From: an uncultured Psychroflexus sp.
Lineage (GTDB): Bacteria > Bacteroidota > Bacteroidia > Flavobacteriales > Flavobacteriaceae
Assembly (NCBI GenBank): GCA_913062845.1
Contig: CAJXVZ010000005.1
Location: forward strand, 1-64,000
Length of the DNA stretch: 64,000 nt
Direction: 5' to 3'
Shown here: piece after piece, positions 1 through 64,000 of the stretch
Numbering within the stretch: the first letter of the stretch is position 1
Layout of the letters: every line of letters begins with the position of its first letter
Position numbers and translations under genes: made by a program
The notes under the pieces: model-generated
The model's input: the letters and a program-made list of their open reading frames with translations, nothing else
Told to the model about the DNA's origin: nothing
Databases searched by the model: none

Positions 1-240
1 ATTTTAAAATCGTCATAATTTGGAATTTTACTCAATATAATAATTTATATTTACTGGTACAATAACGTAGAATCAAAATATATTAAAAAGCATAACCCAA
101 TCAGGATATTTAAAAGCAAAAACGATATCTGTATAATGATATTTGTAATAAAGAGATATCATTTCATAAATCCAGTATACTGATAATAATATCTGGATTA
201 AGCCTAAAACAATATTGCCATTTTTTTTCAGCACAGTGTT

Positions 241-627
241 TTAGCCTGTTTTTTGATTTTCCAACATTGTGAATTTTTGTTTATCAGTCGGCAAAATGTT
301 TACTAATTCAAATCTTTTTTTGTCTAAAACATTGAAATTAACCAGACTTAAATAAAGTTCAACTACTTTTCGGTCAATCATTATTTTTCCACCACGAGCC
401 AAATGTCGGTCAGTTCCATTTTTCTTAATTCCAGAAATCCAATATTCATCTCCATTTTCTAAGTCATAGTAGTTTCCTGCAATTCCCTGAGCGTTGGAGT
501 TTTTAAGAGCTTTTCCATTAAAATAGACAGTTCTGCCAGATTTTGAGAATTCAGCCATTCCAATCCACGCAGGTCCATTATCTCCATATCCGCTTTTTAA
601 TTCAATATATTTTAATTCAGGTTTCAT
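241..627 (-). CDS. hypothetical protein (small accessory-region protein)
   Basis: 128-aa ORF, co-oriented with its neighbours; no family recognised. Confidence 0.55.
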   Translation of the reverse strand: MKPELKYIELKSGYGDNGPAWIGMAEFSKSGRTVYFNGKALKNSNAQGIAGNYYDLENGDEYWISGIKKNGTDRHLARGGKIMIDRKVVELYLSLVNFNVLDKKRFELVNILPTDKQKFTMLENQKTG

Positions 628-920
628 TTTGCGAGTATATTTTACCGATTGTTAGATTTGGATTCCAATTTCTTAAATCATCGATTTCTTGTTCATTTGG
701 ACTTTCAATCATAACTCCAACATTGGGTTTTCCTTCAACAACTCTCATTCCTGCACCAATCCATTTTTATTTTTCGCAGTAATATTTGTCCATTAAAGTC
801 GAATTTAATAAAATCTCCTGTCATAAATTCTCCATCCAATATATTTCCAGAGAATATAATTCCTCTTCCAGTAATTCTAAAAGTATCGTGAATTTGATAT
901 GTTGCAATATGTTTCATCAA
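617..920 (-). pseudogene. small hypothetical protein gene disrupted by a frameshift
   Basis: ORF 735-920 (MMKHIATYQIHDTFRITGRGII...LLRKIK) is continued in another frame by ...WIGAGMRVVEGKPNVGVMIESPNEQEIDDLRNWNPNLTIGKIYSQNET* ending at 617. Confidence 0.7.
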
Positions 921-926
921 ATGTGC

Positions 927-1062
927 TACAACGGATTGGGCTATATATAGTGCGGTGCAAATTTGCCCCTTTGCCCATATCTTTAATTCACAAATTTAGC
1001 AAATAATCCCATAACTTAGAGTTTAGTAAAAAATACCGCATTATTTATAGCCTCGTGTTGTA
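927..1062. repeat. long imperfect inverted repeat, attC-like (TACAAC ... GTTGTA)
   Basis: TACAAC(927-932) pairs with GTTGTA(1057-1062); GGCTATATATAGTGCGGT pairs with ACCGCATTATTTATAGCC (16/18) with extra unpaired bases on the left arm; ~80-nt loop. Confidence 0.7.
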
Positions 1063-1072
1063 AAACGTTTTT

Positions 1073-1513
1073 TTATTTCGGCCATATAGGGTTTTCACCG
1101 CTTTTGTCAAATAAATATCCAAATTCAATATCAGTTACTACACCATATTCCACATTCAGTGTTGTCCATTTTTTTTCATTAAAATATGATTTGAAAGTAA
1201 AATAATTTTCTTCGTTCCAATTTTCTTTACTCAAGTTATATGATTTGAAAACGTCTTCGATTTGAATTCCGATAATTGGATTTCCATTGATTTCAATTTT
1301 TGGATTTGCAACTCTTATGTAACCTAATTTCCCACTAAATTCATTGTAGAATGTCAATCTCAATTTAAGCTCATTGTATTGGTAAACTTGATTTTTGTCT
1401 TCGTCATCCTCATCTATGATTATTTTACTCGGTTTACCAATCAAACTCAAAATTTGATTTTCTGACATTCCAAATTTTATGTCATTAATTCCGATTCCAG
1501 GTTTGATTTTCAT
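1073..1513 (-). CDS. hypothetical protein
   Basis: 146-aa ORF in the same co-oriented array. Confidence 0.6.
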   Translation of the reverse strand: MKIKPGIGINDIKFGMSENQILSLIGKPSKIIIDEDDEDKNQVYQYNELKLRLTFYNEFSGKLGYIRVANPKIEINGNPIIGIQIEDVFKSYNLSKENWNEENYFTFKSYFNEKKWTTLNVEYGVVTDIEFGYLFDKSGENPIWPK

Positions 1514-1523
1514 ATAATTTTTT

Positions 1524-1976
1524 TTAACACCATTCTATAATCTTCGTTTTAAAATCGACTGGTGTTGGTCCACCAGAACATCCGCCAATTTCCTCTGCAT
1601 TTCGGTCAGTTTCAGTTTCACCGATAATCCATTTTCCAGACTTATGTTTTAGTAAAATTCCTTCTAATATTATTTTTCCACCAGTTAGAGGTTTTTCCTC
1701 GTTATTATATACAATGATTTTATTTTCAGCTATTATGATTTCAGCAGGTTGATTTTCCATTCGCCCATCAAATTCAGTAAAGTATAACTAATAGGTCATT
1801 TTTTCTTGTGGTATACTGTCGGTTTTTATTAATTCAGTTTTTGGGTACTGTTTTTCAGAGAAGTCAAAATTATCAGTTCTCTTTCCCATAGCAGTTCCAA
1901 TAAAAATCATAATTCCAATTTATACCAAACTCCCAATTCCGAGGATAATTAATATTATATTTAGGACTTTCTTCAA
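1524..1976 (-). pseudogene. hypothetical membrane-anchored protein gene with two in-frame stops
   Basis: ORF 1524-1760 continues in frame upstream through TAG (1788-1790) and TAA (1920-1922) as KKVLNIILIILGIGSLV*IGIMIFIGTAMGKRTDNFDFSEKQYPKTELIKTDSIPQEKMTY*LYFTEFDGRMENQ... Confidence 0.65.
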
Positions 1977-2040
1977 AATGTTCTACAACTAGCACATATC
2001 ATTAAAAATACACCACTTTTTAATAAAAACAAACAAAATC

Positions 2041-4425
2041 CTAAAAATCCACAACCACACCAATCGAAGGTAATGGCGAACTGCTGTCTAATTGTTCAAT
2101 CTGAACGACATTTCTTGGCATGATGATGTTACCAGCCTCATCCCGCTGTAAACCATAATTAGGCGGTTCTGGGATTTGTTGGGCTAAGATGTTTTGAATT
2201 TCCAGAAATACATTGAGAGAGAACTTAGCAAAATTCCATTTTTTATCGATTCGTACATCAGTCTGGTTAAAGGCGCTTAACCTGTTTTCACCAAAATTTG
2301 AATAATCAATCAACAGTTCGGGATAGGTATTTTGAGCGTTAGTGGCTTCCACATCAACTTGCGCGAAAGGTGTTCTGCCAATATATCGCATCCTGGTACT
2401 GAGTTCCCAGTTTTTACCAAATTGATAGCCGCCGGTAAAGGTCAATAAATGTCTGCTGTCCCAGGCGCTCGGAAGATAATTATCCTGATCAAAACCTGTA
2501 AATTCACTTCTGAAAAAAGTATAGGCCAATATGGCATAAAAGTCCTTAGACAACTTCTTTTGGTATAAGAATTCCAAACCATATGTTCTGCCCAGTCCGA
2601 CACTGGCCACGGGTTCATTACCCAGTACTTCAAAACCGCCACCAAGATTGGCCAGAGAAATACCATCGGTAACCGATACCGGATAGTCGCGGTATTTTTT
2701 GTAAAAGCCTTCCAGAGAAAACTTGGAATCTCTGTTTGGTAAAAATTCGATGCCTAAAACCGTATGATCGTTTTCAATATAATCTACATTTTGATTGACG
2801 AAGTTTTGGCCGTTGTCCTGAAAACCTAAAACCGTATAAGGCGGTATCTTGTAATACCTGCCCCAGGAGGCGTTGACGCTCCACTTCTGCTCTTCATCTA
2901 AAGCATAAGACACTGAAAAACGCGGACTCAAAGTCGATAATAAATCATTTCCTCCTCTGGTAAAATCATTGGCATCTGCTCTTATTCCAAGAGAAATTCC
3001 AAATCTTTCATTAAAAAAGCGTCGTGATGCCTGTGCATGCATGCCATATCTTATTAAAGATAAATCTGAATTAAAGCTAAAGTTATTGGTAACATCTAAG
3101 GTGTTATTCGTATAGTTGGCCTGCTGAACCACAAAACCGGCTTTGACCTTCCAATCTCCGTAAAAGCGGTTGTAGTTGTATCTCAATTTTATTTCTTGTT
3201 CGGTTGAATTATTCCTAAAAAAGGGATCTGATTGATTAACGTTGTCTTCAAAACGGGTAAAATCATTTTGCAAATAATTGGTGCTGATCGTTGTGGTCAT
3301 AAATCCGGGTACCTCTTTAAATCGTCTTTTCCAGGTTGCCCCGATGGTGTTGGTTCGCTGCTTAATTACCGGTACCTGATCGAGCTGGGCTTGCTGCTCT
3401 GCATCGATATCATCCGGCACATTGATAGAAAAATTGTCGATTGATCCAACACCGGTCAGGTAGATCTCATTATAATCATCAATTTTATGAGTAAACTTGT
3501 ATTGGTAATCCCAGTAATCCGGCAAAAATGGCAAACCGATCACCTGAAACAAAAACTGCAAATAAGAACGCCTTACCGAAACTATAAATGAAGTATCACT
3601 GGCGTCTTTATCGCCCTTAAACAATGGACCTTCAAATGTAAGGGCAGTTTCGCTACTGCTTAACCTGATATTGGTTCTGAAATCTCTGTTGTTTCCATTC
3701 CTTTGGTCAAATTGAAGTATACCGGATAAGGCATTATCGTACTCTGCACCAAAGGCACTGGTTGAAAGCGTTACATTATTAAAAAAGCTCACATTCAGTA
3801 ATCCTACCGGTCCGCCGGCACTTCCCTGTGTGGCAAAGTGGTTAATGTTTGGGATCTCCACACCATCGAGATAATACACATTTTCATTGGGTGCACCACC
3901 ACGAATAATGACATCATTTCTAAATCCACCTATAGAACTGGCCACACCGGGTAAGGATTGCACGACTTTTGCAATATCGTTGTTACCACCGGGATATGTC
4001 GCAATTTCAACAGCAGAAAGCGATTGAATGGACAGTGGCGTTTCTTCCTTTTTTCGAAAGGGATTAGGTTGAATCGTAACCGCTTCGAGTTGAGTAGCTG
4101 TTTCAACCAATTCAAAATTTTCTTCGACATTGCCAACAGATTTGACGATCACATTAAACCTTAAAACCGGTTCGTAACCTACGTAGGAGGCTTTAAGTGT
4201 AACAGGCTTTGTGGGAACATCTTTGATAACATAGTAGCCATCAATATCCGTAACTGCACCAAGTTGTGTATCTAAAACCTGTACCGTTGCTCCAAGAATC
4301 GGCTCTCCGGTTTCAAAATCATAAACATAACCTGACAATTCTCCGGTATCCTGAGCTATAGCAAAAGAACTGATTAAAAAAATATACAGATATCTCAACT
4401 TCAGGTTTAATATCAACATGATCAA
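2041..4425 (-). CDS. TonB-dependent receptor with carboxypeptidase-like regulatory domain
   Basis: GELSGYVYDFETGEPILGATVQVLDTQLGAVTDIDGYY N-terminal domain, plug domain (NDVIIRGGAPNENVYYLDGVEIP), C-terminal beta-barrel. Confidence 0.9.
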   Translation of the reverse strand: MIMLILNLKLRYLYIFLISSFAIAQDTGELSGYVYDFETGEPILGATVQVLDTQLGAVTDIDGYYVIKDVPTKPVTLKASYVGYEPVLRFNVIVKSVGNVEENFELVETATQLEAVTIQPNPFRKKEETPLSIQSLSAVEIATYPGGNNDIAKVVQSLPGVASSIGGFRNDVIIRGGAPNENVYYLDGVEIPNINHFATQGSAGGPVGLLNVSFFNNVTLSTSAFGAEYDNALSGILQFDQRNGNNRDFRTNIRLSSSETALTFEGPLFKGDKDASDTSFIVSVRRSYLQFLFQVIGLPFLPDYWDYQYKFTHKIDDYNEIYLTGVGSIDNFSINVPDDIDAEQQAQLDQVPVIKQRTNTIGATWKRRFKEVPGFMTTTISTNYLQNDFTRFEDNVNQSDPFFRNNSTEQEIKLRYNYNRFYGDWKVKAGFVVQQANYTNNTLDVTNNFSFNSDLSLIRYGMHAQASRRFFNERFGISLGIRADANDFTRGGNDLLSTLSPRFSVSYALDEEQKWSVNASWGRYYKIPPYTVLGFQDNGQNFVNQNVDYIENDHTVLGIEFLPNRDSKFSLEGFYKKYRDYPVSVTDGISLANLGGGFEVLGNEPVASVGLGRTYGLEFLYQKKLSKDFYAILAYTFFRSEFTGFDQDNYLPSAWDSRHLLTFTGGYQFGKNWELSTRMRYIGRTPFAQVDVEATNAQNTYPELLIDYSNFGENRLSAFNQTDVRIDKKWNFAKFSLNVFLEIQNILAQQIPEPPNYGLQRDEAGNIIMPRNVVQIEQLDSSSPLPSIGVVVDF

Positions 4426-4435
4426 AATACTTAGA

Positions 4436-5128
4436 TTAATTCAAACTGAAATAAACCGTCACCGTAGCTTCAACCTTTATTTTATCGAAGTTGACATCTA
4501 AAGCTGAATCGTTCATAGATGCCTGCAATACATTTGCACCCATATTTGCTGACCTCATCATAGGATATGTTTGCGTCTGAAGGTCAGAAATAAATATTGC
4601 AGAACCTAGCTCCTGTTCAAGGGGTTTGAGCATCTCCTCTGCCTGTCTTTTTGCTTTTTCAACGGCTTTGCCCTTCAGTTCGATTTTGAGCTCTTCCAAT
4701 TTACTGTACTCAGTTTTGAGTAGTCTGACATTAGAAATATCTTCTTTTTCCAAACCTTTAAAAACACTTCCGGCGACAAGTGCATCAAAAAGAACCAATT
4801 CGTAGGTTTTAATTTTTTGAACATCAGTTTTCTTCAAAAAGTAATCTCTGAAATTACTGGCCATATTGGTAAGCACTAATTGCTTTTTTAAGTCGATTCC
4901 GTTTTTTGAAAGCACCTTTTCCATTCTGTTTTCAAGCTCTTCTACCGAAATTTTTCCATTGGTATCAGCTTCTGATAGCGTGATGGATAAGGTGATTTTA
5001 TCCGCATAAACTTCCTGCGTGTAGGTCGCTTTGGTTTGTAAATGTGGTGTATGGCTTAATTCAAAATTTTGGGCAATTGAAAAATGAGTTATAAAAAAGC
5101 AAATAATGATGATCTTGAAAACTTTCAT
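4436..5128 (-). CDS. SIMPL domain (DUF541) protein
   Basis: 230 aa with signal peptide; typical SIMPL architecture; probably co-transcribed with the TonB receptor. Confidence 0.7.
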   Translation of the reverse strand: MKVFKIIIICFFITHFSIAQNFELSHTPHLQTKATYTQEVYADKITLSITLSEADTNGKISVEELENRMEKVLSKNGIDLKKQLVLTNMASNFRDYFLKKTDVQKIKTYELVLFDALVAGSVFKGLEKEDISNVRLLKTEYSKLEELKIELKGKAVEKAKRQAEEMLKPLEQELGSAIFISDLQTQTYPMMRSANMGANVLQASMNDSALDVNFDKIKVEATVTVYFSLN

Positions 5129-5252
5129 GGTTCATAGTTTAGTTTAAAAATAGAAATATCAACAAAGAAATAAATATTCTTTATTTGATAATTCAACTCT
5201 TTATATAAAGTTATGCTAATTTTGGATTAAAAACAGATCCATTTATAATCCC

Positions 5253-6470
5253 CTATTCAACAATTTTTCCGGATTTATCAATCTTTACCCATTTGCCTAT
5301 GCCCTTGCGGTCTTTTAGTTCTTTATAAGACTTGTAAATTTTAACCTGATTTCTGTCTTCCGGAAAGTCCAGCCTGACCCATGCGTAGCCATTTTCAAAA
5401 TCAGTTGCGCTGGCATATTTTAGTGGTATGATTTCATTTCCCTGTTTGTCAATATACCCAAAGTGGTAGTAATTTCCGATTCTTTTGGAAACTCTGGCAA
5501 AACCTTCAACGAACCAGAAAGCATGATCGTATTTGAAAGGAATGACTGTTTTACCTTTAACATCTATGAATCCTCTCTTGTCATTTTTTTTTGCACTTAT
5601 CAAACCGTCTGTAAAATCACCAAAGTTTTGGTATTTACAAGAAATAACTTCCTTGCCTTTTCGATTTACAAAACCGTAGAAACCTTCTTTATTCTGAACT
5701 TCCATAAGTCCGTTTTTATTGAATGGTAGTCTTAAAGCGCGGTACTTTACAGGTATAGCAATATCGCCTTCAGTGTTTAAGAGTCCTTGGAGATTATCTT
5801 TGGTAGCCAGGATAAAGGACAAATCATTCGAAGGTTGTAGTCTGTATCTTTTGGTAGAATATTTTATCTTGAGATTGTTATCTCTGATTTCATATAAATC
5901 TCCCGATTGCATTATAAAATATTCCTTAGCCTGTACAATGACATCATATTTTCTAGGGAGTACAAAATTCCCTAAACTATCTATCAAACCCAAAGTCCCT
6001 TTACCATAGCTTATTTGTTTGCCAATAAGGTAGTAAGGATAAAAACGTGTACCAAATACAGGATTACCAATCTTGGAACCCATTGTTCTGCTCCGATGAT
6101 GATGTGGTTTACAGATTTCCAAAGATTTTTTTACACTTAGTAATTGTATATCAGATGGCCACTGTCCAAAACGCTTGAGTATTCTTCCTTGACTGTTTCT
6201 AAATAAATAGACATTTTCAGGAGGATTTCCAATTACAGAATTCCAATTGAGCGCTCTGGGCTGTTCAGAATTGAGTTGACTACCCCTGTTTTTGTAAGCC
6301 GAAAAATAGTCTAACTCTACCATTTGCTGGCCTTGACTAAAAGAATAATAGTTGATGATTGGATCAATGTCAAAGTCTTCACCAAAACCCTGTCCACACA
6401 TACTGATACTTATCAGCACACTTAAAATACAAAATTTCAAAATCATATAAAATATAATATACCAGACCAA
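5253..6470 (-). CDS. WG repeat-containing protein
   Basis: Repeated motifs such as YGFVNRKGKEVISCKYQNFGDFTDGLISAKKNDKRGFIDVKGKTVIPFKYD. Confidence 0.85.
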   Translation of the reverse strand: MVWYIIFYMILKFCILSVLISISMCGQGFGEDFDIDPIINYYSFSQGQQMVELDYFSAYKNRGSQLNSEQPRALNWNSVIGNPPENVYLFRNSQGRILKRFGQWPSDIQLLSVKKSLEICKPHHHRSRTMGSKIGNPVFGTRFYPYYLIGKQISYGKGTLGLIDSLGNFVLPRKYDVIVQAKEYFIMQSGDLYEIRDNNLKIKYSTKRYRLQPSNDLSFILATKDNLQGLLNTEGDIAIPVKYRALRLPFNKNGLMEVQNKEGFYGFVNRKGKEVISCKYQNFGDFTDGLISAKKNDKRGFIDVKGKTVIPFKYDHAFWFVEGFARVSKRIGNYYHFGYIDKQGNEIIPLKYASATDFENGYAWVRLDFPEDRNQVKIYKSYKELKDRKGIGKWVKIDKSGKIVE

Positions 6471-6583
6471 AACCTGTGCCAGATTAAACGAATAAGTGAT
6501 GACTAATGAAAATAAATTATATTTACTTTAGAAGTGTTCATAAATTTAAAAAGAAATAACAACTCAAAAAACCTGTCATTATT

Positions 6584-6591
6584 TATATTTG
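6584..6591 (+). promoter_or_regulatory. Bacteroidota -7 box TATATTTG upstream of dnaX
   Basis: Match to TAnnTTTG ending 4 nt before the ATG at 6596. Confidence 0.5.
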
Positions 6592-6595
6592 CCTT

Positions 6596-8368
6596 ATGGA
6601 TCATTTTATAGTTTCTGCGAGAAAATACAGACCTTCCACTTTTGAAGAAGTTGTCGGGCAAAATGCGGTTACAAATACCTTAAAGAACGCTATAGACAAT
6701 AATCATCTGGCACAGGCGCTTTTGTTTACCGGACCTAGAGGTGTTGGGAAAACTTCTTGTGCGCGTATTCTGGCAAAAATGGTCAATGAGCAATCCGGTT
6801 CTGATGTATCTGATTTTGCATTCAATATTTTTGAATTGGATGCGGCTTCAAACAACTCTGTTGATGACATCAGAAATTTAAATGATCAGGTTAGAATTCC
6901 ACCTCAAACCGGCAGTTACAAGGTTTATATTATAGACGAGGTGCACATGCTGTCTTCTTCAGCTTTCAATGCATTTCTGAAAACCCTTGAAGAACCGCCA
7001 AAACACGCCATTTTTATTCTGGCAACAACTGAAAAGCATAAGATCATCCCTACTATATTATCAAGATGTCAGGTCTTTGATTTTAAACGTATTACCATAC
7101 AGGACATAAAAGAGCACTTAAAGTATGTTTCAGAAAAGGAAGGGGTTACCGCTGAGGATGAAGCCCTTCAGATCATTGCTCAAAAATCTGACGGCGCTAT
7201 GCGGGATGCGCTTTCCACTTATGACAGGGTTGTAAGTTATTGCGGTACAAATCTTACCCGCACAGCAGTAGCCGAAAACCTTAATGTACTTGACTTTGAG
7301 ACTTTCCTCAAGGCTTCTGAATACCTTTTGGACAATGATATCCCAAATGTATTGATCTACTTTAACCAGATCCTGGCCAAAGGATACGATGGTCAGCATT
7401 TTATAAGTGGTCTGGCATCGCACTTCAGAGATCTTTTGGTTTGTAAAAATCCATCGACGCTAGAGTTACTGGATGTGAGTGATAAGTCTAAGCAGGAATA
7501 CCTTAAACAGGCTGAAAGCTTTAGTATGACAAAGCTGCTGGAATTTATTGAATTAGCCAATACCTGTGACTTTAACTACAAACTCAGCCAGAACAAACTT
7601 TTACATGTTGAATTATGTTTGATGAAGCTGGCCTCTTTCAATTCGACAGCTACTGAAAAAAAAAAGTCTAATGGCATAATTAAGGCAGATGATGTTCAAA
7701 AAAAGCCTGTTTCTGTAAATTCAAAAAACTCCGAAATTACCGTTGAGGATTCATCAAATATTGAAGAACCCAATACACAAAAACAATCTGAAGAATTAAA
7801 TCAGGAAGAAAACCATACAGAAACAGAAAAAGAAGCTGATCTTCAAAAAGCTGAGAAAACAGCGCAGATCTCTGAAAAAGCAACAAAACCACAAAACGAT
7901 ACTTCTGCAGCAGAGCGCAAAAGCGGATTATCTCTTAAATCTATTCTATATAAGAAAAACCACGTCAACAAGGTTAAAGAAAATCAGAAGGAAGAAGAGG
8001 TAATGGATGAAAATTTCAGCCTTGACGAGTTAAAAAAATCCTGGATAAAATTTGCTGAGATCATAGATAAAAAAGGCGAAAAGCTACTGGCCTCTACACT
8101 GCTTTCTGATATTCCTAAGCTGAAAGACAAAACCATTGTGATCAATATGCCCAATGAAACCATGAAAATTGAAATTCTGCATAATAAAAGCCGGATTTTA
8201 AAATACCTCAGCAATAGTTTAAAAAACACCCATATAGATCTGGAAATTAATGTTTTGGCTTCAGAAAGCAAAAAATTTATGCATACCAGTGAGGAGAAAT
8301 TCAAGCATTTTGTAGAAAAGAATCCCAATATTGAATTACTTAGACAAAAATTAGATTTAGATTTTTAA
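6596..8368 (+). CDS. dnaX: DNA polymerase III subunit gamma/tau
   Basis: ARKYRPSTFEEVVGQNAVTNTLKNAI, Walker A GPRGVGKTSCARI, DEVHMLSSSAFNAFLKTLEEPP. Confidence 0.96.
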   Translation: MDHFIVSARKYRPSTFEEVVGQNAVTNTLKNAIDNNHLAQALLFTGPRGVGKTSCARILAKMVNEQSGSDVSDFAFNIFELDAASNNSVDDIRNLNDQVRIPPQTGSYKVYIIDEVHMLSSSAFNAFLKTLEEPPKHAIFILATTEKHKIIPTILSRCQVFDFKRITIQDIKEHLKYVSEKEGVTAEDEALQIIAQKSDGAMRDALSTYDRVVSYCGTNLTRTAVAENLNVLDFETFLKASEYLLDNDIPNVLIYFNQILAKGYDGQHFISGLASHFRDLLVCKNPSTLELLDVSDKSKQEYLKQAESFSMTKLLEFIELANTCDFNYKLSQNKLLHVELCLMKLASFNSTATEKKKSNGIIKADDVQKKPVSVNSKNSEITVEDSSNIEEPNTQKQSEELNQEENHTETEKEADLQKAEKTAQISEKATKPQNDTSAAERKSGLSLKSILYKKNHVNKVKENQKEEEVMDENFSLDELKKSWIKFAEIIDKKGEKLLASTLLSDIPKLKDKTIVINMPNETMKIEILHNKSRILKYLSNSLKNTHIDLEINVLASESKKFMHTSEEKFKHFVEKNPNIELLRQKLDLDF

Positions 8369-8953
8369 ATGATGTTAGGACTAAAGTTACCAACAGACCC
8401 AAGATGGGCCAATATTGCAGAAAAGAATATAGAAGAAATTTTAATAGACCACGCTTACTGCGAACAAAAGGCAGCTTCAACAGCGATATCATTGATTGTT
8501 AGCTTCCCCGAATACGAAGGAGTGGTAACAAAAATGACCGAACTGGTTCAGGAAGAGATGAGTCACTTCAAAATGGTTCATGACCTGATTAAGGATAAAG
8601 GCATTACAATGGGTCGTGATCGCAAAGATCATTACGTTATTGCGTTGCTTAAATTTTTTCCTAAAGGCGGTAGCCGGGTAACACAATTGGTACATAGGTT
8701 ACTCTATGCCGGATTAATTGAAGCAAGAAGCTGCGAGCGATTCAGACTACTTTCAGAACAATTAGAAGACAAATATCTGAGGCAATTTTACAGAAAACTG
8801 ATGATCTCCGAAGCCAATCACTATACTTTGTTCCTGAAATTGGCCAGAAAATATGGAGATGAACAGGAAGTCAATCAAAAATGGCAGGATCTTCTGGAAT
8901 ATGAAGCCGGGATCATGAAAAATCTGGGGCAGCATGAAAGTATTCATGGTTAA
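8369..8953 (+). CDS. miaE: tRNA-(ms2io6A)-hydroxylase-like (MiaE) diiron protein
   Basis: 194 aa; HAYCEQKAASTAISLIVSFPE...EEMSHFKMVHDLI...EARSCERFRLLSE...SEANHYTLFLKLARKY. Confidence 0.88.
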   Translation: MMLGLKLPTDPRWANIAEKNIEEILIDHAYCEQKAASTAISLIVSFPEYEGVVTKMTELVQEEMSHFKMVHDLIKDKGITMGRDRKDHYVIALLKFFPKGGSRVTQLVHRLLYAGLIEARSCERFRLLSEQLEDKYLRQFYRKLMISEANHYTLFLKLARKYGDEQEVNQKWQDLLEYEAGIMKNLGQHESIHG

Positions 8954-9070
8954 AATAGTCTCTCCCATTCGGATATCTGGAGACTCTCCTAAAGATAAGG
9001 CTTGAAATGATTATTATTTTCTATTTTAAATTTTTATTCTAAATTTATAATTAATAGTAAACCAACCACC

Positions 9071-9546
9071 ATGAAAAGTATAAAAGTAGAATTTAAATGG
9101 GCTTTAGTCTTTACCATAATGAGCATGTTATGGATGGCTTTGGAAAAAGCCACAGGACTTCACGATGTTAAGAAGAACATTACATCTACACAAATCTCTA
9201 TGCCATACCGGCTATCATAATTTATGTTCTGGCCCTAAGGGATAAAAAAATTAATTTCTATAATCGGAAAGTAACATACAAACAGTTATTTATAAGTGGT
9301 TTGATATTAAGTCTGATGATAGCTTTACTGGCACCTCTTAGTACATTTGTTTCAGTTGAATATATCTCACCGGATTATTTTGAAAATGCCATAAGTATGA
9401 GTGTAAAAAACCAGATGAAGACACAAATAGAAGCTGAAGAATACTTCAGTACAGGTAATTACATGCTTCAAAACCTGATTGCTGCCCCGGTTATGGGAAT
9501 CATAACAACTCTGGTTGTAGCCATTTTCCTGAGGTCAAAATCCTAA
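9071..9546 (+). pseudogene. DUF4199-like membrane protein gene disrupted by a frameshift
   Basis: ATG at 9071 reads MKSIKVEFKWALVFTIMSMLWMALEKATGLHDVKKN..., then the frame shifts to HYIYTNLYAIPAIIIYVLALRDKKINFYNRKVTYKQLFISGLILSLMIALLAPLS... Confidence 0.8.
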
Positions 9547-9552
9547 TGAAAA

Positions 9553-10032
9553 ATGGCTAAAGTCCTTTTTCTGGAAAAACAACATCTCACCTTGGTATGG
9601 GTTGTCTCCATACTTATTTTACTGTTGATAAGTATTCTGGGCTTTAGCGCCATAGGTTCGGTAAATGATAAAGGAGAGGAATTTCCTCCTTTTATTATCA
9701 TTTTTAATTTTGCTTTGATCGCTTTTCTGTTTCTGTTATCTTACAATTTTCAAATCCGTTTAACGACTGAAGAACTTGAAGTCAAATTTGGCATTGGCAT
9801 CTTAAAAAAATCCTTTCCTGTGCGTGAGATAAATGAAGAGAGCATTCAAATAGTGACACCGTCAAAATGGTATGGTATAGGCTGGCGATATAATCTCAAC
9901 GGCGACATGATCTTTAATGCCAAATACGGCAAAGCCGTTTGCTTTAAGCTAAAAAATACAGACAAAAAATACTATGTTGGTGCAGATAATTATGAGCTGC
10001 TAAAACAAAAAATACTTGAACTAAAAGCATGA
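9553..10032 (+). CDS. hypothetical membrane protein
   Basis: 159-aa ORF with two hydrophobic N-terminal segments. Confidence 0.65.
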   Translation: MAKVLFLEKQHLTLVWVVSILILLLISILGFSAIGSVNDKGEEFPPFIIIFNFALIAFLFLLSYNFQIRLTTEELEVKFGIGILKKSFPVREINEESIQIVTPSKWYGIGWRYNLNGDMIFNAKYGKAVCFKLKNTDKKYYVGADNYELLKQKILELKA

Positions 10033-10128
10033 GATTTTATCTCTATCAAAACAGATAACAACATCATTTTTAAAAATTATACTTGAAACATCATTTTGGG
10101 TTTTGTATTTTTATAAAAAATCTAAACC

Positions 10129-10908
10129 ATGTCCAGCATTATAAAAAAACAAGTAGAAAAAGTCACATACCTTTATTTCAACAGACCTGAAAAATACAAT
10201 AGCTTTAATCGTGAAATGGCCTTGTCCTTACAACAGCATCTGGATGATTGCATAAGAGACGATTCAACAAGAGCAATAGTTTTGATGGGAAAAGGCAAAG
10301 CGTTCTGCGCAGGACAGGACCTTCAGGAAGTAACTGATCCTGATAAGAATCCAGGCTTTAAAAAAATACTGGAAGAACATTATAATCCCATTGTCACAAG
10401 GATTAGAAATATTGAAATACCGGTAATTGCTGCAGTTAATGGTGTTGCAGCCGGTGCCGGAGCAAATCTTGCGCTGTGCTGCGATATTGTTGTCGCCTGT
10501 GAAAAAGCCAGCTTTATTCAGGCTTTCAGCAAAATTGGTCTTATTCCAGATAGTGGCGGCACCTATTTTTTACCAAGACTTGTAGGGTTTCAAAGAGCTT
10601 CTGCTCTTGCTATGTTAGGCGATAAAATTGATGCCTTTGAGGCTGAGCGCATGGGAATGGTCTACACCTATTACTCATCCGAAACATTTGAAAATGAAAT
10701 TGACAAACTCGCACATCGTGTAGCCAATATGCCCACCAAAGCCTTAGCTTTTATCAAAAAAGCATTGAACAAAAGTATGGAAAACAGTGTGGAACAACAG
10801 CTGGCTTTAGAGTCTGAATACCAAATTGCATCCGCGCAAACAGAGGATTATAAGGAAGGTGTAAATGCTTTTATTGAAAAAAGACAACCTAAATTTGAAG
10901 GTAAATAA
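10129..10908 (+). CDS. enoyl-CoA hydratase/isomerase family protein (PaaG-like)
   Basis: FNRPEKYNSFNREMALSLQQHL, GKGKAFCAGQDLQEV, AAVNGVAAGAGANLALCCDIVVA. Confidence 0.88.
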   Translation: MSSIIKKQVEKVTYLYFNRPEKYNSFNREMALSLQQHLDDCIRDDSTRAIVLMGKGKAFCAGQDLQEVTDPDKNPGFKKILEEHYNPIVTRIRNIEIPVIAAVNGVAAGAGANLALCCDIVVACEKASFIQAFSKIGLIPDSGGTYFLPRLVGFQRASALAMLGDKIDAFEAERMGMVYTYYSSETFENEIDKLAHRVANMPTKALAFIKKALNKSMENSVEQQLALESEYQIASAQTEDYKEGVNAFIEKRQPKFEGK

Positions 10909-11003
10909 CTTATAGAATTTTCTATTTTGGTAGCTTTAAATTTAGGAATCGCCGATCACTTCGATAAGTTCAATCTCAAGGGCGATAGATTTTTTATAAA
11001 ACA

Positions 11004-11036
11004 AACCCTGCAGGAAATAGAAATTCATGCAGGGTT
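11004..11036. terminator. inverted repeat between convergent genes
   Basis: AACCCTGCA(11004-11012) / TGCAGGGTT(11028-11036), 9-bp perfect stem. Confidence 0.5.
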
Positions 11037-11064
11037 AATAATTAATATTTCTTCCTATTTAAGA

Positions 11065-12264
11065 CTAGACTCTAATATGTCCGTCGCCGAAAACATAGTA
11101 CTTATTGGTTACTAATTGTTTTAATCCTAACGGACCTCTGTGATGTAATTTATCCGTTGAAATCGCTAACTCAGCACCAACGCCCATTTGTCCACCGTCT
11201 GTAAATCTTGATGAAGCATTATGGTATACAGCTGCAGAGTCTATCTGTTCCATAAACAATTCGGCTTCTGTTCCTTGTTCAGTCATAATGACACTAGAGT
11301 GCTTTCCTGAATATTTATTGATCTTTTCTATGGCTTCTTCAATATTTTCAACTGAAGATAAAACTATTTTTAAGGCCAAAAATTCCTCAAACCAGGTCTC
11401 TTCACTTTCAATTTTTTGCTCATTACTTAAAATTGCTGAGATTTCAGCATCTGTCAATATTTCGACATTATGATCTTTGAGTTGATTAGCCAAATCAACG
11501 ACCTTAGTTTCAAAATCAGGGATGTTTGAATTAATTAAGACCTTATCTAATGCATTACAACCGGAAATTTTATCAGTTTTGGCATTAATGATCACTTTTT
11601 TGGCCTTTTGCCAGTCTGCGTTTTCAGAGACATACAGGAAGTTATTTCCTCTACCACTAATAAGCACAGCACATGTCGCATGTGTTTTCACGAAATCTAT
11701 CAATCGTTCTCCTCCACGTGGTACAATAAGATCTAATTTCTCAGATGGATTTCTTAAAAACTCCTGAGTCTCTTCTCTGTTAATGTGCATTAGTTTTATC
11801 CAATCTTTAGATAGACCATTTTCTTCTAATGCTTCGTGCCAACAGGATTCTAGCATGATATTGCTGTTTACCGCTTCTTTACCACCCTTTAATAAAATTT
11901 TATTGTTGGCTTTGAAAGCTAAAACAGCTGCTTCTATCGTCACATCAGGTCTGGATTCGTAAATGATGAGGATCGTCCCAAAAGGATCTGTTTTGTTGAT
12001 AATTTCTAGTCCACTATCTAATCTTGTTTTAGAGATAATATTCCCAACCGGGTCATCCTGATCTTTGACTTCCTTGATTGCCTGAATCATACCATCCACT
12101 TTACTATCATCAACCACCAAACGGTCATAAAGCGCCTGGTCGTCTCTATTGAAAGCTTCAAGATCTTTCTTATTGGCTTCTATAATATCTTTACGTTTTG
12201 CTTCAATAATCTTCATCATAGATTCCAAAACGCTGTTTTTTAAAACTGTATCTAATAATTTCAT
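11065..12264 (-). CDS. proA: glutamate-5-semialdehyde dehydrogenase
   Basis: DPFGTILIIYESRPDVTIEAAVLAFKANNKILLKGGKEA...IVPRGGERLIDFV...LHHRGPLGLKQLVTNKYYVFGDGHIR. Confidence 0.95.
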   Translation of the reverse strand: MKLLDTVLKNSVLESMMKIIEAKRKDIIEANKKDLEAFNRDDQALYDRLVVDDSKVDGMIQAIKEVKDQDDPVGNIISKTRLDSGLEIINKTDPFGTILIIYESRPDVTIEAAVLAFKANNKILLKGGKEAVNSNIMLESCWHEALEENGLSKDWIKLMHINREETQEFLRNPSEKLDLIVPRGGERLIDFVKTHATCAVLISGRGNNFLYVSENADWQKAKKVIINAKTDKISGCNALDKVLINSNIPDFETKVVDLANQLKDHNVEILTDAEISAILSNEQKIESEETWFEEFLALKIVLSSVENIEEAIEKINKYSGKHSSVIMTEQGTEAELFMEQIDSAAVYHNASSRFTDGGQMGVGAELAISTDKLHHRGPLGLKQLVTNKYYVFGDGHIRV

Positions 12265-12282
12265 ATGTTATTTTTTGATTTG

Positions 12283-13053
12283 TTAAATTGAAAATTTAGT
12301 TCCTATTGTTTTACCATTTAAAATATCTAATATGATATCGTCATTTTTTCCATTGGCGATGTAAGTCGGAATATTTTTGCTGGCAGTTTGCTTGGCAATT
12401 TTTAATTTGGATTCCATTCCTCCTCTGCCTTCGCCTTCACCTTTTTCTGATGCCTGTACGTATTTTTCAACGTTTTCATGAGGTCTAACATGATGAAGTA
12501 ATTCTGATGATGGATCATTGGGATGTCCGGTATACAAACCATCAATATCTGTTAGCATGATCATCATATCGGCATTAACCAGGTCTGCCACAAGACTTGC
12601 GAGCTCATCATTATCAGAGAACATAGACATGGATAGTGAAACAGCATCATCTTCATTGGCTATTGGTATAATACCTTCGCGAAGTAAACCTTCGTAACAG
12701 TTAATCATATTTTGTCTGTATTTACCCGGTGCAAAATCTCTTTTAGTGGCCAAGACCTGCGCACAGCGCATTCCAAAGTCATGAAACATAGTATAATAGT
12801 GTCTCATTAATCTTGGCTGACCTACTGAGGAATAAATCTGTCGCCTAACCGATGGATTTTTTTCATCGGAACCACCGAGAACTTCCTTACCTGCAATAGC
12901 CGAACCGGAAGATACCAAAATTGTAATTATATCTCTTTCATACAAATAGGCTATTTGTCTCACAAGATTCTTGAGAATCGGACCAACAATGCGATTGTTC
13001 CTGTTGGTCATGACATTAGTTCCTACTTTTACTACTATTCTTTTTTTAAACAT
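12283..13053 (-). CDS. proB: glutamate 5-kinase
   Basis: RIVVKVGTNVMTNRNN...VSSGSAIAGKEVLGG...FSDNDELASLVADLVNADMMIMLTDIDGLY; compact form lacking a PUA domain. Confidence 0.93.
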   Translation of the reverse strand: MFKKRIVVKVGTNVMTNRNNRIVGPILKNLVRQIAYLYERDIITILVSSGSAIAGKEVLGGSDEKNPSVRRQIYSSVGQPRLMRHYYTMFHDFGMRCAQVLATKRDFAPGKYRQNMINCYEGLLREGIIPIANEDDAVSLSMSMFSDNDELASLVADLVNADMMIMLTDIDGLYTGHPNDPSSELLHHVRPHENVEKYVQASEKGEGEGRGGMESKLKIAKQTASKNIPTYIANGKNDDIILDILNGKTIGTKFSI

Positions 13054-13056
13054 AAC

Positions 13057-13860
13057 TTATTTTTCTCCTAGTTCAGTTGCTCTGTTGAAAGCAGCATAAG
13101 CTGCTTCTTTTATCAGTTCTTTGACGTTATTGTCTTCCATACTATCCAACGCCGCACGAGTTGTACCACCTTTAGACGCTACCCGATCCATCCAGGTCTC
13201 CGGTGATAAATCGGAATCGTTGAATAAGGTTACAGCACCTTCAAATGTATTACTAACCAATACTTTTGAATCGTTGTCTGAAAATCCCATCTTTTTAGCA
13301 GCTTCAAGCATAGACTGCATAAAATAAAATATATATGCAGGTCCGCTTCCTGAAATACCTGTAGATTTATTAATGAAATCTTCATTTTTTACATGGATAG
13401 ACTCTCCTGTAGTGTCCAAAAGGTTTCTAACCATGATTAATTCTACTCTGGTTACTTCTTCGGAAGCTGTAAATGAAGTTACGCCTTTACCTACCTTCGC
13501 GGGAAGATTTGGCATGGTCCTCACAACCTTATCTACATCGAGCAAATTTTGAATTTTTTCAATAGTGATTCCTGCCATTAGAGAAACAAATACTTGCTGG
13601 TTATTCACGAATGGTTTGATTTCCTCAAACAATTCTTCACAGTGATATGGTTTAACCGCAATAAAAACGATATCTGCTTTTGGCAAACAATCTTCTATTT
13701 TTTCATAGACATCAAATCGTCCATCTTTTCTTAATAATTCAATGGTTTCAGTTGAAATGTCATGGATCATAAGTTTTCTCCTGTTGAGAAAAGACGATTG
13801 TGCCATTCCTTCAGAATAGGTTAAACCCATATTACCGGCACCAATTACTAATACTTTCAT
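13057..13860 (-). CDS. proC: pyrroline-5-carboxylate reductase
   Basis: GAGNMGLTYSEGM, VRTMPNLPAKVGKGVTSF, SGSGPAYIFYFMQSM, VASKGGTTRAAL. Confidence 0.95.
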   Translation of the reverse strand: MKVLVIGAGNMGLTYSEGMAQSSFLNRRKLMIHDISTETIELLRKDGRFDVYEKIEDCLPKADIVFIAVKPYHCEELFEEIKPFVNNQQVFVSLMAGITIEKIQNLLDVDKVVRTMPNLPAKVGKGVTSFTASEEVTRVELIMVRNLLDTTGESIHVKNEDFINKSTGISGSGPAYIFYFMQSMLEAAKKMGFSDNDSKVLVSNTFEGAVTLFNDSDLSPETWMDRVASKGGTTRAALDSMEDNNVKELIKEAAYAAFNRATELGEK

Positions 13861-14090
13861 TTTTTAATTTTAAAATTTGTATAATAGGTATCAAGCATAG
13901 TGCTGTCTTATACAGATTAAGATTAAGTTTTGTTAATACTTGGTTAAAATAAATATAATCAACTGTAATACAAATATTTAAACGATTAAACGACAGAATA
14001 AAGACTTAATAAAGTGTTAAAAACCCTGACATAAAGACAGAACAATGAAGCTATCAGAAATAATCATTGTAAATTTAGTAAGGTCTGTTT

Positions 14091-15236
14091 CTAAAAAGCC
14101 TCTGCAATTCCAAAGTAAATATTGCTCTTGTTGTCGCTAAAGCCCCAATCCAGTCTGATATTGAGATTTTCAGACTTATCAATTTTAAATCTTAAGCCTA
14201 CGCCATAATTAGGTTTTAATTCATTCAGTTTTAACTCTGAAATATTATTGTAAACATTGCCAAACCCTACAAAAGCAACAGCACCTAACCTGGAATTTAT
14301 AAATGACTTCCGGTATTCTATTTGAGTAGCGATCATATCTCTGTCCACGTATCTGCCTTCACGATAACCTCTCATGATATCACTTCCTCCAAAAAAGGAA
14401 AACTCAGAAAATGGTATATCACCACGTGAGAATCGGCCTGTTGTCTGGAAAGCAATAACGTCTTTGGTTTTATTGTTTAAAGAAAAATAATGTCTAAGGT
14501 CATATCTGAGAAGCCTGAAATCATGTGTACTTCCAAAAATATCATTATATACGCCAAAGGTTCCTTCAAAATACCATCCTTTTGTAGCATTTAACAGATT
14601 ATTTCTGCTATCATACAGTGCTGCTGTTTCTAATCCTGCAGAAGTTGAACCGTCAAAACCTGTTGGTTTTTGTAAATCGATCAGTCCGTCTTCCTCTATA
14701 GCAGTATTGAAAATATGATTAAGTCTTAAACCACCTCCTATAAAAAGATACCTTGTAAACATTTGTTTCAAAAAAATAGGTTCAAAAAGAAGTTGATAAT
14801 AATTGTATTCCTCTTCGTTGCTTACGGGTGTATCATTTCCAATGCCATAATATAATCTGGGGTAGTTTTGGAACAAAAAATTTCCTTCGATAACCCATTT
14901 TTCCTGATTGGTAAACATTTCAAAACCGGAATAAATAAAAAACTGGTTGTTCAAAGTATACTGCACGGACATAGGTAGATTGGAAGTTCTTGTCTCTTCT
15001 CCGCTACCATTAAATTTGAACAGGTATTTTGCTCCTACACCAAATGCCAGGCTCTTTTCGGGACTATAACTTGTTACCGGTGCCAGAATCAATTTTTGCT
15101 TATAAATGGTAGAGTCCCTGGCAACTGCTTGTTTATTAGGGTAAATGGTAAAAAACTCTTTGATCTCTTCAAAGTCCTGAGCCCTGAGATTTATAAATGT
15201 AAATAAGGTGATTAAAAGTATGTATATCTTGATAAT
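14091..15236 (-). CDS. BamA/Omp85-family outer membrane protein; true start uncertain
   Basis: Surface-antigen-like barrel; coding frame extends upstream of the TTG at 15092 through a signal-peptide-like IKIYILLITLFTFINLRAQ to TAA at 15246-15248 with no ATG/GTG/TTG ahead of the signal peptide. Confidence 0.8.
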   Translation of the reverse strand: MIKIYILLITLFTFINLRAQDFEEIKEFFTIYPNKQAVARDSTIYKQKLILAPVTSYSPEKSLAFGVGAKYLFKFNGSGEETRTSNLPMSVQYTLNNQFFIYSGFEMFTNQEKWVIEGNFLFQNYPRLYYGIGNDTPVSNEEEYNYYQLLFEPIFLKQMFTRYLFIGGGLRLNHIFNTAIEEDGLIDLQKPTGFDGSTSAGLETAALYDSRNNLLNATKGWYFEGTFGVYNDIFGSTHDFRLLRYDLRHYFSLNNKTKDVIAFQTTGRFSRGDIPFSEFSFFGGSDIMRGYREGRYVDRDMIATQIEYRKSFINSRLGAVAFVGFGNVYNNISELKLNELKPNYGVGLRFKIDKSENLNIRLDWGFSDNKSNIYFGIAEAF

Positions 15237-15256
15237 AGTGTGTTTTTAATTTAAAG

Positions 15257-15288
15257 AAAAAAAGCCCCACAAGGGGCTTTTTGTATTT
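15257..15288. terminator. hairpin AAAAAGCCCCACAAGGGGCTTTTT
   Basis: Perfect GC stem flanked by A- and T-runs, between the OmpA-family gene and the Omp85-family gene. Confidence 0.8.
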
Positions 15289-15304
15289 AGGGTATTTTCG
15301 TTTT

Positions 15305-16138
15305 TTACATTTTCATACCTTCCTCGATCATCTTATAAAATTGATCGATTTTTGGTAATACAACTATTTTGGTTCTTCTGTTTCTTGCTTTTCCAAAATC
15401 GTATTCATTTGATTCCAGAGGAATATACTCTCCTCTACCTGCAGCTACCATTCTGGTTGGATCTACACCATATTCATTTTGAAGCACCTGAACTACAGAT
15501 ACAGCACGTTTAGTACTTAAATCCCAGTTATCTCTAAAGCATTCAGTTTTTATAGGATCATCGTCCGTATGGCCTTCTACCATAAATTCAAAATCTGGTT
15601 TTGCTTTTATAACTTTAGCCACTTTTCCAAGCACAGCTTTTGCTTCATCTGTTAACTTATATTGACCACTTCCAAATAATAATTTGTCTGAAATAGAAAC
15701 AAATACAACACCTTTTTCAACATTGATTTGTATATCTTCATCATCCATGTCTCCTACAGCTCCTTTTAAACTTTGTACCAAAGCAAGGGTAACACTGTCT
15801 TTTCTGTTAATAGCATCACGCATGTATTTGATTTGCATGTCCTTTTCCTTAAGACTCTCCAGTGTTTTTTCGAGATTTTCGGCACCTTTTTGAGTCAAAG
15901 TCGTAAGATTGCCTTGTTGGTTGAATAAGGACTTGTTTGTTTCTTTAAGAACGGCTATTTGTCCTTTAAGATTTTGATTCTCATCATTACACATGTTCAA
16001 CTTCATTGTTGCTGTGTCGAGGAGTGCTTTAGTTTCACTGTATTTACTTTCAGCCTCAGCAAGTTTCTTTTTTGAAACACAAGATGTTGAAATGATTGAA
16101 AATAAAATTAAACCAATGATTACTTTTGTATGCTTCAT
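15305..16138 (-). CDS. OmpA family lipoprotein
   Basis: Lipobox-like STSCVSKKK; coiled region; C-terminal FMVEGHTDDDPIKTECFRDNWDLSTKRAVSVVQVLQNEYGVDPTRMVAAGRGE. Confidence 0.9.
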   Translation of the reverse strand: MKHTKVIIGLILFSIISTSCVSKKKLAEAESKYSETKALLDTATMKLNMCNDENQNLKGQIAVLKETNKSLFNQQGNLTTLTQKGAENLEKTLESLKEKDMQIKYMRDAINRKDSVTLALVQSLKGAVGDMDDEDIQINVEKGVVFVSISDKLLFGSGQYKLTDEAKAVLGKVAKVIKAKPDFEFMVEGHTDDDPIKTECFRDNWDLSTKRAVSVVQVLQNEYGVDPTRMVAAGRGEYIPLESNEYDFGKARNRRTKIVVLPKIDQFYKMIEEGMKM

Positions 16139-16220
16139 TTTTTCTGTTAATTTATAATTTAATATAAGGCAAATTTAATTTAATGTATCCGGTTAATAAG
16201 AGGGATTAACAATAATTTTT

Positions 16221-17213
16221 TTATTCCAGTTCAGTATATTTCTTTCTGTTCAAAATATAATAATCGTAGACGATTGAATGTGTTTTAAAATAATCTGACC
16301 TTAGTTCTTTTTCTCTCTTTTTATAATAAAGGTTGAACCGAAAAAACATCGTCCAATGTGCTTTTATAACGGCAAGTATATGCCGAAATTGCCCTAAAAT
16401 TAAAAATCTTAGGCTTGCAAAACCATCCAGTAATAATCTTATAAAAATAATATTAAACCAATTGGGCTCAGGGACGTTTTTTATGATGTTGTAAAGAGAA
16501 TTTCTAAAATTAAGTAAAGTCTTTCTGGGATTGAGTGATTGCAGAGTAGCCCCGCCGAGATGATAAACTTTACTTTGATGACAATACCATATTTTGTAAC
16601 CCGAATTAAAGGCTCTCCAGCACAAATCAATTTCTTCCTGATGTGCAAAATAAGTTTCATCAAAACCCCCTAATCTCTTAAAAACATTAAGCTTAACAGC
16701 AAAACAGGCACCACTCGCCCAGAAAATCTCTGTATCTTCATCGTACTGACCTTCATCTCTCTCCAGAGTAGAAAATATTCTTCCTCTGCAGTAAGGGTAG
16801 CCATAAGCATCCACAAAACCTCCGGCTGCACCGGCATATTCAAAATGATCTGGCTTTTTGTAATCAAGGATTTTTGGTTGAACAACCGAAATCCTAGTAT
16901 CCATTTCAAAGCTTTCCCTTATAGGATTTAACCAGTTTTCAGTCACTTTTACATCATTGTTCAATAGAATGACAACATCGGCTTCAATCTTTCTTAATCC
17001 TTCATTATACCCACCGGCATATCCGAGGTTTTTTTCAAGAGAAATGACCTTTATGCTGTTCAGGTTATTTTTTATATAATCAATAGACTGATCTGTGGAA
17101 GCATTATCAATGACATACACCTCGGCTTCCTGCGAATATTTCAGCACATCCGGTAAAAACTCTCTTAGAAGGTCATGGCCATTCCAGTTTAATATGACTA
17201 CAGCTATTTTCAT
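16221..17213 (-). CDS. glycosyltransferase family 2 protein
   Basis: VVILNWNGHDLLREFLPDVLKYS...YVIDNASTDQSIDYIK...ADVVILLNNDVKV. Confidence 0.92.
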   Translation of the reverse strand: MKIAVVILNWNGHDLLREFLPDVLKYSQEAEVYVIDNASTDQSIDYIKNNLNSIKVISLEKNLGYAGGYNEGLRKIEADVVILLNNDVKVTENWLNPIRESFEMDTRISVVQPKILDYKKPDHFEYAGAAGGFVDAYGYPYCRGRIFSTLERDEGQYDEDTEIFWASGACFAVKLNVFKRLGGFDETYFAHQEEIDLCWRAFNSGYKIWYCHQSKVYHLGGATLQSLNPRKTLLNFRNSLYNIIKNVPEPNWFNIIFIRLLLDGFASLRFLILGQFRHILAVIKAHWTMFFRFNLYYKKREKELRSDYFKTHSIVYDYYILNRKKYTELE

Positions 17214-17216
17214 TAT

Positions 17217-17651
17217 TTATGGTAAATCAGGTAAAAAAATATAGGATTGTTTTTTATAATCAAGCTGACAAAAGTAATGATTTATGCCATTGGTCAACAT
17301 CAGATAATCTGCCTCCAGACTCAGATTGTATCTGGCTATCTGGTCAAAAACTTCCTGATCTAGCTTGACTTCCGGCGATTTACATTCTACAATCAATTTT
17401 ATGCTCCCATCATTTTTATACACAAGTATATCATAACGTTTTGACATGCCGTTAACGTCAACTTTTTTCTCTTCATTCATCAAATGTGGTGAGTTTTTTT
17501 TCTCATTAATCAAAAACATGACACAATTTTGCCTTACCCATTCCTCGGGCGTAAGCACAATAAATTTTTTTCTAAGCTTGGAAAAAATCCTGACTTTGTT
17601 TTGGTATTTTTGAAATCTAAAATCGTATTTAGGAAAATTGAGTTTATACAT
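17217..17651 (-). CDS. type I restriction enzyme HsdR N-terminal domain-like protein (solitary)
   Basis: VRQNCVMFLINEKKNSPHL...RYDILVYKNDGSIKLIVECKSPEVKLDQEVFDQIARYNLSLEADYLMLTNG, a PD-(D/E)XK-like pattern. Confidence 0.8.
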   Translation of the reverse strand: MYKLNFPKYDFRFQKYQNKVRIFSKLRKKFIVLTPEEWVRQNCVMFLINEKKNSPHLMNEEKKVDVNGMSKRYDILVYKNDGSIKLIVECKSPEVKLDQEVFDQIARYNLSLEADYLMLTNGINHYFCQLDYKKQSYIFLPDLP

Positions 17652-17673
17652 ATTATAAGAAGTATATCATAAA

Positions 17674-18681
17674 ATGAAAGAAGCCTTAGCTTTACTGAAA
17701 AGAATTCAACAAAAGCAATATCAACCTGTCTATTTACTTCAGGGTGCTGAAGAAACCTATTTTGTTGACCTTATCGCAAAATACATCGAAGATAATGTAT
17801 TAGCAGAAGACCAAAAGGCTTTCAATCAAACTATACTTTATGGCAAAGATACTGATGTTGATGAATTAATCAACCTGGCAAAAAGATATCCTATGATGGC
17901 TGAACATCAGGTCATCATTTTACGCGAAGCTCAGTCTTTGAAAAACCCCGATAAATTGGAAGCATATGTTGCTCAACCCCAACCAACTACTATATTGGTT
18001 TTGTGCTTCAAACATAAAAAACCCGATGGCAGAAAAAAAGTTTTTAAAGATATTAAATCAAAATATGAATACTTTGTAACAGGAAGACTTTACGAAAATG
18101 ATGTGATGAACTGGATAGAGAGCAGTTTGGGCAAATCGAATTACAGGATTTCTCCAAAGGGAATAAAAATGCTCATTGAATTTTTGGGAAACAGCATATC
18201 CAAAATTGATAAGGAACTTGAAAAACTAAAACAAATCCTGCCTCAAGGTAGTACTATACAGCCCGAACATATCGAAGAACATATTGGTATTAGCAAAGAT
18301 TACAATGTATTTGAAATGTGCAAGGCTATTAGTTTTAAGGACGAACTGAAAGCGCAAAAAATAGTAAAGTACTTTTCACAGAATTCTAAGAATCACCCTT
18401 TAGTTTTAAGCCTCGGGCAACTTTACAATCACTTTAGTAAAATTGCCCTTTATCATACTTTAATTAAAAAAGATAAATATTCAGCAGCAAAGACATTGGG
18501 TGTTGCCCCTTTCTTTGTAAGTGACTATGCCATAGCCTCACAAAATTACAGTCTCAAAAAGACGACCAGTATTTTAGATATGATCCGTGTAGCAGATGCC
18601 AATAGTAAAGGCATAAACACCGCCAGTGTTCAGGATGGCGATATTCTTAGGAGTCTCATAGCAAAGATCATGAGGGCCTAA
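17674..18681 (+). CDS. holA: DNA polymerase III subunit delta
   Basis: QPVYLLQGAEETYFVDLIAKYIEDNVLAEDQKAFNQTILYGKDTD...ISKIDKELEKL. Confidence 0.9.
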   Translation: MKEALALLKRIQQKQYQPVYLLQGAEETYFVDLIAKYIEDNVLAEDQKAFNQTILYGKDTDVDELINLAKRYPMMAEHQVIILREAQSLKNPDKLEAYVAQPQPTTILVLCFKHKKPDGRKKVFKDIKSKYEYFVTGRLYENDVMNWIESSLGKSNYRISPKGIKMLIEFLGNSISKIDKELEKLKQILPQGSTIQPEHIEEHIGISKDYNVFEMCKAISFKDELKAQKIVKYFSQNSKNHPLVLSLGQLYNHFSKIALYHTLIKKDKYSAAKTLGVAPFFVSDYAIASQNYSLKKTTSILDMIRVADANSKGINTASVQDGDILRSLIAKIMRA

Positions 18682-18851
18682 GCTTCTTTTCTCAACTTGT
18701 CGATCTCTTTGGCGACTTCTTCCGCCTCAGCTGTTTTTTTATCTGCCAGTTGCCTGTTGGTTTTAGATAAATCAAACGCTTCTTTTTGTAGCTTAGCGTA
18801 CTTGTCTCTTAACTGATCTAACTTAGATTTCTTTTTGAATAGTCCGAACAT
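18678..18851 (-). CDS. small charged protein, Lacal_2735-like
   Basis: 57-aa ORF missing from the supplied track: MFGLFKKKSKLDQLRDKYAKLQKEAFDLSKTNRQLADKKTAEAEEVAKEIDKLRKEA; 3' end overlaps holA by 4 bp. Confidence 0.75.
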   Translation of the reverse strand: MFGLFKKKSKLDQLRDKYAKLQKEAFDLSKTNRQLADKKTAEAEEVAKEIDKLRKEA

Positions 18852-18920
18852 GATTTTTCTTTCAAATTTACTTTAGTCGTTACAATTTAATGCAGGCCTT
18901 GATATACTATTAACCTTTAT

Positions 18921-19514
18921 TTAGTCTATTTTCAAAGATTTATGCATCTCCTTTTTAGCCTCGAGGATATCCTCAAAGAACACCTGGAAATCATCATAAA
19001 AAAGTGAATAGTCCGTTTTAAGAATTGATATAGAATGGTGCAGATTTGAATTATGCCTTGTCCTGTTGTTCATTTGCTTTAGTATATCCTGAAGTTTGTC
19101 TAATTCTCTGTAACTCAATAACCAGTTATATTTCATCATTACAGGCAAAACACGCTTTACGTTATCCGGCAAAAGATGCTGGTTCTTTTTGAGTAATGCA
19201 TAAAATGAAGAAACATATACTTCTAATGGCTGCTCAGAATAATCCGTAAAATTTCTAGCAAGGAAATGATCGTAAAACATATCTACAATCACAGCAGAAT
19301 AATGTCTGAAATCCCCAAACAGTCTTTTTTTACTATGTCTGAAGATAGGATGAGCGTCTGTGTAGGTATCAATTTTTCTGTGCAGTAATATGCCCTTCTG
19401 AATGTCTTCAGGATAATTCAGATATTTTTTACCAGGTACAAAATCGGCTATAAAATTACCGATCTTTATGCCATCCTGATTACCGGAAAGGAAAATATGG
19501 GCTAAATAATTCAT
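18921..19514 (-). CDS. acyl carrier protein phosphodiesterase-like (AcpH/DUF479)
   Basis: MNYLAHIFLSGNQDGIKIGNFIADFVPGK...GILLHRKIDTYTDAHPIFRHSKKRL...VDMFYDHFLARNF. Confidence 0.9.
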   Translation of the reverse strand: MNYLAHIFLSGNQDGIKIGNFIADFVPGKKYLNYPEDIQKGILLHRKIDTYTDAHPIFRHSKKRLFGDFRHYSAVIVDMFYDHFLARNFTDYSEQPLEVYVSSFYALLKKNQHLLPDNVKRVLPVMMKYNWLLSYRELDKLQDILKQMNNRTRHNSNLHHSISILKTDYSLFYDDFQVFFEDILEAKKEMHKSLKID

Positions 19515-19655
19515 ATTTTAAAATTAATTGAAAAATAGACAAACACCTTATGAATGACCTTTTTTATTGATTTTTTTTAAAAACCTAAACACTTCAGCTT
19601 TTTAGACCATACAATTTTAAAAATCATGTATTTTTGAAAAATAAAATTAAACAAT

Positions 19656-21038
19656 ATGACGCTCATTAAATCTATATCAGGCATAAGAGGAACCATTGGA
19701 GGCCAGGTTGGCAAAAACCTGACACCCGTTGATGCAGTAAAATTTGCATCCGCATACGGAACATGGCTAAAATCTTATCGTCCAAAAGAAAATTACAAAA
19801 TAGTAATCGGAAGAGATGCCAGACCATCCGGTAAAATGATACAGGAATTGGTCATCAATAGTCTTTTAGGTTTAGGTATAGATGTGATATGCCTGGAACT
19901 TTCTACAACACCAACAGTTGAAATGGCTGTAGCTATGGAACACGCCGATGGTGGTATAATCATTACAGCAAGCCACAATCCTGTGCAATGGAACGCTTTA
20001 AAACTTCTGAATGAAAAAGGTGAATTTCTCAATGCTAAAGAAGGCGCAAAAATTCTTGACATTGCAGAGGCAGATGACTTTGAATTTGCTGAAGTACAGA
20101 ATATTGGCAAAAGAAGTAATCACAATTCTTACATAGACCTTCATATTGATGAAATTTTAGCTTTGGATGATGTTCTGGTAGAGGACATTAAAAAGGAAAA
20201 GTTCAAAGTTGTTCTCGATGCTGTGAATTCTACAGGTGGGATATCTATTGTACCACTTTTGGAAAAATTGGATGTTGAGGTCGTTAAACTGTACTGTGAG
20301 CCCAATGGGGATTTTCCTCACAATCCTGAACCTTTAAAAAAGCATTTAACAGATTTATCTGATGCTGTTATTAAGAACAAGGCAGATTTTGGTATCGCTG
20401 TAGATCCCGATGTAGATCGTCTGGCCTTTATGGATGAAAACGGTGAAATGTTCGGTGAAGAGTATACTTTAGTAAGCGTTGCTGACTATTTGTTGTCCAG
20501 AAGAAAAGGCAATACTGTGAGTAATTTGTCATCATCACGTGCTTTGAGAGATGTGACGGAAAAACATGGTGGAAATTACAAGGCCAGTGCTGTTGGAGAG
20601 GTCAATGTAGTAAAAGCCATGAAAGACAATAATGCTATAATCGGCGGCGAAGGCAATGGCGGAATTATTTATCCGGATTTGCATTATGGCAGAGACAGTC
20701 TGGTTGGCTTAGCGTTGTTCTTATCGCTCTTGACACAAAAACAGATGTCAGTTTCCGCTCTTAGAAAGACTTACCCGGACTATTATATGGCTAAAGAGAA
20801 GATTCAGCTTACACCCGAGATAAATGTTGACAGTCTCTTGGAAAAAGTTGAAGAATATTACAAAAATGAAAATGTCACTACAATTGATGGTGTCAAAATA
20901 GATTTTGAAGAATCATGGGTTCATCTGCGAAAATCCAATACAGAACCTATTATCCGGGTATATACAGAAGCCAAATCTCAGGAAAAAGCCGATAACTTGG
21001 CAAGAGAGATGATGCAAAAAATTGAAGGCCTGGTATAG
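19656..21038 (+). CDS. glmM: phosphoglucosamine mutase / phosphohexomutase
   Basis: ISGIRGTIGGQVGKNLTP, GIIITASHNPVQWNALKLLN, DPDVDRLAFMDENGE, GGEGNGGIIYP. Confidence 0.92.
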   Translation: MTLIKSISGIRGTIGGQVGKNLTPVDAVKFASAYGTWLKSYRPKENYKIVIGRDARPSGKMIQELVINSLLGLGIDVICLELSTTPTVEMAVAMEHADGGIIITASHNPVQWNALKLLNEKGEFLNAKEGAKILDIAEADDFEFAEVQNIGKRSNHNSYIDLHIDEILALDDVLVEDIKKEKFKVVLDAVNSTGGISIVPLLEKLDVEVVKLYCEPNGDFPHNPEPLKKHLTDLSDAVIKNKADFGIAVDPDVDRLAFMDENGEMFGEEYTLVSVADYLLSRRKGNTVSNLSSSRALRDVTEKHGGNYKASAVGEVNVVKAMKDNNAIIGGEGNGGIIYPDLHYGRDSLVGLALFLSLLTQKQMSVSALRKTYPDYYMAKEKIQLTPEINVDSLLEKVEEYYKNENVTTIDGVKIDFEESWVHLRKSNTEPIIRVYTEAKSQEKADNLAREMMQKIEGLV

Positions 21039-21131
21039 AGTGTAAAGTTTCGTCAGACAAACACGGGATTTTTAAAATTAAAATCTGATGAACAAGACTT
21101 CACTTATAACAAACTGAATGTTTATTTTTTT

Positions 21132-22034
21132 ATGATCAAACAAATTCTATTGGTAATTATAATGACGTGTTACGTCTATTTCGGATATTCACAATCCAAA
21201 ATAGGGATGATAGTTGATGAAGATGGATTTACAAATATAAGAGCTAACAGTGACTTAAATAGTGAGGTTATTGGAAAAGTAAAAGACAAAGAATATATAA
21301 GTTATTTTAAAAATGATGACTCAAACTGGTGGATAGTTGAAACGAAAAATAACCTTTTGGGATATATACATAAAAGCAGAATTTCATTTGTAAAAAATGG
21401 TTATCTGCTGCACGGTGACTTATCAGATTTACACGTGACAATTAGTGTAAAAAATGAAAAATTTAAAGCACTTCTTATAAAAATTTATCAATTAAAATCT
21501 GATGAAAATCCTTATATATTCAGTTGTAGAGCATACATTAGAATACTAAAAGCAGGTAAAGTAATTGACGAAATTTCCTATAATAATATAGATCCTGTTG
21601 GAGGTAATTATGGTATATCCTATGAGAAAAATCAAACAACGGAGAATCACTTTATTGCTTCCAAATTTGGAGACTATCAGGGAGAAGTAATCATTGTAAA
21701 TAAAAATGGAATGATCCAAAATTTTAAAGGAGGTCATTATTTTCTAGCCAAAAATGAGAAATAACTGGTATCAGATTGGAATTCTGACATAAGTGGTCTT
21801 ACAATTTATGATCTTGAAGAACAAAAAGTGTGCTTGAATAAAGAAACAGATTTTCATCATGGTAGCTGGTATAATTCAGAAGGGATTTATTACAGCCCTT
21901 TGTGGGAAAGCGGCAAAGAATCAGAACATGCCTATCAAATAGATTTTGATAATTTTCAACTGACAAAAATCAACTTAAGCACAAAAGAAGGCAATAAAAT
22001 TGAAGTTATGGGCAAAGATTGCTATTGTAATTAA
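21132..22034 (+). pseudogene. SH3-domain (bacterial SH3-like) secreted protein gene with an in-frame stop
   Basis: Frame continues past TAA at 21762-21764: ...GGHYFLAKNEK*LVSDWNSDISGLTIYDLEEQKVCLNKETDFHHGSWYNSEGIYYSPLWES... Confidence 0.7.
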
Positions 22035-22236
22035 AGTAGCCCAAAGATTCTAATTTATTAATGTCAAGACTCATCACTACATTATTTAATCTTAATGTCA
22101 ATTTTTTGCGAAATTATTTGAAAAAAACGACCTGTTTCTTAAACCGGAGTTCTTTATCTCAAACATTTATAAAACTTTAATTATAAAAATTGAAAGAGAA
22201 TAACGATATTTGCGAAAATTAAAATTTATAAGCCTT

Positions 22237-23676
22237 ATGACTAAAATAACAGTAGCCAAGGGAGACGGCATTGGCCCTGAAATTATGGATGCCACTTTAC
22301 GTATTATTCAAGCTGCAGGTGCTCAACTCGACATCGATGAGATAGATGTAGGTGAAAAAGTTTACCTTGCTGGAAATACTGCCGGTATATCTGATGAAGC
22401 CTGGGAAACAATAAGACGTAATAAAATATTTTTAAAAGCGCCAATTACAACTCCTCAAGGTGGCGGTTATAAAAGTTTAAATGTAACTACACGTAAGACT
22501 TTAGGTCTTTTTGCGAATGTAAGACCATGTAAAAGTTTACATCCTTATATCTCTACAAAGCATCCTAAGATGGATGTTGTGATCGTTAGAGAAAATGAAG
22601 AAGATCTTTATGCCGGTATAGAACACCAGCAAACGGATGAAGTAGTACAATGTTTGAAATTGATCAGTCGTCCGGGATGTGAGAAGATCATCACTTATGC
22701 TTTTGAATATGCAAAGAAATTCGGTCGTAAAAAGGTAACATGTTTCACAAAAGATAATATCATGAAGCAAACTGATGGTTTGTTTCACAAGGTTTTTGAT
22801 GAAATCGCTGCCAAATATCCTGAAATTGAGAACGAACACTGGATCATAGATATAGGTGCTGCAAAGCTGGCTGATTCTCCTGAGACCTTTGACGTTATCG
22901 TTATGCCAAACCTCTATGGTGATGTTTTATCTGATATTGCTGCGCAAATCACTGGTTCCGTTGGTCTTGCAGGTTCTTCAAACATTGGTCATGACCATGC
23001 CATGTTCGAAGCCATTCATGGTTCTGCACCGAGAAGAGCAGGTCAAAACCTCGCTAACCCGACTGGTTTATTACAGGGTGCAATTTTGATGTTACAGCAT
23101 ATCGGACAATCTGACATTGCTGCTAAAGTTCAGAATGCCTGGTTAAAAACCATGGAAGATGGCATCCATACATACGATGTTTATGATGAAGAAACCAGCA
23201 CTCAAAAAGTAGGAACAAAAGAATTTGCTGATGCTGTTATTGAAAGATTAGGTCAGGAACCTACAAAACTTGAAAAGGTATCATATGCGAATACAGGTGC
23301 CATTGAAATACCTAAACACACAAGAAGACCAAGAGCCGAAAAAGTGCTTCGGGGTGTAGACGTTTTTGTGGATTGGGAAGGTACTGATCCTGACACTATT
23401 GGTGAAAAAATGAGCAAAGGCATGAATACAGATGTTCTTGAGTTGACCATGATCACCAACAGAGGTGTAAAAGTTTGGCCAAATGGTTTTGAAGAAACCT
23501 TTTGTACCGACCACTGGAGATGTCGTTTCCAGGCCGTTGAGGGAAAAACAGCAACAAAAGCTGACATCATTGAAGTCCTCAACAAGGCTGTTGAAGTTGG
23601 CATAGACACTATAAAAACTGAAAACCTTTATACCTTTGACGGTAACAGAGGTTATTCTTTAGGTCAGGGTCAATAA
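22237..23676 (+). CDS. icd: NADP-dependent isocitrate dehydrogenase
   Basis: KITVAKGDGIGPEIMDATLRII, VRENEEDLYAGIEHQQ, NLYGDVLSDIAAQITGSVGLAGSSNIG; ATG at 22237 preferred over the ORF start at 22210. Confidence 0.93.
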   Translation: MTKITVAKGDGIGPEIMDATLRIIQAAGAQLDIDEIDVGEKVYLAGNTAGISDEAWETIRRNKIFLKAPITTPQGGGYKSLNVTTRKTLGLFANVRPCKSLHPYISTKHPKMDVVIVRENEEDLYAGIEHQQTDEVVQCLKLISRPGCEKIITYAFEYAKKFGRKKVTCFTKDNIMKQTDGLFHKVFDEIAAKYPEIENEHWIIDIGAAKLADSPETFDVIVMPNLYGDVLSDIAAQITGSVGLAGSSNIGHDHAMFEAIHGSAPRRAGQNLANPTGLLQGAILMLQHIGQSDIAAKVQNAWLKTMEDGIHTYDVYDEETSTQKVGTKEFADAVIERLGQEPTKLEKVSYANTGAIEIPKHTRRPRAEKVLRGVDVFVDWEGTDPDTIGEKMSKGMNTDVLELTMITNRGVKVWPNGFEETFCTDHWRCRFQAVEGKTATKADIIEVLNKAVEVGIDTIKTENLYTFDGNRGYSLGQGQ

Positions 23677-23698
23677 TTAAGATCCTTAATCGCTTTAA

Positions 23699-23731
23699 AA
23701 ATCCTATCACTTGCGTGATGGGATTTTTTTT
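23699..23731 (+). terminator. rho-independent terminator after icd
   Basis: AATCCTATCAC-TTGC-GTGATGGGATTTTTTTT. Confidence 0.8.
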
Positions 23732-23823
23732 GGTCTGTTTTTGCCGTTAAGCTTAAAATTCAAAAAGAGATATAAAGCTTATTTTTATGATCTTTTTATA
23801 CCTTTATAAATCAATTTGTAAGT

Positions 23824-24294
23824 ATGAAAACAATACCAACTCTAGTTTTAGTTTTCCTGTTATTTTTAGGCTGTAAGAATGATAGAAAAGCGAGCGAAAA
23901 AATCAGCGAATCAGAAATCAAAATTGCGAAAGATCTCATACAGGGGTCATTTGATGATCTCTGGGCAGGTGTAGATTCTACAAAAATAAGAAAATACCAT
24001 ACCGAAGATTTTATAATTCTTGAACAAGGCCAAATTTGGGATAACGAGCGTATTAAGTTATACATGGAAAGTCAGTTAGCAAGACCTGACAGACCTAAAA
24101 GAACCAACCGAATGAAATATATCTCAATTGAGAAGTATGGTCCTTCAATTCAAATAGCCTACTGGAATTATGCTGAATTTAAAAAAGGTGATAGTCTGGT
24201 CGGTAAAGCAAGCTGGCTGGAAAGCGCACTGGCTGTGAATACCCAAGATGGATGGAAACTCAAAATGATGCATTCTACAAGGGCACGTCAATAA
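23824..24294 (+). CDS. lipoprotein with DUF4440/NTF2-like domain
   Basis: Lipobox LFLGCK; QGSFDDLWAGVDSTKIRKYHTEDFIILEQGQIWD. Confidence 0.7.
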   Translation: MKTIPTLVLVFLLFLGCKNDRKASEKISESEIKIAKDLIQGSFDDLWAGVDSTKIRKYHTEDFIILEQGQIWDNERIKLYMESQLARPDRPKRTNRMKYISIEKYGPSIQIAYWNYAEFKKGDSLVGKASWLESALAVNTQDGWKLKMMHSTRARQ

Positions 24295-24303
24295 TATAGA
24301 ACA

Positions 24304-24777
24304 ATGATGAGAGAAGGTAAATATCTTGCAGATCGCTTAAGAGAAGTTATACTGAATGGCAGGTGGATAGCCAATACCAACTTCAGAGACCAATTGAACG
24401 ATCTTGATTGGAGTCTGGCTATAAAAAAAACTGAGTCTCAAAATTCTATTGCAGACCTGTCGCAACATATACATTACTATATTTCAGGAATACTAAATGC
24501 CTTTGTTGAAGGTAAACTTAATATTCGTGATAAATACAGCTTTAGCTTTCCTCCTATCAAATCTCAAGTAGAATGGAACAATTTTAAAAATAAGTTTTGG
24601 CGTGATACTGAGGATCTATGCAAGATCATTGAAGACTTATCTTTTCAAGATTTAGAGAATGACTTTGTAGATAAGAAATACGGCAGCATCAAAAGAAATA
24701 TTGAAGGTATGACAGAGCACGCATATTATCATTTAGGCCAAATTGTTTTAATAAAAAAACACTGGGTTAGAAACTGA
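24304..24777 (+). CDS. DinB-like (DUF1572-type) family protein
   Basis: Helical 157-aa protein with HIHYYISGILNAF and C-terminal EGMTEHAYYHLGQIVLIKK. Confidence 0.65.
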   Translation: MMREGKYLADRLREVILNGRWIANTNFRDQLNDLDWSLAIKKTESQNSIADLSQHIHYYISGILNAFVEGKLNIRDKYSFSFPPIKSQVEWNNFKNKFWRDTEDLCKIIEDLSFQDLENDFVDKKYGSIKRNIEGMTEHAYYHLGQIVLIKKHWVRN

Positions 24778-24836
24778 ACAGATTCTATAAGTAAATATAT
24801 ATCAGATTGAAGAAACTCCTGGAACTATATGGAATA

Positions 24837-25454
24837 CTATATTTCAATGGCGCCTTTTCCTTCTCGAATAAGGCTTGGTTCTGGTGTAGTTAAATCAATT
24901 ACTGTGGAAGCAACATTGTCACCATAACCACCATCAATAACTATATCAACAAGTTTATCCCATTTTTCATGTATCAGGCTAGGATCAGTAGTGTATTCCA
25001 AAATATCATCGTCGTCCTTAATGGATGTTGATACTATCGGATTACCGAGAGCCTTTACAATACTGATGCATATATTATGGTCAGGCACCCTGATTCCAAC
25101 GGTCTTTTTCTTTTTAAAGACTTTCGGCAGGTTATTATTCCCCGGAAGAATAAAGGTATATGGGCCTGGCAAATTACGTTTAAGTATTTTAAATGTATTG
25201 GAATCTATCTGGGCAACATAATCAGAAAGGTTGCTCAGACTATCACAAATAAAAGAAAGATTTGCTTTTTCCAGCTTAATCTGTTTGATCAGGGCAATTT
25301 TTTCCAATGCCTTTTTACTGTTAATGTCACAACCTAATCCATACACAGTATCTGTTGGATAAATGATTAGACCATCATTTTTTAGAACATCTACAACTTC
25401 TTTAATTAATTTTTCAGAAGGGTTTTCCTCGTAAAGTTTGATAATTTTTGCCAT
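24837..25454 (-). CDS. L-threonylcarbamoyladenylate synthase (Sua5/YciO/YrdC family)
   Basis: VLKNDGLIIYPTDTVYGLGCDINSKKALEKIALIK...GPYTFILPG...GIRVPDH. Confidence 0.93.
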   Translation of the reverse strand: MAKIIKLYEENPSEKLIKEVVDVLKNDGLIIYPTDTVYGLGCDINSKKALEKIALIKQIKLEKANLSFICDSLSNLSDYVAQIDSNTFKILKRNLPGPYTFILPGNNNLPKVFKKKKTVGIRVPDHNICISIVKALGNPIVSTSIKDDDDILEYTTDPSLIHEKWDKLVDIVIDGGYGDNVASTVIDLTTPEPSLIREGKGAIEI

Positions 25455-25460
25455 AAAACG

Positions 25461-27512
25461 CTATTCAGGATATTCAACCCTAAGATGATAAATATTCTTT
25501 AATTTACCTTTTAATATTTTCTTAATTTGTTCAATTTCTCTAAATGTGACGTCGGCATTGAGAAATTGTTTTTCTTCAACTTGTTTATCTATAATTTTTT
25601 CAACAAATTCATTAATGATCTTTGTATTAGGTTCTTTCAGACTCTTACTGGCTGCTTCAACACTATCACACATCATAAGAATAGCCGTCTCCTTGTTAAA
25701 AGGTTTTGGTCCCGGATACCTGAATTTTTTTTCTTCAACATTTTCACCATCAATACTTTGCTGTTTCATAAAGAAGTAATACACCAGACTAGTGCCGTGA
25801 TGGGTTCTTATAAAATCAATGATTCTGTCCGGCAGATTATTCTTCTTAGCGATTTCTATACCGTAGGCACGATGATTTATAATAATTTCAGCACTTTCAA
25901 TGGGGTCTAGTTCATCATGTGGTGAAACTGATGTTTTTTGATTTTCGGTAAAATATGTAGGTTGTTTTAATTTACCTATATCATGATAAAGCGCTCCTAC
26001 CCTAACCAGCAGCGCATTTGCGCCTATTTCGCTCGCGCAGGCTTCTCCTAAATTGGCCACATTCAGTGAATGATGAAATGTACCAGGTGCGTTCTCTGCC
26101 ATTTCTTTGAGTAATTTTGAATTGGTATCCGACAATTCTAATAATGACAAATCTGAGATCAAGCCAAATAATTTTTCATACCCATAAATAAGCGGTTGAA
26201 CAAAAAGCAGACCAACACCTGCCAGTAAAAAGAACAAGAGCTTAAACGTGTCTATTTCATAAAAGCTTCCTTCCTGAATGAGATTAAAAGCTAAATAGGA
26301 GAACACATAAACCAAAGTGATCTGAAAAACGGATATGAATAAATTAGCACGCTTATATAATTCTGAAACGGTGAGTATGGTAACTATTCCGGCAATAATT
26401 TGAAGAAACATGTATTCAAAACTATTTGGCACAATAAAGCCGAGTATCAAAACAGAAATAACATGTGTAAACATGCCCAAACGAGGATCAAAGAACGCTT
26501 TTAATGTAAGAGGTAATATACATATTGGAACTAAATAAATATATTCCGGATTAAAATGTAAAACCAATAAAGATAGGCCCACAATGAACAAAATATTAAA
26601 AAAGATAAAAGTGACTTTGTTATTGTCCTCATATATTTCAATCCGGTATTTTTTGATGAATAACAGAAGCATAAGTAATGCCAGCGATACCAGCAAAACA
26701 TAACCGAATATCACAGTGTAAAAAGATTTGTCATCCCAGTCCTGATTTTCATATTCAGCTTTTAATGAAATCAATTTTTGATATTTATCGGCGTCTACAA
26801 TTTCACCTTTACTTATGATCTTACTTCCTTTTTTTACAGTACCACGGGTAGGAGAAATTTTATCTAAACTTTGCTTGAGACTTCTTTCGGTAAGGTCTTC
26901 ATTATAAAAAACATTGACCTCAGCGTGTTTAAAAAAAAGCGCAATGATCTCGTCACCAAAAAGACTGTACGGACTGTTATTAAGTTCGTTTTTCAACCTC
27001 GACTTCAGACCATTTTGAGATTGTATCGCCGATAGTACAACCTCTTCAATTTCGTCACCGGATTTTAAAAAAACGATCTTATCTTCCGGATACCTGTCTT
27101 CGTCTATTCTAAGCCCATAATTATATATTTCATCAAAAAGATCGATGGTAAAGGCCTTAACTTTACTTTGATCAATAACTATAAGCGTATCCAGGGAAAA
27201 TTTAGCGTTTAGATCTTCTTTAAAACGCTCTCTGTTTTCCAGGTAGATTGAATTATCATAATCGTAATAAGGTGAATGATTTTCTTTGACCTGTTGTTTT
27301 TCTTCTTTTAATTCCTGTTCTGATTTCAGTATCGAATAATCAAATTTTGCATATAGATTTTCGTAAGGCCAGGGCGTATTTTTATCAATATCATATTTGA
27401 ACTTATAGCCTTTCGGAAAAAAATAGACTATTAAAAAAACTGTAGTTATAACCAGGACTACTTTGTAGATATTAGCCTGATTTTTATATAAAATTTTTAA
27501 AACAGATTTCAA
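25461..27512 (-). CDS. 7TM-HD family phosphohydrolase (PgpH-like c-di-AMP phosphodiesterase)
   Basis: Membrane region plus HSLNVANLGEACASEIGANALLVRVGALYHDIGKLKQPTYFTENQ. Confidence 0.9.
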   Translation of the reverse strand: MKSVLKILYKNQANIYKVVLVITTVFLIVYFFPKGYKFKYDIDKNTPWPYENLYAKFDYSILKSEQELKEEKQQVKENHSPYYDYDNSIYLENRERFKEDLNAKFSLDTLIVIDQSKVKAFTIDLFDEIYNYGLRIDEDRYPEDKIVFLKSGDEIEEVVLSAIQSQNGLKSRLKNELNNSPYSLFGDEIIALFFKHAEVNVFYNEDLTERSLKQSLDKISPTRGTVKKGSKIISKGEIVDADKYQKLISLKAEYENQDWDDKSFYTVIFGYVLLVSLALLMLLLFIKKYRIEIYEDNNKVTFIFFNILFIVGLSLLVLHFNPEYIYLVPICILPLTLKAFFDPRLGMFTHVISVLILGFIVPNSFEYMFLQIIAGIVTILTVSELYKRANLFISVFQITLVYVFSYLAFNLIQEGSFYEIDTFKLLFFLLAGVGLLFVQPLIYGYEKLFGLISDLSLLELSDTNSKLLKEMAENAPGTFHHSLNVANLGEACASEIGANALLVRVGALYHDIGKLKQPTYFTENQKTSVSPHDELDPIESAEIIINHRAYGIEIAKKNNLPDRIIDFIRTHHGTSLVYYFFMKQQSIDGENVEEKKFRYPGPKPFNKETAILMMCDSVEAASKSLKEPNTKIINEFVEKIIDKQVEEKQFLNADVTFREIEQIKKILKGKLKNIYHLRVEYPE

Positions 27513-27645
27513 ATTAAACTTTTAAGCTAAAATAAAGGAAATTTAAATAAATGTATATTTTTTCTCTTAAACTTGAAAAAAATGTTAAAGATTGAAAACC
27601 ATAAAGCATCAAATAAGATTTTAAATAAATTAGGGAAAAAATTAT

Positions 27646-28479
27646 ATGGGATTTATAACAACAAACTTTAAGGAAAATAGTGATAATGTTAGTCTTTATT
27701 ATGAAGACTACGGCAGCGGTCAGCCAATAATACTGATCCACGGTTGGCCTCTAAGTCACAGAATGTGGGATAACCAGATAGAAACGCTTGTAAATTCAGG
27801 TTTTAGGGTTATTGCCTATGACAGAAGAGGTTTTGGACAAAGTTCTAAACCTTTTTCAGGCTACAATTACAATACCATGGCCAGCGACCTCAAGGATTTG
27901 ATTACAAAACTGAATTTGAAAAATGTCATACTATGCGGTTTTTCCATGGGTGGTGGCGAAGTTGCAAGATATGTCGGAAAATATGGAACGGATAATGTAA
28001 GCAAGGCTATTTTAATTAGTGCTGTTACCCCGTTTCTATTAGAAACAGATAACAACAAAAACGCTGTAGATGCATCTGTATTTGATGGTATGAAAGAAGG
28101 CATAAGCAAAGACAGGGCAGACTTCTTCAAAGGTTTTGGAAAAAACTTTGTCAACTTTGAAAAATTAAATGACAAAGTAAGCTTAGCTCAGGTTGAGCTA
28201 AACTGGAGTATCGCTATGCAGGCTTCTCTAAAAGGTACTTTAGATTGTGTAGATGCTTTTGGAAAAACAGACTTTCGGGAAGATCTAAAATCATTTGACA
28301 TCCCAAGCTTAGTAATACACGGAGATGATGATGCCATAGTACCTTTCGAGGTATCAGGAAAGAAAGCTTGCGATATGATAGAAAATTGTCAATTAGAACT
28401 CATTGAAGGTGGTCCACACGGACTGTCATTTACCCATTCCGAAGAACTCAATAAGGCTATACTGAATTTTATAAAATAA
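27646..28479 (+). CDS. alpha/beta hydrolase (non-heme chloroperoxidase/arylesterase-like)
   Basis: IILIHGWPLSHRMWDNQ...YDRRGFGQSSKP...LCGFSMGGGEVARYVG. Confidence 0.9.
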   Translation: MGFITTNFKENSDNVSLYYEDYGSGQPIILIHGWPLSHRMWDNQIETLVNSGFRVIAYDRRGFGQSSKPFSGYNYNTMASDLKDLITKLNLKNVILCGFSMGGGEVARYVGKYGTDNVSKAILISAVTPFLLETDNNKNAVDASVFDGMKEGISKDRADFFKGFGKNFVNFEKLNDKVSLAQVELNWSIAMQASLKGTLDCVDAFGKTDFREDLKSFDIPSLVIHGDDDAIVPFEVSGKKACDMIENCQLELIEGGPHGLSFTHSEELNKAILNFIK

Positions 28480-28495
28480 ATTAAAATTTACGTGA

Positions 28496-28538
28496 CAAAA
28501 AAAAGCCTGTAGGGATAAATTCCTACAGGCTTTTTTTA
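28496..28538. terminator. bidirectional terminator
   Basis: AAAAAAAGCCTGTAGG gataaatt CCTACAGGCTTTTTTT between convergent genes. Confidence 0.9.
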
Positions 28539-28557
28539 GAATATATTATCTTGACTA

Positions 28558-31281
28558 TTATTTCACAATCACTTTCTTAACCAGTTCTGAACCGTTCTGA
28601 ATTACTTTTACAAAATAAATACCAGTATTCAAATCACTTACACCTATGCTGAAGGTATTGTTGTTATTATTTTTACTGGTCTGCCTGATCAAACGTCCAT
28701 TCAAATCTATCAATTGAATATCTGCATTGGAACTATCAACAAAATCTATATTTAAGACATCTGTAGCAGGATTCGGATAAACACTAAAGAAATCCTGTTC
28801 AAAGATTTGACTGTCTAAAGTTGTTGCTGAACAAATATCCAGCGCCCAGTACTCTATGGTTCCCGTATTGCCTATAAAGAAGTCTGTAACTCTTAAAGTC
28901 CAGGTACCATCAGTCTCTGTTCCTTCAAACGCAGAAAGAGATTCTACCGGCTCAAAGAAACCTGTAAGGGTATCATCACAATTTGATACATATAGTGGAA
29001 TACCTCCGTCAGCAAAAGTCAAATCTATTTCTTCCGTGTTACAAAGATCTCTGCTCCAAAGCTTAACTACCTGACCTCCGGGTCCTACAAGTTCAATGTC
29101 AATATCCTGAAAATTTGTATGCGATAGTTGAACCTGAACCGACAAACTGGAAACTATATCATCCTGTGAAATTGAAATAGTAGATTCTCCCGGCGTACCA
29201 GGACTTGGACCTACAAAACCAGAACCATCGGGTATACTCGTATTTGATGTTTCTTCTGCAAATTGACAGGTAGCATTGATATTAAAAAACTTTTCATTTA
29301 GAGCAAAGAAAATATTGTCTGAAGCTTTCACCATCAATCTGCAATTGGAACCAACTATCCCGGCAGGTACTGTGATATCCTCTGAACCATCATTGGGCGT
29401 GTTGGCCAATAACACGTGATCAAATGAGATACCACCATTTGTAGATACCAGAATATCAACTTCAGCGGCATCAATACCATTCGCATCAGTACCTGCAACA
29501 TCCCAGGTTATTGTTTCTGTATCGCCTAGGTTCCACACAATTCCATCCTGATCCTGAGATGTCACCTTAAATGGCCCGGTACCTGCAACAACGGATAAGC
29601 TCACAAGATCCTGTTCACTTTGACCACCCAGAGGATTATTATCTCTCACGGTTACTACAAAATCCATATCTCTCGCAACATTTGGAAGAACCTCCCAGGT
29701 TGTTTGAAGCTGATTATTTAGAAGGGTTTCCATTCTTGGGAAAAATCTTGAAGAACTTGTTGTCGGTGCAAAACCTCTGAACATTGGGCCAACGGATGTT
29801 GTTGAAGACGGTGGTTGTGTTGCGATTTGATTATCAAATTGCTCCCAGGCGTAAGTTAAGAAATCTCCATCCGGGTCTGAAGCCTGTGCCTCTAAAACGA
29901 AGGCCGTTCTCCTTGGAATCAAATAATCTGCCCCAGGTGTAACAGAAGGTGGTGTATTTGCAATATTAGCGTTCTGTGCACAGTTTGTTGTCGTCATTCG
30001 GTTAAACATCTGAATCAAACTGGAAGAATGGTAATGATCCAGATTATCTCCTATAACATTAGGGTTACAAATACCGGCGTAAGACATAATGGTAACACCA
30101 CTGCCAATTTCATAAACCGAATTGTCAGACCTGTTACCATTACAAGGGTTGTTAAAAGTATGAGGAGCGCCAAACTGGTGTCCGATTTCATGTGCAAAAG
30201 TCAAGTCTATGCCGTCTCCAACGGGCACTGAGGAACCCGAGACACCACCAGCTTTTATGTTGTCGTTACACAAACTATTTAAAAAAGCAACTCCACCACC
30301 AATGGTTGTTAGAACATGACCGATATCGTAATTATTGTCTCCTATGAATGTTGGTAAAAATGCGTTGTGTTCACCTAAAATAACACCTGTACTGTTTGTG
30401 TCAGAATAAGGATCTGTTGCAGGATCTAAAAATATAATATTATCTATATTTGGTATGAATTGTAGGTTGACAGCTATTTCATTCTCAAGTATCCCATTAA
30501 CTCTGTCTAAAGAAACAGTCATTGCTGAAAGAACGGCAGCCTTTTGCTGAGTTGTTGTTCCAGAAGAAACACCAGCCTGGTTAATGTGGTACAAAGAATA
30601 TTCTGCAGTCGTTGCACAAGCAAATCTATATGTTCTGAATGTAGAATCGTCTATAGTAAGTTCATCTGTTTCAGGTGAGTAACCCATTGCCTCCATAGCC
30701 TGGTTTTCAGCCTGATTTTCAAAATCACATGTGAATTGAGGGAATGTTGCATCCTTCATATTGAAAACTTTATAGAAGCCACCGTTTTTGGTGTAAGGAT
30801 TTATATACACTGAGCCTTTTGAACTAAATATTTTAGCATATACGCCATGTGGCGTAACTGTTACTCTTACCCTATCTGAATTATCACCCCTGTGTTTACC
30901 CAGATAAGATTTGATCATAGGATAGTTTGTAGCCAAATCCGGATGTAAAGTCTGTACTTCAAACATTTCAAACACACCAAATTTATTCTGGGCATAAGGA
31001 ATCTCGATCAATACATTAGAATTCTCCTTTTCAAAGCGCATAGGTGCTTGTAGTAAAGTATTCTTCAAAGATTGCTCATTCAGTTGAAATACACTAAAAT
31101 CAGAAACCTGTGTTTCATAATATACAAGATCTTCATTATCGATTGCATTAATGTTTTTTAAACTCCAGTGATTAGACTGGGAATAAGCTATTGTTGATAA
31201 AATAATCGTGATAGCTAAAATTACTTTTCTCATATTAAACTTTTTTTGTAAATATACGAATAGACCAAAAAAAAGCTGCAA
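28558..31281 (-). CDS. secreted reprolysin-like zinc metallopeptidase with proprotein-convertase P-domain and T9SS C-terminal sorting domain
   Basis: HEIGHQFGAPHTFN zinc motif; P-domain region; C-terminal SVYPNPATDVLNIDF...GIYFVKVIQNGSELVKKVIVK. Native start may be ATG at 31231. Confidence 0.9.
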   Translation of the reverse strand: MQLFFGLFVYLQKKFNMRKVILAITIILSTIAYSQSNHWSLKNINAIDNEDLVYYETQVSDFSVFQLNEQSLKNTLLQAPMRFEKENSNVLIEIPYAQNKFGVFEMFEVQTLHPDLATNYPMIKSYLGKHRGDNSDRVRVTVTPHGVYAKIFSSKGSVYINPYTKNGGFYKVFNMKDATFPQFTCDFENQAENQAMEAMGYSPETDELTIDDSTFRTYRFACATTAEYSLYHINQAGVSSGTTTQQKAAVLSAMTVSLDRVNGILENEIAVNLQFIPNIDNIIFLDPATDPYSDTNSTGVILGEHNAFLPTFIGDNNYDIGHVLTTIGGGVAFLNSLCNDNIKAGGVSGSSVPVGDGIDLTFAHEIGHQFGAPHTFNNPCNGNRSDNSVYEIGSGVTIMSYAGICNPNVIGDNLDHYHSSSLIQMFNRMTTTNCAQNANIANTPPSVTPGADYLIPRRTAFVLEAQASDPDGDFLTYAWEQFDNQIATQPPSSTTSVGPMFRGFAPTTSSSRFFPRMETLLNNQLQTTWEVLPNVARDMDFVVTVRDNNPLGGQSEQDLVSLSVVAGTGPFKVTSQDQDGIVWNLGDTETITWDVAGTDANGIDAAEVDILVSTNGGISFDHVLLANTPNDGSEDITVPAGIVGSNCRLMVKASDNIFFALNEKFFNINATCQFAEETSNTSIPDGSGFVGPSPGTPGESTISISQDDIVSSLSVQVQLSHTNFQDIDIELVGPGGQVVKLWSRDLCNTEEIDLTFADGGIPLYVSNCDDTLTGFFEPVESLSAFEGTETDGTWTLRVTDFFIGNTGTIEYWALDICSATTLDSQIFEQDFFSVYPNPATDVLNIDFVDSSNADIQLIDLNGRLIRQTSKNNNNNTFSIGVSDLNTGIYFVKVIQNGSELVKKVIVK

Positions 31282-31299
31282 AACATGCAGCTTTTTGTT
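31267..31299. terminator. terminator hairpin between tandem metallopeptidase genes
   Basis: AAAAGCTGCA aaaca TGCAGCTTTTT. Confidence 0.85.
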
Positions 31300-31320
31300 A
31301 TTAAATTAAGTATTTGAAAC

Positions 31321-34074
31321 TTATCTTATGATCAATTTACTCACGAATTTACCATTATCATTATTAACTTCGACAAGATAAACACCTCTTTGGTATTCAT
31401 TTTGAAGTTCAACTCTTAACGAGGTATTGTTTGAATTTGGTTCAATTGATTCTATGAGCCTTCCACGGATATCAAAAATTGAAATAGTTGAATCATTACC
31501 TAATGGCTGATTAAAATTCAAATTGAAAATTCCATCGTTAGGGTTCGGTGAAATTGAAAATTCATTGAATTGATTATCCTCAACCGAGAAGGTTGTTGAG
31601 CAAATTTCGATGTCCCAGGAGTTAAGTGTACCCACATCACCATTAAAAAAGTCAGCAAACTGTAATGTCCAGTCACCACTTGTTCCATTTGAAAATACCG
31701 TCAATAAGTCATCGTCCGGATCTACCGGTGCAAATACGCCTGTTGGCCCGGGACCCGGTGACGGACCACAGTCAGTGCCAGGAGAAGGTAAAGCTGCACC
31801 GTTATCATTAAAAGTAATAACAAAACTGTCCTCATTATCACAATTTCTCGACCATAGAGAAACTATTTCACCACTCGGACTGGCCAATTGAAAAACCATA
31901 TCCTGAATATAAGTGTGTGATACGTCGAGTGTCACGTTAACGTCATCTATATTGTTTATATCAGATGGGATATTGATAACGCTGGTTACCAAAGGACCTT
32001 GCTGATTCGGGCCAGCGCCATCAGGGATGGCTACGGCATTATTATTAGCAAAATTATCACAATTCACGGATACATTGGAGTCTATTGCAAATGTCGTTTG
32101 GTTAACTGCGTAATACACGTTATCTACAGGTTCTACAAGAATTCTGCAAAATGGTGCCTGTAAAGTTGGGACTACAATGTCCTCTGTTCCATCATTTGGT
32201 GTATTTGCAGCTAAAGTAGTATTAAAAGTGATTCCACCATCAGTAGACAAAAGGATATTTACATTACTTGTATTTATTCCATTGGCGTCGGTACCTGCAA
32301 CGTCCCATGTAATTGTTCTTGTTTCTCCGGGCAACCAGTTAATATTGGTTGTGTTTTGAGAGGTAACCTGAAATGGTCCAACGTTTGCAAAATTGACAAT
32401 TACGACGTCTCTTGAAGATTGACCTACATTAATATTGTTGTCTCTCACCGTTACAGCAAAATTCATAGTTCTTGCTACCGTTGGAATAACTTCCCAGGTT
32501 GGTGCCAGATTTCCACTTAAAACAGCATTAAACTCAGGGAAATAGCGTCTGGAATCACTGGAAGAAGGTAAAGATCTAAAGCTAGGTCCTGTAGTAGATG
32601 TAGGCGATGGCGTTTGCTCTTGACCGTTAGGGAATGCTATCCCATTGTTTATTTGCTCCCAGTTATATGTCAATGCATCATTCTCAGCATCTGTTGCAGT
32701 CACATCCAGATAAAAAGCTGTCCCATTTGGAATCGTATAATCCGGTACCGGAGTGATAGTTGGTGCACTATTAGGCTGTCCTGTAAGAGCTGCACAGCTC
32801 GAACCATTTCCAATTGAAATGTTTTGGTAAATCTGATTGATACTTATCTGATGAAAATGCGCATCACTATTGCTCTGTACATTTGGTGGACATATACCTG
32901 CATAAGCCATAATTGTGCTGCCGCTTCCGGGTTCAACAGCTACTGCATCACTTCTTGCACCGCCACAAAAGTTATTAAATGTATGCTGTGCACCAAACTG
33001 ATGCCCTATTTCATGACTCACATAGTCAACATCATAAGGATCGCCAACAGGAGCTACTCCACCTGTCGCACCACGGGCTTTGGCACCTGGTACACATAAG
33101 CTTCCTAAAGCAGCTACGCCACCACCTGGTGCCGTACTTACAATATGCCCTATATCATAATTAGCCGATTGAATGACATTATCAATTGTGGTTTGATTTT
33201 CACCAAGCATTGCAAAAACGTCAAAATTAGTGTAGGGATCCGTATTCCCGTTCAAGAATATAATCTGGTCATTGTTTGCGACTAATTGCATTGTAGAGCC
33301 AAGATCTCTCTCATAAATTGAATTAACTCTGTCGACGGTTACAGTTATAGCGGCGAGCACAGCAGCTATTTGTTGTGTGGTTGTTCCGCCTCCAACACCA
33401 GCCTGGTTTATGTGATATTGAGAATACTCACCGGTTGCCGCAACAGCGATCCTGTAAGTTCTTAAATTACTGTCATCTACTGTATAAATTTGGTTTTCTG
33501 TTGCTGATGTTTGATTTGCTATTAAGTCTGATTGATTATGAAAGAGACAACTGGACTGAGTAAGATCAGAAGTACTCGATTTTAAAAACATAGTATAATA
33601 ATCACTGGATTTATCAAGCGGATTTATGAATACCTGTCCTACATCAGGTTTTAATACCATTCCATAAAATCCGTAGGGGGTTATGGTAATTCTTAACACG
33701 CTACCGTCATTCTTATCAGATCTTCTACCTGTAAAAGAGTGTATGTCAGGATAGTTTGAAGAAAGTACAGGCGAAAGTGTCTTTACTTTGAATATTTCAT
33801 AAGTTTCAAAATCACCTTTAGAATTTGGAATTTTAAGCTCCACATTACTGTTCGAAGCATCTTCCCTGTATGGCGCTGAAATAATGGAAGACAAAACATC
33901 TGATTTGCTCATTTGAAAGTATGAAGCATTTTTGATGGTTATATCATATTCAATAATTTCACTTTCATCTATTTTTATATCCTTATAATCGATCCCTTTC
34001 CATGGATTTTTTTGAGCATAAGTAGTTGAAAATAAAAAACATAGAAAAAATAATTTTAGTAAATTTTTAATCAT
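31321..34074 (-). CDS. secreted reprolysin-like zinc metallopeptidase with P-domain and T9SS sorting domain (tandem paralog)
   Basis: HEIGHQFGAQHTFN; C-terminal FSISPNPNDGIFNLNF...GVYLVEVNNDNGKFVSKLIIR. Confidence 0.9.
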   Translation of the reverse strand: MIKNLLKLFFLCFLFSTTYAQKNPWKGIDYKDIKIDESEIIEYDITIKNASYFQMSKSDVLSSIISAPYREDASNSNVELKIPNSKGDFETYEIFKVKTLSPVLSSNYPDIHSFTGRRSDKNDGSVLRITITPYGFYGMVLKPDVGQVFINPLDKSSDYYTMFLKSSTSDLTQSSCLFHNQSDLIANQTSATENQIYTVDDSNLRTYRIAVAATGEYSQYHINQAGVGGGTTTQQIAAVLAAITVTVDRVNSIYERDLGSTMQLVANNDQIIFLNGNTDPYTNFDVFAMLGENQTTIDNVIQSANYDIGHIVSTAPGGGVAALGSLCVPGAKARGATGGVAPVGDPYDVDYVSHEIGHQFGAQHTFNNFCGGARSDAVAVEPGSGSTIMAYAGICPPNVQSNSDAHFHQISINQIYQNISIGNGSSCAALTGQPNSAPTITPVPDYTIPNGTAFYLDVTATDAENDALTYNWEQINNGIAFPNGQEQTPSPTSTTGPSFRSLPSSSDSRRYFPEFNAVLSGNLAPTWEVIPTVARTMNFAVTVRDNNINVGQSSRDVVIVNFANVGPFQVTSQNTTNINWLPGETRTITWDVAGTDANGINTSNVNILLSTDGGITFNTTLAANTPNDGTEDIVVPTLQAPFCRILVEPVDNVYYAVNQTTFAIDSNVSVNCDNFANNNAVAIPDGAGPNQQGPLVTSVINIPSDINNIDDVNVTLDVSHTYIQDMVFQLASPSGEIVSLWSRNCDNEDSFVITFNDNGAALPSPGTDCGPSPGPGPTGVFAPVDPDDDLLTVFSNGTSGDWTLQFADFFNGDVGTLNSWDIEICSTTFSVEDNQFNEFSISPNPNDGIFNLNFNQPLGNDSTISIFDIRGRLIESIEPNSNNTSLRVELQNEYQRGVYLVEVNNDNGKFVSKLIIR

Positions 34075-34179
34075 AGCTCTGCTGGTATTGTTAAGTTTAA
34101 ATTAATTTTTATTCACAAATTAAGGTTTTTTTTTGCTAAAATCATAATATTGAGACATCAAATTTAAAAATTTAAAATT

Positions 34180-35022
34180 ATGAGAAAATTATTACTGATA
34201 TGTTTTATCACTGTATTCGCCGGTGTAAGTGCTCAGGTACAAACACCACAACCCAGTCCTTCTGTACAATTGAAACAGGTTGTAGGACTAACCAACTTTG
34301 AAATTAACTATTCAAGTCCATCAATGAGAGGAAGAGAAATTTTTGGTGATCTGGTTCCATTTGAAAAACTCTGGAGAACTGGTGCTAATAAAAATACTAC
34401 CATTAGTTTTGATGACAATATTGTTTTTGGTGGTGTTGAAGTTGAAGCCGGAGAATATGCCATCTTTTCAGAGCCGGGAGAGAGAGAATGGAAAATTTAC
34501 CTCTATAAAAACACAGAAAACTGGGGAACACCTAGGGAGTGGAATGAAGAGTTGATCGCTGCAAGCGTTATGGTGGAAGCCATAAACGTAGAACCCGCAT
34601 TTGAATCATTCACTATAAGCTTTGGCCATTTCACAAAAGATTCTGCACACCTGATCATGACCTGGGAAAACACTTCAACTCATATACTTATTGAAGTGCC
34701 TTCCGATAAAAAAGTAATGAAAAGTATAGAGATGAGCATGAAGGACCCTTCACCTGCAGACCTTTACAGTGCTGCAGTTTATTTTTTAGAAACAGACAGA
34801 GATATCGACAAAGCTAAAAAGTGGATTGATCAGGCTATGGATGCTCGTGATGACAAACCATACTGGATGTTAAGACAGCAATCTCTTATATATGCTAAAG
34901 CGGGAGAAAAAAATATGGCTATAAAATTAGCTCAGCAATCCTTAGAAGCAGCACAGAAAGCCAGAAATGCAGATTATGTAAAAATGAATAAAGAATCTTT
35001 GAAAGAGTTGGGCGCTTATTAA
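34180..35022 (+). CDS. DUF2911 domain-containing protein
   Basis: SPSVQLKQVVGLTNFEINYSSPSMRGREIFGDLVPFEKLWRTGANKNTTISFDDNI, plus C-terminal TPR-like region. Confidence 0.88.
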   Translation: MRKLLLICFITVFAGVSAQVQTPQPSPSVQLKQVVGLTNFEINYSSPSMRGREIFGDLVPFEKLWRTGANKNTTISFDDNIVFGGVEVEAGEYAIFSEPGEREWKIYLYKNTENWGTPREWNEELIAASVMVEAINVEPAFESFTISFGHFTKDSAHLIMTWENTSTHILIEVPSDKKVMKSIEMSMKDPSPADLYSAAVYFLETDRDIDKAKKWIDQAMDARDDKPYWMLRQQSLIYAKAGEKNMAIKLAQQSLEAAQKARNADYVKMNKESLKELGAY

Positions 35023-35043
35023 GCTAAACTCTGTTGATCAAAG

Positions 35044-35170
35044 AAAACAGTCTCAGTACCTATTTATCTTATTGTTCTGAAATAAAATCAGAACAGTCCG
35101 ATTGAAAAACAGTTTGTCTAAGAAACTAAACCAATCCTTGTTTACATTTAATAGGTTTTGAGACTGTTTT
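35044..35170 (+). ncRNA. candidate structured RNA / long-range terminator stem
   Basis: AAAACAGTCTCA(35044-35055)/TGAGACTGTTTT(35159-35170) plus ACCTATT(35058-35064)/AATAGGT(35150-35156), enclosing hairpins GTTCTGA/TCAGAAC and AGTTT/AAACT, followed by a T-rich tail. Confidence 0.45.
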
Positions 35171-35333
35171 TTTATTTTAAATATCAGTATAATAAAATTT
35201 TGATACTACTCTAGAAGACTGATTTTCATCAAACTATCAATATTTATCAGTATATACTTATAGGATATCAACCTGTATCTTACTTTGATTTAAATATTTA
35301 TTTCAATTTTATTGCGGTTTATTTATGAAGCCC

Positions 35334-35341
35334 TATATTTG
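35334..35341 (+). promoter_or_regulatory. -7 box TATATTTG upstream of secDF
   Basis: TAnnTTTG match with a TTG at 35312-35314 about 19 nt upstream. Confidence 0.5.
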
Positions 35342-35375
35342 TGCGATTTTTTAGACACATATAATTTTTTAACAA

Positions 35376-38300
35376 ATGCATAATAAAGGATTAATTAGAT
35401 TATTCGCCATTTTATTTGGAATTGTCTGTATTTATCAACTATCGTACACTTACATTGCCAGCCAGATTGAAGATAATGCTGAAGCTTTTGCAACCGCAAA
35501 AGTACCTGATACTGAGAAGAATTACGCCGACTTGAGAGAAGAACAGGTCAAATTTTATCTGGATTCGGTCGCAAATGAACCTTATTTTATAGGAATTACT
35601 TATGAAGATGCCAAAAATAAGGAGCTCAATAAGGGATTGGATCTAAAAGGTGGTATAAATGTTATCCTTCAAATATCTGTAAAAGATATATTGAAAAACA
35701 TGGCCAATAAGACAGACGACCCGGCCTTTAACAAAGCTTTGGAGGAAGCATCAAGAAAACAGAAAAACAGCCCGGACCCTTATATTGATTTGTTTTTTGA
35801 ATCCTTTAATGAAATAGAGGGTGCAAAACTGGCATCTCCCAACATTTTTGCGAATAAAGATTTGTCTGACGAGGTCAATTTCAATATGACAAATCAGCAA
35901 GTACAACCTATCATCAGAACAAAAATTGATGAAAGTATAGTATCTGCATTTGAGGTCATAAGAGAACGTATAGACAAATTTGGTGTTACTCAACCAAATA
36001 TTCAGAGACTAGGTGAATCCGGTAGAATACTTGTAGAACTTCCAGGAGCTAAGGATATTTCAAGAATTCAAAAGTTACTTCAAAGTACAGCACAGCTAGA
36101 ATTTTGGGATGTTTATCAAATGGGAGACCTTGTAAACTTTTTTGTTCAGGCCAATACAGTTGCTGCGCAGAATATTGTGATTCAGGACTCCATAAATAAC
36201 AAAACTACAGAAACTCAGGAGAAAGTTGCTGATTCTACCGACACAGATGACGAATTAGCTGAGTTACTGGACAGTTCTGAAGATGCTGAAGCCGAAGAGG
36301 CTGAAATTGCAAAGAAGAATCCTTTATTTACAACATTAACTTTATCACAAAACGAAAGATCTCCGGTTCTTGGTGTTGCAAAAATTTCTGATACAGCTGT
36401 CGTTAACAGTTACCTTAAAGACCCAAAAGCCAGACAGTTTTTAAAAGACGAACAGAGGTTTTTAGAGTTCAAATGGGGAAAACCAGCGAAAGGTAGTGAA
36501 GTCATTGAATTGTATGCTATCAAAGGTAATAGAAAAGACGAGCCTGCTCTAAGCGGTTCTGTCATAACTGATGCCAAACAAGAATACACTCAAACTGGAG
36601 AAATTGTTGTAAGCATGAGAATGAACGGAAGAGGTTCTCAGATATGGGAGGAAATGACAGGTAAAGCTTATGAAAACGGAACACAAATAGCTATAGTACT
36701 TGATGATATTGTTTATTCTGCGCCAGGTGTTACAACAGGGCCTATTTCCGGCGGTAACAGCCAGATTAGTGGAGATTTTACAATTACAGAGGCAAAAGAT
36801 TTAGCTAATGTTTTAAGAGCAGGTAAATTACCGGCATCTGCAGACATCATTCAAAGTGAAATCGTAGGACCTTCATTGGGCCAGGAAGCTATTGACAGTG
36901 GTATTAATTCCTTCCTGATTGCTTTAATTCTTGTCCTTTTATGGATGATTTTTTACTACGGCAAAGCAGGTATTTATGCTGATATTGCATTGGTGGTTAA
37001 TATCGTATTTATATTCGGTGTACTTGCCGGACTAAAAGCCGTATTAACATTACCTGGTATAGCCGGTATTGTCTTAACTATTGGTATGTCAGTTGATGCT
37101 AACGTGCTTATTTTTGAAAGGATAAAAGAAGAATTAGCAGCAGGAAAGGCACAATATGAAGCTATTAAAGACGGATTTAAAAATGCGCTGTCTTCAATAT
37201 TAGATGCTAACATCACAACAGGTCTAACCGGTTTAATCTTATTATTGTTTGGTACAGGCCCTATCAAAGGTTTTGCAACTACGCTATTAATCGGTATTTT
37301 GACATCCTTATTTACAGCTATTTTTATTACAAGATTATTTTTGGATGGCTACGGCAAAAATAACAAGGCACTTGCCTTCTCTACGCCACCTACTAAAAAT
37401 TTCCTTAAGGACATTTTTATAAATTTCCTGAACAAAAGAAAAGTAGCCTATATCTTCTCAGGAATTTTGATGTTGGCAAGTATTGCTTTACTTTCAACTA
37501 AAGGACTTAATCAGGGTGTGGATTTTGTTGGTGGACGTACCTACACTGTGAGGTTCGATCAAGCGGTAAATCCTAATGAACTTGAAACAGCTCTGACGGA
37601 TGCTTTAGGTAGTGCTGATATAAAAACTTTTGGCTCTGATAACCAAATTAAAGTGACCACAAATTATAAAGTTAATGAGGAAGGCATAGAAGTTGGGCAA
37701 GAGATTGTATCAAAAATGTACGCTGCTTTTCAGAGCTATTTCCCTGATGGTTTTACAGAAGAGCAATTCTCATTGTCACAGGGTGAAGAGTCTGAATACG
37801 GGATAATGTCCTCTATGAAAGTCGGACCCACAATCGCCGACGATATCAAAGAGGCCTCCTTTTACGCCATAATCGGATCTCTAATTGTTGTATTCTTATA
37901 TATTCTATTGAGATTCAGACGTTGGCAGTTTAGTGTTGGCGCGGTTGTAGCGGTAATACACGATACGCTTATTGTACTTGGATTATTCTCCTTATTACAT
38001 GGTTTAATGCCTTTCAGCCTTGAGATCGACCAGGCCTTTATAGCTGCGATATTGACAGTGATTGGTTATTCATTGAATGACACGGTTGTGGTGTTTGACA
38101 GAATAAGGGAATATTATAACATACATCCAAACTGGAATCTGTTCAAGATCATAAATGTTGGTGCCAGCTCTACTTTGAGCAGAACTTTAAACACCTCTTT
38201 CACCACATTGATTGTGTTGTTGGCGATATTCATTTTCGGTGGCGACAGTATCAGAGGATTTATGTTTGCATTGATCATAGGTGTAATTGTCGGTACTTAT

Positions 38301-38414
38301 TCTTCTGTATTTATTGCAACACCTATAATGTTTGATACAAGTAGCAGAACTAAAATCGATCTTTCCGATAAAAATGCCAAGAAAGAAGAGGAAGAAGAAG
38401 CGGTAAAGGCTTAG
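35376..38414 (+). CDS. secDF: fused protein translocase subunit SecDF
   Basis: LDLKGGINVILQISV, VNPNIQRLGESGRILVELPGAKD-type region, GIVLTIGMSVDANVLIFERIKEEL, SecF half LNQGVDFVGGRTYTVRF and GYSLNDTVVVFDRIREY. Confidence 0.95.
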   Translation: MHNKGLIRLFAILFGIVCIYQLSYTYIASQIEDNAEAFATAKVPDTEKNYADLREEQVKFYLDSVANEPYFIGITYEDAKNKELNKGLDLKGGINVILQISVKDILKNMANKTDDPAFNKALEEASRKQKNSPDPYIDLFFESFNEIEGAKLASPNIFANKDLSDEVNFNMTNQQVQPIIRTKIDESIVSAFEVIRERIDKFGVTQPNIQRLGESGRILVELPGAKDISRIQKLLQSTAQLEFWDVYQMGDLVNFFVQANTVAAQNIVIQDSINNKTTETQEKVADSTDTDDELAELLDSSEDAEAEEAEIAKKNPLFTTLTLSQNERSPVLGVAKISDTAVVNSYLKDPKARQFLKDEQRFLEFKWGKPAKGSEVIELYAIKGNRKDEPALSGSVITDAKQEYTQTGEIVVSMRMNGRGSQIWEEMTGKAYENGTQIAIVLDDIVYSAPGVTTGPISGGNSQISGDFTITEAKDLANVLRAGKLPASADIIQSEIVGPSLGQEAIDSGINSFLIALILVLLWMIFYYGKAGIYADIALVVNIVFIFGVLAGLKAVLTLPGIAGIVLTIGMSVDANVLIFERIKEELAAGKAQYEAIKDGFKNALSSILDANITTGLTGLILLLFGTGPIKGFATTLLIGILTSLFTAIFITRLFLDGYGKNNKALAFSTPPTKNFLKDIFINFLNKRKVAYIFSGILMLASIALLSTKGLNQGVDFVGGRTYTVRFDQAVNPNELETALTDALGSADIKTFGSDNQIKVTTNYKVNEEGIEVGQEIVSKMYAAFQSYFPDGFTEEQFSLSQGEESEYGIMSSMKVGPTIADDIKEASFYAIIGSLIVVFLYILLRFRRWQFSVGAVVAVIHDTLIVLGLFSLLHGLMPFSLEIDQAFIAAILTVIGYSLNDTVVVFDRIREYYNIHPNWNLFKIINVGASSTLSRTLNTSFTTLIVLLAIFIFGGDSIRGFMFALIIGVIVGTYSSVFIATPIMFDTSSRTKIDLSDKNAKKEEEEEAVKA

Positions 38415-38440
38415 TGCCTGGCATAAATAAAAATCATCAT

Positions 38441-38471
38441 AAGCTGTTTCATACACGAGGCAGCTTTTTTA
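38441..38471 (+). terminator. terminator after secDF
   Basis: AAGCTG...CAGCTTTTTT. Confidence 0.6.
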
Positions 38472-38635
38472 ATTTTAGAGTTAGGGTCTTCTCTTATATA
38501 TTGATATATCAGCGAATAAAGAAGATAGTTAGCACTAATTGATTTGGGATACCTGATAAAGAATTAAGGCCGAAAATTATCCTTTATACATCAAGATAAC
38601 AAACGCGTAGACAATATTGAAAAAATGATTCTAAG

Positions 38636-38699
38636 CAGAATTCTGTGCGTCACTTAGCTTTACTATAACTCCTCGTTCGATGGGTTGGACTAAGTGACG
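38636..38699. repeat. palindrome plus inverted repeat in a gene-free gap
   Basis: CAGAATTCTG palindrome followed by CGTCACTTAG(38648-38657)/CTAAGTGACG(38690-38699) enclosing an imperfect palindrome AACTCCTCGTTCGATGGGTT. Confidence 0.6.
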
Positions 38700-38813
38700 T
38701 AAATAAAATCAAAAACCTCTGTACTGTCCAAATTACTCTTACAAATTAACACAACAGCTGGTCTTGCGGCCTGGTAATCTTAAGCCATTATTTATTTCCA
38801 AACTTCATAAAAT

Positions 38814-38845
38814 AAAAAACCCAAAACATAAGCTTTGGGTTTTTT
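38814..38845. terminator. bidirectional terminator
   Basis: AAAAAACCCAAAacataagcTTTGGGTTTTTT. Confidence 0.8.
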
Positions 38846-38847
38846 AT

Positions 38848-38915
38848 GCGGAGAAAGAGGGACACTGACGCTACGGCCAGTGCACTGACAAGCAAAGCTT
38901 CGTCAGTGTTCGAAC
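38848..38915 (-). repeat. partial copy of the tRNA-Ser 3' end, interrupted by a 46-bp hairpin insert
   Basis: GCGGAGAAAGAGGGA(38848-38862) equals 39232-39246, and TTCGAAC(38909-38915) equals the next 7 nt of the tRNA complement; between them CACTGACG...CGTCAGTG (38863-38908). Confidence 0.75.
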
Positions 38916-38920
38916 GTTTA

Positions 38921-39175
38921 TTATTCAGTTGAATACTTTTCAATAAATTTCTGTTTCCTCACTTTGGATAAATTCTTCAATTTCTTCTCGAGTTGAAATG
39001 CTTCAGATTTATTAGGTTTTTCTGTGAACCAAAGCATTTTCCATGGCCTATACTTACTGGTATGGTTTTCTATTCCAGAATTATGCCGTCTTAATCTGTC
39101 CTCTAAATCATTTGTAGCTCCAACATAATACATGTCATGCTGTTCTGAATACAGGATGTAAACATAGCATACCAT
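38921..39175 (-). CDS. GIY-YIG nuclease family protein (YhbQ/UPF0213-like)
   Basis: MVCYVYILYSEQHDMYYVGATNDLEDRLRRHNSG...KYRPWKMLWFTEKPNKSEAFQLEKKLKN. Confidence 0.92.
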   Translation of the reverse strand: MVCYVYILYSEQHDMYYVGATNDLEDRLRRHNSGIENHTSKYRPWKMLWFTEKPNKSEAFQLEKKLKNLSKVRKQKFIEKYSTE

Positions 39176-39191
39176 ACCGTTATTAATTTGA

Positions 39192-39229
39192 ATAAAAAAC
39201 CCTGACTAAGAAATCTTGTCAGGGTTTTA
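39192..39229 (-). terminator. terminator after tRNA-Ser
   Basis: AAAACCCTGAC aagatttctta GTCAGGGTTTTTT on the minus strand. Confidence 0.8.
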
Positions 39230-39232
39230 AAG

Positions 39233-39317
39233 CGGAGAAAGAGGGATTCGAACCCCCGGTACCTTGCGGTACAACGGTTTTCAAGACCGCCGCATTCGAC
39301 CACTCTGCCATTTCTCC
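39233..39317 (-). tRNA. tRNA-Ser(TGA)
   Basis: GGAGAAATGGCAGAGTGGTCGAATGCGGCGGTCTTGAAAACCGTTGTACCGCAAGGTACCGGGGGTTCGAATCCCTCTTTCTCCG; 7-bp acceptor, anticodon loop CTTGAAA, variable arm GTACCGCAAGGTAC, T-loop TTCGAAT; no encoded CCA. Confidence 0.95.
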
Positions 39318-39395
39318 ATTTCAATAATCTTGGAGGCGGTTTTGCCGCTTCGACCTCCTTATCCCGAATCTTCGGGATTGGGACTTCCTTTCTCC
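39318..39395 (-). repeat. 71-bp hairpin-rich insert between promoter and tRNA, plus duplicated GGAGAAA
   Basis: TTTCTCC at 39311-39317 and 39389-39395 flank stem-loops GGAGGCGGttttgCCGCttcgaCCTCC and ATCCCGAAtcTTCGGGAT. Confidence 0.7.
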
Positions 39396-39406
39396 AATTG
39401 CGAGTG

Positions 39407-39436
39407 CAAAGATAACAAGGTTTAGATTTCTACAAA
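39407..39436 (-). promoter_or_regulatory. tRNA-Ser promoter (TTTG-N18-TATCTTTG)
   Basis: Minus-strand TATCTTTG at 39414-39407 with TTTG at 39436-39433. Confidence 0.6.
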
Positions 39437-39463
39437 ATATTTATTGATAATTATTTTAAGCAT

Positions 39464-39985
39464 TTAGAGACCATCTATCATTCCAGATAAAGAATCAAAA
39501 TCCATGTTCCCCGACATTTTTGCCAGCTTCATGAAATTTTCAGGATTAAGGTCATCACCAAGAAGTCTGGCCACTAGAAATCCTTTGTCATTATTACTTG
39601 CAAAAACGACTATCTCTTCAACGGTCTTGTCTATGTTGTCTGCAAACATTTGCATTTGATTACCATCAACATTCATAGACATTAGTTGTCCTTCTTTAAA
39701 CTCTGAAGAAAGTATATTTAAAAGTTTATCTTTCTTCGCATCATATGCTGATGCATTACTTTCGTCTTTTTTAAAAGCTAAAAAATTGACTTTGTTGACA
39801 TCCTCAAAAATCTGTTTTTGTTCCGGGTCCAATTCGTCAAAATTGTCTACAAAAGTCCTTAGTGAAAAATCTACACTAATAAAATTTTCATCAGATTTAT
39901 GATCCACCATAAAAGATTGCAATGATTCAGACTGGCAGGAAATTAAAATGAAAGCCAAAAAGCAAATTGATATTATATTTTTCAT
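39464..39985 (-). CDS. DUF4252 domain-containing lipoprotein
   Basis: Lipobox LISCQS; 173 aa; resembles the neighbouring DUF4252-like gene in size and layout. Confidence 0.8.
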   Translation of the reverse strand: MKNIISICFLAFILISCQSESLQSFMVDHKSDENFISVDFSLRTFVDNFDELDPEQKQIFEDVNKVNFLAFKKDESNASAYDAKKDKLLNILSSEFKEGQLMSMNVDGNQMQMFADNIDKTVEEIVVFASNNDKGFLVARLLGDDLNPENFMKLAKMSGNMDFDSLSGMIDGL

Positions 39986-40043
39986 TGGTATTTGATTTAG
40001 GTTATATATTGGTATTATTTAAGTGTTTTTAATAAATCTAAGC

Positions 40044-40069
40044 AAATCCTGACCCGAAAGTCAGGATTT
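40044..40069. terminator. hairpin between the two DUF4252-like genes
   Basis: AAATCCTGAC ccgaaa GTCAGGATTT, 10-bp perfect stem. Confidence 0.7.
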
Positions 40070-40091
40070 GATTTTAGATTGTATTCTTAGT

Positions 40092-40604
40092 CTAGTCCTG
40101 ATTCAGTGAACCGGCTCCCGGAACGTTCAAGTCCTTGGCTAATTTGGATACCTGCTTCAAATCAATAAGACCATTGATGATGATAACTATCGTTTCGTCG
40201 TTTCCATCAGTACTGTCAACCAACATAAATAGTTGAAGGATTTCGTCATCTGTTTTACCGGGCTTGAACATGAAAGATACTTTTTTACCATCTTCCTGAA
40301 TTCTCATTAGCTCATCTAAATTATTGTTCTTCACATAAGTGTTTGCGTCAGCCAGTAGATCATCTCGCATAGCCTTGTTGTTAGACTTGAAAATTTTAAT
40401 GTTTTCCATATTATTGATCAAATCTACATATTGTTGGATCTCTTCATCCTGGCTATCAAGATCTAATCTACTCATCAATTTAAACATGTTCTTGTTGATG
40501 ATGACCGTACTTATGCCTGGTTGGTTCTCATATTTACTGAAATCCTGAGCAAAAGTATATCCGGATATCAGTAAGGCTGCAATAAGGGTTAAAATAGTTT
40601 TCAT
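40092..40604 (-). CDS. DUF4252 domain-containing protein
   Basis: Signal peptide; FSKYENQPGISTVIINKNMFKLMSRLD. Confidence 0.82.
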   Translation of the reverse strand: MKTILTLIAALLISGYTFAQDFSKYENQPGISTVIINKNMFKLMSRLDLDSQDEEIQQYVDLINNMENIKIFKSNNKAMRDDLLADANTYVKNNNLDELMRIQEDGKKVSFMFKPGKTDDEILQLFMLVDSTDGNDETIVIIINGLIDLKQVSKLAKDLNVPGAGSLNQD

Positions 40605-40615
40605 GATTGTTTTCT

Positions 40616-41068
40616 TTAAGGGGTTATTTTATTAATGTATTTGGTTTTGGTTTCTTCCAGAGTCGTTAAATATTTGAGATCTTCTTTTGGAGAGTTCAAA
40701 TGATAACTAATCAGGTCAAAGACTTTTTTTGTTTCTTCTAATGCAACTTCAGGGTCATCATAGGTTCCTAAATTTTCAGGTCTGTCGTTCTGACTGTAAT
40801 AAAACAAAGTTCCTATTATTAAGACTACGGCTACAGCAGCATATTTTTGAATACTATAGAAAAGTGATCTTGTAGGCAGGTAAAAAGATTTTTGCGGTAC
40901 ATCACTATGACTTTCTTCAAAGTAGACAAACAGATCTCTGTATGGCTCCCACTCCGGCTTTATATCTTCATTTTGAAAATACTCTGCCAATATTTTTTCT
41001 TCTTTAAGATTAGTTTCTGCTTCCAGAAACTTCTCCAACAATTGTTTAATTTTGCTTTCTCTTTTCAT
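40616..41068 (-). CDS. membrane protein, probable anti-sigma partner
   Basis: Single TM (AAVAVVLIIGTLFYYSQ); start lies inside the sigma-factor gene. Confidence 0.7.
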   Translation of the reverse strand: MKRESKIKQLLEKFLEAETNLKEEKILAEYFQNEDIKPEWEPYRDLFVYFEESHSDVPQKSFYLPTRSLFYSIQKYAAVAVVLIIGTLFYYSQNDRPENLGTYDDPEVALEETKKVFDLISYHLNSPKEDLKYLTTLEETKTKYINKITP

Positions 41069-41564
41069 GCTTCTTAATTTTAGAAAGTTCTTCCACTAAT
41101 GTTTTTCTTGCTCTTGACAACGCAACCCTAACAGCTGTCGCGTTCATATCCATGATCTCACAAATTTTATCATATTCATAGCCTTCAATCTGGCGCATAT
41201 GCAGGATCATTTTTTGATTTTCCGGTAATTTTTCCATTAACATTTCCACCGTTTTTAATTCTTGCTTTGCTTCTAGTTTTTCATGCGGATCAACTTCTGA
41301 ATTTTCGTAATTACTGTGTACCAGTCTTAGGTTTTGATTACGCTTTAATCTTAGCTGATCCAAACAATGATTTTTAGTCATCGTCATAGCAAAAGCTTCC
41401 ACATTATTTATTTCATCAAGGTCATCTTTTTTGTCCCATAATTTGATAAGAACATCTTGTGTAGCATCCTGAGCAGCATCAGAAGATACCAATAACCTTC
41501 TTGACAAGCGGAATATTTTTTCCTGTATTGGTAAAACTAAATTGTTAAAATCTGATACTTTCAT
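41046..41564 (-). CDS. ECF RNA polymerase sigma factor (sigma-70 family)
   Basis: RRLLVSSDAAQDATQDVLIKLWDKKDDLDEI...LPENQKMILHMRQIEGYEYDKICEIMDMNATAVRVALSRARKTL. Confidence 0.93.
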   Translation of the reverse strand: MKVSDFNNLVLPIQEKIFRLSRRLLVSSDAAQDATQDVLIKLWDKKDDLDEINNVEAFAMTMTKNHCLDQLRLKRNQNLRLVHSNYENSEVDPHEKLEAKQELKTVEMLMEKLPENQKMILHMRQIEGYEYDKICEIMDMNATAVRVALSRARKTLVEELSKIKKHEKRKQN

Positions 41565-41749
41565 TTTGGTTGCTATTCATCTTATCGACGATTTATAATT
41601 AATTTTGTTACTGAAAATATCAATTATTTTTTATTTTACTGGTAATCAGTATTTTATTTTTTAACTGTTAATAAAAATAAACCAATAACTTATCACAAAG
41701 CATTTTCATGTGATATAATAAATTGTATTTTTACACATTATTTTTAAAC

Positions 41750-42517
41750 ATGGGAAAAATTATTGCAATTGCCAATCAAAAAGGAGGTGTAGGAAAAACA
41801 ACAACAGCCGTAAACCTGGCTGCTTCACTAGGTGTACTTGAAAAAAAAGTACTGCTTATTGACGCCGATCCTCAAGCCAACGCAACTTCCGGTTTAGGTA
41901 TCAATGTGGATGAGATAGAAAAAAGTACATATCAACTTCTGGAACATACTTTAAAGGCTGAAGAACTTATTATTCAAACAGATTCACCTAACCTAGACCT
42001 GATACCTGCTCATATTGATCTGGTTGCTATTGAAATTGAACTCGTAGACCAGGACAACCGTGAACAAATGCTTAAAGCAGCTATAAAAGACCTTCCAAAT
42101 AAGTACGATTATATATTGATTGATTGTGCGCCTTCGTTAGGATTGTTAACATTAAACGCACTAACAGCCGCAAATGCTGTCATTATTCCTATTCAATGTG
42201 AATATTTTGCCCTGGAAGGTTTAGGTAAGCTATTGAATACGATAAAGAGTGTTCAAAAAATACATAATCCGGAATTAGATATAGAAGGACTGCTCCTCAC
42301 GATGTACGATTCCAGATTACGACTATCCAATCAGGTTATCGACGAAGTAAAAAAACACTTTTCAAATATGGTGTTTGAAACAATTATTCAGCGAAATGTG
42401 CGTTTAAGCGAAGCACCTAGCTATGGTGAAAGTATCATAAAATATGATGCTACCAGTAGAGGAGCCAATAATTACTTAAGCCTGGCTGAAGAAATATTAA
42501 AACAGAATAAAAACTAA
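41750..42517 (+). CDS. parA: chromosome-partitioning ATPase ParA
   Basis: MGKIIAIANQKGGVGKTTTAVNLAASLG, DYILIDCAPSLGLLTLNAL; start at 41750 preferred. Confidence 0.95.
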   Translation: MGKIIAIANQKGGVGKTTTAVNLAASLGVLEKKVLLIDADPQANATSGLGINVDEIEKSTYQLLEHTLKAEELIIQTDSPNLDLIPAHIDLVAIEIELVDQDNREQMLKAAIKDLPNKYDYILIDCAPSLGLLTLNALTAANAVIIPIQCEYFALEGLGKLLNTIKSVQKIHNPELDIEGLLLTMYDSRLRLSNQVIDEVKKHFSNMVFETIIQRNVRLSEAPSYGESIIKYDATSRGANNYLSLAEEILKQNKN

Positions 42518-42522
42518 ACCTT

Positions 42523-43416
42523 ATGGCAAAAGCCAGAAAGAAACAAGCTTTAGGACGTGGACTTTCAGCACTTTTGAATGATCCGGATAAGGACATAAAA
42601 TCCGTTGAAGACAAGGATGCTGACAAGATAATAGGAAATATTGTGGAGTTGGATTTAGATCAAATTGAAGTCAATCCATTCCAACCGAGAAGTAGTTTTA
42701 ACGAGGAGCAATTGGAGGAACTTGCATCTTCTATTAGAGAGTTGGGTGTAATCCAGCCCATCACTGTCAGAAAGGTAGACAGAAATAATTTTCAGTTGGT
42801 TTCCGGAGAGCGCCGTTTCAGGGCTTCAAAAATTGCCGGACTCAAAAGTATACCTGCCTACATAAGAATAGCCAATGATCAGGAGTCTCTTGAAATGGCA
42901 TTGGTTGAAAACATCCAGCGTCAGGACCTTGACCCCATTGAGATATCACTTTCCTACCAGCGGCTGATAGAAGAGATAAACCTGACTCAGGAAGAAATGA
43001 GCGTCCGCGTAGGAAAGAAAAGATCAACGATAACTAACTACCTGCGTTTATTAAAACTGGATCCTGTAATTCAAACAGGCATGAGAGATGGGTTTATTAG
43101 TATGGGACATGGAAGAGCACTTGTAAATATTGACAGTACAGAAGATCAGATCAAGATATATCAGAATATCATCAAGGAAAAGCTCTCGGTAAGGGCTACA
43201 GAAGAATTGGTTAGAAAATATAATTCCAAAGAAGACAAAAAATCAAAGCCAAAAACGAACCAAAATGCTTACGAGGCTAGTCAAAAGCATATCTCAAAGT
43301 TTTTCGGTACTAAAGTCAATATAAAGGTTAATCAAAAAGGCAATGGTCGAATTATCATACCATTTGCTTCAGAAGAAGATCTCAACAGGATTCAGGAGTT
43401 ATTAGAAAATAAGTGA
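42523..43416 (+). CDS. parB: ParB/RepB/Spo0J family partition protein
   Basis: ALGRGLSALL, EVNPFQPRSSFNEEQLEELASSIRELGVIQPITVR, GERRFRASKIAGL, MALVENIQRQDLDPIE. Confidence 0.95.
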   Translation: MAKARKKQALGRGLSALLNDPDKDIKSVEDKDADKIIGNIVELDLDQIEVNPFQPRSSFNEEQLEELASSIRELGVIQPITVRKVDRNNFQLVSGERRFRASKIAGLKSIPAYIRIANDQESLEMALVENIQRQDLDPIEISLSYQRLIEEINLTQEEMSVRVGKKRSTITNYLRLLKLDPVIQTGMRDGFISMGHGRALVNIDSTEDQIKIYQNIIKEKLSVRATEELVRKYNSKEDKKSKPKTNQNAYEASQKHISKFFGTKVNIKVNQKGNGRIIIPFASEEDLNRIQELLENK

Positions 43417-43988
43417 GATTGAAGTATTTATTTGTCATAGTATTCATATTTAATATCTTTAAGTCTTTATCTCAATCAGATAGTTTGTCTATCGTTTCTA
43501 CAAAAAACATTAAGAAAACAGAGTTTAAAGCAGACCCGTTTGACGCCAATTCACCGGCAAAGGCGGCCTTTTATTCTGCTGTACTTCCAGGATTAGGACA
43601 AGCCTATAATGGCAGTTACTGGAAAATACCGCTTGTTTACGCTGCAATGGGAACAAGCCTTTATTTTTACATTGACAGCTCCAATAAATATAATTTGTAC
43701 AGGGATGCTTACAAAAGACGTTTGGCAGGTTATACAGATGACGAATTTATTGAGACACTCTCCAATGATGACCTGATCAGCGCTCAAAAACAATTCAGGG
43801 AAAACAGAGATTTTTCCTTAATGTTTACCATAGGTTTTTATATTCTCAATATCATAGACGCCAATGTTGAAGCACATTTAGACCAGTTTAGTATATCTGA
43901 TGATCTATCATTCAGACCAAGTCAGATGATTAATCCAGTGTCCGGGCAAAATGCTTACGGACTAACCTTTAAACTAAATTTGAATTAA
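43413..43988 (+). CDS. DUF5683 domain-containing protein
   Basis: PAKAAFYSAVLPGLGQAYNGSYWKIPLVYAAMG; GTG start overlapping the parB stop. Confidence 0.85.
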   Translation: MRLKYLFVIVFIFNIFKSLSQSDSLSIVSTKNIKKTEFKADPFDANSPAKAAFYSAVLPGLGQAYNGSYWKIPLVYAAMGTSLYFYIDSSNKYNLYRDAYKRRLAGYTDDEFIETLSNDDLISAQKQFRENRDFSLMFTIGFYILNIIDANVEAHLDQFSISDDLSFRPSQMINPVSGQNAYGLTFKLNLN

Positions 43989-44698
43989 TGAAAATCGCTT
44001 TATTAGGATATGGAAAGATGGGCAAAACCATCCATAAAATTGCAGAAGAAAGACAACATGAAGTCGTTTATAAGACAGCTGAGAAGCCCGACTTTAATGA
44101 AGTCAGGAAAGCAGATGTTGCCATAGAGTTCAGCATACCTGAGGCTGCCTTTCACAATATCTCTACTTGTCTGGAAAATAAAATCCCTGTCATCTCAGGA
44201 ACAACAGGCTGGCTGAATAGATTTAATGATGCTGTTGAATTTGCTCATGCTAATCAAGCTAAATTTCTGTATGCCTCGAATTTTAGTGTTGGTGTAAACT
44301 TATTTTTTAAATTGAATGAGACTTTAGCAAAGCTCATGTCAGCCCAACAGGATTATAGCGTTAGCATGACTGAAATTCACCATTTGGAGAAAAAAGATGC
44401 GCCAAGCGGAACAGCTATCAGTTTAGCAGAACAAATTATTTCAAACAGTGCGTATAAAACCTGGTCACATCCGCCGGAGCTTGATGCCAAGGATGATTTA
44501 CCAATTAATGCCTTAAGAGAAAAAGGTGTGCATGGTACCCATATTATAAATTATTCTTCAGAAATAGATAATATCGAAATAAAACATGAGGCACACTCAA
44601 GACAAGGCTTTGCTTTAGGAGCGGTTTTAGCGGCAGAATGGCTGGTAAAGCAAAACAAGCATGGCAGCTTTAGCATGAGTGATGTATTAAACATTTAA
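43988..44698 (+). CDS. dapB: 4-hydroxy-tetrahydrodipicolinate reductase
   Basis: MKIALLGYGKMGKTIHKIA, VISGTTGW, EIHHLEKKDAPSGTAISLAEQI. Confidence 0.95.
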   Translation: MKIALLGYGKMGKTIHKIAEERQHEVVYKTAEKPDFNEVRKADVAIEFSIPEAAFHNISTCLENKIPVISGTTGWLNRFNDAVEFAHANQAKFLYASNFSVGVNLFFKLNETLAKLMSAQQDYSVSMTEIHHLEKKDAPSGTAISLAEQIISNSAYKTWSHPPELDAKDDLPINALREKGVHGTHIINYSSEIDNIEIKHEAHSRQGFALGAVLAAEWLVKQNKHGSFSMSDVLNI

Positions 44699-44719
44699 TT
44701 TATTAGACTTTAAAAAATT

Positions 44720-46285
44720 ATGACTTTAGTTGACATTTTAATTTTAATTCTTGTAGTTCAGGTTGTACACTTTTTGGGAACCTGGAAACTATATAAACGT
44801 GCTGGTCGTTCCGCATGGCAGGCTGCAATTCCCATTTACAATGCCATCGTACTCTTCAGCATTATTAAGAGGCCCTGGTGGTGGGTCATTTTGATGTTTA
44901 TCCCTATCGTTCAATTGCTCATGTTTCCTGTAATTTGGGTTGAGACCGCAAAGAGTTTTGGCCATGATGACACTAAAGACGGAGTATTGAGTGTAGTCAC
45001 ATTAGGTTTCTACCTTTACTATATCAATTATTTTTCCACAAATGAATATCAGGGCAGCAGAGAGCTGAAAGCAAAGACAAAAGCCGGGGAAACCCTTGGT
45101 TCAATAATTTTTGCCGTAGTAGCGGCGACCATCGTGCATACTTATTTTATCCAGCCATTCACTATCCCTACCTCTTCTCTGGAAAAATCCTTATATGTTG
45201 GTGATTTTTTATTTGTAAGTAAATTTCATTACGGCGCAAGAACACCCGGAACTGCTGTAGCTCTGCCAATGGTGCATGATACTATACCTGTTGTAAAAAC
45301 GAAATCATACCTCAATGAACCTCAACTTCCTATGTTTCGTTTACCCGGTTTTGAAAATGTAAGCCGTAATGATATTGTGGTGTTTAACTGGCCGGTTGAT
45401 ACTGTACCTTATTTCAGGTATTCCGGTCCTGAAAGCTACATTAAACCTATAGATAAAAAATCGAACTACGTCAAAAGGGCTGTAGGTGTTGCCGGTGATT
45501 CTTTACAGATCATTGACGGTAAAGTTTACACTAATGGCAAACCATTACAACTACCAGAAAGGGCCGATCTGCAATACTCATATGATGTCTATGGCGAAAA
45601 TTTTAACATGGAAGTGCTGATCGACAGATATGAAATCACAGATGGATTTGCGAGATATAAAAATCAAGATAAATATTTTGCAGCTGCAATTTCAGAATCT
45701 AACTTATCCAGGTTTGAAAAGTCGCCTAATGTCAAGAAACTGGTAAGAAATATCGAATCAATAGAGGATACCGAGCCTAACAAGGCTATATTTCCCAATC
45801 AAGCTAAAAGAGACTGGAACAAAGACAATTTTGGTCCTATTTATATCCCGGAAGCAGGAAAAACAGTCGATATAGATGTCAACAGTATAGATTTTTATCG
45901 TCAGATTATAGAGGTCTATGAGGGACGGGAAATGGGAATTGATAATACCATCACAGTGAAAGACAATCAGGTTTTACTGAACGGTGAACCCCTTACTAGT
46001 TATACTTTCAAACAAAACTATTACTGGATGATGGGTGACAATCGCCATAATAGTGAAGACAGCCGTTACTGGGGTTATGTACCTGAAAATCATGTTGTAG
46101 GTAAACCTGTATTTATCTGGTTAAGCCTGGATTATGACAAATCTTTTCCCAACAATATAAGATGGGACAGAATGTTTACAACTGTAGCCGGCGAAGGTGA
46201 ACGCGTGTCTTATCTTCCCTATTTTCTGATTGGATTGGTTGTCATTTTTGGAATTAATTATTTTAGAAAAAAACGTAAATCTTAG
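44720..46285 (+). CDS. lepB: signal peptidase I (large Bacteroidota form)
   Basis: TYFIQPFTIPTSSLEKSLYVGDFLFVSKFHYGARTP...NYVKRAVGVAGDSL...YYWMMGDNRHNSEDSRYWGYVPENHVVGKP. Confidence 0.93.
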   Translation: MTLVDILILILVVQVVHFLGTWKLYKRAGRSAWQAAIPIYNAIVLFSIIKRPWWWVILMFIPIVQLLMFPVIWVETAKSFGHDDTKDGVLSVVTLGFYLYYINYFSTNEYQGSRELKAKTKAGETLGSIIFAVVAATIVHTYFIQPFTIPTSSLEKSLYVGDFLFVSKFHYGARTPGTAVALPMVHDTIPVVKTKSYLNEPQLPMFRLPGFENVSRNDIVVFNWPVDTVPYFRYSGPESYIKPIDKKSNYVKRAVGVAGDSLQIIDGKVYTNGKPLQLPERADLQYSYDVYGENFNMEVLIDRYEITDGFARYKNQDKYFAAAISESNLSRFEKSPNVKKLVRNIESIEDTEPNKAIFPNQAKRDWNKDNFGPIYIPEAGKTVDIDVNSIDFYRQIIEVYEGREMGIDNTITVKDNQVLLNGEPLTSYTFKQNYYWMMGDNRHNSEDSRYWGYVPENHVVGKPVFIWLSLDYDKSFPNNIRWDRMFTTVAGEGERVSYLPYFLIGLVVIFGINYFRKKRKS

Positions 46286-46915
46286 ATGCCACAAGCTGTT
46301 TTTTCTTTACCGTATTTTGGCCCTGTCAGCACTTATGTGGCCTTAATTCAATATGACCAGATATTGATCGAGGCTGCTGAAAACTATCAAAAGCAAACCC
46401 ATAGGAACAGACAATATATTTATGGCGCAAATGGAAAATTAATGCTGAACATACCGGTGAAGAGAAGCCATAGTCATGAAAGGCTGACATACAGACAAAG
46501 TCAGATTGAAAATGAATTCGACTGGCAGAATCTTCATTTCAAGTCTTTGGAAACGGCTTACAGAACTTCACCTTATTTTGAGTTTTACGAAGCAGATATA
46601 GAACCGTTGTTCAAGGAAAAGTTCGATTCTCTGTTTGATTTCAATCTCAAATGCTTTAATACTATTATTGAACTTTTAAATATTGATCTCAACTACGCCT
46701 TCACGGAAAAGTTTCAAGAGAAATATCAGGAAATCAACGATCACAGAAATCTGATACAGGCCAAAGGTGTGGATTATAGTTTTGGCAAAGCCTACCATCA
46801 GGTATTTGAAAATAAACATGGTTTTCTTAAGGACTTGAGCATTCTGGACCTGCTCTTTAATATTGGACCGGAAAGCACGGCGTATCTCAGATCTATAGAC
46901 CTATTTCAGCCATGA
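46286..46915 (+). CDS. WbqC family protein
   Basis: LPYFGPVSTYVALIQYDQILIEAAENYQKQTHRNRQYIYGANGKLMLNIPVK. Confidence 0.92.
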   Translation: MPQAVFSLPYFGPVSTYVALIQYDQILIEAAENYQKQTHRNRQYIYGANGKLMLNIPVKRSHSHERLTYRQSQIENEFDWQNLHFKSLETAYRTSPYFEFYEADIEPLFKEKFDSLFDFNLKCFNTIIELLNIDLNYAFTEKFQEKYQEINDHRNLIQAKGVDYSFGKAYHQVFENKHGFLKDLSILDLLFNIGPESTAYLRSIDLFQP

Positions 46916-47909
46916 CCGGTTTGTGGTCAGAGAAATCTACATCATAGTTTTTAAAATGAATGGACCTGAGCTCAGGATCGACAAAAATCATGTCAATCCT
47001 TACCGGTAAACCAAAAAAATTGAAGGTTCTACCGTAGTATTCTCCCGATTCAACAAAGGTATCTTTCAAGCCAAGGTCTGTAATTCTTTTATAAAGATGA
47101 GAAAAAGCCGTATTGTTCATATCAGCAGAAAGCACAACAGGATATGGAGAATTGATAATATCCTTTTCTATTTCTTCGATCTGAAGAATTTGTCTGCTGA
47201 AAGATCTGCTTAATCTTTTAGCTAAACGCCTGTTAGGCTCCTCCTGTAACATTTGAATATCCTGCTTTAGATTCAGCGATTCAAAATGTATACTAAAAAC
47301 CCTCAAGGTATCATTGTTAATGACAATATCCGCAAACACGGCAGAATTATTGGAGCTACCAAAACCATAATGTTTGTCGTTAATAATCCGATACTTACTT
47401 AGAATAACGGTTTTCAAGTTTGCGGAATCATTATTGATGACCCGGAATTGGTAATCCTGGAACAGGTTTGTTTTTTCAATTTTATATTCCTGGAAACAGA
47501 TGACATCAGGAGCTTCTGCTTTGAGAAAGTCATTTATATTCTGAAATGTTGACTTTTGCTTTTCTTTCAAGCTATAAAACTGCATAACATTATAGCTCAT
47601 CACTTTTATACCATTTTCTGTTTTAGTTTCACCAGTCGGTAAAACAAATAGATTTTGTACTTGAAACCAACCTATAGCCATTATGATGCCCGATAGAAGT
47701 ATTTGCTTTTTCAATTTTATAAGCCAGAATATCACAAATAATCCATTCAGCATCCACAATAAAGGAATACTAAAATTCAATACTCCGGAAATCGGAAAAT
47801 CGGCCGGCGAAATGAACACTGTTAGATAAGAAAGTAAAAGTAGAATTGCGAAAACATTGTTAACTATAAAAATAATCTTATTTCCAAAAGAAAGCCGTTT
47901 CATCAACAA
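46893..47909 (-). CDS. endonuclease/exonuclease/phosphatase family protein
   Basis: IKVMSYNVMQFYS...APDVICFQEYK...VLSADMNNTAFSHLY...FSDHKPVMAEI; three N-terminal TM segments. Confidence 0.88.
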   Translation of the reverse strand: MLMKRLSFGNKIIFIVNNVFAILLLLSYLTVFISPADFPISGVLNFSIPLLWMLNGLFVIFWLIKLKKQILLSGIIMAIGWFQVQNLFVLPTGETKTENGIKVMSYNVMQFYSLKEKQKSTFQNINDFLKAEAPDVICFQEYKIEKTNLFQDYQFRVINNDSANLKTVILSKYRIINDKHYGFGSSNNSAVFADIVINNDTLRVFSIHFESLNLKQDIQMLQEEPNRRLAKRLSRSFSRQILQIEEIEKDIINSPYPVVLSADMNNTAFSHLYKRITDLGLKDTFVESGEYYGRTFNFFGLPVRIDMIFVDPELRSIHFKNYDVDFSDHKPVMAEIGL

Positions 47910-47912
47910 TTA

Positions 47913-48815
47913 TTAGATATCTTTTCCGGCGTTGAATAAAAAATCCTTCTCTTCCTTTGATAAACTGTCGTAACCACTTTTACTGATTTTATCAAGTATT
48001 TCATCAATGCGTTTTTGTTTTTCACTTTTGGACGCCGTTGAAGTTTTGGAAGAATAGGATTTATTCTTATAGACCGTTTTCATATTGGATTTGTTAGATT
48101 TTCTTCGTTTAGGTTTTGAAGAAAAAAATTGCTGAAAGCCTTCGATTAAGTTTTCTATCCACTTGCCGATATCATTGCCTTTATCCAGCTGTTTGGTATA
48201 CAAATATCCTATGCCTGCACCTCCCAAATGCGCTAAGTGACCACCTGCATTACCAAATGGCAACTGCACTATATCTGTGACCACAAAAAAAGCAGCAATC
48301 CACCACAATTTTACGTTTCCTAAGAGAAACAGCCTTACTGTCATATCGGGCGTCTTTGCCGTAATACCTATAAATATTGCCATCACTGAAGCTGATGCGC
48401 CAATAAGATAAGACTGTCCAACGCCTGCGAAAGCGGGAAATAGATTGTAACTAAGCATGTATACCAGTGCACCAACAATGGCTCCCATAACATAATAATT
48501 CAATAATCTTTTCCCTGAAAAGAAGGTATAAAATAATTGTCCACCGAAATGAAGAACAATCATATTAAAGAGAATATGTAAAAAACCGGAATGCAGAAAG
48601 GAATAGGTTATAATTGACCAGGGCTGATAGATAAAATCAGAAAGCTGTTTAGGAAAAACCAACCAATCCAGAAATGGATTTCCTGAATAATTCATTAAAA
48701 AGAAAACAGCTCTGAAGACATAGGTCAAAATAAACATAATGACATTAAGTCCAATGAGCTTTTCAAGCATATTGGCCGTTCTGTATTTATAAAGCAATTG
48801 TTCTTTTGTAGTCAT
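47913..48815 (-). CDS. rhomboid family intramembrane serine protease with C-terminal charged tail
   Basis: YSFLHSGFLHILFNMIVLHFGG, LIGASASVMAIFIGI, GHLAHLGGAGIGYLY; start moved to MTTKEQLLYKYRTANMLEKL. Confidence 0.9.
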   Translation of the reverse strand: MTTKEQLLYKYRTANMLEKLIGLNVIMFILTYVFRAVFFLMNYSGNPFLDWLVFPKQLSDFIYQPWSIITYSFLHSGFLHILFNMIVLHFGGQLFYTFFSGKRLLNYYVMGAIVGALVYMLSYNLFPAFAGVGQSYLIGASASVMAIFIGITAKTPDMTVRLFLLGNVKLWWIAAFFVVTDIVQLPFGNAGGHLAHLGGAGIGYLYTKQLDKGNDIGKWIENLIEGFQQFFSSKPKRRKSNKSNMKTVYKNKSYSSKTSTASKSEKQKRIDEILDKISKSGYDSLSKEEKDFLFNAGKDI

Positions 48816-48816
48816 A

Positions 48817-49566
48817 TCAATTCCAGCGGTTTTGATTAAACTGATTCTTTTTCCAGACCCACATCGTGATAAATCCAATAACAGCACCACCTATATGCGC
48901 CCAATAAGCCGTATTTGCAGGACCTGCAATGCTACTACCTGTAACTGCTGAATATACGTTCAATAAGAAATAACCACCAATTAGGTATTTTGCCTTGATC
49001 GGAATCGGGATAAAAATTATATACAAGGGCATATTGGGGTAAACCACTGCAAAAGCTGCTAAAACGCCAAAAATAGCACCAGATGCACCGACCATTGGTG
49101 TCAGGTATTTTTCAACGAGAGGAACATGAACATCTTCCGGTAATCCAAAAGTTCGGTATTCTCCTGTTTCTAAAGCAGAGTCGAGAAGCATTTGTATTTG
49201 TTCCTGAGTAACACCTGCCTCTATAAAGCTTTGGTACGCATCGTAAAAACCAATATAAGAAAACAAGATTTGCAAACCAGCAGCACCTAATCCTGCCGAA
49301 AAATAGATAAACAAAAACCTCTGTTGACCAAGGTACATTTCTAAAACACTACCAAAAATAAATAAGGCAAACATGTTAAATAGAATATGGGTAAACCCTC
49401 CGTGCATGAACATATGAGTGAGAACTTGCCAAAACTGAAAATTAGGGTTTTCAGGATACCACAAAGCAAAAAACTTATAAGCCATATCGCCGAGGACCTG
49501 AGTACCAATAAAAAACAGCACATTGGCAATCAACAAAGTTTTTACTGTATCTGTTATTCTGTTCAT
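48817..49566 (-). CDS. rhomboid family intramembrane serine protease
   Basis: THMFMHGGFTHILFNMFALFIFGSVLE, MVGASGAIFGVLAAF, YWAHIGGAVIGFI. Confidence 0.92.
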   Translation of the reverse strand: MNRITDTVKTLLIANVLFFIGTQVLGDMAYKFFALWYPENPNFQFWQVLTHMFMHGGFTHILFNMFALFIFGSVLEMYLGQQRFLFIYFSAGLGAAGLQILFSYIGFYDAYQSFIEAGVTQEQIQMLLDSALETGEYRTFGLPEDVHVPLVEKYLTPMVGASGAIFGVLAAFAVVYPNMPLYIIFIPIPIKAKYLIGGYFLLNVYSAVTGSSIAGPANTAYWAHIGGAVIGFITMWVWKKNQFNQNRWN

Positions 49567-51407
49567 GTAAGGAATAATTTATCTATGTGCTTCGCATTCA
49601 ATTGTACAAATATAGGCTGATTGTCAGGTGTAAATGCCGGTTCTTTACAAGAAAATAACGCATTTATAATATCCTGCTGTTCTTCAAGCTCCAATGTTTT
49701 ACCCGTAGGTATTGCCATATTTTTAGCCATTATTGAAGACAGCCTGTTGTTTCTGTCAAAACCGGAATCCGGTATTCCTGCTTTAAAATCTGAAATCAGT
49801 TCGTCAATTACCTCATAGATTTGTGATTCTGTCAACATTCCCGGTATACCGTTTATTAAAACCTCTCCTTGTTTTTCTTTGGAAAAATCAAACATAAAAC
49901 CTGTGAGCTCCAAAGAGGACTTGAGCGATTCAAGCAGTCTTATTTCGTCATTTCCCAGTTCCAGGCACAAAGGAAACATCAGCTGTTGCGAACTGCCTGG
50001 CTCCTGCGTGATCTGAGTTAAAAATTGTTCATAGAGTATTCTCTCGTGTGCCCTGTGTTGGTTGATCAAGACCAAACCTGATGACAGAGAACAAACAATA
50101 TATTTTCTGAATAATTGCAGACTTGTTTTTTCTGTCTCTGTATTCTCAAAAAGGTTTCCGGAAGACAAATCACTTTCAAACTCTACATCTACGGTTGTGT
50201 TTTCTATATCTTCCTCCAATCCGGAATACATATTTTGCCAAACATCTTCATCCTTTTTTACGGATTTTTTAGTATCGATTGCGTTTGCTGAAAAACTATC
50301 TTTAAAAGGATTGAAATTACGGTCTACTTCTACCCTGGGAATCTTTGCCGAGTTTTTATTACTGGAGTAAGAAGTGTCCATTGTTTTATCCTTATTGAAG
50401 TCTAAAACAGGTGCAACATTAAACTGACCGAGGCTGTGCTTTACAGCACTTCTTAAAATAGAATAAATACTGTATTCATCATCAAATTTTATTTCAGTTT
50501 TTGTAGGATGAATATTGATATCTATGTGTTTGGCATCAATTGTGAAATATATGAAATAAGATGGATGCGTTTTTGGTTTTAAAAGACCATCAAAAGCCTG
50601 ACTAACAGCGTGATGAAGATACGAATTTTTAATAAACCGATCATTTACAAAAAAGAATTGTTCCCCTCTGGTTCGTTTGGCAAAAGACGGTTTGGTGACA
50701 AAACCTTCAACCTTTATCAAATCTGTTTCTTCTTTTATAGGGACTAAATTCTCTTCTATCTTTTTACCCATTATAGCAACAATACGTTGTCTTTTTTTGC
50801 TCTTTGGGAGTCTGAAAAGTTCATTTTTATTATGGATAAACTTAAAACTCACCTTTGGGTGAGCCAAGGCAACGCGTTCAAATTCGTCTATAATATGTCT
50901 CTGCTCTACCTGATTGGATTTTAAGAAATTACGACGTGCAGGAATATTGTAAAAAAGGTTTTTTACGGCTATTGATGTTCCAACGGGATGTACTGCAGGC
51001 TCCTGAGATTTCACTTCGCTGCCTTCAATAATGATCTGTGTACCTATATCATCGGTTTCTCTACTGGTTTTTAATTCTACCTGAGCCACAGCAGCAATCG
51101 AAGCTAAGGCTTCACCCCTAAATCCTTTTGTATGTAAATTGAATAAGTCTTCTGCAGAATTTATTTTGGAAGTTGCATGTCGTTCAAATGCCATTCTGGC
51201 GTCTGTAACAGACATCCCTGAACCGTCATCGATGACCTGAATGAGTGTTTTTCCGGAATCTTTAACAATAAGCGTAATGTTTTCAGCACCTGCATCAATG
51301 GCATTTTCTAAAAGCTCTTTTACGACAGAAGCAGGTCTTTGTACTACTTCTCCGGCAGCGATCTGATTAGCGACATGGTCCGGAAGAAGTCTTACGCGAT
51401 CTTTCAT
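49563..51407 (-). CDS. mutL: DNA mismatch repair protein MutL
   Basis: VRLLPDHVANQIAAGEVVQRPASVVKELLENAIDAGA...DDGSGMS...ATSKI...TKGFRGEALASIAAVAQV. Confidence 0.96.
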   Translation of the reverse strand: MKDRVRLLPDHVANQIAAGEVVQRPASVVKELLENAIDAGAENITLIVKDSGKTLIQVIDDGSGMSVTDARMAFERHATSKINSAEDLFNLHTKGFRGEALASIAAVAQVELKTSRETDDIGTQIIIEGSEVKSQEPAVHPVGTSIAVKNLFYNIPARRNFLKSNQVEQRHIIDEFERVALAHPKVSFKFIHNKNELFRLPKSKKRQRIVAIMGKKIEENLVPIKEETDLIKVEGFVTKPSFAKRTRGEQFFFVNDRFIKNSYLHHAVSQAFDGLLKPKTHPSYFIYFTIDAKHIDINIHPTKTEIKFDDEYSIYSILRSAVKHSLGQFNVAPVLDFNKDKTMDTSYSSNKNSAKIPRVEVDRNFNPFKDSFSANAIDTKKSVKKDEDVWQNMYSGLEEDIENTTVDVEFESDLSSGNLFENTETEKTSLQLFRKYIVCSLSSGLVLINQHRAHERILYEQFLTQITQEPGSSQQLMFPLCLELGNDEIRLLESLKSSLELTGFMFDFSKEKQGEVLINGIPGMLTESQIYEVIDELISDFKAGIPDSGFDRNNRLSSIMAKNMAIPTGKTLELEEQQDIINALFSCKEPAFTPDNQPIFVQLNAKHIDKLFLT

Positions 51408-51703
51408 TGTTGTTGTTCGGTGAAAATTGATAAATCAAAATCTATAAACCACAAAAATAAAAATATAAGAATAGCCGCAATTAAAATTACACGTTTATTA
51501 AGACTTCTGTTACCACGGTTACGGCTCTCTTCTCTTGCTTTAGCCCAATGAGAGCCAAAATTGATCTGGTTTGGTGTATCTCTGAACTTGGCAAACCTTG
51601 AATCAAAATCGTAAATATTGCCTTCATCTTTTCCATCGTAATACCTGGGTGTGTAGTTATATCTTGTGTTTTTACGAAGCTTGAAAGTTTTGACCTTAAA
51701 CAT
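51404..51703 (-). CDS. small conserved single-TM protein
   Basis: MFKVKTFKLRKNTRYNYTPRYYDGKDEG...; overlaps the mutL start by 4 bp. Confidence 0.7.
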   Translation of the reverse strand: MFKVKTFKLRKNTRYNYTPRYYDGKDEGNIYDFDSRFAKFRDTPNQINFGSHWAKAREESRNRGNRSLNKRVILIAAILIFLFLWFIDFDLSIFTEQQQ

Positions 51704-51831
51704 TTAATTCTATTTGATTATAATGATATGATTTTTATTTAAAATTATAAAATGTAGTATAACATTTCTCCTTTTATAACGTACTAATGTACACAAATCA
51801 TACCATTGTCGATTAAGAAGATTTATTTATT

Positions 51832-52383
51832 TTGAAGAGTTTTTTAAAAATAATTTCAGCAGTAGTCTTCCTACTATGTTTTTTGCAGTTCAACAATTCT
51901 GTGGCTCAATCAGCCGGAATTGAAACTATTGGAGATATGTTTTTATTCACACTCCCTGCGACGGCATTGTCCACTACAATAATTACTAAGGACAAAAAAG
52001 GCCTGGGTCAATTTGCCAAGGGTTTTGGTTTAAATAAGATACTGACTTTTTCTCTAAAAGAAATAGTAGGTCGAGAGCGTCCGGACGGCGTTGGCTTTGA
52101 CTCCTTTCCTTCAGGCCATACCTCTACGACATTTCAGAGTGCATCTTTTATACAACGAAGATACGGATGGAAGTACGGCATACCTGCTTATGCACTTGCC
52201 GGCTTTACCGGATTTAGCAGAATAAATGCAGACAGACATTATTTAAGTGACGTACTGGTTGGCGCTGCCATAGGCATTGGATGTACCTATTTATTTACCA
52301 AACCTTATGAAAAACAGGATTATCAGTTATCAATATCCGGTAACACAAGAGGATTTATGTTTAGTTTTAGGTACAATTTTTAA
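51832..52383 (+). CDS. PAP2 superfamily phosphatase
   Basis: KEIVGRERPDGVGFDSFPSGHTSTTFQSASF...FSRINADRHYLSDVLVGAAIG; TTG start. Confidence 0.9.
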   Translation: MKSFLKIISAVVFLLCFLQFNNSVAQSAGIETIGDMFLFTLPATALSTTIITKDKKGLGQFAKGFGLNKILTFSLKEIVGRERPDGVGFDSFPSGHTSTTFQSASFIQRRYGWKYGIPAYALAGFTGFSRINADRHYLSDVLVGAAIGIGCTYLFTKPYEKQDYQLSISGNTRGFMFSFRYNF

Positions 52384-52543
52384 GCTAAGAATATTTTTTT
52401 TCTCAAACAGAATAAGTAGATGAATTAATCTCATCCTAAATACTGAATTTTATTGGAAAATAAAGCATTAGAATTAATCACTTCTAATATCTTATACCAA
52501 ATGGACTATAAAATGAGATATAAAGAAATTGAATTATCCTTGG

Positions 52544-52608
52544 CTTAATCGAGGCAAAAAAATTAATCATAGCCTTAGCTACGTTTCATTTTTTTAACGA
52601 AGAGTAAG
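52544..52608. repeat. imperfect inverted repeat in convergent intergenic region
   Basis: CTTAATCGaggcAAAAAAATtaatCATAGC-ctta-GCTACGtttcATTTTTTTaaCGAagaGTAAG. Confidence 0.5.
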
Positions 52609-52692
52609 ACAAGTAGAAACTATTTATTTGTCTTATTTTATGCTGTATTTGGTATTACAACAACAGTTGTAATGATAGATTTCACTCCAGGT

Positions 52693-55600
52693 CTAAAATT
52701 CAAAACCAAGACCAAAGACAAAACGTAAGCCATCTGCACCATAAAAAGTTGATGCATTAACAGAGAAAATATCATAGGCAACAAAAAACAATCCACCTCC
52801 ATAAGATAAATTCCATTGGTCTTTATTGTCTGTAAGCGGATTGGCTACAAGGTCATCATCAACCCAAACCCTACCTATATCAAATCCGGCAAATATGCCT
52901 GTTGTTAGCGGCTTGAATGCATTTCCCTTTTTCAGGTTAAGCCTTAAATCTGTACTTTGAACAAATGCATTCCGGCCCGCAAATCTTTCTCTTCTAAAGC
53001 CTCTCAATCCGGTCTCGTCTCCAATTACAGCCGCCTGATAAAACTCAAAATTATTATTAAAATTAAAATGCGCCCTGGCTCTGCTGGCCAAAACCAATTT
53101 CCCACTGGACACCAGTTTGTGTGTAAAACCAAGTTCCGGAATCAGGTAGGAGAAGCCTTGTTGTGTTTGTGTGTTCATAAGCATTCCTGCTTCAATCTGA
53201 AATTGCATACCAAGTGTAGGAAATGCATCATCATCTCTTACTTCATACTTGTATTTGCTGTTAAGACCTACGAAATTCTGATCCTCAAATAAAGGACTAT
53301 CTGATGGTAACTGAGCTATAAATCTATTCTCTGTTCTCTCTACTGAATTGGATTCATAAGAAAATCCTATTTGAAATGCTGAGCCCATTCTTCCTGTCCA
53401 TTTTAATGAAGGTGCAATGCTTACTGTACCTACCCTTACACGATTAAAATCAAAATCAACGTCCAAACCATCATTCTCTTCTGCTTCGGGGTTTGCGGTG
53501 CTGTTGCCAAAACCAAAAAAGTTTATGGCAAAATTTGGACTATTAAACTGTGTTTCCAGATTCAGGTTTGTGTCACCAATAAAGTTGGCGATTTCTATAT
53601 TGTAATCCAGATTAAAACTGTTTGTCGCTGCAAAATACGAAGCTGATATATCGTGTTTTGTCGTAAAGGGATTTCTCTCAAAACCATAAGTCTTTAATGT
53701 GTTTTTGAAGCCTACACTTATACCGTCATCCGGATTAAAACCTAAAACCGGTAAAAATTGGTTAAGGTTATTTTTGAACATCTTGTAGTAATAGATATTC
53801 GTTTTATAGTCATCCGTTAGTTTTTTCTTCACCTGACCTTCAAAGGTGTTCTTTTTAGACTCGTAATCATAAACTTTAACTTTTTTGGAATTTTCTGTGA
53901 TGTACGTGTCGTTCTTAAGTCCGCCAATAAGTCTGACTTTTATAAGATCATTTCCTTTTCCAAAGACCTTTAAGACATCCTTATCACCAAGGGCGTAAAT
54001 CCAAATCTCTTTCGTGACTTCTGAACTGTAGATACGCTCATGAAAAATATCATCTTTTTCTCCATCTATTATGCGGTAGCCTGTGACTTTGGTCTTACCA
54101 TCAGACATTCTCTGAATGTCAAACCAGTCATCTTTATTAGTGCCTTTGATCACCGCATATTTGTTGAGAACCTTAAAATACCGGTCTGATATTTTCTGAA
54201 GGTTCTCTCTTCTGGCTTTCAGCATGTTCTTTATTTCTTCTATGTTTTGATCTCTAACTTCTTCCGGAACGGCCGTAAATGCTGCTTCAATGACTTCATC
54301 TGTAATGTTTTCCTGAATAATTTTCACCTGTTCATCCCAGACGCTTTTATCCGCATTGTGAATGAGTGTAACATCCAAAGGGAAGGGTTCCAGATTTACG
54401 CCTTTTACATCTTTTAAATCTCCGCTGTAAGACCTTAATAATCTTATAGACGGAACAAATATCATCCCTGTAGAAAGTAAAAACCCATCACCCATTTTGG
54501 AAAAAGCCTGATCTCTGTCTCTGGGCATGGGTCTGTAGATAGTTTTTCCGTTTTCTTCAAATTCTATCCAACGCCATTGGTCCTGATGCCTATCCCAGTC
54601 TCCTATTAGTATATCGAATAGTCTGGCTTTGATATAAGCTGCTTCATCGAGAACAATATCTTCGTCCTTGTCCAGATCTCTCATCATATCTATGGTATTC
54701 TCTAGTTTGTTTTGATAGCCAAAGCTGGCCTTATCATCATGTCCTTCTGAGGTATGCTCCTCGATCATATATAATTCGTCACCAAAATCCAGATTGTAAT
54801 CACCCATTATTTTTTGCTTAGGCACATAGTAGATTTTTGGATTGGTATGGTAAACCCCTATGGCATCAGCCAGAGTTCCAACCGCAAATGGTGCGTAAGG
54901 ATGAGCTCCTGTGAAGCCGTCTGATAATAGTTCTGTTGTAAAATCATCTTCAAGCTTATCTGAAATGTAGGTATTCTTAAACACAGTAGCCTGCAAATAT
55001 TGTGAAGGCTGCTTTCTCAATGCGCGCATAACATACTGCTGACCTTCTTTGTCCTCAAGTCTTAGGGATTTGGATTGTGTTCCACCTCCTTTTCGTACAG
55101 GAACTACACCTCCAAAAATAGTATCAAGTTCTACAATCTTAGCTCTGATCTTTTCACTGTATACTTTGCGATATCGCTCACCGAATAAAAATTTATAGAA
55201 TGAAGATTTTTCGACTTCTTCTTCAGTGTAGATTGAAGCTAATGTGTCTTTGGGGAAACTTGATCTTAACTTTTTTGTAAATTCTGGTCTTTCTTTCTTG
55301 AAAACATTTGTACTGAAAACAGGTTCTTCAACACCAGCTTGATAAAATTCAACATGAGACGAGCCGTCTTTAAAAATGTTTAAAACTGCAAACCCACTCG
55401 CTCCATACGTAAATATGGCATCTTTTGTTTTTCGGGTAGGCGACTTTTTTGATCCGGAGCCACTTACAATCTGATGTAAGTTTTTTCTGACAATGTATTG
55501 CAAGCTGTGTTCATGACCGGATACAAAAATGACCTTTTCATTTTGCTGTGAAATGCTGATGACTCTTTTCCTCAGTTCATTGTACATTTTATTTTGAGCA

Positions 55601-56385
55601 TCTGCAGGGCTTACACCTCCTGTCTTTCTAATCAGATTTTTAAGACTACCTAAAATAGGAAGTGGTTTTAAGTGGCTCATAAATGAGTACTGCCCGCCGT
55701 GTGGTCCGTTGGTAAAAACAGGATGATGCAGCGCAATTAGTGTGGTTTTACCTCTTGCTTTTTTAACCTCGTTTGATAATTCATCAAGAAAATCCTCTCT
55801 CGTTCTGTATTCACACTCATCATTTATGCCTGGTTTTTTGTCCCAATTAGTGATATACCATTCTGAATCTACAATAAGCAACAAAATATGATCTGAGATC
55901 TCTATTTTTTCGATAGGGCAACCATTTTCAGGTTGAAAGGTATTGTCTCCTGCACCGTCCTCAACGTATTTCTCCTGATCCTTTAAAGCTTTTACACCAC
56001 TATACCAATCGTGATTGCCGGGAATGAATAATGTCTGACCTTTGAAATTTTCCAGAATTTCAATTTGCCGGTCCAAAGTATTTTCGGCGTATTCTTCATC
56101 TTCTTTTGTCTCTGTGTTAAATCCCTTTGGATAAATATTATCCCCTAAAAAAATAACGGTGCTGTTCTTATTGGCTCTATTCAGTTTTAATTTTAGGTCT
56201 TCTAGTGGCCTGTCATTTTCTAATGCCGCTCCAACATCGCCTATCAAATAAAAGGTGTGCTCAGTATTAGCTTTACTTTTATCTAAAGGCTCAGAGTCTT
56301 GTGATAACTGCAAATCATAAGTCGCACAGGACTGAATCAAAAAGATCAAAAAAATGAAAAAAAGTATTTTTTGACGTATATTCAT
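52693..56385 (-). CDS. metallophosphoesterase fused to a kinase-like middle region and an Omp85/surface-antigen barrel
   Basis: Calcineurin-like motifs GDVGA, FLGDNIYPKG, FIPGNHDWYSG, LHHPVFTNGPHGG, SGHEHSLQ; middle ARLFDILIGDWDRHQDQWRW...PRDRDQAFS; C-terminal barrel ending ADGLRFVFGLGFEF. Confidence 0.88.
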   Translation of the reverse strand: MNIRQKILFFIFLIFLIQSCATYDLQLSQDSEPLDKSKANTEHTFYLIGDVGAALENDRPLEDLKLKLNRANKNSTVIFLGDNIYPKGFNTETKEDEEYAENTLDRQIEILENFKGQTLFIPGNHDWYSGVKALKDQEKYVEDGAGDNTFQPENGCPIEKIEISDHILLLIVDSEWYITNWDKKPGINDECEYRTREDFLDELSNEVKKARGKTTLIALHHPVFTNGPHGGQYSFMSHLKPLPILGSLKNLIRKTGGVSPADAQNKMYNELRKRVISISQQNEKVIFVSGHEHSLQYIVRKNLHQIVSGSGSKKSPTRKTKDAIFTYGASGFAVLNIFKDGSSHVEFYQAGVEEPVFSTNVFKKERPEFTKKLRSSFPKDTLASIYTEEEVEKSSFYKFLFGERYRKVYSEKIRAKIVELDTIFGGVVPVRKGGGTQSKSLRLEDKEGQQYVMRALRKQPSQYLQATVFKNTYISDKLEDDFTTELLSDGFTGAHPYAPFAVGTLADAIGVYHTNPKIYYVPKQKIMGDYNLDFGDELYMIEEHTSEGHDDKASFGYQNKLENTIDMMRDLDKDEDIVLDEAAYIKARLFDILIGDWDRHQDQWRWIEFEENGKTIYRPMPRDRDQAFSKMGDGFLLSTGMIFVPSIRLLRSYSGDLKDVKGVNLEPFPLDVTLIHNADKSVWDEQVKIIQENITDEVIEAAFTAVPEEVRDQNIEEIKNMLKARRENLQKISDRYFKVLNKYAVIKGTNKDDWFDIQRMSDGKTKVTGYRIIDGEKDDIFHERIYSSEVTKEIWIYALGDKDVLKVFGKGNDLIKVRLIGGLKNDTYITENSKKVKVYDYESKKNTFEGQVKKKLTDDYKTNIYYYKMFKNNLNQFLPVLGFNPDDGISVGFKNTLKTYGFERNPFTTKHDISASYFAATNSFNLDYNIEIANFIGDTNLNLETQFNSPNFAINFFGFGNSTANPEAEENDGLDVDFDFNRVRVGTVSIAPSLKWTGRMGSAFQIGFSYESNSVERTENRFIAQLPSDSPLFEDQNFVGLNSKYKYEVRDDDAFPTLGMQFQIEAGMLMNTQTQQGFSYLIPELGFTHKLVSSGKLVLASRARAHFNFNNNFEFYQAAVIGDETGLRGFRRERFAGRNAFVQSTDLRLNLKKGNAFKPLTTGIFAGFDIGRVWVDDDLVANPLTDNKDQWNLSYGGGLFFVAYDIFSVNASTFYGADGLRFVFGLGFEF

Positions 56386-56501
56386 AATTTAATTATAATC
56401 AAATGCCAATATAAGATAATTTGACTTTTATTGTTTGTTTCAATACTATTGTAAACAAATGGAAGTGCGAAATAAATGTTGAACTTTAAGTTTTTTTAAA
56501 C

Positions 56502-57701
56502 ATGGATCAATTGATTGAAGAGGTAGAAAAATATGTTTCAGGATTGCTGTCTACAGAATTGGAAAGCAGTTTTGTCTATCATAATCTCGCCCATACCCAA
56601 AGGGTAGTGCAAAGGGTAAAAGAGCTTATAGAATTAGAGCAGATTGAAAAAAAACAGGCTGACCTGTTATTGATCTCTGCTTGGTTTCATGACACCGGTT
56701 ATACCCAAAAAATTAACAATCACGAAGAAGAAAGTATCCTGATTGCAGAAAGCTTTTTAAAAGATAAGAACATATCTCCCGAGGATTTTAATAGCATAAA
56801 GCAATTGATTCGGGTAACACATGTGATAAAAAAACCAAAGAACCAGGCGGAAGCTATATTAAAGGATGCTGACTGTGCACATGTATCCAGCAGTGATTAT
56901 GAAGAATATGCCAGCCTGCTGAAAAAAGAATGGGAATTGACCTCAGATAAGTTTTATAGTGGTGAAGAATGGCTAAAAATAAATATAGATTTTATTTCTG
57001 ATCACGTTTACTACACCATTTCGGCAAATTCAAACTGGATACAGCAAAAGAATAAGAATCTGGCTAAGCTCCTTAAAAGACTGGACAAATTAAAAAAGGG
57101 GAATTTAAAGATCAAACAGAAGAAGGAATCTCTTGCGCTTAAGAAAGATAAATTAGAATTACCGGACAGAGGCATTCAAACCATGTTCAGGGTGGCCTTA
57201 AGAAATCACATTACATTAAGCGACATTGCCGATACCAAAGCCAATATTTTATTATCGGTGAATGCTATTATTGTTTCTGTTGCACTGTCTAACCTGATTC
57301 CAAAATTAGACAACCCTTCAAACGACTACCTCATCTACCCGACTTTAATATTCTTGGTGTTTACGGTCATCTGTATCATTCTGTCCGTCCTGGCCACGAG
57401 ACCAAATGTCACCGAAGGTAAATTCACCAAAAAGGATGTTATGGAAAAAAAAGTGAACATCATGTTCTTTGGCAATTTTCATCAAATGAAACTTGAAGAC
57501 TTTGACTGGGCTATGCAGGAAGTTATGGAAGACAAAAGGTACCTTTATGGCAATCTTACCAAGGATTTATATTACCTTGGACTGGTGCTCAACAGAAAAT
57601 ATAACCTCTTAAGAACAACTTATACAGTCTTTATGATAGGTATAGTTATAAGTGTGATCTCTTTTGCAATAGCCTTTATTATTGGTGGAGGTAATATGTG
57701 A
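56502..57701 (+). CDS. HD-domain phosphohydrolase fused to a Pycsar-effector-like (PycTM/DUF5706) transmembrane domain
   Basis: HD: YHNLAHTQRVVQRVKELI...SAWFHDTGY...ILKDADCAHV; C-terminal LSDIADTKANILLSVNAIIVSVALSNLIPKL... with TM segments. Confidence 0.82.
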   Translation: MDQLIEEVEKYVSGLLSTELESSFVYHNLAHTQRVVQRVKELIELEQIEKKQADLLLISAWFHDTGYTQKINNHEEESILIAESFLKDKNISPEDFNSIKQLIRVTHVIKKPKNQAEAILKDADCAHVSSSDYEEYASLLKKEWELTSDKFYSGEEWLKINIDFISDHVYYTISANSNWIQQKNKNLAKLLKRLDKLKKGNLKIKQKKESLALKKDKLELPDRGIQTMFRVALRNHITLSDIADTKANILLSVNAIIVSVALSNLIPKLDNPSNDYLIYPTLIFLVFTVICIILSVLATRPNVTEGKFTKKDVMEKKVNIMFFGNFHQMKLEDFDWAMQEVMEDKRYLYGNLTKDLYYLGLVLNRKYNLLRTTYTVFMIGIVISVISFAIAFIIGGGNM

Positions 57702-60083
57702 TCAGCTTATTTCATTCATAAGGTCAGAAAAACTGTAATATTCCTTATTATGTTTACTGTGATACAAAACGCCAACCCTTAAAGCCTTAAGACCTGAAAC
57801 CGCCTGAAGGTCCTGAAGTTCCAATATTTCTACTTCTGAATCCAGATAATTTTTTGCCTGCAGGAACTTGATGTATTGAAGGTATTCTTTCTCATCACTT
57901 TTCTGAGAATAAATTATAGTGATTTTTCCTTTTTGCGTTATTCTTTCCTTTGTACCTTTTATAAAAGCTTTGTCGACCCTCTTCTTTACGATCTCGTATC
58001 TGGCATTATAAGTGCCATCAACATCAAACTGCTTTTCATCCATTCTAAAACTAATAGATAGTGGCTGATTAAACACCAAAATCATTGAGGTCACATCCAG
58101 CTTTACATTCAACTCTGACTGCATATTGTAATACTCATTCTCCATTTCACACATGATTTGCAGCTGCCAAAGTCTAAGGTTATAGAGGTATATCAGGTTA
58201 AAACTATCTTCTTTTGTAAGGGATTCTCCAATATACATATTATGTTCAACACCATCAGTTTTAAACCTTTCATAATAATGTGGATACATGGCCTGTGCAT
58301 CAGTCTGTTTCTCATCGAGTAGAGAAGCCATATGCTTATTGATCTTTGTGATACTTTGATCGTAATCTTTTCTAAAACTATAGAAAGATTTGGTGTTTTT
58401 ATCCAGTAATTCAAAATACTCTGAAATTTCTGAAAGCAAGTTACCTTTAGACCTCAAATGTTCCAATACAGGATGAAGATCCTTTGAGATAAAATTACTG
58501 ATCTGATGTTCGCTATCAATTTGAAAAAATTCATTTAGGCTGGCTAAATATTCATTAATTTGAAAAAGGAATTTGTCATAAATAGGAAGTTTAGTTGATC
58601 TTGTAGCCAGTTCAAAGATATTTTTCAATTTCTGAAGTTGAAGATTAAGGTCATTAATGGTTGCCTTGTTTCGTGCATCTGATGAACCTTTGATATCAAT
58701 CTGTCCATAAAGCGGGTAGATATTATCGAAGGTTATGGAGTTAAAAACCGGTTCCTGACCAAGGGATTGATTGAGGATGTATTTTTTGGCTTCATCTTCA
58801 AATCGCCAGTGAACGCTTGGGTGAATGGATGTACATTCTTTTTGGATAATGGCATCAATCAAATTTTCTTCCTCGTTCTTTGACCTTTCTACTGCCGATA
58901 CAATAAAAGGCATGACATCAGCTAACTTCTGTGCATTTACGCTATTCAAAAGCTGTGGCACATCAGAAACGATTTCTAAAATACCCATGATTTCATCATT
59001 CTTCGCAATTGGGGCGAAAATGGCACTTTTCACATCCATTTCTTTAAGAATATTTAGATGAGGAGCATCTTTTTTTTCTTTGTATGACTTATCTACATCT
59101 GAAATTGAAAAGAACTTCTTATCCTTAAAAATCCTGTCATAAGACCAGCTGCATAAGGCCTCACTGCTCTTAATCTTATCGAAAGTATTGATCAAATAGT
59201 TATCAATATGAAAGCCATATACCTTTTCAAAAGTATCATCTGCCTGATTGTATTTTGTAAAGCCTACTTTGATATTCTCGGTGCCTAACAAAGATTGAAA
59301 CACATTATGAAAATTGTCCATAAAGTTTTCATCCTGTTTTTCCTGACCAATTAAAGCGGTTTTAATATTGGAAATTGATTGATCGTTTGTAACATCAAAT
59401 ATATTAGAGATCAAAAAACCCTTAAACTCATATGAATAGAGTGGAAATTTTTCTTTCCAAAGTTCTATATTATCAAAATTATCCAGAAGTAAATCGTAAT
59501 CTTCTTTTGTGATTGCAGGTGTATTTTGCTTTGGAAAAACTTCAATAAAATCGGCGTTAAACAAAATTTTATAATATTTGATAACTCCCTTTTGATCAGG
59601 AATTTTGTAAAAAAACGGACGCCTGAAATCAAGGTTGTAACCATAGCATGCCTTAAGGATTATAGAACAGGCTATAATATACCAGTGTTCGCTGTGCAAG
59701 TTTACAATATGATGATTGATATTATCATTGTTAACTTCAAAAGTATTCCTGAAGCGTTCTGTCATCATAAAAACGTGCTTATTGAAAGGTATTCCGGCTG
59801 TTTTTATTTCATTTTTTGTAAGAATGGGATTAAATAAATCCTGAAGTAAGAACCGGACTTCATCTTTTACAGCATCAAGTTGTTCGATGCTTGTAAATTC
59901 CCCTTTGAGTTGAGGATGTTCCTCGACGTACTTAAGAAGCGTTTTTGCGGTATTTGCAACTATGATATTATCAGAATCCTTTAGATTTTCATATTGAGAT
60001 ATAAGCTTTTGAAAACTTACTTTAATTTCTAAAGGAGATTCTTCTTTGATGTTAAAATTCATTTTATACTGACTATAAAGCAA
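57702..60083 (-). CDS. large GAF-domain-containing protein
   Basis: LCSWSYDRIFKDKKFFSISDVDKSY...MDVKSAIFAPIAKNDEIMGILEIVSDVPQLLNSVNAQKLADVMPFIVSAVERS. Confidence 0.72.
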   Translation of the reverse strand: MLYSQYKMNFNIKEESPLEIKVSFQKLISQYENLKDSDNIIVANTAKTLLKYVEEHPQLKGEFTSIEQLDAVKDEVRFLLQDLFNPILTKNEIKTAGIPFNKHVFMMTERFRNTFEVNNDNINHHIVNLHSEHWYIIACSIILKACYGYNLDFRRPFFYKIPDQKGVIKYYKILFNADFIEVFPKQNTPAITKEDYDLLLDNFDNIELWKEKFPLYSYEFKGFLISNIFDVTNDQSISNIKTALIGQEKQDENFMDNFHNVFQSLLGTENIKVGFTKYNQADDTFEKVYGFHIDNYLINTFDKIKSSEALCSWSYDRIFKDKKFFSISDVDKSYKEKKDAPHLNILKEMDVKSAIFAPIAKNDEIMGILEIVSDVPQLLNSVNAQKLADVMPFIVSAVERSKNEEENLIDAIIQKECTSIHPSVHWRFEDEAKKYILNQSLGQEPVFNSITFDNIYPLYGQIDIKGSSDARNKATINDLNLQLQKLKNIFELATRSTKLPIYDKFLFQINEYLASLNEFFQIDSEHQISNFISKDLHPVLEHLRSKGNLLSEISEYFELLDKNTKSFYSFRKDYDQSITKINKHMASLLDEKQTDAQAMYPHYYERFKTDGVEHNMYIGESLTKEDSFNLIYLYNLRLWQLQIMCEMENEYYNMQSELNVKLDVTSMILVFNQPLSISFRMDEKQFDVDGTYNARYEIVKKRVDKAFIKGTKERITQKGKITIIYSQKSDEKEYLQYIKFLQAKNYLDSEVEILELQDLQAVSGLKALRVGVLYHSKHNKEYYSFSDLMNEIS

Positions 60084-60161
60084 ATTTATAAAATACTTAC
60101 CAGTCTGTACAGGCTATTAAGATTTCGTAAACTTTATGAGTGCTGATATTCAGGAGAAAGT

Positions 60162-61190
60162 TCACCTCAGATTTTCTTTTAAAAAACCTTTAATTTCATT
60201 AGTCGTCATGTTTACGCCTACTATTCGCGCATTTTTATCAACTAGGAAGGTATAAGGTATCGAAGAGATGAGCAGGTCTTTGTATAAAGTATGGGACAAG
60301 AAGTTATCCCAGGGCAGCTCATCTTTTTTTATGGCAAGTTTTAATTTCTCTATATGCTTATCATTTGAAACACCTATCACATTAAAACCATTTTCATGGT
60401 ACTTTGAATATAAGGCTTTAATTTTTGGATGTTTAGCCCGGCAGGGTTTACACCATGAAGCCCAAAAATCTATTAAAGTATAATCGCTAAGAAACTCTTT
60501 TATCCTATATGTTCCTCCATTTATTCCCTGTACGTTTTCATCCGGAAAAACATCTCCTACACTAAACAACCTATATATTTTAATGTTGTCTTTCAAGGTC
60601 ATCATAGATTTCCGATCTAAATTTGTTAAGTCTAATTTATTTAAAAGCTTTATCAATTGAGCGTAATTTAAGTACGTCTGCCTGCTATATAATTCATTGA
60701 TAATGTCTACAAAAACAATATTGCCCGAATATTGATCTATTTTTTCATTTAAATAATTGAACAGATCATACTCAAATGTGGGGTTATTTTTGTTCCGACT
60801 CTCAAATATTTTGAAATTCTCATAAATATCATTTGTCAAACTTCCATTTAATTTCGAAAAATTGAAGGCAAAATGTGGCTTATTACTTTGAAAATTTCCT
60901 CTGATTGTATCTTTGAATAAAACCATTTTCATTTTACTGTTTTCAATATAAAATGGTCTTGAGAAAATATCTTTGTATCTAAGCACGACCCTTGCAGGTC
61001 TGACCAGTTCACCGGTGATTTTGACCTTCCCATCCTTAAGTTTAGACCAGAGTGATTTATTGAAGCCAAGAAATTTTAATTCGACTTTGCCTCTTTTAAG
61101 CCCTTCAATTTCCAAATCCAGTTCAAAGCTCTTTTGTGGATAACAAAAAAGAGTAAATGCAAAAAATATGATGAGGGCAAAAAATTTCAT
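60162..61190 (-). CDS. TlpA-like thioredoxin-fold protein with DUF4369-like N-terminus
   Basis: YTLIDFWASWCKPCRAKHPKIKALYSKYHENGFNVIGVSND. Confidence 0.88.
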   Translation of the reverse strand: MKFFALIIFFAFTLFCYPQKSFELDLEIEGLKRGKVELKFLGFNKSLWSKLKDGKVKITGELVRPARVVLRYKDIFSRPFYIENSKMKMVLFKDTIRGNFQSNKPHFAFNFSKLNGSLTNDIYENFKIFESRNKNNPTFEYDLFNYLNEKIDQYSGNIVFVDIINELYSRQTYLNYAQLIKLLNKLDLTNLDRKSMMTLKDNIKIYRLFSVGDVFPDENVQGINGGTYRIKEFLSDYTLIDFWASWCKPCRAKHPKIKALYSKYHENGFNVIGVSNDKHIEKLKLAIKKDELPWDNFLSHTLYKDLLISSIPYTFLVDKNARIVGVNMTTNEIKGFLKENLR

Positions 61191-61215
61191 TTTTTCAAGT
61201 TAATACATGAAGCGA

Positions 61216-61854
61216 TCAATAATCATTTCTGTTTATGTTTTCTGAGAGCTGTCTTAATTCAACTGGACCAATCTCTGACAGATCCATTTTTTCAATGATG
61301 GAAAGAAATTGCTTTTTACTTAAATAGTCATGGTCTTCAGAAAGCTCAAAAATAATATCAAAATACAATCTATTTTTAGGATAGGTGTTCACTTTTTCAC
61401 TTAGGTAATTGAATAACAAATAACCAAACCTTTTATTTTTATAATTCCGGCTATAAAATTTTCTATAATCATCATTCAATGCTTCTGTCGATGAACCCTT
61501 TATGTCCCAAACCCGCCAAATTTTTATGTCTCTTTTTGATTTTCTATGAAGCTTCGCCTTTGAGACCTTAAGGTCTATTTCCGATTTTTCAATATAAAAA
61601 GGTGAAGACCTGACATTTTGATATTCAAACCAAACCTGAGCTTCATCACTTGTATAGCCTTCAATAACGAATTTAGCATTTCTGACTTTTGCTTCCAAAA
61701 TTTTATCCTGATCCTTAAAATGTAATTTTATTTTTCCTCTTTTCTTAAGACCATCCAATACCTGACCGGTGATCTTAAAGTTATTAGAGTCTTCCTGTGC
61801 TGTGGTGAAGTTTATACAAAAGACTATAACTAAAACAGGAAAAAATAAACGCAT
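61216..61854 (-). CDS. DUF4369-like secreted protein lacking the thioredoxin domain (tandem partial paralog)
   Basis: RSSPFYIEKSEI and LLFNYLSEKVNTYPKNRLYFDIIFEL parallel the upstream paralog; no WCxxC. Confidence 0.75.
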   Translation of the reverse strand: MRLFFPVLVIVFCINFTTAQEDSNNFKITGQVLDGLKKRGKIKLHFKDQDKILEAKVRNAKFVIEGYTSDEAQVWFEYQNVRSSPFYIEKSEIDLKVSKAKLHRKSKRDIKIWRVWDIKGSSTEALNDDYRKFYSRNYKNKRFGYLLFNYLSEKVNTYPKNRLYFDIIFELSEDHDYLSKKQFLSIIEKMDLSEIGPVELRQLSENINRNDY

Positions 61855-61858
61855 TTTA

Positions 61859-62536
61859 CTACTTTATCATTTTAAGCATCTTCTCAAACTGCTCATCCTG
61901 AGACAAATTTGTATTATCGATCAATATGGCATCATCGGTTTTTACCAATGGAGAATGTGTCCTGGTAGAATCCATATGATCTCTGGCCTTTACGTTTTCC
62001 AAAATTTCTTCATAAGAGGTTGCGTCACCTTTGGCTTTTAATTCTTCATAACGTCTCCTCGCCCGCTCTTCAGCGCTTGCGGTCATAAAAAATTTGATGT
62101 CGGCATCAGGAAAGACCACAGAACCAATGTCACGTCCGTCCATAATGATGCTGTGCTTTTTGCCCATTTCTCTTTGTAATGCGACTAACTTTTCTCTGAC
62201 TTCAGGAATGGCAGCAACAGCACTGACACGCTGAGACACCTCCATTCCTCTGATGGAATCTTCAACGTTTTCACCATTCAGCATGATCTGGCTCTTTTGG
62301 GTATCGTTATCAAATTTAAAATCAATCGAAATGTCATCGAGTTGATTGATAAGTGAAACTTCATTTAGGCCATTATCGTCAAAACAACCTTTCTTCAGAG
62401 CGAACAAAGTTACCGCTCTGTACATTGCTCCGGAATCGACATAAATGAACTTTAAATGTTTTGCCAGACGTTTGGCAACTGTACTTTTTCCGGTTGAAGA
62501 ATGGCCGTCTATAGCTACAATCGTAGGATTGGTCAT
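61859..62536 (-). CDS. cmk: (d)CMP kinase
   Basis: IVAIDGHSSTGKSTVAKRLAKHLKFIYVDSGAMYRAVTL, IIMDGRDIGSVVFPDADIKFFMTASAEERARRRYEEL. Confidence 0.95.
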   Translation of the reverse strand: MTNPTIVAIDGHSSTGKSTVAKRLAKHLKFIYVDSGAMYRAVTLFALKKGCFDDNGLNEVSLINQLDDISIDFKFDNDTQKSQIMLNGENVEDSIRGMEVSQRVSAVAAIPEVREKLVALQREMGKKHSIIMDGRDIGSVVFPDADIKFFMTASAEERARRRYEELKAKGDATSYEEILENVKARDHMDSTRTHSPLVKTDDAILIDNTNLSQDEQFEKMLKMIK

Positions 62537-62539
62537 GGT

Positions 62540-64000
62540 TTAAAATAATGTGGGTTGGCTATTGTCCGAGCTTTGTGGTGGCTCCTGATCCTCGTTGTCG
62601 TCTCCGGAGTGATTTTCCGATGACACACCTTCTTCATCAACAACTTCGATTTCATCGGCAGGCTTGTCTTCTTCGGGTTCAAATGGGATAGGCTCTATAA
62701 GGTCAATCTGGTTGACTTTTTCAGTAGTGAGTTGGTTACCCATGGCTTTGATCCCTTTTATGTTGATGAATTCCTGTAGGTTAACTATATCATTAGGTTT
62801 TCTGTCCTTACCCCTTTCTTTGGTGTATTGAATTTCAATTTGAGGAATATAATCCGTAGACACCAATTCCAATTGAGAATCCGGATGATCGGTGATGATT
62901 ATCTCTTCCTTTTCTTCGTTTTCTACTAAAAAACGCTTGACATAAAATCGCTCTTTCTCACCTTCCCAATATACCAGAGAGATAGGTTTTTTGGGAATCC
63001 ATTTTTCCAAAACAATGATATCATCATTGAAGTGTGCTGTAAGTTCGGGACGTATGGTTCGCAATCGGCCTGACTGGGTAATAATGAGAATTCTGTCTTC
63101 TCCTCTGAATTCGCCCACCAATTCTCCGCGACCATCGACATTGATTCGCCTTACCGTTTCATCAAACCAAATTTTTCTGGGCTTTAAGGTAGAAACGCCT
63201 TCCTCCTTGAGTTTTATACTTTTGATTGGAAGTTTAGTGAGAATATTTCCTTTTACATTTCTACCCTTTATAGCCAGATCTGAAAAATCAAAATCGAATT
63301 TGACCTTTCTTACGTTCTTTTTTTGTCTTAAAAAAGCCGTTATTACTTCAGCTTCGCCATTTGGATTCGCTGAAAAATAAAGCACCCTGGAATTCTTATG
63401 GTCCTGTGCTAACTTATAAACACGATCTCTGGTGATAGATGTTACAGCAAATCTCTTGACGTAGTTGACATTATCCTGACCATTTTTATAAATGAAATTA
63501 TAAATGGTGCGTTTATCTTTCTTTTTGAAGATGCCAACGTAAATGATGTTCTTGCCTATAAAAGTTTTCTTATCAACTTTGGTCACCATCATACTACCGT
63601 CCTCCGTAAAACAAATGATATCATCAATATCGCTGCAATCAAAGGCATACTCTTCTTTTCTAAGGGTCGTTCCGATAAAACCTTCCTTCCTGTTGACGTA
63701 CAATTTAGTATTTCTGATCACAACTTTTGAAGCTTCAATATCTTCAAAGGGTCTTATTTCTGTTTGCCGCTCTTTTCCTTTGCCATAAGTCTCCAGAAGT
63801 CTTTTAAAATAGGCTACAGCATAATCAATCAGATGTTCTAAATCGTATTTTACACTCTCGATTTCTGCTTCTAAAGCTTCAATTTTTTGTTGGGCTTTAT
63901 CCAGATCAAATTTAGAAATACGTTTAATCCTTATTTCTGTCAGCCTGATGATATCATCTCTGGTTACAGCGCGCTTAAGGTGCTTGATGTGCGGCTTCAA
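62540..64000 (-). CDS. DNA gyrase/topoisomerase IV subunit A (5' part lies beyond the window)
   Basis: C-terminal part: HIKHLKRAVTRDDIIRLTEIRIKRISKFDLDKAQQKIEALEAEI, ILIITQSGRLRTIRPELTAHFNDDIIVLEKW; ORF open at window end. Confidence 0.88.
   Translation of the reverse strand: MKPHIKHLKRAVTRDDIIRLTEIRIKRISKFDLDKAQQKIEALEAEIESVKYDLEHLIDYAVAYFKRLLETYGKGKERQTEIRPFEDIEASKVVIRNTKLYVNRKEGFIGTTLRKEEYAFDCSDIDDIICFTEDGSMMVTKVDKKTFIGKNIIYVGIFKKKDKRTIYNFIYKNGQDNVNYVKRFAVTSITRDRVYKLAQDHKNSRVLYFSANPNGEAEVITAFLRQKKNVRKVKFDFDFSDLAIKGRNVKGNILTKLPIKSIKLKEEGVSTLKPRKIWFDETVRRINVDGRGELVGEFRGEDRILIITQSGRLRTIRPELTAHFNDDIIVLEKWIPKKPISLVYWEGEKERFYVKRFLVENEEKEEIIITDHPDSQLELVSTDYIPQIEIQYTKERGKDRKPNDIVNLQEFINIKGIKAMGNQLTTEKVNQIDLIEPIPFEPEEDKPADEIEVVDEEGVSSENHSGDDNEDQEPPQSSDNSQPTLF

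Follow-up and report, generated by a model that had tools for sequence, protein, structure and literature searches.

Free-standing GIY-YIG nucleases with a connection to tRNA genes are known from bacteriophages, where SegB of phages T4 and T6, a free-standing homing endonuclease, has been reported to cut in tRNA-containing DNA, the tRNA-segB unit is amplified in tandem only if the nuclease is active, and this amplification involves recombination via microhomology between the tRNA and segB ends (PMC13096335). By analogy, SegB is the closest precedent for the tRNA-linked GIY-YIG elements that we describe here: when SegB is compared by description, a GIY-YIG nuclease stands beside tRNA genes in both cases, and the tandem arrays look similar. 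SegB is, however, a phage gene, whereas the present elements are bacterial-chromosomal, encode a protein of ~84 amino acids without an extra domain, and are bracketed by hairpin-interrupted tRNA copies. Intron- and intein-borne homing endonucleases of the I-TevI type share with these elements the GIY-YIG catalytic fold, target-specific lineages and patchy gain and loss, but there is no intron or intein here, and the target is kept via an intact gene beside a broken copy. The rtT repeats of Escherichia coli tyrT (RF00391) likewise stand in tandem behind a tRNA gene, and every repeat includes part of the tRNA 3' end, but they have neither a nuclease nor a hairpin in the copy. Both the catalytic fold and the free-standing, tRNA-linked lifestyle are of known kinds; we found no description in the open-access papers searched of a chromosomal GIY-YIG family with lineage-specific, hairpin-interrupted target copies and ORF-less derivatives. 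We favor, with a rough probability of 0.62, the reading that the locus analyzed here is one member of a homing-like GIY-YIG element family, minimal in size, that targets tRNA genes and includes ORF-less derivatives, and for which we infer cleavage and homing.

The window, by which we mean the whole 64,000-nucleotide stretch of the Psychroflexus contig that was analyzed, contains a single tRNA gene according to ARAGORN, that for tRNA-Ser(UGA) at 39232–39317 on the minus strand (Rfam RF00005, 60.9 bits), among housekeeping genes (SecDF, DUF4252, a sigma factor, ParA/B and DapB). Immediately 3' of this intact gene, and on the same strand as it, lies a terminator (39194–39228) with the hairpin AAAACCCTGAC...GTCAGGGTTTTTT, followed by an 84-residue ORF (38921–39175, minus strand) that matches the Pfam GIY-YIG family (PF01541) with 71.7 bits against a cutoff of 22.6 (E 6.5e-20). 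Right after the ORF stop come, again on the minus strand, the sequence GTTCGAA (38909–38915), which is the T-loop portion of a broken tRNA copy, a 46-nt insert (38863–38908) between GTTCGAA and TCCCTC that consists of an adjacent pair of hairpins (38883–38908 and 38863–38882) splitting the T-loop of the copy, a repeat of the last 15 nt of tRNA-Ser, TCCCTCTTTCTCCGC (38848–38862), and a second terminator (38814–38845) 3' of the tRNA copy. Related hairpins are found at the equivalent place in the tRNA-Ser unit of a congener (G013). An earlier note on this DNA had described a same-orientation duplicate of the tRNA-Ser 3' end with its own terminator, and a GIY-YIG gene as the only ORF between the tRNA and this fragment, and both descriptions hold, in that the duplicate comprises 15 exact nucleotides plus GTTCGAA ahead of the second terminator, and the 84-residue ORF is the sole plausible gene between the two terminators. 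The hairpin pair inside the copy, and the weaker 5' copy described below, are additions to that note.

The exact 15-mer TCCCTCTTTCTCCGC has two local sites, in the tRNA (39232–39246) and at 38848–38862, and none beyond these in the whole 3.37-Mb genome, while with up to 2 mismatches it has 6 sites in the genome, as does its reversed control. Based on these counts, a chance origin of an exact same-orientation copy 370 nt away is very unlikely. As tRNA 3' ends are classic attachment sites, a direct repeat in the same orientation superficially suits an island of the integrase type that has decayed and left its attachment site. However, the bracket spans less than 500 bp, none of the nine neighboring genes tested encodes a Pfam integrase, the copies are hairpin-interrupted, unlike the attachment repeat of a tyrosine integrase, copies also occur at tRNA 5' ends, and the nuclease units form arrays; furthermore, no larger integrase-bearing island was seen at the same junctions in relatives. 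We find this origin scarcely credible and reject it, as there is no integrase among those neighbors and the repeat anatomy is wrong. A phage or plasmid origin was also rejected, with one weak match in 50,697 phage records and three distant plasmid matches.

Upstream of the tRNA there is probably a second, weaker copy, of the 5' part of tRNA-Ser and likewise broken (39335–39395, minus strand), which is made up of GGAGAAAGGAAG (39384–39395), a palindrome-containing D-loop insert (39356–39383) and GGTCGAAGCGGC-AAAACCGCC (39335–39355). Its score is reached by 0/2000 shuffles, yet by 2/842 other pieces of the window, so that this copy is borderline when taken alone. The equivalent 5' place of the G013 tRNA-Ser reads GGAGAAATGGCAG[CCCCGATAGTAATCGGGA]GGTC.

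Turning to the nuclease itself, the AlphaFold model of the 84-residue protein (pLDDT 94.6) predicts a confident GIY-YIG fold, with UPF0213 and then Slx1 as its nearest folds, neither of which is a homing endonuclease; the match to I-TevI is weak (E 0.39). Stand-alone GIY-YIG proteins of the UPF0213/YhbQ-like type (1zg2, 1ywl) are similar in size, fold and sequence (E 6e-7; fold probability 1.0). The nearest well-described fold after UPF0213 is that of Slx1 (TM 0.64–0.71 on the query), which differs from the present elements in that it is not a mobile element. UPF0213 genes are not known to be associated with tRNA genes or repeats. Slx1 is a structure-specific nuclease that cuts branched DNA, as described in PDB entry titles, and is a eukaryotic repair enzyme that requires Slx4. 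The window protein consists of the GIY-YIG domain, with no region outside it and no further DNA-binding domain. Among tRNA-associated relatives Y6, Y17, G19, R27, H31 and E63 are invariant, and the catalytic Tyr, Tyr, Arg and Glu correspond to Y6, Y17, R27 and E63, which are unchanged in 24 relatives. Values of dN/dS for array copies and relatives are ~0.06–0.27 where dS is measurable, dS being saturated in many pairs, and indicate that purifying selection acts on the nuclease ORF; degraded nuclease copies are found alongside the selected ones.

The arrangement recurs in the same genome, which has 35 tRNA genes and 15 GIY-YIG matches, 12 of them small. Of these 12 small genes, five have a tRNA gene within 250 bp, where 0.07 would be expected (P 6e-9), the tRNAs concerned being Ser, Asn, Met, Leu and Cys. 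At the Ser, Met, Asn and Leu loci a copy of the end of the locus' own tRNA lies beyond the nuclease, while the Cys locus reaches the end of its contig, with which, judged by eye, another contig that starts with a palindrome-interrupted tRNA-Cys copy overlaps. Across the genus, 27 of the 90 regions around small GIY genes have the gene within 250 bp of a tRNA, in all 27 cases on the tRNA strand. With a profile (A1) built from 24 tRNA-associated proteins, 105 of the 198 genomes sampled from the phylum give a match at E ≤ 1e-15, and in the best 28 non-genus loci a tRNA lies within 250 nt in 24, always on the same strand (24/24) and mostly 43–71 nt away; since these loci were picked by likeness to tRNA-associated proteins, they show that the protein lineage predicts the context, and not the frequency of the context among all GIY genes. 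One distant alphaproteobacterial match came from a search of genome contigs. Gene content and promoter style suggest that the genomes compared belong to Bacteroidota/Flavobacteriales. A putative family of minimal elements is widespread in the phylum of the window, with bracketing copies seen at Ser, Asn, Met, Leu, Phe, Arg, Ala, Asp, Val, Lys, Pro and Thr tRNAs.

Most units stand 3' of their tRNA, with 5'-sided units that carry copies of the tRNA 5' end at Arg(acg), Arg(tcg), Ala and Arg(tct), and the Leu(caa) lineage includes both arrangements, L098 being 5'-sided and its sister L257 3'-sided. The earlier note had proposed an element that uses a tRNA 3' end as its target. The small homing-like element is supported, but the 3' end is not the sole target, as related units are found 5' of tRNAs with 5' copies, and within or at the ends of protein genes. 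The longest array that we encountered among these observations (L150, G013:C34:6991-9748) has eight tandem GIY-YIG genes at a spacing of ~364 bp, each with a broken tRNA-Met 3' copy and a terminator, and no intact tRNA within the fetched stretch.

The inserts that break the tRNA copies are short palindromes, typically 13–20 nt long and often of the form TCC...GGA, and 43 of 48 non-genus inserts are able to form a stem of at least 5 bp, compared with 5.6% of shuffled inserts. Their positions are characteristic: in two families, most Met copies are broken at 34-37|47-51 and carry the stem TCCGCC/GGCGGA; Asn lineage A is broken at 22-25|36-39, two other Asn units (L232 and L246) at 57|61, Phe copies at 56|62, Asp copies at 50|59 in three families, Arg(tct), Val and Lys copies in the anticodon arm, and 5'-sided Arg and Ala copies after position 22. 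The position of the hairpin therefore largely tracks the nuclease lineage, with exceptions at Asn (L241, L253) and Asp (L248) that make this a strong tendency in most lineages rather than a law. One could imagine that the hairpin-bearing broken copy is itself a working part, whose transcript or DNA hairpin is bound by the nuclease and guides it to the matching tRNA gene. Such a role would fit a protein that lacks a DNA-binding domain, and a hairpin whose position and stem are specific to the lineage (as in the TCCGCC/GGCGGA stem of Met), and, if true, would amount to RNA- or hairpin-directed GIY-YIG homing in which specificity is carried by a piece of the element's own target; we nevertheless regard it as a long shot.

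Broken copies also occur without a nuclease. Partial self-copies were found near 18 of the 33 tRNA genes tested in this genome, compared to 14 of 99 (14%) in a swapped control, and many of these copies have the same T-loop or D-loop palindrome and lack a nuclease. The pattern CCCGAW(3-5)TCGGG has 34 sites in the genome, against 1–2 for the reversed control pattern, and 16 of the 34 lie within 250 bp of a tRNA, where 0.2 would be expected; the Met palindrome, in turn, is limited to its own locus and one inexact site. That the palindromes form one REP family seems unlikely on these grounds, the Met palindrome being no genome-wide repeat and the CCCGAW family clustering at tRNAs. A second type of ORF-less unit, ~150–180 bp long with several hairpins and a GGATC...TAATCC end fused to the tRNA 3' end, stands behind tRNA genes at seven loci (L170, L189, L195, L056, L032, L050 and L054). 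At two further loci (L149, 2950–3830, and L164, 3600–3950), ORF-less tandem arrays of broken tRNA-Met and tRNA-Asn copies stand upstream of the intact tRNA, after its promoter.

The abundance of ORF-less units with the same architecture (18/33 against 14%) lends itself to a different account, in which tRNA ends are duplicated in tandem in the ordinary way and decay as short palindromes insert into them independently, and the GIY gene is a passenger that exploits the safe place behind a tRNA terminator. The main support for this account comes from a few palindromes that lie in loops of one cobalamin and one SAM riboswitch, and from palindromes nested within each other, which suggest that palindromes can insert independently of tRNAs and GIY genes and that their insertion may be a separate activity. 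We nevertheless consider passenger genes at decaying duplications unlikely, albeit worth keeping in view, as the hairpin position tracks the nuclease lineage even inside one tRNA species (Asn lineage A compared with L232 and L246), nuclease lineages are target-specific across families, and sister units are inserted precisely, as described below. The riboswitch palindromes are of the CCCGA...TCGGG form and occupy variable parts or loops of the cobalamin and SAM riboswitches (L198, 1333–1656, and L199, 1170–1303).

As a check, the earlier note had suggested comparing the tRNA-Ser locus in close relatives for empty sites and searching for similar brackets elsewhere. Both are present: some congeners have an empty tRNA-Ser locus, and many more tRNAs carry such brackets, in the same genome, in the genus and in other families of the phylum. 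With the same upstream neighbors, the locus is empty in G024 and G010 and holds a relic in G011 and G014, that of G011 being a 43-residue nuclease remnant. At the rseP-tRNA-Asn locus a GIY gene is present in ~9 congeners, ORF-less units in 4, and neither in ~11. These comparisons of filled and empty loci are between species rather than within one species, and the downstream neighbors of the tRNA-Ser locus differ among the species compared, so that the exact right junction is seen only for the protein-gene units. The tRNA-Ser of G013, which is not syntenic with that of the window, also has a nuclease (65% identical), and this one stands in an array together with ORF-less units of 180 bp.

The relationship between nuclease and target can be followed in a tree of 111 domains, on which the target label requires 16 changes (the minimum being 12, and 40 when shuffled) and the genome label 80, and in a tree with other families added, on which the target label requires 22 changes (the minimum being 15, and 53 when shuffled) and the genome label 53, the deep forks being weak because the alignments are short. 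The tRNA-Met nuclease lineage covers two families with strong support. Judging from these trees, nuclease lineages track the tRNA species rather than the host, although for Asn the agreement between target and tree may partly reflect vertical inheritance, because the nuclease is at the same orthologous locus in several congeners.

In the homing-like reading that we favor, an element would consist of a stand-alone GIY-YIG gene of ~80–100 codons and a short stretch of the target gene, and would settle in or beside a given tRNA gene, always leaving an intact tRNA with its own terminator, while the opposite end of the tRNA would persist as a copy that no longer functions, interrupted by a hairpin where the nuclease lineage typically has it. 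The nuclease may cut the unoccupied tRNA gene, or a structure formed by it, at or near the place of the hairpin, and recombination repair off the occupied chromosome would then copy the element in, which would be homing with rescue. Repeated cutting and unequal recombination could give rise to tandem arrays, and loss of the ORF to the ORF-less units at many other tRNA genes. The nuclease gene adjoins its target tRNA, outside any intron or intein, and the terminator behind the intact tRNA-Asn resembles that of the empty species; for the window locus, a by-eye comparison with G024 and G011 gave an ambiguous picture of which of the two terminators is the original. The inferred model resembles engineered home-and-rescue or cleave-and-rescue drives, in which the cut falls in an essential gene and a functional copy comes with the element, but those are designed, whereas here nature would have produced the system, and its rescue copy shows no visible recoding. 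The intact tRNA is the same in filled and empty species, at the 25–36 site for Asn and over 86/86 nt for Ser (the window tRNA compared with those of G010, G014 and G011), and for this reason resistance of the resident tRNA cannot be explained by recoding of the tRNA; it must instead have another source, such as flanking sequence, poor cutting of the donor or a structural requirement, or else the model is wrong on this point.

If this reading is right, the tRNA genes of a large bacterial phylum host minimal selfish elements of ~350 bp, for which an essential gene is both target and refuge and is kept functional, and which would parallel in nature the engineered cleave-and-rescue designs. The reading would also account for the hairpin-broken tRNA copies beside many tRNA genes, and for the abundance of tiny GIY-YIG genes and of arrays of up to eight copies, and prompts one to ask how a nuclease of 84 residues that lacks a DNA-binding domain retains one tRNA address across families.

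Related units are found in protein genes, where their junctions can be read directly. At one locus (L087), a protein gene is split by a GIY unit of 291 bp whose ends are inverted repeats (GACCCCGTTAGATA...TATCTAACGGGGTA), and when the flanks are joined without the unit they give a 442-residue ORF that is 80% identical to the intact gene of another congener. Units of ~290 bp similarly interrupt genes for four-helix-bundle proteins in at least three congeners, and thus sister GIY units are clean, precise insertions in protein genes. Other GIY units carry a copy of the 5' end of an epimerase gene or of the 3' end of an enoyl-CoA hydratase gene.

The tight tRNA specificity of the nucleases, and the retention of tRNA pieces and hairpins immediately 3' of the ORF, could also be taken to mean that the GIY-YIG protein acts on tRNA as RNA, as a toxin or defense nuclease, with the broken copy as a transcribed decoy or antidote. 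The location of sister lineages in protein genes and intergenic repeats argues against an action on tRNA itself, as do the absence of most of the tRNA from many copies (15 + 7 nt remain at the window locus), the commonness of ORF-less units that are free of a nuclease, and the fact that Slx1, the nearest well-described fold, is DNA-acting, and we judge such a toxin or defense role very unlikely.

Inverted-repeat GIY units of ~290 bp that split protein genes at conserved codons were noted at L087 (4000–6400), L113, L127, L140 and L142. Another GIY-YIG lineage lies within arrays of intergenic repeats of the TCGAGTTCTCGATAC... type (L094, L095, L096, L107, L109 and L115), suggesting that such nucleases may drive intergenic repeats as well. 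Finally, the interval between the enoyl-CoA hydratase gene and a gamma-carbonic-anhydrase-like gene holds a fixed GIY-YIG lineage in five congeners (L010, L092, L097, L108 and L112), and in G041 it is duplicated in tandem, together with a copy of the hydratase 3' end.
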